Below the pieces are notes generated by a model, which made no database searches, was not told the origin of the DNA, and was given only the letters and a program-made list of their open reading frames with translations. Shown in pieces: positions 1 through 33,188 of a stretch of 33,188 nt of DNA. The stretch's first letter is position 1. Every line of letters starts with the position of its first letter. The stretch covers positions 1-33,188 of the forward strand of contig NZ_JAQGMM010000567.1 in the NCBI RefSeq assembly GCF_028292365.1. The letters run 5' to 3'. A program made the position numbers and the translations under genes. Source of the stretch: Caballeronia sp. GTDB lineage: Bacteria > Pseudomonadota > Gammaproteobacteria > Burkholderiales > Burkholderiaceae.

Positions 1-54
1 ACATCGGCTGAACCAGTCCAGGGTGGCGGCAAGCGCCGTGCGGCGTCGCAAGAC
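1..54 (-). pseudogene. possible IS3-family transposase (OrfB) fragment at window edge
   Basis: Read on the minus strand, positions 54 to 1 are open for 18 codons and include LAATLDWFSR. This resembles the conserved LAAVLDWFSR stretch of IS3-family integrase-type transposases. An in-frame TGA at 57-55 lies just upstream, so any element is already broken inside this window. The match is very short and the rest would lie outside the window, so this is a pattern-based suggestion only. Confidence 0.3.
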
Positions 55-163
55 TCAACTTTGTCCGATTCCAACGTGAGAACTGTCTACGATAACTGTG
101 AAACGTTTGCGTCACACGGTTCCGTTACCGCCGTGTCTGTCGTCGCAGAGGCGTTCATTCAAA

Positions 164-177
164 CGTTATGCATAACG
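164..177. promoter_or_regulatory. 14-bp perfect palindrome upstream of the sensor gene
   Basis: CGTTATGCATAACG is its own reverse complement. It sits about 110 bp before the sensor start at 289, and is itself flanked by CGTTC (152-156) and GAACG (177-181). Its position and symmetry fit a dimeric regulator site for the sensor/CHAT genes, but no specific regulator can be named. Confidence 0.35.
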
Positions 178-288
178 AACGTGTATGCCCAGCTTTGTTC
201 GTCGACTGCTGCAGGTCTGGCCTGGTGCGCCACGACTGAAAGCATCTGGCCGGCATCGCGCGAAAAAAACAAGACAGGCGGAGAGGGT

Positions 289-3099
289 ATGTCAATCAAT
301 CTGGAAGCGCGGCCACGTGCGCGGCGTAGCCGTGAGCTTGTGAAATCAGACCTCGTTGATTCGCTCATGGCGTCGGGAGCCGCTTACGCGGTAATTGATC
401 CCGACGCCAGGGTCGTACGAACGAGTGAAGCACTCCAAACAATGATCCCGGGGATTGCTGGAAATTCGATCGTTGATGTCTTCCAGGTGGATGGCGCTCT
501 TCTCCTTGGACATGACGCTCCCTATCCTGCTGCCCCGGGCATGTACGCCAACGCACGCGGCGAAAACGTGCCCGCGATGCTTCAGTCCATGGTGGAACTT
601 CCGGACACCGGTCGGCTCATCCTCGTGACTGACGGCGCGCCATTCCGGCGGGCGGAGAGCCAGCGCTTCGATTCAACGCCTTACGCGATCATGCGCGTGT
701 CGCCGGATGGCATCGTGCACTTCGCCAATGCCGAAGCCTTTAATCTCTTGTCACTCCTGCCCGGCGACGTGACAGGCCGTCCGCTCGCGGCGCTCTTCGA
801 GGGATGTGACGGCGCGAGCATCCCGCAACAGCTCGAAGCGTGCCTTAGGACGCTGGCCCCGGTGCCAGTGAACGTGTCGGTGTGCAATCGGGCGAATGGC
901 AAAGGGGAGTTGTTGCGGCTGGTGCTGACGCCTGACCTCACAGCCGATCATCGCCCGCTCGGCTCGCTCGTTGTGATCCAGTCCACCTTGCTTGAACGGG
1001 TCCGCGACGAAATATCGACGCTTGCACACGATCCCGGCATACCGTCGTGGGAAAAGCGCCTTGAATTGATTCTCGAGTGCGTGCGCCGTGTCTTCGATTT
1101 CGATCACGCGAACTTTGGCATCTATGCTGACGACGTCAGCGTCTTCCGCGCCTTTGCCATCTTCCCTCGCGACCGCCTGAGGTGGTCCGAGCGATGGCTG
1201 AGACTGCCAGAGAATATTGAGCCATGGCTGAGAAGCGGTAAGACCGCGGTGCCGGATATTAATAAATTCCTCAAGGACTACCCAGAACTTGCGACCAGCG
1301 AAGTGGCGCAGATGTACGTCAGCAAACACATGCGTTCCTCGGTGACGCTGGTTGCAACAGGTGCGCAAAATTTTCCGACGTCCGCACTTTCGTTCTCTTC
1401 CAAACAGGTGGGCAGGTTTGGTCAGGCACACGTCGATTTGCTGCGGGATCTGGATCTGGAGCCGGTGCTGATTCGCATCGAAAATGAGATTCGATCGGGT
1501 CGCGAGGCATTGGCAGCCCGCCTGCGCAGCGAGCTGGCAAGCGCCCCATCCCTGCCGGAAGTGGCACGCAATATTGTCGACCAGATAGCCAGCAGTTTCA
1601 GGTGGGATTTTGTCGCGCTGTTTCGCGTCAACAGGCACATGAAACAGTTCGAACTGTTTCATCACAATCCCTGCAAGGACTGCTTTGCGTTGGACGCGGC
1701 TTTTCTGCAGCCGATCGATCAAGGCATGCTCGCGTCTACGCTGTGCGAGCATCGCACGCTGATTGTCAATGACATTGGCGATCCCGAGGTCGAGCAGTTC
1801 GATTACATCGGGCTTGGGAGGCCCACACGATCCGCGATGACTATTCCGGTTCACCTGAACGGGCGCATTCGCTGGATCCTGAATATCGAGTCAAAAGTCG
1901 CGCACGCTTTCCACGGTCCTGACCGGGAAGCAATCGAACAAATGACGGAGTCCATCGAGGAGGGACTGAGGCAGCGCACGCTCGCGGAAATCAACAAGCT
2001 CGTGCTCAGGGAAACCGAGCAGGGCGTTGTGACGGTGGGCATGGACGGCACGATCCTTGGCACCAACGCGGTGGCCGAGAGCCTGCTCGGCAGGTCGGGC
2101 AGTTCGGCAAGCGCCGCGCCTAGGGAGTTCCTCAGCATGTACGCGTCACCTGACGACCCGCGTGCGGTGGATGTGCTCAAGGGTCAGGGCGGGACCGAAA
2201 AGCGGCGGATTGAACTGGTCGGCGACGATGGTGAAATTCGGCCGGTCCTGGCGACTCGCAAGGCGCTCGACGAAAGTTTCGACGCCGCGCTGTGGTTCCT
2301 GATCGACTTGCGCAGCGACAGGTGGACGGTTGACCTGCGCTTCTTGCGCGAGACGGTGACCGATGTCGCGCAGCAGACGCGTGCGCCGCTTGCGCTTGCG
2401 TCGTCGCTTGCGCGCCAGGTGCCGCAGCTTTGGACCACGGTGCCTCGCCCCCCAGCGGAATCCGGCGTGTCGCCTTCGGGCGAGTTGGAGAATCTGTCGA
2501 CGCGGTTGATCGCCGAGATCAACAAGGCGGACATCACGTTCGAGCGGCTCGCGGAAAACCTCAATGTCCGGCGCAATCCGGCCGGGAACATGCAGCGCCT
2601 CGATCTCCGCTTCTGTATCGACTCGGTGATCGACGGACTGCCCAAACGCGATCGCAACCGTGTAAGCAGGGTCAAGCCGCAGACACCGGTATTCGTGAAC
2701 GGCGACCCCGAGCGGCTCACGTTCGTGGTGCGCTCGATCGTGGCGCATCTCATGCGCGTGCTTCCGGCCGATGGGAATGCGCGCGCGTGCGTTGAGCTGT
2801 CGTTGCATGGCGCGAGCGCAGCGCTGGTCATGGCGATTGCCGACTGTCCCGACGCTGGCATCGAAACCGATGGCGACGAGGCGTCCGTCGCGAACGCACG
2901 GCCGGATGCGCTATGGCGCGCATACAAAGCCGCCCGTGGCGACGCCAGCCTGGGCTTAAGCGCCGTGAGGCGCGTGATCAAGGCGCATGGCGGCACGCTG
3001 AAAGCACGCGCTGGCAACGCTGAACCTGGCGATCCCTCTCCGCCGTGGGTCGCCTTTCGCGTGACCCTCCCCGTTGCAGACCGGAGCGTCCAGCCATGA
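289..3099 (+). CDS. multi-PAS/GAF sensor with degenerate histidine-kinase core
   Basis: Predicted cytoplasmic signal-input protein of 936 residues. The ATG at 289 is chosen because GGCGGAGAGGG precedes it; an in-frame TTG at 61 would add 76 unconvincing residues. Visible order: PAS-like (about 26-100), PAS (about 127-235, with SPDGIVHFANAEAF), GAF-like (about 245-400), second GAF (about 413-560), third PAS (about 569-680), then a region shaped like HisKA plus HATPase. The phosphoacceptor box reads QQTRAPL at about 695, where active kinases have HELRTPL, so the histidine is missing. The N-box asparagine is His at about 820, the G1 box is DCPDAGIE, and only the G2-like GLSAVRRVIKAHGG is well kept. 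It probably senses a ligand or redox state and passes the signal by contact rather than phosphotransfer (inference). No membrane segments were seen. It is coupled to the next gene by an ATGA overlap. Confidence 0.8.
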   Translation: MSINLEARPRARRSRELVKSDLVDSLMASGAAYAVIDPDARVVRTSEALQTMIPGIAGNSIVDVFQVDGALLLGHDAPYPAAPGMYANARGENVPAMLQSMVELPDTGRLILVTDGAPFRRAESQRFDSTPYAIMRVSPDGIVHFANAEAFNLLSLLPGDVTGRPLAALFEGCDGASIPQQLEACLRTLAPVPVNVSVCNRANGKGELLRLVLTPDLTADHRPLGSLVVIQSTLLERVRDEISTLAHDPGIPSWEKRLELILECVRRVFDFDHANFGIYADDVSVFRAFAIFPRDRLRWSERWLRLPENIEPWLRSGKTAVPDINKFLKDYPELATSEVAQMYVSKHMRSSVTLVATGAQNFPTSALSFSSKQVGRFGQAHVDLLRDLDLEPVLIRIENEIRSGREALAARLRSELASAPSLPEVARNIVDQIASSFRWDFVALFRVNRHMKQFELFHHNPCKDCFALDAAFLQPIDQGMLASTLCEHRTLIVNDIGDPEVEQFDYIGLGRPTRSAMTIPVHLNGRIRWILNIESKVAHAFHGPDREAIEQMTESIEEGLRQRTLAEINKLVLRETEQGVVTVGMDGTILGTNAVAESLLGRSGSSASAAPREFLSMYASPDDPRAVDVLKGQGGTEKRRIELVGDDGEIRPVLATRKALDESFDAALWFLIDLRSDRWTVDLRFLRETVTDVAQQTRAPLALASSLARQVPQLWTTVPRPPAESGVSPSGELENLSTRLIAEINKADITFERLAENLNVRRNPAGNMQRLDLRFCIDSVIDGLPKRDRNRVSRVKPQTPVFVNGDPERLTFVVRSIVAHLMRVLPADGNARACVELSLHGASAALVMAIADCPDAGIETDGDEASVANARPDALWRAYKAARGDASLGLSAVRRVIKAHGGTLKARAGNAEPGDPSPPWVAFRVTLPVADRSVQP

Positions 3100-4721
3100 G
3101 CACGATATCCGAACAGGCAGCCGAGATCGCCCTGATCACCGACGACAACGGCACCGCCGAGCTGATCGATGGCGCTCGCGAGAATCTGGTTCACCACGCA
3201 GGCAAGTATTCGGAGGCAAAGCGATTCGTTGAATCCTACGTTACCCGATGGGCGTCGGCGGCGACGGCCGAGTCGAAACTCGCTGCCCTGGAAAAGGGTG
3301 AGGATCCCGCTCTCATCATCCTCGACATCATGGTTCGCAGGGAGACGCGCGGCGGCAATCCGGGCAACGGCATGGCCGGGATCGCGCTGCTCGACTGGCT
3401 CGGCGTCAACAAGCCCGATGTCCCGGTGATCGTGCTCGGGGCGCAAGGGGTTGATGGCCTCGAATCAAGGCTCTTGCAGCGCACGCACATTGCGAGCCTG
3501 TCGATCGGGAACGGCGATCTTAACGATGCGTTCGCCAAAGCTTTGTCGTCGTTGGCGACCAGAGCGCCGTCAGCCTGCCGGCGCATTACGGTAGAGGTGG
3601 GTCACTACGACGCACGCTATTCGATCATGGACGGGCCCGAGGAGTTCAAGAGCGGAAACCATCCCTATGCCAGCCGGGAGTTCCTGGAAGAGCTTGGTCG
3701 AAAGACCGACGCGTTCGAGCCCGGCGATCCACGGTGGCAGGAAATCGTTCGCGAACTCGGCGACGCGGTGTTCAGTTCGGTCATTGCCGGCACCATCGGG
3801 CCGCACATTCTCACGCAGATGCGCCGGCGTGCGCCCGCGGCACACAACCTGCCTTCGAATGTGGATTTGCGCTTCGAGATTTTTGTCCCGCGCAACGAGA
3901 TGGCGAAGTTCTTCGGGGTGCCGTTCGAACTCGCCAAACCGCCGGAGGATATCGACAATTACCTCTGTACCCGCGTTCCGATGGCGCGCCGGATGCGCTT
4001 TGAGGACGAGCAGGACGAGGGTAGGGGGTCAGGCGCGGATGCCCGGCCGCCCGACAGAAAGATGCGCATGCTTTTCATCAACGCGAGCTTCGAGGGGACG
4101 GCTTTTGCGACGCACGAGGTCACCGGCGACCGGATCAAGATGACAGTGGGCAGGCTCGAGAACACGGCGGCCGAACTGAAAACCGTGAGGGAGTTCGCGA
4201 CGGCCGAGGGAGGTGACGTTCTGGTCCCGCCAACCGTGCTGGGCGGCGGGTCGAACCGCACCAGCGCCGAGAAACTGCTACGCGAGCTCGAGGATCAAGT
4301 GACGACAGGGGACTTCGATATCGTTCATTTTGCCGGGCATTCGGTGACGCTGGACGGCGGTGGCGGGACATTCCTCATTCTTCCTGGCAAAAGCGGCGAG
4401 GGCATTGCGGTATCCGTGCGCGAGATTGCCGAATGGATCAGGCAGGGTGGCTGCAACCTCGTGTTCGTGTTGTCTTCTTGTAGCGGCTCGTCGCTTCGCA
4501 CGGCAATTGAAACCATGCGTGCCGGCGCAAAAGCTGCACTCGGGTTCCGCTGGGACGTGAACGACCGTGCGTGCGTGGAATATTTCCGGCGTTTTTATAC
4601 AGAATATCTAGGTAATAAAAAGACTATTCCTGAGGCATATTGCGAAGCATGCCGAAGGATTTCCGTTTCTCAGCGCGGCGTGCCGATCTGGGCTTCTGCC
4701 GTTGCGGTTGTAAGAGACTAA
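3096..4721 (+). CDS. receiver-like domain fused to CHAT (caspase-like) protease
   Basis: 541 residues. The ATG at 3096 overlaps the sensor stop (ATGA), implying translational coupling. The N-terminus (about 10-150) resembles a response-regulator receiver: acidic pair D16/D17 after beta-1 and a candidate phosphoacceptor D77 in LIILDIMV. The usual Thr/Ser and Lys positions are not recognisable (VIVLGAQG; SLSIGNGD), so it may be a pseudoreceiver. The middle part contains LRFEIFV and GVPFEL, like the strand and PWEL region that precedes many CHAT domains. The C-terminus is a CHAT domain with the expected His-Cys dyad: H415 in HFAGHS and C462 in VLSSCSGS. CHAT proteases are caspase relatives that cleave partner proteins, for example gasdermins or Craspase substrates. 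Here the likely input is the upstream sensor and the likely targets are neighbouring products (inference). The last roughly 50 codons are strikingly AT-rich. Confidence 0.85.
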   Translation: MSTISEQAAEIALITDDNGTAELIDGARENLVHHAGKYSEAKRFVESYVTRWASAATAESKLAALEKGEDPALIILDIMVRRETRGGNPGNGMAGIALLDWLGVNKPDVPVIVLGAQGVDGLESRLLQRTHIASLSIGNGDLNDAFAKALSSLATRAPSACRRITVEVGHYDARYSIMDGPEEFKSGNHPYASREFLEELGRKTDAFEPGDPRWQEIVRELGDAVFSSVIAGTIGPHILTQMRRRAPAAHNLPSNVDLRFEIFVPRNEMAKFFGVPFELAKPPEDIDNYLCTRVPMARRMRFEDEQDEGRGSGADARPPDRKMRMLFINASFEGTAFATHEVTGDRIKMTVGRLENTAAELKTVREFATAEGGDVLVPPTVLGGGSNRTSAEKLLRELEDQVTTGDFDIVHFAGHSVTLDGGGGTFLILPGKSGEGIAVSVREIAEWIRQGGCNLVFVLSSCSGSSLRTAIETMRAGAKAALGFRWDVNDRACVEYFRRFYTEYLGNKKTIPEAYCEACRRISVSQRGVPIWASAVAVVRD

Positions 4722-4805
4722 TTTTATCTTCTCGCCATTCAGTCCGGATTGACGCCTCACACCAGATATTTAGTTAAACAGATCAATTAACCTGAAGGAT
4801 CTGCC
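4575..4805. other. AT-rich patch spanning CHAT gene 3' end and intergenic gap
   Basis: From about 4575 the sequence becomes visibly AT-rich, with runs such as GGTAATAAAAAGACTATT and TTTAGTTAAACAG. Both flanks are GC-rich. The patch covers the last roughly 45 codons of the receiver-CHAT gene and the 84-bp gap before the lysozyme gene. It may mark a recombination join, an internal promoter, or recently acquired DNA. Confidence 0.4.
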
Positions 4806-5558
4806 ATGGACAATTTTGACCAGTTGTTACAAGAAACAATTAACACACCCGGACTTCTTGGGGTTTCCGACATAGATGACGAGCGCAAGCAGTTCGAGGC
4901 CGATCATCCCACGGGGCCGGCGCCGACTCTGCTCGGTCCAGTACAGCCGATCTCGGACCGTGCGATCCAGCTGATCATCGCTTTCGAAATCACGAGCGAA
5001 GCCCTTTACGACCGGCTGTATCAGCGGCCGACGTGGCCGAAGGGAAAATCGGGCGTGACCATCGGCATAGGGTATGACCTTGGTTACGTGCAAGCGGCGC
5101 AGATTGGCCGCGACTGGACAGCAAGCTTGGGAGCGCCGGCGGTAGGGACGCTGTCGCGCGTGTGCGGCCTGACGGGCGAAACCGCACATCAGGCATTGCA
5201 GCAAGTGACGGGGGTAACCGTGCCGTTCTCAGCGGCAAGCTCGGTGTTCCAGCAGACATCCGTGCCGCGTACTACGACCGAGACCGCCAATGCGCTGCCC
5301 GGCTCCGACGCGTTGTCGCCGGATTGCATGGGCGCGCTCGTTTCGCTCGTCTATAACCGCGGTCCTTCCTTCAGCGCCGATGGCGATCGCTACACCGAGA
5401 TGCGTGCAATCAAGGTGGACGTTTCGCAGAAAAATTTCAAGGATATTCCTGCGCAGCTTCGTTCCATGAAGAGGCTATGGGCAGGCGACCCGAACGCGGC
5501 CGGCCTTGTACGCCGGCGAGAACTTGAAGCCTTGTTGTTCGAGCAAGGTTTGTCGTAA
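4806..5558 (+). CDS. GH24/T4-type lysozyme-like protein without signal peptide
   Basis: 250 residues. The start follows GAAGGA with 6-nt spacing. It resembles phage-type lysozymes: candidate catalytic E61 in IIAFE, then GVTIGIGYDLG (about 83-93) like the TIGxGh signature, LVSLVYNRG in the second helical half, and a C-terminal VRRRELEALLF like the RRxxEAxLF end of T4-type enzymes. The expected activity is cleavage of the peptidoglycan glycan chain. No signal peptide or transmembrane segment is visible, and the first roughly 50 residues form a polar, proline-containing extension that could be a regulatory or cleavable region. It lies 84 bp after the receiver-CHAT gene and 87 bp before the hydrolase-CHAT gene on the same strand. 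This suggests a stored cytoplasmic lysis effector rather than a housekeeping enzyme (inference). A TTGACG at 4749-4754 might be the -35 of an internal promoter, but no good -10 follows. Confidence 0.75.
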   Translation: MDNFDQLLQETINTPGLLGVSDIDDERKQFEADHPTGPAPTLLGPVQPISDRAIQLIIAFEITSEALYDRLYQRPTWPKGKSGVTIGIGYDLGYVQAAQIGRDWTASLGAPAVGTLSRVCGLTGETAHQALQQVTGVTVPFSAASSVFQQTSVPRTTTETANALPGSDALSPDCMGALVSLVYNRGPSFSADGDRYTEMRAIKVDVSQKNFKDIPAQLRSMKRLWAGDPNAAGLVRRRELEALLFEQGLS

Positions 5559-5645
5559 GCCATCAAAACGGGCTGCGCCGGTGTTGAGCCTGCGCATTGC
5601 CAACATGAACGACGCATGACCACATGCCTAATTGGGGAGACAGAT

Positions 5646-8600
5646 ATGCCGATCCGTCAAATCACAGGTACGCAGCTCGATTATTTCCTGATCATGTTCG
5701 ATGAAAACGGCGCCGAGCGGCCGGAAGACGACAAGACCATGCTCAGCGACGCCGTGCGCAAGCGGCTGAAGGAGGGGAACGCGCCGGTCACCGATATCTT
5801 CGTGATGGTTCACGGCTGGATGGGTGACGCCACGAGCGCGGCGGAGCAGTTCGACCGGTGGACGGCGGCGATGCTGTCCGTCAAAGCAGACATCGAGAAA
5901 ATGAACGCGCGCAAGCAAGGCTTCGCTCCGCTGGTCATCGGCCTGCACTGGCCCAGCCTGCCGTGGGGTGTCGAGAGCGCTTCGGCCGCCGGGGCGACGG
6001 TGCTGTCGACGGGCAGCAATAATAGCGACACCAGTGCCGACATCGCAGCGGTCGCCTCACAAGTCGCGAATACGGACAAAGCGAAGAAAGCCATAGCGGA
6101 GATCTTCGCCTTTGCGAACCAGGCGCGCTCGGCCGAGTTGACGCCTGATATCGTCGACGCTTATGCGGTGCTCTTCCACGAGTCGCAACTGCGGGTCGGG
6201 AGCTTGCGCGGTCGTCCGGGTTCGGATCAGGAGGCTTTCGACGCGCCGTCGATCGTCGAACAGGCACAACAACAAGCGCAACAACAGGCCAACCCAAGCA
6301 ACGCAGACGGAGCGGGGCAACGGGTACTGGGCGGCGGTGGCATTGCCGGAACGATCAAGGACGCGATCCTTGCGCCGTTGCGCCAGTTGTCGTTCTGGAA
6401 GATGAAGGACCGCGCGCGCGTGTTCGGCGAAAGCGGCGCACACGCGTTGCTCGGTAACCTGCAGGTTGCGGCGCCCGATGCGGCGTTTCATCTGATGGGT
6501 CATAGCTTCGGCTGCATCGTCGCGTCCGCGATGGTCGCCGGTCCCGACGGCGCCAATGCGTCGCCGCTGCCGCGCCCGGTCGATTCGCTGTTTCTCGTGC
6601 AGGGCGCCTTGTCGTTGTGGTCGTACGCCACGGACATTCCCTACGCGCCAGGAAAGCTGGGCTATTTCCAGCGCATCCTGAGCGATGGCGGCGTTCGCGG
6701 GCCGCTCGTCACCACGCGCTCCTCCCACGATTCAGCCGTCGGCCGCTTTTATCCACTCGGCGCGCGCCTCAAAGGGCAGACCTTGCTGGGCGAGACGTAT
6801 CCCGAGTACGGCGGCATAGGCACATTTGGCATACGTGGCAGCGCGGGCGCGCAAGACCTGGTCATGCAGACCAGCGGCTTTATCTACACGTTCGAGAATG
6901 GCGGTATCTACAACCTCGATGCCAGTGACGTCATCAAGAACGGCGACGGTCCCGCCGGCGCGCACAGCGACATCGCGCATCCGGAAGTGGCACACGCGTT
7001 CTGGGGTGCGATCCTGACGATGAAAGGCATGGCGGCATCGCCGGCAGTTGCGCCCGCGGTGCTACGTACCGCCGGCGCCAATCCCCCGGACGGTGCCCCG
7101 CAGCCGGTAGCAACGGGACCCGCTGCGGCCCCGCCTCCGGCTCCAAAGCGCAAGCCCGGGCTGCTGGATATTGGAGCTCCACGGCGTGAAGCCGAGACGG
7201 CGGTGAAGGTAACGAATATGGGCCCGGACACATCGCATCGCGGTGTCCAGATTCTGGGAATCGAAACCGCTGTCGACGCGATGGCAACGCACGGCGGCGC
7301 GCTTGATCTGTCGCTGGCTGCGGGAGCGGCCGACGTTGATTCACTCAGCGCAGGATCGCCCGCGGCCGCGGCAGGCTCCCCGGCTCCCCAGCGCTGGATC
7401 AACGCGGACTTCGAGGGGCTGAAGCCGACCGATCCGCTCGTCAAGGGCGAGTGGTACACGTTGGCATTTGACATCGATACGGTCCGGAAGGTCGCAGCTC
7501 AAGCGACGGCCTTCGCCGAAGAGGGCGTGTTTGCTTCGGGTGTCGATGAGGTCGTGCTGACGGTTCAGATCGATACTCAGGACTTCGATATTTCAGGCCG
7601 AACCAGCCAGATGCGTCTGCCGCGCGTGGGCAAGGCGCATACCAAGGCGCGCTTTGACGTGTCGCCGCTAAAAGACGGCCCGTGCACGATCAAGGCGACG
7701 ATTCTCAAGGATGGTAATTTTATCCAGCAGATGGACCTGAGCTTCGACATAGGTCAGCCGCGGCCAGCGCAGCCGGACGAGATTCCCTCACGCGGGCGGG
7801 CGTTCGGCAGCGCGGGGCTGCTGGAGTCGAGAGACCTGGGACTGCTGATAAAACCGAGTGACGGCGGCTACGATTGCACCGTATGGGGCGCGGTGGCGGC
7901 CAGCGCGCACTTGCCGATCACGCCCGCGTATCTCGACGACGCCATCAAGGTGGCGCGCAGCCAGTTGATGCAGGTCGTGATGCAGCGCGATGCGGCCGGC
8001 AACTATGTGTTCCAGTCCGACGTTGAGATACCGAAGGAGGCAACCGCGCTTGCGCTGAAGACCATGTCGTTCGCGGGCGCGTTGCTGCTGCAAAAGCTGT
8101 TTTATGCTCCGGGCGCCGGCCTCGATTCAAAAGCCATAGGTGACGTTCTGCGGCGTCTCGCCGGCGAGCGCACGTCCCGTCTCAATCTGCAGATAATTGC
8201 AGAGAGCCTGCCGGTTCCCTGGGGCTTGCTCTATGTGGGCGATGTGTCCGACCCCACCAAGCTCGACTGGGATAACTTCCTCGGCATGCGTCACGTGATC
8301 GAACAGATTCCGTTGCAGAATCCAATGAGAGTGACGGACCGCCGCATTCGCACCGATCCGGTTCTCGCGGTCAGCGTCAACCTGAACGACGACATCGATA
8401 TTCAGATGGAGTGCGACTTCGTCAAACAGCAACGCGACTACTGGCGCTCGACCGAGCGGATAAAAGTGATCGGGAGGAAGACTTCGGAAGAACTGGTGGC
8501 AGCGCTTAACGATGTCAACAATACCGATCAGATCCTCTACTTCTACGGTCACGCAGGGTCCAACGGCCTGACCGATCCAGGCGGCCCGGGCGGGTCAAGC

Positions 8601-8978
8601 CTTGCGCTGACAAACAGCACGGTCACACTGGACGAACTGACGTTGACCGCGCCCGCCAGCGTGCAACTGGGTGGCAGTCCGCTGGTGTTCATCAATGCTT
8701 GCGAATCGGCCGAGATGTCGCCCATGTTCTACGATGGATTCGCACCGTACTTCATGAGCAAGGGAGCGCGTGGTGTCATTGGTACCGAATGCAAGACGCC
8801 GGCCTACTTCGCCATGGTGTGGGCGCAGCGATTCTTTGACGTGTTTCTCAAGGGCGAACCCCTTGGCACCGCGTTCCTGGATCTCCGCCGCGAGTTTCTG
8901 CTGAAACAGGGCAATCCGCTCGGCCTGCTCTACGCGGTGCATTGCAACGCGGATACCACGGTGGATCCCGCAATATAA
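5646..8978 (+). CDS. alpha/beta-hydrolase fused to CHAT protease
   Basis: 1110 residues. The ATG at 5646 is preferred over 5616 because GGGGAG lies 6 nt upstream. The N-terminal half (about 1-470) is a serine alpha/beta-hydrolase: oxyanion-type MVHGWMG around H56, nucleophile elbow GHSFG with S287, and a plausible catalytic histidine H440 in AHSDI. A Gln-rich insert (about 205-215) and a Pro/Ala-rich linker (about 480-510) follow typical interdomain positions. A beta-rich middle domain (about 580-705) precedes the CHAT region. The CHAT part has LPVPWGLLY, then H969 in YFYGHAG and C1019 in INACES, the expected His-Cys dyad, with the typical GARGVIGT strand after it. The hydrolase may be a lipase or esterase whose activity is gated by proteolysis, or the CHAT half may act on it or on neighbours (inference). 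No signal peptide. It ends 17 nt from the convergent gene. Confidence 0.82.
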   Translation: MPIRQITGTQLDYFLIMFDENGAERPEDDKTMLSDAVRKRLKEGNAPVTDIFVMVHGWMGDATSAAEQFDRWTAAMLSVKADIEKMNARKQGFAPLVIGLHWPSLPWGVESASAAGATVLSTGSNNSDTSADIAAVASQVANTDKAKKAIAEIFAFANQARSAELTPDIVDAYAVLFHESQLRVGSLRGRPGSDQEAFDAPSIVEQAQQQAQQQANPSNADGAGQRVLGGGGIAGTIKDAILAPLRQLSFWKMKDRARVFGESGAHALLGNLQVAAPDAAFHLMGHSFGCIVASAMVAGPDGANASPLPRPVDSLFLVQGALSLWSYATDIPYAPGKLGYFQRILSDGGVRGPLVTTRSSHDSAVGRFYPLGARLKGQTLLGETYPEYGGIGTFGIRGSAGAQDLVMQTSGFIYTFENGGIYNLDASDVIKNGDGPAGAHSDIAHPEVAHAFWGAILTMKGMAASPAVAPAVLRTAGANPPDGAPQPVATGPAAAPPPAPKRKPGLLDIGAPRREAETAVKVTNMGPDTSHRGVQILGIETAVDAMATHGGALDLSLAAGAADVDSLSAGSPAAAAGSPAPQRWINADFEGLKPTDPLVKGEWYTLAFDIDTVRKVAAQATAFAEEGVFASGVDEVVLTVQIDTQDFDISGRTSQMRLPRVGKAHTKARFDVSPLKDGPCTIKATILKDGNFIQQMDLSFDIGQPRPAQPDEIPSRGRAFGSAGLLESRDLGLLIKPSDGGYDCTVWGAVAASAHLPITPAYLDDAIKVARSQLMQVVMQRDAAGNYVFQSDVEIPKEATALALKTMSFAGALLLQKLFYAPGAGLDSKAIGDVLRRLAGERTSRLNLQIIAESLPVPWGLLYVGDVSDPTKLDWDNFLGMRHVIEQIPLQNPMRVTDRRIRTDPVLAVSVNLNDDIDIQMECDFVKQQRDYWRSTERIKVIGRKTSEELVAALNDVNNTDQILYFYGHAGSNGLTDPGGPGGSSLALTNSTVTLDELTLTAPASVQLGGSPLVFINACESAEMSPMFYDGFAPYFMSKGARGVIGTECKTPAYFAMVWAQRFFDVFLKGEPLGTAFLDLRREFLLKQGNPLGLLYAVHCNADTTVDPAI

Positions 8979-8995
8979 TATGGCGGGCGTGTTCA

Positions 8996-9772
8996 TCACA
9001 GGTCGAGCTGGCTGACATAGTCGGTGCTGTACTTGAGCACCTTCTTCCTTAGATCATCGGCGATGGTGTCGAGCACATCGCCGTTGATCGTGGCCGTCGA
9101 ACTGGTGCAGACGAACTCCACGGCGCTTACATGAGCCTTGAAGAACAGCACCTGATCCAACGTGGTCGTCGCCTCCAGCGAGAACGCCATGAGCGACACG
9201 CCGGATTGTCCGTCCGGCGTTTGTTCCACAAGCGCCATCTGGAAATTCGATGCATTCGCCCGGTTCGTCTCACGACTGAAAATCTTGATCCAGGGGGTGC
9301 TCGCATCAACGCTCGCCATCGCGTTCAAGGTAGTGGCGACAAGCGCAAGCGCCGTTGTTCCGGGTCCGAGAAGTAGCGACGCCACCTGAAGTATCGCCTG
9401 ATGCGCTTCGAATTCGGTGCTGCCCTGGACAGTCTGCGTGTCCGTCTTTGTTTCGATGGTCCATCCAAGATTCGCGAGCACCGCGCAGTACGCGCGGTAC
9501 CACTCGGTGACGTTCTTTGGATCGACTTGCTTTTGCTTGAGAACGAGTTGCGCAAGCAGGAGCGCGTTCATGATGGCAGCGCGCCGATCGGCCGAAACGC
9601 CTCGTGCAAGCGTGAGCACACCCGAACCGACAACGACGGCCTGATTCTGGTTTTGATCGAACGAAGGCGTGGTGTCATCAAGCAAGCCGGCTCCTGAAGT
9701 GGGCCGCTTTATATCGGACAGATCGGTACTGAGCAAGAAAGACCGTGCGTCTTCAACGGAAACCTGTGTCAT
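8996..9772 (-). CDS. unrecognised protein beside the CHAT locus
   Basis: 258 residues on the minus strand. The ATG at 9772 is chosen because GGGAG lies about 8 nt upstream; a longer version to 9838 has no better ribosome-binding site. I do not recognise a family. It has a polar N-terminus, a helix-prone alanine/leucine stretch (MNALLLAQLVLKQK), and a longer hydrophobic segment (about residues 145-170, containing LLLGPGTTALALVATTLNAM) with small and hydrophobic residues. The C-terminal part looks beta/alpha. The hydrophobic segment could be a membrane-active or buried hairpin. It converges on the hydrolase-CHAT gene with a 17-nt gap, so it is probably under its own promoter in the 9773-10566 gap. 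It could be a substrate, inhibitor or effector of the CHAT proteases; this is inferred from position only. Confidence 0.7.
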   Translation of the reverse strand: MTQVSVEDARSFLLSTDLSDIKRPTSGAGLLDDTTPSFDQNQNQAVVVGSGVLTLARGVSADRRAAIMNALLLAQLVLKQKQVDPKNVTEWYRAYCAVLANLGWTIETKTDTQTVQGSTEFEAHQAILQVASLLLGPGTTALALVATTLNAMASVDASTPWIKIFSRETNRANASNFQMALVEQTPDGQSGVSLMAFSLEATTTLDQVLFFKAHVSAVEFVCTSSTATINGDVLDTIADDLRKKVLKYSTDYVSQLDL

Positions 9773-10566
9773 GGCAATCTCCCAGCGTGCCAACAAGATC
9801 ATGCAGTCGGCGGGTTGTGTGTTGGTTGAGCGTTGCATTTCAGATTAGTCGAAAAATCACGCGAAAAAAAGATTTGCAGGGCTACCACCCCGATCTGACC
9901 GAAGGGAGGACTTGAACGAAAAGGAAGTGGTTGCCCTCATCGGGTGCCGTTGTCGCAGAAGACTGCACTGATACTTAGGACTATATATAGTCATTCGAAC
10001 GGAAATTCTCCTTATCACTTGGTGCTGATCTTGCGTGGTCCTTAGATGTCTAAATGGGTATCTGTTCAGGTTTGTCGTAAATAATCGTTTTACTACATAC
10101 CCTCTTCGCGACTATGCAGTGCCGCACATCGAATGAGTTCGGGTCGTTGTGTGAGAAAGCGCGTTTTTGCCGCTTGCACTCAACGGGTTGAACCAGGCAA
10201 TCGCGAGCGAAGTCTTGCCACCAGGTCGAACTCGCGCGGACGATCGATCAACCCATCCAGCAGGGCAGCTTCCCGGAAGGCATTGGTTCCGCGGTCAGAC
10301 CCATGAACCGCTCCCCGTATTCGGGTTGTCCCTGAATCGCTTCCTTGTCCACGCAATCCCACGCAATCCCATGCATCGCGCTCCCCTGTACGGGGGATGT
10401 TGCGCAGCGCTCCGCGCGCACACCATGACTTCCATAGAGGACATCCAAGTGCAAGGGATTCTCCTGCAGCCCGCCGATCGACAGTTGCGCGATGGTTAGT
10501 CGAGCACGCCGGAAATCGGTGAGTCATCCAGAAAAGGATCCGCCCAACAACTTCCAAGGAGGAGAC
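9773..10566. other. 794-bp gap without a convincing gene
   Basis: This divergent intergenic region between the minus-strand unknown gene and the acyl-CoA dehydrogenase must hold both promoters. Visible features are a 14-bp palindrome at 9979-9992 and a perfect tandem copy of ACGCAATCCC at 10351-10370. The part from about 10180 to 10500 is open in more than one minus-strand frame (10180-10599; 10248-10454), but the encoded sequences match no family I recognise. It may be decayed coding sequence. Confidence 0.5.
9979..9992. promoter_or_regulatory. 14-bp perfect palindrome with TATATA core
   Basis: GACTATATATAGTC is its own reverse complement. It lies about 207 bp upstream of the minus-strand gene start (9772) in an AT-rich pocket, and could be an operator or part of a promoter -10 region on either strand. 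No regulator can be assigned. Confidence 0.35.
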
Positions 10567-11823
10567 ATGCCAGCGACATCGAATCACGCTACAACGCACA
10601 AGCTAGGCCCGTTAGGCGCCGAGCCCGAGTTGTCCGAGATGGGCCAGATGGTCCAGCAGACTGTCCATCGTTTTGCGGAGGAGGTCATGCGTCCCATCGG
10701 CGTCAAACTTGATCGCATGACGCCGGAGGAGGTCATTGCGCCGGGCTCGCCATACTGGGACGCTCGCAAGAAATATGTCGAGATGGGGTTCGGCGTCGAC
10801 GGGCTTCTTGAGCTCGAGCCGGCCGAACGGGCCACAACCATGTGCATCCTGTTCGAGGAGCTCGGCTGGGGTGACTCCGGACTCGCCATTTCGTACGGTG
10901 CCGGGTTGCTTCCGGCACTGATGAGCGCGGTGTTGGGCAACCCGTTTTGCCGGGCGCTTGCGCCAGATTCGAAGCTTGGCTGCTGGGCCATCACGGAGCC
11001 CGATCACGGCTCCGATTCGCTGGACGCGAACGGCATGATCCTGCACCCGCAGGGAGCCTACGGCCGGCCCAACTGCGTTGTCACGCTGCGCGGTGACGAC
11101 GTGATCGTCAATGGGCAGAAGTCGGCATGGGTGTCGAACGGCATCGTGGCGGATGTCTGCATCCTCTACTGCGCGGCGGACAGTGGCGCCGGTGTTGAGA
11201 CGAAGCGCGGAGCCGTGATCATCGTGCCGATGGACGCCGAAGGCGTATCGCGTGGCAAGCCTCTCGACAAGGTCGGACAACGCGCCCTCAACCAGGGGGA
11301 AATCTTCTTTGAAAACGTCAAGCTTTCCAGGGATCACATCCTCGCCGGCCCGGATCAATACCTTGACGCTGTCTATGCAATTCACACGTTTGCCAACGCG
11401 ATCATGGGCGCCGTGTTTACCGGCGCGGCGCGCGCTGCCTTCGAACTTGCTCTGGCCTACGCGCATGAACGGAAGCAGGGTGGGTTGGCGATCATCCGCC
11501 ATCAGTCGGTGGCGTCGCGGCTCTTCCATATGTTCAGGAAGGTCGAAGCGGCTCGTGCCCTGGCGCGCCGTGTTGTGCACTACAACTTCACGTCGCCGCA
11601 TCCGTCGCTGCATGCAGCGATGTCGTCAAAGATCACCGCGACGCAAACCGCATTCGAAGTGGCCAACGATGCACTGCAAATCTTTTGCGGCAACGGACTC
11701 ACGCGCGAGTATCCGATCGAAAAGATCTGGCGTGACGCGCGGGCGTCCCTGATCGAGGACGGCTGCAACGAAGTCCTCGCGATCAAGGGCGGCTACTACC
11801 TGATCGACCCCGATCTGCTTTGA
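10567..11823 (+). CDS. acyl-CoA dehydrogenase family protein
   Basis: FAD-dependent dehydrogenase of 418 residues, expected to introduce an alpha,beta double bond into an acyl-CoA. The ATG at 10567 follows a strong AAGGAGGAG site. Motifs: CWAITEPDHGSDSLD in the middle domain, the FAD/substrate loop typical of the family; a C-terminal FCGNGLTREYPIEKIWRD helix region; and IEDGCNEVLAIKGG near the end, where the catalytic glutamate of many family members sits (YEGT-like position). It is the first gene of a run with a saccharopine-dehydrogenase-like reductase (54 bp later), a thiolase and an acyl-CoA ligase, so the natural substrate is probably the CoA thioester made by that ligase. Substrate not identifiable from sequence. 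No signal peptide; cytoplasmic. Confidence 0.88.
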   Translation: MPATSNHATTHKLGPLGAEPELSEMGQMVQQTVHRFAEEVMRPIGVKLDRMTPEEVIAPGSPYWDARKKYVEMGFGVDGLLELEPAERATTMCILFEELGWGDSGLAISYGAGLLPALMSAVLGNPFCRALAPDSKLGCWAITEPDHGSDSLDANGMILHPQGAYGRPNCVVTLRGDDVIVNGQKSAWVSNGIVADVCILYCAADSGAGVETKRGAVIIVPMDAEGVSRGKPLDKVGQRALNQGEIFFENVKLSRDHILAGPDQYLDAVYAIHTFANAIMGAVFTGAARAAFELALAYAHERKQGGLAIIRHQSVASRLFHMFRKVEAARALARRVVHYNFTSPHPSLHAAMSSKITATQTAFEVANDALQIFCGNGLTREYPIEKIWRDARASLIEDGCNEVLAIKGGYYLIDPDLL

Positions 11824-11877
11824 ATCGCGCGCCCGGTGGCCCAGGCAATTCGACAAGCAACTTCAAGGAGACGACGA

Positions 11878-12993
11878 ATGGCAACGACATACGAAGTGGT
11901 GCTCTATGGAGCGAGTGGTTACACAGGCAAGCTCACGGCGTGGAAGCTTGCCGAACGCGGGATTCCGTTCATCGCTGCGGGACGCAACAAAGAGCGGCTG
12001 CAAGAGGAAATGTCCAGGGTGCCGGAGCTTGCCGGACATGACTACCAGTGCGTCGCGGTTGAACACGAAACGAACGCGCTCACAGAACTTTTCAAAGGCA
12101 AGAAGGCGGTCATCAACATCGTCGGGCCCTTCATGCAGCTTGGCCGTCCCGTGGTCGAGGCCAGCCTCGCCGCGGGTTGCCACTATTTCGACACCACGGG
12201 CGAAACCGACTGGATGTCCTCGTTGAAGCACACGTACGGAGAAGCGTTTGCCAGGAAAGATCTGGCACTGTGCCCCGCCAACTCGTACATGTGGACCGAA
12301 GGCAATCTGGCGGCCGAGATCGCGCTGGAAACCCCGGGCATCGACACGCTCGACGTGATCTACCTCGGAGATTCGGAAGTCAGCGTCGCGTCGACGATGT
12401 CGTTTCTGCGGATGTGCACGAAGCCGCAGTTCTTCCTCCGCAACAAAGAGTTGGTGCAATGGCCCTGGGCGACGCCGTATCAGGTCCATGTGCCGGGTGA
12501 ACACGTGCTGCTGAACGCGTTGCCTTGGGGCGGCGGTGGTGAACCGATCTGGTACGAGAGCGATCCGCGTGTGCGTAGTTGCCAGACGCTGGTGTCGTTC
12601 AGAAACCAGGAGCGTTTCAACGCGGTCGTCGGCTTGCTGAGGAAATTCGAAGAGGAGTGCCGGCACCTTGATCCAGCCAGGCAGGAAGAGATCACCAACG
12701 AATGGGGCAAGGCCGTGCCGCAGAACGAGCCTGCCCGCGAGAACGCCGATGTCAACCGTTGCACGCTGTCATGTCAGGGGCGCGGCAACACGAATTCTGT
12801 CAGTGTGATTCTGCGCGGCAATTCACCCTATGCGCAAACTGGCGTGCTCGGGGCGGAAGCCGTACGTCGCATTCTGCGAGGGCAGTTGCATGCGGTCGGC
12901 TTTGTTTCGCCGGCGCAGGCGTTTGGCGCGCGCAATCTCCTTGCAGCTCAGGCCGAAGAAGGCTACCTGAACTACGAAGTGAAGAGCGTTTAA
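11878..12993 (+). CDS. saccharopine-dehydrogenase-like NAD(P)-dependent reductase
   Basis: 371 residues. The ATG at 11878 follows AAGGAGACGACGA. The N-terminus VVLYGASGYTGKLTAWKL is a Rossmann GxxGxxG nucleotide-binding motif of the saccharopine dehydrogenase / trans-acting enoyl reductase type, followed by AAGRN and NIVGPFMQLG and then HYFDTTGE, all typical of that superfamily. The C-terminal half is not the lysine-pathway type, so a true saccharopine dehydrogenase is unlikely. Members of this group include trans-acting enoyl reductases of lipid assembly and many proteins of unknown role. In this operon it may reduce or oxidise an acyl-CoA-pathway intermediate (inference). Confidence 0.8.
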   Translation: MATTYEVVLYGASGYTGKLTAWKLAERGIPFIAAGRNKERLQEEMSRVPELAGHDYQCVAVEHETNALTELFKGKKAVINIVGPFMQLGRPVVEASLAAGCHYFDTTGETDWMSSLKHTYGEAFARKDLALCPANSYMWTEGNLAAEIALETPGIDTLDVIYLGDSEVSVASTMSFLRMCTKPQFFLRNKELVQWPWATPYQVHVPGEHVLLNALPWGGGGEPIWYESDPRVRSCQTLVSFRNQERFNAVVGLLRKFEEECRHLDPARQEEITNEWGKAVPQNEPARENADVNRCTLSCQGRGNTNSVSVILRGNSPYAQTGVLGAEAVRRILRGQLHAVGFVSPAQAFGARNLLAAQAEEGYLNYEVKSV

Positions 12994-13058
12994 AAAGGTG
13001 TGGATCGGACAGCGCCGCGTGCATCGTCGCGCAGCCAATGAGCGAGGGAGAAGTGACC

Positions 13059-14300
13059 ATGAGCAAGGAAGTGTACGTCGCGGGCATCGGGATGACGCCC
13101 TTTGGCAAACATCTGGACACTAGCGTGAAGCAGATGACGTGCAAAGCAGTGGAGGGCGCCCTCGCCGATGCCGGTTGCGACAAGGCGCAACTGCAGGGCG
13201 CGTTCTTCGGCAACTCGACGCAGGGACATATGGACGGCCAGCATATGATTCGCGGCGAGCTTGCGTTGCGGGCGATGGGCGTGCACGGGTTGCCCGTGAT
13301 CAACGTCGAGAACGCATGCGCGAGCGCCAGTACGGCGTTCCATCTGGCGGTGAACTACGTGAAGGCGGGCGCTGCGGACATCGTGCTCGCGGTGGGCGCT
13401 GAAAAGATGTTTTCGACGGACAAGGCGCGTACGTTCAGCGCGTTCGACGGTGCGTGGGACGTGCACGATACCGAGAACGGCAAGCGCACGTTGCTCGAGA
13501 TGGGCAAGGGTATCGAACCGCCCGAAGGAAGCGTGTCGAAGAAGCCTTATAGCGTGTTCATGGATATCTACGCGTCGATGGGACGCATGCACATGCGCGA
13601 GTTCGGCACCACTCAAAGGCAGATTGCCGCAGTGTCTTCCAAGAATCACGGGCACTCGGTGCACAACCCGCTTGCCCAGTATCGGCAGGCCTACTCCGTG
13701 GAAGAAGTACTCAGCGCGCCTCCAATCACTTATCCGCTGACACTACCGATGTGCTCGCCGATCAGCGACGGCGCGGCTGCAGCGATCGTGTGCAGCGAGG
13801 CTGGCCTCGAACTGCTCAAAGGTCGCCGTTCACGTGCAATTCGCGTGTTGGCTTCCGTGCTTCAGACAGGCAGCGACCGGCCTGCCGCAGCGCTCGACCA
13901 GCACTTGGTACGGCTTGGCTCCATCAAGGCCTATGAACAGGCTGGCGTGGCGCCGCAGGATGTTTCGGTCGCTGAGGTACACGATGCGACCGCGATCGGC
14001 GAAATCATCCAGTCTGAAGTACTTGGACTGTGCGAACCGGGCTTGGGGGGCGTGGCCGCCGAGCGGGGCGACACCTCGATCGGCGGGCGGATTCCGATCA
14101 ATCCCTCCGGCGGCCTGGAATCGAAAGGACATCCAATCGGGGCGACTGGGCTGGGACAGCTCTACGAACTCGTTACCCAGCTACGCGGTGAAGCAGGACC
14201 TCGACAGGTCCAGGGCGCACGTATTGCGCTTGCCGAGAACGGCGGCGGTCTGTGCGGCGTGGAAGAAGCCGTGGCCAGCATCACGATTCTGGGACGTTAG
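13059..14300 (+). CDS. thiolase family protein (SCP2/lipid-transfer type)
   Basis: 413 residues. The ATG at 13059 follows GAGGGAG with 8-nt spacing; an in-frame ATG at 13038 would add seven residues. It has the thiolase fold with active-site C87 in NVENACASAS, H308 in EVHDATAIGE (the SCP-x type of the second active-site box), and H358 in SKGHPIGATG. The C-terminal cysteine-containing box reads NGGGLCG. This pattern fits the non-decarboxylating degradative or SCP2-like branch, which cleaves 3-oxoacyl-CoA with CoA, often on branched or sterol side chains. It lies between the reductase (65 bp upstream) and the acyl-CoA ligase (40 bp downstream), consistent with a beta-oxidation-like cycle. No zinc-ribbon partner protein (DUF35) is seen next to it, although such thiolases often have one. 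Confidence 0.88.
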   Translation: MSKEVYVAGIGMTPFGKHLDTSVKQMTCKAVEGALADAGCDKAQLQGAFFGNSTQGHMDGQHMIRGELALRAMGVHGLPVINVENACASASTAFHLAVNYVKAGAADIVLAVGAEKMFSTDKARTFSAFDGAWDVHDTENGKRTLLEMGKGIEPPEGSVSKKPYSVFMDIYASMGRMHMREFGTTQRQIAAVSSKNHGHSVHNPLAQYRQAYSVEEVLSAPPITYPLTLPMCSPISDGAAAAIVCSEAGLELLKGRRSRAIRVLASVLQTGSDRPAAALDQHLVRLGSIKAYEQAGVAPQDVSVAEVHDATAIGEIIQSEVLGLCEPGLGGVAAERGDTSIGGRIPINPSGGLESKGHPIGATGLGQLYELVTQLRGEAGPRQVQGARIALAENGGGLCGVEEAVASITILGR

Positions 14301-14340
14301 CGTTAAGACCATATTGCACACAATCAGGAGACACCGTGCC

Positions 14341-15942
14341 ATGAGCACCAGACCAGACACCATCCTGGCGGCGCTGATCGCCAATCGCGTTGAGACCATG
14401 CCGGATCGGGACGTACTCACGGTCGAAGGGGCCGGTGTGAGGCCCGACGAGGTGCGCACTTACCGGCAACTCTGGGAAAACGGCCAGCGCCTCGCTCAAG
14501 TCCTGATCGCTCGGGGCCTGCGTCCCGGAGAGCACTTCGCGTTGCTGATGGCTAATCATGCCGCGTTCATCGAAGCCATGGTGGCAGCATCGATCTCTGG
14601 CACCGTATTCGTGCCGATCGATCCGCGCACCAAGGGCGACAAACTCGCCTACATGCTTGATCACGCTCAGTGCAAAGGGGTCATCGCTGCCGACTATACG
14701 CTCGGCCATCTCTGCGCCGTGCGGGGTTCGCTCAAGCATCTGTCCTGGGTGATCGGGCTTGAAACGGACGAGGGCGCGAGGCCGCTCTCCGACTTTTCCG
14801 ACGTGCTGTCTTACCGCGCGTCATGGCCCGAGCAAGTCCCCGAGTTGCCCATTCTGACTCGCGACCCCGAGAGTCCGATGCAACTGATCTTCACGTCCGG
14901 CACGACCGGCGATCCGAAGGGTATCGTCATGACGCATCTGCGCTATTGCGCAGCGTCGGCAGCGGTCCCGGCAATATTTGGCTACGCAGTCGACGATCGC
15001 CACTATTCAGGGCTGTCGCTGACCCACGCCAACGCCCAGGTCATTACGCTTGGTGCATCGCTCGCAACCGGAATGCGGGCCGTGCTGTCACGCCGCTTCA
15101 CGAAGTCCCGGCTATGGGGTATCACGCGCAAGTATCAGTGCACCACCTTCACGTTGCTCGGCGGAATGACGACCGCGATCTACAGCGAACCGGCCAGGCA
15201 GGACGACCCTGACAACCCGGTGCGCTTCGTGATATCGGCGGGGATGCCGGCGGCGATCTGGACCGACTTCGAGCAACGCTTCAACGTGCGGATCGTCGAG
15301 TTCTACGGCGCGGCGGAGGGCGGGCTCACGGTCAAGCCTGTTGGGGCCGGGCCGGTCGGCAGTATTGGCAAGCCGGTGCCCACGCTCAAGCATCGCATAG
15401 TCGACGACGGCCGCGACTGTGCATCTGGGGCGCCCGGTGAATTGCTCTTCAGGCCAATGGACGGATCGCCGTTCAAGATCGAATATTTTGGCAATCCGGA
15501 AGCGTCTGCGAAGAAAGGCCAGGACGGCTGGTTGCATATGGGTGACGTCGTGTATGAAGACGAGAACGGCTGGCTCTTTTTCGAATACCGGAAGGGAGGG
15601 GGGATTCGACATAACGGTGAATTTATCAATCCCGCTCCGATCGAGAAGGTGATTGCCGAGTCAGGCACAGTCGACGATGTATACGTCTATGGCGTCAAGG
15701 CGTCATCCGGTGCGCCTGGTGAGAAGGATGTGGTCGCAGCCGTGGTGCCGAAACGGGTGTCAGACTTTGATCCGCAGCAGGTGTTCCGCCGCTGCCGTGC
15801 GCAGCTTGAAGCGAGCTCGGTCATCTCCTTCCTGCAGGTTGTGCCCGAGATCCCCAAGACTGCATCGGAGAAGCCGCTTGAGCGCTATCTCGTCGATATG
15901 TTCGAACAGCAGCGCGACAGCGTATTCACCGAGATTCCATGA
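14341..15942 (+). CDS. AMP-forming acyl-CoA synthetase (ANL superfamily)
   Basis: 533 residues. The ATG at 14341 is preceded by CAGGAGACACCGTGCC. It activates a carboxylic acid with ATP and CoA through an acyl-adenylate. Landmarks: P-loop-like LIFTSGTTGDPKG (182-194); EFYGAAEGG (from E320), the adenine-binding box; GWLHMGD with D402 binding the ribose; the hinge region near YRKGGGIRHNGEFI; and the C-terminal catalytic lysine K511 in KTASEKPLERY. Overall it resembles crotonobetaine/carnitine-CoA ligase (CaiC-like) enzymes, but the substrate cannot be set from the sequence. It is the last gene of the plus-strand operon and probably supplies the CoA ester used by the dehydrogenase and thiolase upstream. 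Confidence 0.88.
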   Translation: MSTRPDTILAALIANRVETMPDRDVLTVEGAGVRPDEVRTYRQLWENGQRLAQVLIARGLRPGEHFALLMANHAAFIEAMVAASISGTVFVPIDPRTKGDKLAYMLDHAQCKGVIAADYTLGHLCAVRGSLKHLSWVIGLETDEGARPLSDFSDVLSYRASWPEQVPELPILTRDPESPMQLIFTSGTTGDPKGIVMTHLRYCAASAAVPAIFGYAVDDRHYSGLSLTHANAQVITLGASLATGMRAVLSRRFTKSRLWGITRKYQCTTFTLLGGMTTAIYSEPARQDDPDNPVRFVISAGMPAAIWTDFEQRFNVRIVEFYGAAEGGLTVKPVGAGPVGSIGKPVPTLKHRIVDDGRDCASGAPGELLFRPMDGSPFKIEYFGNPEASAKKGQDGWLHMGDVVYEDENGWLFFEYRKGGGIRHNGEFINPAPIEKVIAESGTVDDVYVYGVKASSGAPGEKDVVAAVVPKRVSDFDPQQVFRRCRAQLEASSVISFLQVVPEIPKTASEKPLERYLVDMFEQQRDSVFTEIP

Positions 15943-15951
15943 CGCATGGTT

Positions 15952-16164
15952 TCATGCCAGCTTGCGGACGAGCTTGAACGTGTCTGTGCTGTCATCAAGC
16001 GGTTGCCACACGACCTCGATCTTCCGAGGCCGTGTGGAACTGCAGATCATTGGTAAAGCTAAAGAGTCTGGTCCATACGACAGATTGCAGCTGCGCGCGC
16101 GTTTTGTGTTCGACCAACACGCGGGCTGCCAGTCTGAAAAATGGTCAGCCACGGTGTCTGTCAC
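15952..16164 (-). CDS. possible small ORF overlapping the SDR stop
   Basis: A 70-residue minus-strand reading frame. It would start at GTG (16164) overlapping the SDR stop as GTGA, the geometry expected for translational coupling, and would end just before the convergent ligase gene. The product is not recognised; its end (KIEVVWQPLDD) looks protein-like but proves nothing. It may be the remnant of a third-party gene or chance. Confidence 0.22.
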   Translation of the reverse strand: MTDTVADHFSDWQPACWSNTKRARSCNLSYGPDSLALPMICSSTRPRKIEVVWQPLDDSTDTFKLVRKLA

Positions 16165-16952
16165 TCCGGCAACGTCACGCCGAGGCTTGCCATCAGCCCC
16201 CCGTCTACCTTGAACTCCGCACCTGTGCAGAAACTTGCACGATCGCTGGCAAGAAAGGCGACGACCTCAGCGACTTCTTCCGGACGCCCGATTCGGCCGA
16301 GCGGTTGCGCTTTACCCCATTCCCGAAGGATTTCTTCTTCTCTCCCCGGAGCGGTTTGAGCGGCCGCAAAGCGTGTCATTGGCGCATCGATGCAGCCCGG
16401 ACAGACGGCGTTTGCACGTATGCCTGAAGGGCCGAAATCCACGGCAAGCGAGCGCGTCAGAGCAAGCATGCCAGCCTTCGAGGTAGCGTATGCCGCCACA
16501 CGTGTCTGGTTGGCAAGCGCTTGTACTGAGGCGATGTTGATGATCGAGCCGCGTTGTTCCTTGAGCATGTATGGCAAAGCGTAATGACACGCCAGATACG
16601 TTCCGCGCAAGTTGACTCGGATGACGTTGTCCCACTCAGCCGATTTCATCGACGCAACGGTGCCATAGGGTTGAATTGCCGCATTATTAATCAGGATATC
16701 GATTGAACCCAGAAATGCTGCGGCTTGTTCCATCGCGATGGCAACGTCGTCCTCCATGCCAACATCGGCCACGATAGCGGTGACATTGAGTCCTTCGGCG
16801 CGCAACGTTGTTACCGCCTGTTCCAGCACTTCAGGGTCCTCGCCCAGCAATGCTACGGATCCACCGCGCTCGGCGATCAACCGTGCACATGCCAGCCCGA
16901 TACCACGCCCACCGCCGGTCACAACCGCGCCTTTGCCTGTTAGCTCACTCAC
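16161..16952 (-). CDS. short-chain dehydrogenase/reductase (SDR)
   Basis: Classical SDR of 263 residues using NAD(P). I chose the GTG at 16952 because GGGGGC lies just upstream and the predicted protein then begins right before the cofactor motif; the upstream in-frame extension to 17096 is unconvincing. Motifs: TGGGRGIG (12-19), NNAA (89-92), catalytic S142, Y155 and K159 (YATSK), and PG..DAPM in the substrate loop. The C-terminus is the typical TGAEFKVDGG. It is convergent with the acyl-CoA operon, so it may take part in the same catabolism (for example 3-hydroxyacyl oxidation) but is separately controlled. A 14-bp-stem inverted repeat lies about 100 bp upstream. Confidence 0.88.
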   Translation of the reverse strand: MSELTGKGAVVTGGGRGIGLACARLIAERGGSVALLGEDPEVLEQAVTTLRAEGLNVTAIVADVGMEDDVAIAMEQAAAFLGSIDILINNAAIQPYGTVASMKSAEWDNVIRVNLRGTYLACHYALPYMLKEQRGSIINIASVQALANQTRVAAYATSKAGMLALTRSLAVDFGPSGIRANAVCPGCIDAPMTRFAAAQTAPGREEEILREWGKAQPLGRIGRPEEVAEVVAFLASDRASFCTGAEFKVDGGLMASLGVTLPE

Positions 16953-17275
16953 AATGCCCCCGTTTTTCTGCCCGCTGTCAGGCAGGCAAGAGTAAATTGA
17001 CGGACGATCAAGTGCGCCCCAGCACAGATAGGCGGGGCACCAATGGTCCGTTGGTCGATACGGCTCGCGAAAGAGATTGGCGAGCCGTATCGACATCCCC
17101 GACGGGTCATTGCTTTTCGCCGTGAGCTTCTTTTCTAGTATGAAACGTTATATTTACCTGAGTCAACTGGGTTTGACTGTAGCGACGATCAACAACGTCT
17201 CCGTTGTCTGTGCTTGCCGACATCAGGTCCACCGGTAAAATCAGATGCTGCGTCGCAGTAAAGTAGCTTTCGGAC
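16953..17275. other. 323-bp gap upstream of the SDR gene
   Basis: Apart from the 14-bp-stem inverted repeat at 17055-17093, it holds only small dyads: AGTCAA/TTGACT around 17161-17178 and ACAACG/CGTTGT around 17192-17207. No gene is convincing. It should contain the SDR promoter and the lost upstream part of the desulfurase remnant. Confidence 0.45.
17055..17093. promoter_or_regulatory. 14-bp-stem perfect inverted repeat upstream of the SDR
   Basis: TCGATACGGCTCGC (17055-17068) is exactly repeated in reverse complement at 17080-17093, with an 11-nt spacer. There is no downstream T-run, so a classic intrinsic terminator is not obvious on either strand. It lies in the 5' region of the SDR gene and could be an operator, a leader hairpin or the relic of a mobile element end. 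Confidence 0.45.
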
Positions 17276-17499
17276 AAAGCGAGCGTGCTGTCCTTCGTCA
17301 TGAACGGCTACGCGCCCGAAGAAGTGGGCGTGCGCTCAGCGAAGAGGGCATCGCCGTGCGGGCCGGCCACCATTGCGCACAACCTATCTTGCGACGTTGC
17401 GGCCTGGAGGCGACCGTGCGGCCTTCGCTCGCGTTCTATAACACGCCGGAAGAGGTCGACCGGATGATTGCCGTGGTGAAACGACTGGCCAGGCACTGA
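17276..17499 (+). pseudogene. 3' remnant of SufS-type cysteine desulfurase, frameshifted
   Basis: Only the last roughly 75 residues of a class V aminotransferase-fold cysteine desulfurase remain. One frame gives VLSFVMNGYAPEEVG (from about 17288), and the next frame continues GRALSEEGIAVRAGHHCAQP and then VRPSLAFYNTPEEVD, ending at TGA 17497-17499. The join is near 17331, where GTGGGCGTGCGC appears to have lost one C relative to GTGGGCCGTGCGC. RAGHHCAQP carries the persulfide-forming cysteine of SufS/CsdA proteins. About 80 percent of a normal SufS (around 400 residues), including the PLP lysine, is missing. With the frameshift it cannot be functional. The parent may have been a SufS relative used in sulfur storage or assimilation, consistent with the sulfur-type genes nearby. 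Confidence 0.8.
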
Positions 17500-17526
17500 G
17501 CGGCGAGATGAACCTTGCGGCCCTCG

Positions 17527-17552
17527 CATGCACACATGCGTATGTGTGCATG
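17527..17552. terminator. hairpin between desulfurase remnant and MetQ-like gene
   Basis: CATGCACACAT (17527-17537) pairs perfectly with ATGTGTGCATG (17542-17552) across a 4-nt loop. It sits between two convergent stops and may be a bidirectional transcription barrier, although no T-tract follows directly. Confidence 0.45.
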
Positions 17553-17582
17553 TACTGCAACCGCAGCCTGATCTGCCGGGAA

Positions 17583-18407
17583 TTAAAACGCGGGGATGAT
17601 CGCTCCTTTGTAGCGCGTCAGAATGAAGTTGCGCACCTCGTCGGACTGATATGCCTTGACGATCTGCTGCACCCACGGCTTATTGGCATCTTGTTCCCGA
17701 ACGGCGATCAGGCAGGCGTACGGCCCATCCGCGTCCTCTACCAGGATGGTGTCCCGACCAGGATTCAAACCGGCCTTGATTGCATAGTCGGCGTTGATCG
17801 TGGTCGCATCGAAGTCGTCGAGCGTGCGCGGTAGTTGCGCTGCATCGATCTCGGAGAACTTAAATTGCTTCGGGTTGCTGATGATGTCGCGAGGTGTCGC
17901 GTTGATACCCGTGACGGGGTCGATGCCGGAGCGCAGTTTTAGCGCTCCCGCTTTCTGCAATAGCAGCAGCGTCCGGCTCTCATTTGCCGGATCGTTCGGG
18001 ATGCCGATGCTGGCACCATCCGGAAGCGCTGAGAATTGCTTGTACTTTTTCGAGTAGATGCCAATAGGGCCGATCCACGTACGCCCGACGCCTGCCAGCT
18101 TATAGCCGCGTGCACGAATCTGGGAGGCGAGAAAAGGTCGATGTTGATAGCTATTGGCGTCAATATCGCCCGCATCGAGTGCGGCGTCCGGCTGGATGTA
18201 GTCGCTGAAGGCCACAATCCGGATATGCAAACCGTAGTCGCGTTCCGCCACCTTTTTGACGGCTTCGAAAATCTCCTCGTGGGGTCCCGTCGTCACACCG
18301 ATCTTCAGAACTTGCTCTTCCGCGTTTGCATTCAACCCGCCTGTGAAGATGAGACAGGCGAGTGAGAACAGGGCGACACGTCGGGAGAGGCGCAGCAAAA
18401 AGGGCAC
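17583..18407 (-). CDS. MetQ/NlpA-family periplasmic substrate-binding protein
   Basis: 274 residues. The GTG at 18407 is chosen because AAGGAA precedes it and the protein then begins with a good signal peptide (basic LLRLSRR, hydrophobic core, ANA cleavage before EEQ). There is no proper lipobox, so it is probably soluble periplasmic rather than a lipoprotein. The mature part, KIGVTTGPHEEIFEAVKKVA, then DYIQPDAALDAGDIDANSYQH and GIPNDPANESRTLLLLQ, is typical of the NLPA/MetQ family that feeds D/L-methionine and related importers. No matching permease (MetI) or ATPase (MetN) occurs in the window, so it is an orphan, or its partners are elsewhere. The setting next to sulfur-type monooxygenases fits a sulfur-compound ligand (inference). 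Confidence 0.88.
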   Translation of the reverse strand: MPFLLRLSRRVALFSLACLIFTGGLNANAEEQVLKIGVTTGPHEEIFEAVKKVAERDYGLHIRIVAFSDYIQPDAALDAGDIDANSYQHRPFLASQIRARGYKLAGVGRTWIGPIGIYSKKYKQFSALPDGASIGIPNDPANESRTLLLLQKAGALKLRSGIDPVTGINATPRDIISNPKQFKFSEIDAAQLPRTLDDFDATTINADYAIKAGLNPGRDTILVEDADGPYACLIAVREQDANKPWVQQIVKAYQSDEVRNFILTRYKGAIIPAF

Positions 18408-18543
18408 TTTATATTCCTTGACTTGGTGGTTGAGCGCGCAATTTAACGCCTTCGCGCACACACTCAAACCAAGTATTTCGGCTATAGAAAGTATCGTCCT
18501 CTTGAGCAAGATCCCTTCAGCATGCGCGACGGGACCGCCGCAC

Positions 18544-18753
18544 CTAGTCGTCGAGGCGAATGCCGACCTTTAGCGTCACTTGCCAGTGCGCAACTTTGCC
18601 ACCTTCAACATGACCACGTGTTTCAATGACTTGAAACCAGTCAATGTTGTGTAAGGTTTTGTTGGCTCTTGCCAGCGCAACCGACACCGCGTCGTCACTC
18701 GATTGCGTTGACGAGCCCGTCAGTTCAATTTGCTTGTAGACGTGATGGGACAT
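18544..18753 (-). CDS. dodecin family flavin-binding protein
   Basis: 69 residues, the normal dodecin size. The start is preceded by AAGGAAA. The sequence MSHHVYKQIELTGSS, then DAVSVALARANKTLHNIDWFQV and VAHWQVTLKVGIRLD, is characteristic of dodecins, small proteins that assemble into hollow dodecamers storing flavins; W39 or nearby in IDWF is the residue that stacks on the isoalloxazine ring. It follows the nitroreductase by 35 bp on the same strand, so a flavoenzyme and a flavin buffer are probably co-expressed. Confidence 0.93.
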   Translation of the reverse strand: MSHHVYKQIELTGSSTQSSDDAVSVALARANKTLHNIDWFQVIETRGHVEGGKVAHWQVTLKVGIRLDD

Positions 18754-18788
18754 GGGAAAAGTTTCCTTGGGTTTAGGTTGGACTGCGA

Positions 18789-19385
18789 TCAGCCTTCGAA
18801 TCTGCCTTCGGTGGCGATTTCGCTAAGCGGTTTGCGTGGACTGGGCGTTTCCCTCGCCTGTAGCCCCTCCGGCAGAGAAGCCTTGTCGCCGAGGCGGCCT
18901 ATCGCGATTCCCGCTTCAATCGAGTAGGTATCCGGGATTTTCAGCTCTGTCCGGATCTTCTCCCGCTCGATTCCGGCGAGCCCATGCGTATGCCATCCAG
19001 CCAGACTTGCCTGCAGCGCAAGATAGCCCCACGCGGCGCCGCTGTCGAACGAATGACTGATCGACGGCACTTCGTCCGTCGTGCCCGGCGGGGCAAATGT
19101 ACTCTTCGAAAGAACGATGACCAACGCCGCCGCCTCACTCGCCCAACTGCGGTTGAAGTCGTTCAGGAAGCCCAGAAATTGCGTCCAGTGCTCGCTGTCG
19201 CGCGTTGCGTAGATGAAACGCCATGGCTGTGAGTTATACGAGGAAGGCGCCCATCGGGCGGCCTCGAAAAAGGTCAGCAGCGTGGCTTTATCGATAGGTT
19301 CCGGGCTGAAGGCCCGGGGCGACCAGCGATTGACGAATTGCGGATCGATAGGGTGATCTGCATTGCGAGGGTTTGGCGTTGTCAT
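18789..19385 (-). CDS. nitroreductase family flavoprotein
   Basis: 198 residues. The ATG at 19385 gives the usual family N-terminus; the ribosome-binding site is weak, and upstream in-frame codons to 19484 do not look family-like. RWSPRAF and then AARWAPSSYNSQPWRFIYA form the FMN-binding N-terminal part of nitroreductase-fold enzymes. AAWGYLALQASLAGWHTHGLAG is the central helix, and AIGRLGDKASLPEGL is the C-terminal phosphate-contacting end. These enzymes use NAD(P)H to reduce nitro groups, quinones or related electrophiles; the real substrate is unknown. It leads a two-gene unit with dodecin and is divergent from the LLM monooxygenase across a 409-bp gap. Confidence 0.88.
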   Translation of the reverse strand: MTTPNPRNADHPIDPQFVNRWSPRAFSPEPIDKATLLTFFEAARWAPSSYNSQPWRFIYATRDSEHWTQFLGFLNDFNRSWASEAAALVIVLSKSTFAPPGTTDEVPSISHSFDSGAAWGYLALQASLAGWHTHGLAGIEREKIRTELKIPDTYSIEAGIAIGRLGDKASLPEGLQARETPSPRKPLSEIATEGRFEG

Positions 19386-19794
19386 GATGGGTAGTCGTTC
19401 ACTGGTTTGTCGCACAAGTGCCAAGAGAGCCGCTAAGGAAACGGCACGGTGAAGGGGCTGAGTGCCTCGATTCAACTCAAGCACGAATCAAGCACGAATC
19501 AAGCACTCACCCGGGCCAGTATAAGAATGGCGAACGATTTGATCTAACAAGAAATCGGCTGAACCTTATCGCGTTAGCGCGGCAACGCAATTTCCAATGC
19601 GGATATAAGGGTTGAAAAAGCGGTGGCACGTAAACGTCCAGCAGGAATGACCGGATAGAAAACGGATTCGCATTCCGGTTTTCCTTCTATCGATATGCAA
19701 ACAAACTGGAAGAGCGGCATTGACCGGCGCAACGTGGGCGACGCATGCTTGCAGGTTCTTATTCTTGTCTTCTCAATCCACGTTAGGTCGACTG
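19386..19794. other. 409-bp divergent gap with 11-bp direct repeats
   Basis: This gap separates the divergent nitroreductase and LLM monooxygenase genes and should carry both promoters. It contains 2.7 tandem copies of TCAAGCACGAA at 19477-19506 and an imperfect inverted repeat around 19652-19692 (GATAGAAAACGG against CCGGTTTTCCTTCTATC). No convincing gene was seen. Confidence 0.5.
19477..19506. repeat. 11-bp tandem repeat, 2.7 copies
   Basis: TCAAGCACGAA occurs at 19477-19487 and 19488-19498, followed by TCAAGCAC at 19499-19506. The 11-bp period, about one helical turn, would place repeated contacts on one face of the DNA, so an operator array is plausible. A neutral slippage repeat is equally possible. 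Confidence 0.6.
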
Positions 19795-20859
19795 ATGCCT
19801 TCGTCAACTCCCCGCTTCGGTATTTGGGCACTGGTGCACGGTAGCCGTGCCGCGCTGCAGGATCCCGACGAACCCTACGACGCGTCATGGTCACGCAACC
19901 GCGAACTCGTCCTGGAAGCCGAGCGACTCGGTTTCGATTCGACACTGGTCGCGCAGCATACGATCAATCCTCATGACGAAACGCTTGATCAACTAGAGGC
20001 CTGGACTGCCTCGGCAGCGTTGGCTGCTTTAACCACGCGCATCGAGATCATCACGGCGATCAAGCCCTATCTCTATCATCCCGTCACGCTGGCCAAGATG
20101 GCCCTGCAGATTGAAGACATCAGCGGTGGGCGATTCGCGATCAATCTGGTCAATGCGTGGAACCGTCCTGAGCTGGCCAAGGCCGGTATCGGTTTTGCCG
20201 AGCATGACGAACGATACGCGTACGGCCGTGAATGGATCACGGTTGTGAATGACTTGATGCTTGGCAAGCGGACCAGTTTCAAGGGGCGGTTCTTCGATGT
20301 TGAAGACTATGTCTTGCGCCCGGCCGACCGCTTTCGAGAGAGACCGCGCATCTATGTCGGCGGCGAGTCGGAGCCGGCGAGGGCGCTGGTGGCGGACCAC
20401 GGCGATTTCTGGTTCATCAACGGCCAACCGTTGGCCGATGTGCGTCGACTGATCGAGGACGTGGGAGGGCGCGCCCGCACCGGTCTGCCATTGCGCTTCG
20501 GGCTTTCTGCTTTCGTGATTGCGCGGCCAACGGACGGACAGGCGCAAGAGCATCTCGATTACCTGTTCACGCTTGCTGCAAAGGATGCTCCGTTGCGTGC
20601 AGCGCAGAAGGAAAACAGCGATCCAAAGGTGATCATGCACCAGACGTTCGCCAAGTCAGCGCGCGTTGGATCGAATGGCGGAACCGCAGCGGGGCTGGTT
20701 GGCAGCTACGAAACGGTAGCGCGGCGTATTGTCGAATTTCACCGGGCCGGAATCGAGTTGTTCATGTTGCAGTTCCAGCCGTTTGAAGCAGATATGAAGC
20801 GCTTTGCGCAAGAGGTGATACCGCTCGTTCGTGAATTGACAGCCCGGGACGACAAGTGA
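19795..20859 (+). CDS. LLM-class flavin-dependent monooxygenase (SsuD-like)
   Basis: 354 residues. The ATG at 19795 is chosen as the family-like start (PRFGIWALVHG); an in-frame ATG at 19720 adds residues without homology features. It is a luciferase-like TIM-barrel enzyme using reduced FMN and O2. Features typical of alkanesulfonate monooxygenases and relatives are AERLGFDSTLVAQH, IKPYLYHPVTLAKM, ISGGRFAINLVNAWNRPEL, a FKGRFFDVEDY segment and GSYETVARRI near the end. The expected role is desulfonation or oxidation of an organosulfur compound, inferred from the SsuD/SfnG-like pattern and from the DszC/SfnB-like neighbour. No dedicated FMN reductase gene lies next to it; the nitroreductase across the gap could in principle supply reduced flavin (speculative). 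Confidence 0.87.
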   Translation: MPSSTPRFGIWALVHGSRAALQDPDEPYDASWSRNRELVLEAERLGFDSTLVAQHTINPHDETLDQLEAWTASAALAALTTRIEIITAIKPYLYHPVTLAKMALQIEDISGGRFAINLVNAWNRPELAKAGIGFAEHDERYAYGREWITVVNDLMLGKRTSFKGRFFDVEDYVLRPADRFRERPRIYVGGESEPARALVADHGDFWFINGQPLADVRRLIEDVGGRARTGLPLRFGLSAFVIARPTDGQAQEHLDYLFTLAAKDAPLRAAQKENSDPKVIMHQTFAKSARVGSNGGTAAGLVGSYETVARRIVEFHRAGIELFMLQFQPFEADMKRFAQEVIPLVRELTARDDK

Positions 20860-20940
20860 GGCGCGGGCAGCACTTACAGAGAGGCCACATTGCTTTTTTG
20901 GCGCAATGGCCTTGCGCTTTTAGTCGGATACGAGGAATCA

Positions 20941-21084
20941 ATGCGGGCTTTGTCGGCAGCAAGTAACGCTGAGTTCGGGGATGTCAGATTCCTTCTCACG
21001 GACATGGATGAGACGCTCATCTATCAAGGCAGGCTTTCGGCCGCAACGTACGCCTCGCTCGAGCAGTCCGGCGCTTTACGCTAA
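20941..21084 (+). pseudogene. 5' remnant of HAD-family phosphatase
   Basis: The 47-residue frame contains FLLTDMDETLIYQGRLSAAT, a good match to the first motif (DxDxT/V) of HAD phosphatases of the mannosyl-3-phosphoglycerate or sucrose-phosphate phosphatase type. It then ends at TAA (21082-21084) only about 15 residues later, after EQSGALR. A complete enzyme would have around 250 to 280 residues with three more motifs, none of which follow before the next gene at 21103. It therefore appears to be a truncated gene end left by a deletion. Confidence 0.7.
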
Positions 21085-21102
21085 CAAGAGGAAATAGTAA
21101 GC

Positions 21103-22320
21103 ATGAATGCACCATCTGAAATTACCGCGACGTCACAGCTAAATGCGGCGCTTGCCGCGCTGCCAGCGTTGGCTAAGGAGCTAGGCCACGACGCCGCGGC
21201 GCGCGAGGCGCGACGTGAATTGCCGTTCGATGGTTTTGCGCTGTTTCGCAAGTCCGGCCTTGGCTTGCTACGATTGCCGGTTGAATGGGGTGGGCTGGGC
21301 GGCTCTCTGCCAGACCTGTTTCAGGTTATCGCGACCCTCGCCGCGGAGGAATCGAACATTGCCCATGCGCTGCGTATCCATTTCGACCTGACGGAGTCGC
21401 TCCTGTTGTCGCCGCGTTCAGCGTTCAACGACACTCAGATCCAGCGCTTGCTGGACGGTGCAATATTCGGCGGTGCGTCGACCGAGCGGGGCACATCGCG
21501 GCCCGGTGAAATAGGCACGATATTACGGCGCGATGGCGACGATTATCGTGTCACGGGCAAGAAATACTACTCGACCGGAACGGCGTTTTCCGACTATGCG
21601 CGTATCAACGTCCAGGACGAAAACAACAACAACGTGCTTGCCATCATTCCGGTTACGCGAGAGGGCATCCAGATACTGGATGACTGGGATGGCATGGGCC
21701 AGCGGATGACCGCCAGTGGCAGTCTGGTCCTCGACAACGTACAAGTCCATGCGAACGAAGTGGTGCCACGAGGCAATTCGACCCTGGCAGGGCGGCATGG
21801 TGGCGCATTGCGGCAACTGCACCTCGTCGCGGTGGCTGCGGGCATCGTCCGCAATATTCTTGCGGATGCTGAAAACTATGTGCTCAAGCATGGGCGGCCG
21901 GTGCTGCACAGCCCGGCGGCATCTGCGCGAGAGGATCATTTCATCCAGCAAGTGGTAGGCGATCTTGCGGCTCACAGTCACGCGATTGATGCGCTGGTCG
22001 AGCAGAATGCGCGCGTACTGGATCGGTCGGCTAATGCCATTCGCGCTCAGGCGCACAACGCTGAAGAACTGGTATTGCAGGGTGCGTTGGCCACGGCCAA
22101 GACACAGTTGGTGGTGAGCAAGCTGGCGTTGCATGCGGGCGAGCGCTTGTTCGAGGCTGGCGGCGCTTCCGCGACGTCGCGTGTGCACAATTTCGACCGT
22201 CACTGGCGCAACTTGCGCACGATCTTCAGCCACAACCCGTTGTTGCACAAGGCGCGAGTGATCGGCGGCTATCAGTTGAACGGCGACACCACGCATCTGA
22301 CCGAAGGACGCGTGTTCTAA
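21103..22320 (+). CDS. acyl-CoA-dehydrogenase-fold flavin monooxygenase (DszC/SfnB-like)
   Basis: 405 residues. The start follows GAGGAAATAGTAAGC. It has the acyl-CoA dehydrogenase fold (LPVEWGGLGGSLPDL, GASTERGTSRPGEIGT in place of the usual ITEP box, and RHWRNLRTIFSHNPLLHKARVIGG at the C-terminus). That C-terminal pattern and the absence of a dehydrogenase-type catalytic glutamate box fit the group D flavoprotein monooxygenases such as DszC and SfnB, which use reduced FMN and O2 on sulfur compounds. It lies 243 bp after the LLM monooxygenase, separated by the HAD remnant. The pair probably acts in organosulfur oxidation (inference). No hydrolase (DszB-like) is present. Confidence 0.85.
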   Translation: MNAPSEITATSQLNAALAALPALAKELGHDAAAREARRELPFDGFALFRKSGLGLLRLPVEWGGLGGSLPDLFQVIATLAAEESNIAHALRIHFDLTESLLLSPRSAFNDTQIQRLLDGAIFGGASTERGTSRPGEIGTILRRDGDDYRVTGKKYYSTGTAFSDYARINVQDENNNNVLAIIPVTREGIQILDDWDGMGQRMTASGSLVLDNVQVHANEVVPRGNSTLAGRHGGALRQLHLVAVAAGIVRNILADAENYVLKHGRPVLHSPAASAREDHFIQQVVGDLAAHSHAIDALVEQNARVLDRSANAIRAQAHNAEELVLQGALATAKTQLVVSKLALHAGERLFEAGGASATSRVHNFDRHWRNLRTIFSHNPLLHKARVIGGYQLNGDTTHLTEGRVF

Positions 22321-22363
22321 GAGGTGTTCTCAGGGTGTCCTAACGCTTCGTCGCATCCTGGAT

Positions 22364-22570
22364 CTACTCGCGGAACGCCATGGCTTTCCAAAGATCCATT
22401 GACCAACCGGGATTCAACCGGCACTGATATAGGGCAATTAGCATGACGAAGCATGGCAAGGTGAGCGCTCCACGAGCGGTCGCCTTGCCATGCATTTTGC
22501 CGTTCTTCGCAAACCTGCGGGTAAGGTTCGCGACCCCCGCCCCAACACGACTCCACTTCACGCCCACCAC
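22364..22570 (-). other. protein-like minus-strand ORF or repeated noncoding element
   Basis: A 68-codon minus-strand frame enclosing the hairpin at 22451-22493. The translation contains runs such as FVMLIALYQCRLNPGW and ends MAFRE at TAG; the frame reads on as IQDATKR before another TAG. No ribosome-binding site is obvious. It could be a small protein, a degenerate gene or an intergenic repeat whose translation happens to look conserved. Confidence 0.3.
22451..22493. terminator. 11-bp-stem hairpin downstream of the DszC-like gene
   Basis: GCATGGCAAGG (22451-22461) and CCTTGCCATGC (22483-22493) are perfect reverse complements, and the 21-nt loop contains a further GAGCGCTC palindrome. ATTTTGCC follows. 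It lies about 130 nt after the stop at 22320 and could be a terminator, or the core of a small RNA or repeated palindrome. Confidence 0.4.
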
Positions 22571-23056
22571 CTACAAGCTCGCTTCCAAGCATCCGTATTC
22601 TTTTTGAAAGGATGGGAATCGCTGCGTTGAGCCACGGCACTTTCCGAAGAAATCACGCTATTCGACCAAGGTGTAGAGCGATGCAGGCTGCGGATGCAGT
22701 CCGCGCTGCGCCTTCAGCCAATTGCCCTCGGATTCATCTCGTCCTCTGCTGAGTCTAATCACGAGAAGACGTTGAAGGCGGCATGTATTCGGAACATCAT
22801 CAATACAGGAGTCCGATTGCGTAGGTCAAGTCCGTCCCTTGCTGCAGCGCCATCATCATTCACCATCGACCGTTGCTCGATGCAAGCGCACGAAATCAAT
22901 CGCACACATTTTGAACGCTCTGGCGCTGAGCTGCCTTGCGGGCAATTGAGTCGCGTCCTGACAACGCGCTTGCGGACCGGTCTCCGTGCTTTCATTTGCA
23001 CAGAGACGGATACATCACTTGTAAAGCATGGGTAAGTTCACTGGAGAACCTGACGA

Positions 23057-23716
23057 ATGACCAAGGACCTTAGAAAGAATGGGCCGGATCAATCCGAGGA
23101 CGAAGAGAGCACGCTGTTCGAACGCGTGACCCGTCGCACCTTTCTCACGCGGGTCGGCGTGGCAGGCGCTGCCGTCGGCGCGGGACAGCTTCACGCTGTT
23201 GCGTTTGCCGATACCGCGGAAGCGCCGGTTCGCGATACACCGGTATCTGGCGCCACGATGCGCGTCCGGCTGAATGTCAATGGCCGGGACCATGACCTCG
23301 ATATCGATCCGCGAACGACCTTGCTCGACTGCGTGCGTGACCATCTGCAACTGACGGGCACCAAGAAGGGCTGCGACCACGGTCAGTGCGGTGCATGTAC
23401 GGTCCACGTGGACGGACGCCGCGTGAACTCGTGTCTTAGCCTGGCTGTTACGCACGAGGGTGAGGCGATAAGGACCATCGAAGGCATCGGCCAACCGGGC
23501 GCGCTGCATCCCATGCAGGCCGCTTTTGTCGAGCATGATGGCTTTCAGTGCGGCTATTGCACGTCGGGCCAGATCATGTCGGCCGTCGCGCTGCTCGACG
23601 AGCCCTATGGGCACAGTGACGACGAAGTCAAAGAGGCCATGAGCGGGAACATCTGCCGCTGCGGCGCGTATTCAAACATTGTCTCTGCTATCCAGCAGGT
23701 TAGACGCAAAGCGTAA
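23057..23716 (+). CDS. paoA: PaoA-type [2Fe-2S] subunit of periplasmic aldehyde oxidoreductase
   Basis: 219 residues. It contains a twin-arginine signal (R26-R27 in VTRRTFLTRVG, followed by a hydrophobic stretch to AFA), so the folded complex is exported by Tat. The ferredoxin-like first cluster is bound by CDHGQCGACTVHVDGRRVNSC (too long to be a single motif; cysteines at the start, +5, +8 and end). The second uses CGYC and CRC in the helical domain (FQCGYCTSGQ; GNICRCGAYSN). This is the small subunit of xanthine-oxidase-family enzymes and closely resembles E. coli PaoA (YagT) in order and length. It passes electrons from the molybdenum centre to FAD. It is first of a three-gene operon with 13 bp before the next start. 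Confidence 0.9.
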   Translation: MTKDLRKNGPDQSEDEESTLFERVTRRTFLTRVGVAGAAVGAGQLHAVAFADTAEAPVRDTPVSGATMRVRLNVNGRDHDLDIDPRTTLLDCVRDHLQLTGTKKGCDHGQCGACTVHVDGRRVNSCLSLAVTHEGEAIRTIEGIGQPGALHPMQAAFVEHDGFQCGYCTSGQIMSAVALLDEPYGHSDDEVKEAMSGNICRCGAYSNIVSAIQQVRRKA

Positions 23717-23729
23717 GGGGAATGCAAAG

Positions 23730-24746
23730 ATGAAATCCTTTCAACTCACGCGCGTCGACAATGTCCGACGCGCCACCGAGCTGGCGAGCACCCAGCCCGA
23801 TGGCATCTCGCAGGCAAGCCCCACGCGTTTTCTGGCGGGCGGGACCACGCTGCTCGATCTGATGAAACTGGACGTTGAACAACCGGAACAAGTGATCGAC
23901 ATCCATCGGCTGCCGCTCGCGCAAGTGGTGGCGACCGAAGACGGCGGCGTGTTGATTGGCGCAACCGTGCGCAATGCCGACCTCGCCAATCATCCCTTGA
24001 TCAAGGCGCGTTACGCGGTGCTTTCGCAAGCCTTGCTGTCGGGGGCATCAGCGCAATTGCGCAACATGGCGACGACCGGTGGAAATCTCATGCAGCGCAC
24101 ACGCTGCGTGTATTTCCGCGATGTCACCTCGCCATGCAACAAGCGTTCGCCCGGCTCGGGATGTCCAGCCATCGGCGGTTATAACCGCAACCTCGCCGTG
24201 CTGGGGACAAGCGATCAATGCATCGCGACCAACCCTTCGGACATGAACGTGGCGCTGTCTGCCCTGGACGCGACGATCCACGTTGAGAGCTCGCGGGGTA
24301 AACGCAGTATTGCGATTGACGATTTCTTCTTGCTGCCCGGGGATACGCCACACAGAGAAAACGTGCTGGCATCCGGCGAACTGATTACCCATGTGACGCT
24401 GCCACGTCCAACGCCCGGCAACCGCTCGGTTTACCTCAAGCTACGTGACCGGGCGTCGTACGAGTTCGCGCTGGCGTCGGCTGCTGTCGTCGCGACTGTA
24501 TCGGCTGGCAGGATTGAATACATCCGTGTAGCGCTCGGCGGCGTTGGCGTTAAACCGTGGCGTTCGCGTGAGGCTGAAGCGATATTGCTCGGCCAGGCTC
24601 CGGGCGCCGCGGTGTTCCGGACGGCCGCCGAGGCGGCCGTGCAATCGGCCAGGCCGCAAAGCATGAATGGCTTCAAGATCGAATTGGCGAAGCGCTGCAT
24701 CGAGCACACCCTTGAACTCAGCACTCAAGCTACCCAGGCTGCCTGA
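23730..24746 (+). CDS. paoB: PaoB-type FAD/[4Fe-4S] subunit
   Basis: 338 residues. The ATG at 23730 follows AAGGGG. FAD-binding signature FLAGGTTLLDLMKL near the start and SGASAQLRNMATTGGNLMQRTRC. The insertion RTRCVYFRDVTSPCNKRSPGSGC and then DQC supplies four cysteines for the extra [4Fe-4S] cluster that PaoB has and most xanthine dehydrogenase medium subunits lack. PSDMNVALSALDA and RDRASYEFALAS complete the family pattern. It accepts electrons from the [2Fe-2S] centres. No signal peptide; it is expected to be carried out with PaoA through Tat. It lies between the PaoA-type and PaoC-type genes. Confidence 0.9.
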   Translation: MKSFQLTRVDNVRRATELASTQPDGISQASPTRFLAGGTTLLDLMKLDVEQPEQVIDIHRLPLAQVVATEDGGVLIGATVRNADLANHPLIKARYAVLSQALLSGASAQLRNMATTGGNLMQRTRCVYFRDVTSPCNKRSPGSGCPAIGGYNRNLAVLGTSDQCIATNPSDMNVALSALDATIHVESSRGKRSIAIDDFFLLPGDTPHRENVLASGELITHVTLPRPTPGNRSVYLKLRDRASYEFALASAAVVATVSAGRIEYIRVALGGVGVKPWRSREAEAILLGQAPGAAVFRTAAEAAVQSARPQSMNGFKIELAKRCIEHTLELSTQATQAA

Positions 24747-24774
24747 CGCGGCGTCACAAAAACGAGAGAAAAAA

Positions 24775-27015
24775 ATGCAATCGGAAGGTCACGACACTCG
24801 TCCGTTGATCGGCGGAGATTTTGTCCGGATCGACGGACCACTGAAAGTCAGCGGCACGGCGACTTACACCGCCGACGTCAACCCCAGCGGCATGCTCTAC
24901 GCCGTGCCGCTTTGCGCGACGATCGCAAGCGGACGTATCACGCAGTTGGACAGCACTGCCGCCTCACGGATGCCCGGGGTCAGGGCGGTGTTCACCCGCG
25001 AGAACATCGGCAAGTTTTATCGCGCCGGTTTCGGACTGGACGCAAGAATTGACGAGAAGCGTCCGCCCTTATCGGACGATGTCATCTACTACTATGGGCA
25101 ATATATTGGCGTGGTTGTCGCGGATACCTTCGAGCAGGCGACAGCGGCCGCCTCGGCGGTAAAAGTGGCATACACGAACAAAACCCCGGACGTGCGCACC
25201 GCAATGTCCGCCGAGAGCTCGCCCGCAGCCGACACTCAGCGAGGCAATGTTGACACCGCGTTCGCCGCGGCTCCGGAGGCATTGAAGCTCGATCAGACAT
25301 ACATGACTCCGGTCGAGACACATAACCCGATCGAACTGCACGCAACGGTCGTGCTATTCGATGGCCAGAACTATACGTTCTACGAAACGACCCAGTCGAT
25401 AGTCAACCAGCGAAGGGTGATGGCACAAATGCTCGGCGTGCCGGAGGAGCGGGTTCGCGTCATCATGAAATATCTGGGTTCGGGGTTTGGCGGCAAGCTC
25501 TTTCCCTGGTCTCATTCGTTACTCGCTGCCGCCGCCGCCCGCAATCTTCGACGACCCGTCAAGCTGGTGGTTAGCCGCGCGATGATGTTCCATAACGTGG
25601 GTCATCGGACCAGCACGCAGCAACGCATGCGCTTGTCCGCGACGAACGATGGGCGTCTTACTTCGCTGCAGCAGGACTACGTGTATCAGAATTCGCGTGC
25701 GGAAAACCGCAAGGAGAACTGCGGTGAGGCAACCGGGTATTTGTACAGCACACCGAACCTTCGTGTGACAGCCGCCTATGCACGCCGCGACATCGCACCG
25801 AGCACGTCGATGCGAGGGCCGGGCGCCGTGCCGGGACTGTTCGCGGTGGAGTCCTCCATGGACGAGCTTGCCATCAAGCTCAATATCGACCCGGTAACGT
25901 TGCGGCTAGCTAACGAGCCATCTATCGACGAAAGCCTCAACGTGCCGTTTTCATCCCGCCATCTCAAGGAATGCCTGACCCTTGGCGCGGATCGTTTCGG
26001 CTGGTCGCGCCGCACGCCGCAGGTCGGTTCCATGCGCCGCGACGGCTTGATCGTGGGATGGGGCGTGGCAGTCGGATCGTGGGCCGCGAGGCGATTGCCG
26101 GCTGAGGTCTCCGTGGAGTTGCTCACCGACGGCACGGTGCGCGTCTCTACCGCAACCCAGGATATCGGAACAGGGACCTACACCGTGCTTGCGCAGATGG
26201 TGTCGAATCTCACGGGCATTGCGCTGGAAAAGATATCGGTGGTGATCGGCGACACGCGTTTGCCGCCTGGTCCCTTGTCGGGCGGTTCGATGGTAACGGC
26301 ATCGCTTGTCCCGGCTACAACGCAAGCCACGCAAGCGGCGATACAACAAATGCTGAGCACAGCATCTCAAGCCGATCATTCGCCATTCGCGGGGCAGTCG
26401 GCGCAGACGCTGGCGTTCGACAACGGCATGGTCTATCGCAAAGGAACGTCGGCGGGCGCGGGTGTTCCCTTCGAACGCATTCTCGCTGTGGCACAAGTCA
26501 ACGCGGTGATGGGGCGGGGCCAGTCAGGGGCGAGCCAGGACGACGCCGATGCCGCGAAGGTATCGATCCATTCGTACTGCGCGCATTTTGTCGAAGTGAC
26601 CTGGCAGCCGAAGACGGCACGGTTGCGAGTCAGCCGCGTGGTGAGCGTCATAGACGGCGGCAAGGTGATCAATGCCCGCACGGGCCGCAATCAGATCGAG
26701 GGTGCCGTCGTGATGGGCGTTGGCATGGCTTTGTTCGAGGAGACGCTCTACGACCCACGCTCGGGCGCGCCGATCAATCGTAATCTGGCAGACTATGTGA
26801 TGACGACGCATGCTGATTCCCCGGCTATCGATGTGGTGTTTCTCGATCATCCCGACTTCGCGCTCAATGCGCTTGGGGCACGTGGGATCGGCGAGATCGG
26901 GTTGGCCGGGCTTGCACCGGCGATCACGAGCGCTGTTTATCATGCGACGGGCGTTCGCGTCCGCAATCTTCCGGTGCGGATAGAAGATCTTCTGGTATCG
27001 ACCGTGACGGCGTGA
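24775..27015 (+). CDS. paoC: PaoC-type molybdopterin (catalytic) subunit
   Basis: 746 residues, close to the usual PaoC size. The ATG at 24775 is preceded by a purine-rich GAGAGAA. It binds the molybdenum cofactor and oxidises aldehydes to acids. Landmarks: KVSGTATYTADV at the N-terminus, the GSGFGGKLFPWSH cofactor loop, TSMRGPGAVPG, QDIGTGTYTVLAQM, and the base glutamate E707 in GARGIGEIGLAG, the conserved general base of the xanthine oxidase family. It ends just before a 20-bp-stem hairpin. No XdhC/PaoD-type maturation chaperone is seen next to the operon, so maturation would depend on one encoded elsewhere. Confidence 0.9.
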   Translation: MQSEGHDTRPLIGGDFVRIDGPLKVSGTATYTADVNPSGMLYAVPLCATIASGRITQLDSTAASRMPGVRAVFTRENIGKFYRAGFGLDARIDEKRPPLSDDVIYYYGQYIGVVVADTFEQATAAASAVKVAYTNKTPDVRTAMSAESSPAADTQRGNVDTAFAAAPEALKLDQTYMTPVETHNPIELHATVVLFDGQNYTFYETTQSIVNQRRVMAQMLGVPEERVRVIMKYLGSGFGGKLFPWSHSLLAAAAARNLRRPVKLVVSRAMMFHNVGHRTSTQQRMRLSATNDGRLTSLQQDYVYQNSRAENRKENCGEATGYLYSTPNLRVTAAYARRDIAPSTSMRGPGAVPGLFAVESSMDELAIKLNIDPVTLRLANEPSIDESLNVPFSSRHLKECLTLGADRFGWSRRTPQVGSMRRDGLIVGWGVAVGSWAARRLPAEVSVELLTDGTVRVSTATQDIGTGTYTVLAQMVSNLTGIALEKISVVIGDTRLPPGPLSGGSMVTASLVPATTQATQAAIQQMLSTASQADHSPFAGQSAQTLAFDNGMVYRKGTSAGAGVPFERILAVAQVNAVMGRGQSGASQDDADAAKVSIHSYCAHFVEVTWQPKTARLRVSRVVSVIDGGKVINARTGRNQIEGAVVMGVGMALFEETLYDPRSGAPINRNLADYVMTTHADSPAIDVVFLDHPDFALNALGARGIGEIGLAGLAPAITSAVYHATGVRVRNLPVRIEDLLVSTVTA

Positions 27016-27024
27016 GTTGCACGC

Positions 27025-27072
27025 GCGCGTTAAGTCGCCGGTGCCGGTTTCAGCACCGGCGACTTAACGCGC
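27025..27072. terminator. 20-bp-stem bidirectional terminator
   Basis: GCGCGTTAAGTCGCCGGTGC (27025-27044) is exactly complementary to 27053-27072, with an 8-nt loop CGGTTTCA. It lies between the paoC stop and the convergent LysR gene, and the LysR stop codon (27064-27066) is inside the right arm. This is a strong symmetric barrier serving both directions, although the T-tract is weak. Confidence 0.75.
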
Positions 27073-27975
27073 ACTCGGTGCTTGACCACCTGAACTGAAG
27101 TCGCAGCAACGCCGTGCGACATCGGCAACCATGTACCCCAGCGCGGAATGTGACTGCGTCAGAAAAATTGCGTCGTAGCGAACCAGCGGCGCCGGCGGGT
27201 CGGTCATCACGATTTGCATCAGCCTGTTTTCAATTTGCTGCCTGAAAAGATCGACCGGCAGCAAACTCACGCCCACCCCGGCCGCCACGAGTCCGCCTAC
27301 TACGACTGCATTGTTGCCACCACAAATTCGCTCGGGATTGACCCCCGCGCTCTCGAAGCCCCTTGAACTCAAGATCGTAATGATGGATACGGGAGCCTGC
27401 TCGATGACAGGCACGGTGCCCAGTTCACGCAGCGGTACCGTGCGCTTGTTGTCGAACTCACCCGGCCGGCAAAACCAGGCGAAGCGAGCGCTGCCAAGCG
27501 CCACTCGCGTGACCGATGCGGGCAACTCCGGTTCGGGCAGGACCGCGAGGTCGAGGCGGCCGTCGATCACTTGTTCCCGCAGCGGCCCGGACATGTCCAC
27601 CTGGGGTTGCAGGATGAGATTCGGAAACATCTCGCGCATCTGCTGCAGGAACGCTGGGAACCAGGTCAACGCCACCAGCTCCGTCAGGCCGATATGGAGC
27701 ACGCGGGTCATATGCCGGTCCGCGTCCCGGTAGGCTTCCAGTCGCCCAATGCTTTCCAGCAGACCCTCGCACAGTTCGAGCATCTCGTGCCCCTTCGCTG
27801 ACAACCTGGCTTTCTTGCCGCCCCCTTCGAACAAAGGTGCAGCGGACTTAGCTTCGAGATCCTGCAAGCGCTTCGTTGCGGCCGACTGCGTGATATGAAG
27901 CTTGTCGGCTGCACGTTGAACGGTACCGAGTTTTGCTACCCAGTAGAAGGTCTCGATCTGCTTGACGGTCAGCAT
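27064..27975 (-). CDS. LysR-family transcriptional regulator (second of a tandem pair)
   Basis: 303 residues. The ATG at 27975 lies only 2 nt after the stop of the upstream LysR gene, so the two are translationally linked. The N-terminal helix-turn-helix is clear: LTVKQIETFYWVAKLGTVQRAADKL, then ITQSAATKRLQDLEA. The effector domain (about 90-290) shows typical LRxGLTELVALTWFPAFL and DLAVLPEPELPA. It probably controls the adjacent transporter/aldolase genes or paoABC; which is not decided by the sequence. Confidence 0.9.
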   Translation of the reverse strand: MLTVKQIETFYWVAKLGTVQRAADKLHITQSAATKRLQDLEAKSAAPLFEGGGKKARLSAKGHEMLELCEGLLESIGRLEAYRDADRHMTRVLHIGLTELVALTWFPAFLQQMREMFPNLILQPQVDMSGPLREQVIDGRLDLAVLPEPELPASVTRVALGSARFAWFCRPGEFDNKRTVPLRELGTVPVIEQAPVSIITILSSRGFESAGVNPERICGGNNAVVVGGLVAAGVGVSLLPVDLFRQQIENRLMQIVMTDPPAPLVRYDAIFLTQSHSALGYMVADVARRCCDFSSGGQAPSAR

Positions 27976-27977
27976 GG

Positions 27978-28925
27978 TTATCCGGCCTCGTTGACGAGCG
28001 GTTCGCGGGCGCTGACGTCCTGATAGCGCGTCTTGTAGTTGCAGGTCGCGCGTGCGAGCGCAATGACCTTGCGGTGGAACGGTGTCAACGCGTCTTGCCG
28101 CGCGACGGCAACATAACGCACCGGTGGCATCACGGGCCCCACACGGACTTCGCGCAACATTCCCAGCGTCACGAGTTCGTCGGAAATGGCGTTCGGCAGA
28201 CAGGCGATACCCAGCCCGGCGCTCGCCATGCCACCCAGCGCCGCGAAGTTGTTGCAGGTCAGGATGCTGCGCGGCTGCACGCCATTGCGCTCGAGCCATT
28301 TGCTCATGACATGTCCTGCCGCCGAGTCGCCGGCCTGGGACAGCAAGGTCAACTGACCAAGCTCCGATACAGCGAGCCGGCGCCGTTTCAGGCTGAACGT
28401 GGGGCTGCAGAACCAGCCGTTACGCACGTTGGCGAGCGGGAATCTCAACATGTCCGCCCAGCGGGGCGTGTCGGGCACGATGGCCAGATCCAGCTGCGCC
28501 AGCCTGAGCTTTTCGTAGAGATCCGCGGCAACACCGCCCACCTCCAGTTCGACCTTCACCAGCGGATAGGCAGAACGCAGTGCTTCGATGAAGGCAGGCA
28601 GCCAGGTGAGCGCCGCGAGTTCGGTCACGCCCAGCCTCAACGACCGCCGCAATATTTTCTCGCTCGCATACTGACTCAACAGGACGTCGCGTTGCTGAAG
28701 AATCGAGCGCGCTTGCGAAAGGACTTCCAGGCCGTCGACGGTCAGCCGTGCCGATCGCGAACCGCGATCGAATAGCGGTCTCGGGAAGTGAGCCTCCAGT
28801 TCACGAACATGGCGCGACACGCCAGATTGAACGCTGCCCAGCTTGCGCCCGGCTGCCTCGAACGAGCCCATGTCCGCGATGGCGACCAGTGCTTCGAGTT
28901 GCGGGAAAGTGATCTGGTGCGCCAT
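27978..28925 (-). CDS. LysR-family transcriptional regulator (first of a tandem pair)
   Basis: 315 residues. Helix-turn-helix: ITFPQLEALVAIADMGSFEAAGRKL and then SVQSGVSRHVRELEA. The effector domain includes LGVTELAALTWLPAFIEALR and DLAIVPDTPRW, strongly similar in layout to the downstream LysR protein (LHIGLTELVALTWFPAFL there). This suggests the two arose by tandem duplication. It is divergent from the amino acid ABC transporter genes across a 169-bp gap containing a 12-bp palindrome, the classical arrangement for a LysR protein and its target. Confidence 0.9.
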   Translation of the reverse strand: MAHQITFPQLEALVAIADMGSFEAAGRKLGSVQSGVSRHVRELEAHFPRPLFDRGSRSARLTVDGLEVLSQARSILQQRDVLLSQYASEKILRRSLRLGVTELAALTWLPAFIEALRSAYPLVKVELEVGGVAADLYEKLRLAQLDLAIVPDTPRWADMLRFPLANVRNGWFCSPTFSLKRRRLAVSELGQLTLLSQAGDSAAGHVMSKWLERNGVQPRSILTCNNFAALGGMASAGLGIACLPNAISDELVTLGMLREVRVGPVMPPVRYVAVARQDALTPFHRKVIALARATCNYKTRYQDVSAREPLVNEAG

Positions 28926-28958
28926 GCAGCCTCTCTCGGATCAATCTAGTTTTGGAAT

Positions 28959-28970
28959 GGATAATTATCC
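28959..28970. promoter_or_regulatory. 12-bp perfect palindrome, candidate LysR site
   Basis: GGATAATTATCC is its own reverse complement and lies in the 169-bp gap between the divergent LysR and ABC transporter genes, in an AT-rich pocket. The dyad and position fit a LysR operator (T-N11-A-like spacing can be drawn around it). Which of the two LysR proteins would bind is unknown. Confidence 0.45.
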
Positions 28971-29094
28971 GCAAATATCTCTTTATTTGGGTTTTTTTTA
29001 CACCAAGAATACGACCTCCAAGTCCCCCGCAATGCAGATCGAGCCCATTGGCAGCTCGAGTTTGCGTTTTGAAGCCCCGTCTACGGAGAAACGC

Positions 29095-29919
29095 ATGAAA
29101 TCGTCTAACAAACTAACCGCAGCAGTGCTCGGGCTGACCCTGGCCTTGCTGGCCGGTACTGCACGGGCCGACCAGCTCGCGGACATCAAGGCACGCGGAA
29201 CGCTGGTGTGCGGGGTATTGGCCAACTTCGAGCCATTCGGCTTCCAGGATTCGTCGTCGCGAGAAATAGTCGGGTACGACGTTGACTACTGCAAGGGCGT
29301 GGCGAAGGCGCTGGGCGTCAAGCCCGTGTTGCAGGTGGTGTCGATGGAAGCACGCATTCCCGAACTGCTGCAAGGCCGTGTCGACGTGCTCGCGGCGGTA
29401 CTTGGCTATTCTCCCGCACGGGCTGAGCAACTTACGTTCACGCATCAGTACTATGTCGCCAAGCAGGTCATTGCAGTGAAGACCAGCGGCCCGTTCAAAG
29501 CGCGGGACGATCTCGACGGCAAGCGCGTCAGTACGATCAAGGGCTCGAGCAACATCGCCATCATGGGACGGGTCATGCCGAGCGTGCAGCTCGTCAGTTA
29601 TGACGACTCTCCCTCCGCGTTCCTGGCCATGGTGCAAGGCAAGGTCAACGGGTTTGTTGTCTCGGAACCGATCATGCACCGCTTTGCCGCCAAACTCGGC
29701 CCGGACACCAACGTTGCAGCGCTGTCGCCGCCGGTGGGCCTCGAAAACTGGGGACTTGGCATCAAGAAGGGCGAACCGGCATTGCTTGCCGCGGTGAACA
29801 ACGCGCTGGACGGGATGGAAAAATCGGGCGAAGCCCAGCAGATTTTCGATACGTGGCTCGGCCCCAAAACGATTTACCAGATGCATCGCGATTTCAAGGT
29901 CGAGTCGATCAAGGGCTGA
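29095..29919 (+). CDS. polar amino acid ABC transporter substrate-binding protein
   Basis: 274 residues. The ATG at 29095 follows ACGGAGAAACGC. It begins with a Sec signal peptide (MKSSNKL, hydrophobic AAVLGLTLALLAG, cleavage after ARA before DQL). The mature protein has the family-3 binding-protein pattern: IKARGTLVCGVLANFEPFGFQD, GYDVDYCKGVAKALGVKP, PELLQGRVDVLAAVLGYSPARAEQLTFT, and LDGKRVSTIKGSS. It captures an amino acid in the periplasm. It is the first gene of a complete importer operon and divergent from two LysR genes. The ligand is suggested by the downstream aldolase-like gene to be a hydroxy or D-amino acid (inference). Confidence 0.9.
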   Translation: MKSSNKLTAAVLGLTLALLAGTARADQLADIKARGTLVCGVLANFEPFGFQDSSSREIVGYDVDYCKGVAKALGVKPVLQVVSMEARIPELLQGRVDVLAAVLGYSPARAEQLTFTHQYYVAKQVIAVKTSGPFKARDDLDGKRVSTIKGSSNIAIMGRVMPSVQLVSYDDSPSAFLAMVQGKVNGFVVSEPIMHRFAAKLGPDTNVAALSPPVGLENWGLGIKKGEPALLAAVNNALDGMEKSGEAQQIFDTWLGPKTIYQMHRDFKVESIKG

Positions 29920-29952
29920 CCTTCAAGTCTTTCCGTATGATAAGGATTGCTG

Positions 29953-30651
29953 ATGTTGCTACATCTCGACTTTGCAAGAATATTCGCGGCCCCAAATCTG
30001 CAACACCTCCTGTGGGGAGTGCAATACACCGCGTTGCTCACGCTTGCGAGCTGGGTGCTCGCGGTCGCGCTCGGCACGGTGATGGCGACGCTGCGCGCGA
30101 TGGGCAACCCGGTCATTGAGCGGCTCGTCGCCGGCTACGTTGCATACCACCAGAACGTGCCCATGCTCGCACAGTTGTTCCTCTGGTACTTCGGATTTCC
30201 CACGCTGTTGCCCGACAGCGCACAAGAATGGATCAATGCGAATGGGGGCGAATTTATTTTCGCCTCCCTGGCGATTGGCTTGTGCATGGCGGCGTACTAC
30301 TCCGAGGATATTAGAAGCGGCCTGCGGGCGGTATCGGCTGGCCAACACGAGGCAGCGCGTTCGCTCGGGTTGAGCTTCGCCAAGTCGATGCGATACGTGA
30401 TCCTGCCTCAGAGCTTTCGCATCGCCATGCCGCCGTTCATCAATCATACCGTCGTGCTCTTCAAGAACACCAGCCTGGCAATGGCAATTGGTGTTGCGGA
30501 GCTGACCTACACGGTGCGTGACATCGAGAACCAGACTTTTCGGACCTTTGAAATCTATCTCGTTGGAACGGTCATCTACCTGGCCATTTCATTGAGCCTG
30601 ATGGGTGTGGGGGCAGCGGTCGCGCGCCAAACCCGCATCCCGGCGAAATAA
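29953..30651 (+). CDS. amino acid ABC transporter permease 1
   Basis: 232 residues. The ATG at 29953 is preferred over TTG 29947 because TAAGGA ends 6 nt before it. It is a HisMQ/GlnP-type permease with several hydrophobic segments (TALLTLASWVLAVALGTVMA; FIFASLAIGLCMAAYYSEDI) and the EAA loop SGQHEAARSLGLSFAKSMRYVILPQ that contacts the ATPase. It lies 33 bp after the binding-protein gene and 3 bp before the second permease, so the two permeases probably form a heterodimer. Confidence 0.9.
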   Translation: MLLHLDFARIFAAPNLQHLLWGVQYTALLTLASWVLAVALGTVMATLRAMGNPVIERLVAGYVAYHQNVPMLAQLFLWYFGFPTLLPDSAQEWINANGGEFIFASLAIGLCMAAYYSEDIRSGLRAVSAGQHEAARSLGLSFAKSMRYVILPQSFRIAMPPFINHTVVLFKNTSLAMAIGVAELTYTVRDIENQTFRTFEIYLVGTVIYLAISLSLMGVGAAVARQTRIPAK

Positions 30652-30654
30652 AAC

Positions 30655-31392
30655 ATGCTCGACATACTCACGCACAACGCGCATTTCCTGCTGCTCGGGC
30701 AATATCCGAGTGGACCAATTGGTGGTCTGGCGCTCACGCTGATTCTCGCGCTGCTCGGTCTCGCTTTTGCCGTCCCGCTTAGCTTGCTGCTCGCTTTGTG
30801 CCGGGTGTCGCCCTACAGGGTGCTCAGCGTGCCCTCTACCGTGCTTGTTTATTTTGTGCGCGGTGTGCCGCTCGTGATGCTGGTGTTCTGGAGTTATTTC
30901 CTGGTGCCGGGGTTGATCGGCCATCTCGTCAGCGCGTTCACGACCCTCGTCGTCACACTGGTGATCTATCAGGCGGCTTACCTGAGCGAGATTGTCCGCG
31001 CGGGTATCGAGTCCTTGCCCAAAGGACAGACCGAATCCGCACGCTCGCTCGGAATGAGTTACGGGTCGACGATGCGTCACGTGATTTTGCCGCAGGCGCT
31101 GTACAACATGCTGCCGAGCATTCTCAGCCAATGCGTTTCGACGGTGAAAGACACGTCGATCGGTTATGTGATCAGTGTCCAGGAGCTGACGTTTTCGGCC
31201 CAGCAGATTAACGCCAGTCTTCTCACAAAGCCGTTTCAGGTCTTTCTGATTCTCGCGCTGGTGTACTTCGTGGTGTGTTACACGCTCACCCGATGCGTGC
31301 AGGGTGTTGAAACGCGTATTTCGCGCCGGCGCGCTTCGGGGAAGATGCCTAATGTCAGGAGTGTCGTCAATGATTCAGTTCTCCAAAGTTAA
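30655..31392 (+). CDS. amino acid ABC transporter permease 2
   Basis: 245 residues with the same HisMQ-type topology: hydrophobic [44 protein letters not shown], and the EAA loop [24 protein letters not shown]. The partner of permease 1. Its last 23 nt overlap the start of the ATPase gene (31370). Confidence 0.9.
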
Positions 31393-32095
31393 TAAATGGT
31401 ACGGCCCGTATCAGGCGCTTGTCGATGTGAGCGCCGAGGTGAAGCGAGGCGAGGTGGTAGTCGTGTGCGGCCCGTCGGGGTCGGGCAAGTCGACGCTGAT
31501 TCGTACTGTCAACCGCCTCGAGGCGATACAGTCAGGCGAGATCACGGTCGACGGTACCAGCGTCCATCAGGCTGCGATGAATCTGAACCGGTTTCGCAGC
31601 CGTGTCGGCTTCGTGTTTCAGCAGTTCAACTTGTTTCCGCATCTATCGGCGCTCGACAATGTATGTCTCGCGCCAATGAAAGCGGCTGGGAAAAACCGCA
31701 AGGATGCTAGACGGCAGGCATTGGCGCTGCTTGATCGCGTGGGACTGGCCAACAAGGCGGACTCATATCCACAGCAGTTGTCGGGAGGGCAGCAGCAACG
31801 CGTCGCAATTGCGCGCGCATTGGCGATGGAACCGCCAGTGATGCTGTTCGACGAACCGACGAGTGCGCTCGATCCGGAAATGGTGGGTGAAGTGCTCAAC
31901 GTGATGAAGTCACTGGCCAGAGACGGCATGACCATGATGTGCGTGACCCACGAGATGGGATTTGCGCGCGAGGTGAGCGACAGCGTCTGGTTCATGGACC
32001 GCGGTGCGATTCTTGAAGTCGCCGATCCGCAGACGTTTTTTCAGTCGCCCCAGCACCCTCGCGCGCAGGCATTCCTGTCTGACTTGCGCCACTAA
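31370..32095 (+). CDS. amino acid ABC transporter ATP-binding protein
   Basis: 241 residues. The ATG at 31370 is chosen over 31352 because AGGAG lies 8 nt upstream and the protein starts with the family-typical [12 protein letters not shown]. Walker [12 protein letters not shown]-loop [11 protein letters not shown], signature [15 protein letters not shown], Walker [15 protein letters not shown] and switch histidine in [11 protein letters not shown] are all present. It energises uptake through the two upstream permeases, with which it shares an overlap. Confidence 0.95.
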
Positions 32096-32152
32096 CCCAC
32101 AGCCCTCGATGCGAAGCCGCTGTCCGAAACATTGCAACGTAACTACCACTCT

Positions 32153-33188
32153 ATGACAACACCCAACATGATCAACGCCATTGCCGCGGACCTGGTGCCA
32201 GCGGTCGCAACACCTTGCTTCGTGGTGATGGAAGACCGCGTCCTGCACAACCTGAAAGTCACCGCGCAAGCATGCGGGGGTGTGGATCGCCTGATGCCGC
32301 ATGTGAAAACTCACCGCGCTGCGTGGCTCGTCAAGTTACTGCTGGCTAATGGCGTGGAGGCTTTCAAAGCCAGCACGCTCGCCGAGGTTGAACTGGTGCT
32401 GGCTGCGGGCGCCACGCGAGTTGTCTGGGCGTTTCCGACGGTCAATCCACAGAACATCGCCCGTTTTATTGAACTGGCCGCGGTGTTTCCGAAGGCCGAA
32501 CTCACGGGTCTGGTCGATTCACGCTATGGACTGGACCTGTGGACCCGGCTACTCGATGGCGCCTCGCCTGCGATCCGCCTGCGGGTCGATCTCGATCCGG
32601 GCTTGGGCCGTACGGGCGTCACCATGGACGAGGCAGCACTTGAGCTCGCGCGCGAGGTTGCGCGACTCGGGCGGCTTGCAGGGTGGCATCTTTACGACGG
32701 CAACGTCCGGGGCGAGTATGACGAACGTAAAGCCGAGGTGCAAAAGCTTGGCGATGCGCTGGAGGTGCTGCAGTCGCGCCTGCGCGAAGACGGTATCGAC
32801 GTCGACGTCGTCGGAGGCTGCAGCTATACGTTCGATCTTTGGCCGCGCTCCGCGATGCGTCACGTGTCACCCGGCACATGGGTGTATTCGAACGCCCAGC
32901 ACCTTAGGGAACTCGCTCACCACGATTGGGTGGCGGCCGGTTTTGTGCTCACGACGGTTGTTTCCACGCGCAATGGCACGTCGACGCTGGATGCCGGAGC
33001 CAAGGCCATTTCGCCGGACAAGCCACTGCGTCAGCGGTTTCAAGGCGCTGACGAAATCGTGATGATGAACGAGGAGCACACCGTGATCCGCAGTGACACG
33101 CTCAGCACCGGTGACCGGCTCTTGCTAGTCCCGGAGCACACGTGCACCACAGCCTACCTGTACAACAATGCGCTGGTTCGATCGGTGG
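32153..33188 (+). CDS. DSD1/D-threonine-aldolase-family PLP enzyme (3' end outside window)
   Basis: Partial: 345 codons to the window edge with no stop. The ATG at 32153 is the first in frame but has no clear ribosome-binding site; an in-frame ATG lies at 32168. Family signs are an alanine-racemase-like fold III barrel with the PLP lysine in MPHVKTHR, FKASTLAEVELVLAAGA, RLRVDLDPGLGRTGV, and a C-terminal PEHTCTT, where the His and Cys would bind the divalent metal as in D-serine dehydratase DSD1 and D-threonine aldolase. It is probably the catabolic partner of the importer 57 bp upstream, cleaving or dehydrating a D-beta-hydroxy amino acid. Substrate choice between D-threonine, D-serine and D-3-hydroxyaspartate is not decidable here. 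Confidence 0.85.
   Translation, partial: MTTPNMINAIAADLVPAVATPCFVVMEDRVLHNLKVTAQACGGVDRLMPHVKTHRAAWLVKLLLANGVEAFKASTLAEVELVLAAGATRVVWAFPTVNPQNIARFIELAAVFPKAELTGLVDSRYGLDLWTRLLDGASPAIRLRVDLDPGLGRTGVTMDEAALELAREVARLGRLAGWHLYDGNVRGEYDERKAEVQKLGDALEVLQSRLREDGIDVDVVGGCSYTFDLWPRSAMRHVSPGTWVYSNAQHLRELAHHDWVAAGFVLTTVVSTRNGTSTLDAGAKAISPDKPLRQRFQGADEIVMMNEEHTVIRSDTLSTGDRLLLVPEHTCTTAYLYNNALVRSV

Follow-up and report, generated by a model that had tools for sequence, protein, structure and literature searches.

Organisation of the locus

The window, that is, the whole stretch of 33,188 nucleotides of DNA of the soil bacterium Caballeronia sp. that was analysed, carries five intact open reading frames at the following positions (evidence in brackets):

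289..3099, + strand: gene 1, PAS/GAF/PAS pseudo-histidine-kinase sensor, 936 aa (Pfam; alignment)
3096..4721, + strand: gene 2, CHAT caspase-like protease with a fused degenerate receiver, 541 aa (Pfam CHAT 55 bits)
4806..5558, + strand: gene 3, predicted leaderless pesticin/GH24-like muramidase, 250 aa (profiles, homologues, E61/T85/D91)
5646..7016, + strand: gene 4, alpha/beta-hydrolase domain with candidate triad S297, D372, H450 (stand-alone homologues; alignment)
7017..8150, + strand: gene 4, variable linker and, by eye, a beta-rich-looking segment between hydrolase and CHAT (conservation)
8151..8978, + strand: gene 4, C-terminal CHAT/C25-like protease domain, H979/C1029 (Pfam; alignment)
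8999..9772, - strand: gene 5, convergent, belonging to an unnamed family, 258 aa (neighbourhoods of its relatives)
9889..9890, no strand: right-hand limit of the region in common with C. udeis, beyond which the flanks diverge (blastn)

The whole five-gene cassette is also present in C. udeis, where positions 19 to 9889 are conserved with a DNA identity of 83.7-88.9% (blastn) and a protein identity of 83-92%, and where the right-hand flank is not that of the window. Comparison of the two gives dN/dS values of 0.11-0.22 across the five genes, indicating purifying selection; together with conservation of the block, this argues against a chance assembly of the five genes. The cassette is flanked by metabolic, transport and regulatory genes, with no defence island among the ten downstream genes scanned. 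No PADLOC model fits the five proteins, the best matches (SduA, 18.4 bits; BovA, 19.5 bits) both being partial, and none of the five matches a gasdermin in Pfam or PADLOC.

A pseudokinase sensor paired with a receiver-CHAT protease

The gene 1 product contains PAS_4, PAS, PAS_9 and GAF_2 domains, all above the Pfam cut-off, and a HATPase_c match of 18.1 bits, under the cut-off of 26.4. The list of 71 HisKA matches from its own genome does not include it. The two-component hallmark of such a sensor, the phospho-accepting H-box His together with the N-box Asn, is missing from the aligned columns in all eight intact sensors, that of the window included, bearing out the dead-looking kinase core described in the first-pass annotation. 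Both residues are present in six canonical kinases from this genome that were aligned with gene 1. These six were chosen from ten fetched sequences because they show the H-box motif; as regards the His, they are thus a reference rather than an independent control. In the TH2 sensor, a His lies three residues past the aligned H-box column.

The start of gene 2 overlaps the stop of gene 1. Its CHAT domain (PF12770), a member of the caspase superfamily, scores 55 bits against a cut-off of 24, the dyad H415/C462 is kept in 8/8 members, and a profile search of the PDB gave a weak match to one CHAT protein (8tl0, E 0.0076). The receiver match reaches 15.1 bits, under the cut-off of 30.2. The receiver Asp (D77) is kept in six of the eight members, is replaced by Asn in S. 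meliloti and is doubtful in the poorly aligned TH2 sequence, so that phosphorylation by another kinase would be possible where it is kept.

A gene 1 homologue adjoins a gene 2 homologue in all ten member loci, eight of them intact and two broken (G040 and G010), and among members the start of the receiver-CHAT gene overlaps or closely trails the sensor gene. The S. meliloti member aligns with gene 2 over the CHAT part only, and the broken G010 copy over the receiver side only. The count leaves out G524 and G943 (receiver-side stretch only), G742 and G030 (CHAT in other architectures) and a Ruegeria hydrolase-CHAT gene that has no sensor; a second, short gene 4 fragment in C. udeis (L023) is not counted either.

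The neighbours of the pair are exchanged between loci. The hydrolase-CHAT gene stands third in the window, in C. udeis and in copy a of G041, and is broken in G040. A protein of about 420 residues takes this place in TH2 and G526 (E 2e-23) and, frameshifted, in copy b of G041, a genome whose two paralogous pairs thus differ in their third gene. A Prosthecochloris plasmid has a member of this family too, with the pair absent among the annotated neighbours. In S. meliloti the third gene encodes an S8 peptidase, and an EAD1-trypsin and an endonuclease are encoded nearby; a peptidoglycan-peptidase appearance, by eye, of the C-terminal part of the S. meliloti gene at L056:984-2645 is not claimed, Pfam having found nothing. 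The G025 pair neighbours DUF7379-TCAD7-CHAT, CHAT and trypsin genes, which are convergent or divergent to it and do not form one operon with it.

Genes 1, 2 and 4 co-occur in two further genomes of the genus, G041 and G040 (one copy broken), and G041 carries them without genes 3 and 5. Among the loci examined, genes 3 and 5 lie beside the pair only in the window and in C. udeis; they are unmatched in four of the six related genomes searched whole, and are jointly present or absent in all six. C. udeis also has one further partial match to gene 3. The constant unit is the pair of genes 1 and 2, and genes 3, 4 and 5 are replaceable. The four-gene system of the first-pass annotation is therefore retained in part, as a combination that does recur (all five genes in C. 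udeis, genes 1, 2 and 4 in the two further genomes), and rejected as a fixed unit, since the pair recurs without genes 3, 4 and 5.

We read the cassette, with a probability of roughly 0.55, as a modular proteolytic conflict or programmed-death operon with exchangeable effectors, in which a pseudokinase triggers a CHAT protease. A role in regulatory or housekeeping proteolysis, with the sensor and the receiver-CHAT protein controlling envelope stress or wall turnover and having no part in suicide, would fit the PAS/GAF sensing, the metabolic and transport genes of the flanks, the receiver Asp kept in most members and the purifying selection. However, the distribution is very patchy: gene 2 has matches, some partial, in 7/58 genomes of the genus, and in at least 3/299 sampled genomes of the family, one of them weak (own genome included in both; at most four candidates were scored per genome in the latter sample, making its count a lower bound). 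Copies are broken in G040 and G010, and the endonuclease, EAD1-trypsin and CHAT neighbours found elsewhere are atypical of housekeeping genes. We consider such a role unlikely.

Candidate effectors

The open frame of gene 4 begins at 5616. Its true start is more likely the ATG at 5646, judging from the GGGGAGA that precedes it and from the G041 homologue, which starts at the corresponding place. The N-terminal alpha/beta-hydrolase is recognised from a GHSFG motif and from homologues, with stand-alone counterparts of residues 11-467 on cyanobacterial and rhizobial plasmids, and S297, D372 and H450 are invariant in the three gene 4 sequences aligned. Conservation in this alignment is low at about residues 466-592. 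The C-terminal CHAT domain scores 34.4 bits at residues 846-1087 (cut-off 24), C25 falls just short of its cut-off at 22.3 bits, and the dyad H979/C1029 is again invariant (3/3). A search of the PDB gave no match at 0.1, and the Csx29 model reached 11.8 bits, below its cut-off. Association of the two activities extends to separate genes: in five of six loci fetched via the hydrolase part alone, a peptidase gene adjoins the hydrolase, and in the Streptomyces (fetched via CHAT) and Embleya (via both parts) loci, set apart from this count, hydrolase and CHAT lie side by side. The domain calls first made for the locus, namely CHAT in genes 2 and 4, the hydrolase, and PAS/GAF in the sensor, are confirmed by these scores and motifs.

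Gene 3 matches Phage_lysozyme at 19.0 bits (cut-off 22.3) and Pesticin at 16.8 bits (cut-off 25.8), both below the Pfam thresholds, and a PHROG endolysin with E 2.7e-5. Ten tblastn relatives with 35-52% identity are annotated as a pesticin-like muramidase (one), an endolysin (one), peptidoglycan-binding (two) and hypothetical (five), with one unannotated. The lysozyme call is supported by the candidate catalytic residues E61, T85 and D91, which are invariant in an alignment of seven sequences and spaced by 24 and 6 residues, against 23 and 6 for the catalytic E178/T201/D207 of pesticin (PMC9927483). An O-methyltransferase match from a single-sequence search (6clw, E 0.0085) was set aside because the profile search found lysozymes instead (best E 0.0016). 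The ATG is preceded, a few codons upstream, by a stop codon, and the gene starts at the point where the leader of an exported relative would just have ended. Judged by these features, the product is a leaderless pesticin-type muramidase, in agreement with the lysozyme-like protein without signal peptide noted initially.

For gene 5, searches of Pfam, PADLOC, NCBIfam and PHROGs gave no significant match, the best being DUF1581 with an E of 0.097, below cut-off. Its profile has no significant match in the PDB (best E 0.38), and profile comparison shows no relation to the 420-residue family (probability 0.2). In viral contigs, scans by pattern turned up relatives of neither gene 5 nor gene 2. Three other settings link relatives of gene 5 to peptidoglycan hydrolases: as neighbours of an amidase and M15, as neighbours of GH108, and in an M15 fusion. 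In five Pseudomonas-like genomes, where relatives occur as single or three tandem copies, no neighbouring peptidoglycan hydrolase gene is evident by annotation, which weakens the notion that the family is always tied to such enzymes. Gene 5 and the 420-residue protein stand out as two unnamed families of candidate effectors or pore formers.

Genes 3 and 5 could instead be an interbacterial muramidase effector and a partner for its immunity or delivery, which came to lie next to a CHAT cassette with which they have no connection. A pesticin-like muramidase acts as a T6SS effector in Vibrio (PMC9927483), the two genes come and go together in the six genomes, and G041 does without both. However, gene 3 is flanked by genes 2 and 4, all three on one strand, and by eye no leader is apparent in gene 5, in which the most hydrophobic run of 19 residues averages 1.74. 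Moreover, gene 5 relatives accompany varied peptidoglycan hydrolases, which makes gene 5 ill-suited as a specific immunity protein, and this origin appears improbable.

Proposed mechanism

In the preferred reading, that of a CHAT-driven conflict or death operon, the core would be the PAS/GAF sensor with its dead histidine-kinase core and the degenerate receiver-CHAT cysteine protease. The PAS/GAF array would sense a ligand or stress and cause an allosteric change in a sensor-receiver complex, with no phosphotransfer, and the altered complex would switch on the CHAT protease, which may then process locally encoded effectors that differ between lineages. In the window, one effector could be the protein composed of the second CHAT, the variable linker and the alpha/beta-hydrolase, the latter perhaps freed by cleavage. 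Another could be the muramidase, which, having no leader, is proposed to be kept harmless in the cytosol until the hydrolase and/or gene 5 damage the envelope and allow it to reach the wall. This lysis arm would not be general, since the muramidase and gene 5 are unmatched in four of the six genomes. Phage defence and attack on the envelope, both raised in the first-pass annotation, would be conceivable purposes. A bolder and rather doubtful version envisages an apoptosome-like switch, in which the pseudokinase would hold and release the pseudo-receiver-CHAT without phosphotransfer to engage lineage-specific death effectors; here the protease would free a lipase-like hydrolase, gene 5 would open the inner membrane and the leaderless muramidase would reach the wall, as a host counterpart of holin and endolysin for programmed lysis.

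A true two-component phosphorelay driving the CHAT output, with phosphate from another kinase, would draw on the receiver Asp of six members and the at least 71 HisKA matches of the genome as a possible phosphate source, but is highly improbable given the Asn of S. meliloti and the doubtful position in TH2, the low receiver score and the loss of both kinase residues from the adjacent core in all eight members.

Comparison with known systems

In Craspase/TPR-CHAT (Csx29) and CHAT-gasdermin systems, a CHAT protease acts as trigger. The cassette would share this feature and differs from them in that CRISPR, TPR and gasdermin searches gave nothing above cut-off among the five proteins.

In the MoxR-vWA/VMAP ternary systems, the caspase-superfamily protease always has a neighbouring alpha/beta-hydrolase gene and the effectors are modular and exchangeable, as set out by Kaur et al. 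2020 (PMC7159879). The window has the same pairing of caspase-type domain and alpha/beta-hydrolase, fused in gene 4. However, its sensor arm is a PAS/GAF pseudokinase with a receiver-CHAT protein. That paper reports no histidine kinase domains among vWA-associated effectors, and its main text contains neither 'PAS' as a whole word nor 'CHAT' or 'TCAD'. A Pfam scan of 15 window proteins found no MoxR or vWA, the window beginning at a contig end. The TCAD7 of the G025 neighbour is a 'ternary complex associated domain' in Pfam, a link to the ternary systems by name only, as TCAD does not appear in that main text.

'System 3' of the same authors combines a NucA endonuclease, trypsin, S8 and EAD1, with lysozyme-type EAD1 effectors also reported (PMC7159879). 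The S. meliloti neighbours resemble it in their annotated DNA/RNA non-specific endonuclease, annotated S8 peptidase and EAD1-trypsin (Pfam), whereas the five window genes have no NucA, trypsin or EAD1 (Pfam). Both the association of a caspase-superfamily protease with an alpha/beta-hydrolase and the use of lysozyme effectors have been reported before for predicted conflict systems (PMC7159879), so that the first-pass view of the locus as undescribed is limited to this combination of genes and to the sensor arm.

Canu, a caspase-nuclease, and trypsin-activated pro-nucleases offer a plausible mechanistic parallel, in that a caspase-family protease and a partner activate a pro-effector (PMC12799240); the window differs in having no nuclease, its candidate effectors being the hydrolase and the muramidase. 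Gene 3 differs from pesticin-like muramidases such as VgrG3cp (PMC9927483) in having neither a leader nor a VgrG part and in being encoded inside a CHAT operon. To the conflict-system literature compared, the locus adds a type of trigger not found there, a conserved pair of pseudo-two-component sensor and caspase-like protease with exchangeable neighbours, suggesting a route by which bacterial cell-death and immunity systems acquire signalling components.

Gene content and relation to C. udeis

All five genes of the first-pass annotation, with their positions and strands, were confirmed in the window, which lies at the start of its contig, one of 681 that make up the 8.08 Mb genome.

Genes of the cassette
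289-3099, plus strand: gene 1, sensor
3096-4721, plus strand: gene 2, receiver-like-CHAT protein, its start overlapping the stop of gene 1
4806-5558, plus strand: gene 3, lysozyme-like protein
5616-8978 (open frame), plus strand: gene 4, alpha/beta-hydrolase-CHAT fusion
8999-9772, minus strand: gene 5, convergent gene of unnamed family

The true start of gene 4 is most likely at 5646, where GGGGAGA stands before the ATG. Caballeronia udeis LMG 27134 was the only named relative recovered in the gene 3 scan, and the block common to both begins at base 19, close to the edge of the window, and ends at 9889. To its right lies an acyl-CoA dehydrogenase gene in the window and a short unassigned frame followed by a UvrA-like gene in C. 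udeis, so the cassettes occupy different places. Between the two, dN/dS (Nei-Gojobori, own script) was 0.19, 0.22, 0.12, 0.18 and 0.11 for genes 1 to 5, respectively. A short open frame elsewhere in C. udeis (L023:9646-10083, contig C75 of G002) matches part of the gene 4 CHAT end only, and is apparently the remnant of a second copy in a genome that also holds the full cassette.

A sensor/receiver-CHAT pair as the constant unit

The PAS and GAF domains of gene 1 pass their Pfam cut-offs, and its HATPase match stays below threshold. In an alignment with six canonical kinases of its own genome, chosen out of ten because they show the H-box motif, gene 1 carries Gln at the H-box His, and Ser and His at the two N-box Asn. 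Both the His and the N-box Asn are missing from their positions in all eight intact sensors, window included; the sensor of Rhizobium sp. TH2 has a His three residues beyond the H-box position. Gene 2 combines a clear CHAT domain with a sub-threshold receiver match (Pfam), and its CHAT dyad is retained in 8/8 intact members.

Within the genus, 7 of 58 genomes have a match to gene 2, and in the family sample at least 3 of 299 do (own included in both), the latter a lower bound since at most four candidates were scored per genome; the two matches among 289 alphaproteobacterial genomes are both partial. Eight loci with a gene 2 homologue are intact (window, C. udeis, copies a and b of G041, G025, G526, TH2 and S. 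meliloti pCpl) and two are broken (G040 and G010, the latter retaining the receiver side only). A sensor homologue adjoins in all ten, a count which excludes five CHAT or receiver-only matches (G524, G943, G742, G030 and Ruegeria). The S. meliloti gene 2 match is confined to the CHAT part, but the sensor beside it aligns with gene 1 across 700 residues, with E 1e-18 in blastp and 7e-46 in a profile search. The first-pass annotation had grouped the sensor, CHAT, lysozyme, hydrolase-CHAT and convergent genes as one system; its parts do belong together, but the unit is the pseudokinase/receiver-CHAT pair, with exchangeable neighbours.

In G040 (L021) and G010 (L072) the pair is decayed, broken by stops or frameshifts, which suggests that the cassette is costly or easily lost.

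Exchangeable neighbours

Settings of the pair
I, hydrolase-CHAT: window, C. udeis and G041 copy a; broken in G040
II, protein of about 420 residues: TH2 and G526; frameshifted in G041 copy b
III, S. meliloti: DNA/RNA non-specific endonuclease and S8 peptidase (annotation), EAD1-trypsin (Pfam)
IV, G025: convergent DUF7379-TCAD7-CHAT gene (DUF7379 called hydrolase-like by eye), CHAT gene with sub-threshold NTPase matches, divergent trypsin gene

Among loci in setting I, the muramidase and gene 5 accompany hydrolase-CHAT only in the window and C. udeis. The TH2 and G526 proteins of setting II are homologous (E 2e-23), with no Pfam family found; around a homologue on a Prosthecochloris plasmid no CHAT or sensor gene is annotated within the 21 kb viewed. 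An S8 gene is present downstream in TH2 too. That a single genome, G041, holds two pairs with different third genes speaks for effectors being swapped while the core stays the same. In G025 the neighbours and the pair need not form one operon. There the trypsin gene, pair, DUF7379-TCAD7-CHAT gene and CHAT/sub-threshold-NTPase gene fall inside 14 kb (L070:4382-18795), perhaps as multiple conflict-system cores adjoining one another.

The associated proteins

The search with gene 4 matched 6 of 101 genomes, own included, one marginally and one (G004) over the hydrolase only. Its C-terminus is a CHAT/C25-like domain (Pfam) and its N-terminus an alpha/beta-hydrolase, identified from motif and homologues; the CHAT dyad and hydrolase Ser, Asp and His (the latter two assigned by reading conserved positions) are kept in 3/3 sequences. 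A peptidase gene (CHAT-nSTAND1, C25, C25, S8 by motif and S8 by annotation) adjoins in five of six loci fetched via the hydrolase alone, these being 5 of 35 plasmid records and G004; in the sixth, from Rhodococcus, none was recognised next to the hydrolase. The G004 relative stands in a one-strand run (L022:3723-10208) with two subtilase-like genes and a radical-SAM/SPASM-like gene, all three by motif, resembling a peptide-modification conflict system. On the Ruegeria pomeroyi megaplasmid (L055:5628-8528), a separate fusion of DUF7379 (hydrolase-like) to CHAT, with an AAA ATPase gene after it, has a gene 4-like architecture with a different hydrolase family.

Lysozyme-type Pfam scores of gene 3 are under cut-off. 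Ten relatives at 35-52% identity are annotated as pesticin-like muramidase (one), endolysin (one), peptidoglycan-binding (two) or hypothetical (five), with one unannotated, and a seven-sequence profile matches PDB lysozymes (best E 0.0016). E61, T85 and D91 are invariant in that alignment, their spacing agreeing with pesticin E178/T201/D207 as given in excerpts of PMC9927483. Five relatives were read whole: by eye, those of Mesorhizobium, Rhizobium BT03 and P. putida have a leader-like start, and those of Rhodovastum and Methylobacterium do not. Gene 3 cannot have a leader because a stop codon lies a few codons upstream of its ATG, which coincides with the expected start of the mature part of the Mesorhizobium relative. 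The same excerpts, from a study on Vibrio, report lower cell survival with a periplasm-directed pesticin-like domain than with the cytosolic form, making it plausible that a leaderless form would be an effector held back in the cell.

A phylum-wide sample of 398 genomes gave 7 with gene 5, the own genome among them, and the 289 alphaproteobacterial genomes gave 1 (G333). Its S. fredii relative is immediately upstream of a GDSL-amidase-M15 protein and trypsin, with similar loci on two S. meliloti plasmids (without Pfam scan); that of R. leguminosarum has a GH108 muramidase on one side and a TIR gene on the other, and a CHAT gene close by; and that of G333 is fused to a GDSL-caspase-M15 protein. 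Each of these three settings besides the window includes both a protease and a peptidoglycan hydrolase. Diverged copies in five Pseudomonas-like genomes (genus inferred), whose setting looks housekeeping (neighbours without Pfam scan), count against this tie. A membrane or pore role would be a guess, its sole basis being a central stretch of weak hydrophobicity, 1.74 in mean hydropathy. The G333 protein (L041:9308-12694), with GDSL lipase, caspase (C14), M15 peptidoglycan peptidase and gene-5-like C-terminal domain, is a compact lipase-caspase-wall-hydrolase fusion; beside it lie a gene without a Pfam match, judged papain-like by eye, and one with a strongly hydrophobic product. In G229 (L046:8072-10479), three diverged gene-5-like genes in tandem adjoin a 2342-aa open frame.

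Comparison with known systems

In the searched portions of Kaur et al. 2020 (PMC7159879), caspase-superfamily domains of VMAP systems always have an adjoining alpha/beta-hydrolase gene, lysozyme domains are found as EAD1 effectors and histidine kinase domains are reported absent from vWA-associated effectors; a term search of the main text returned no 'PAS' (whole word), 'CHAT' or 'TCAD'. Open-access library queries for PAS/receiver/CHAT operons, and for CHAT combined with a hydrolase or a lysozyme, listed no paper whose title or abstract opening describes the pair, most subscription papers and all of bioRxiv lying outside. Proteolytic activation of pro-effectors, with a caspase-family protease among the activators, has been shown according to excerpts of Tuck et al. 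2025 (PMC12799240). How the cassette would be activated, what it would cleave, whether it lyses the cell and what it is for (phage defence or programmed lysis had been proposed) are all matters of inference; the cassette is filed here as a variant of predicted caspase-type conflict systems.
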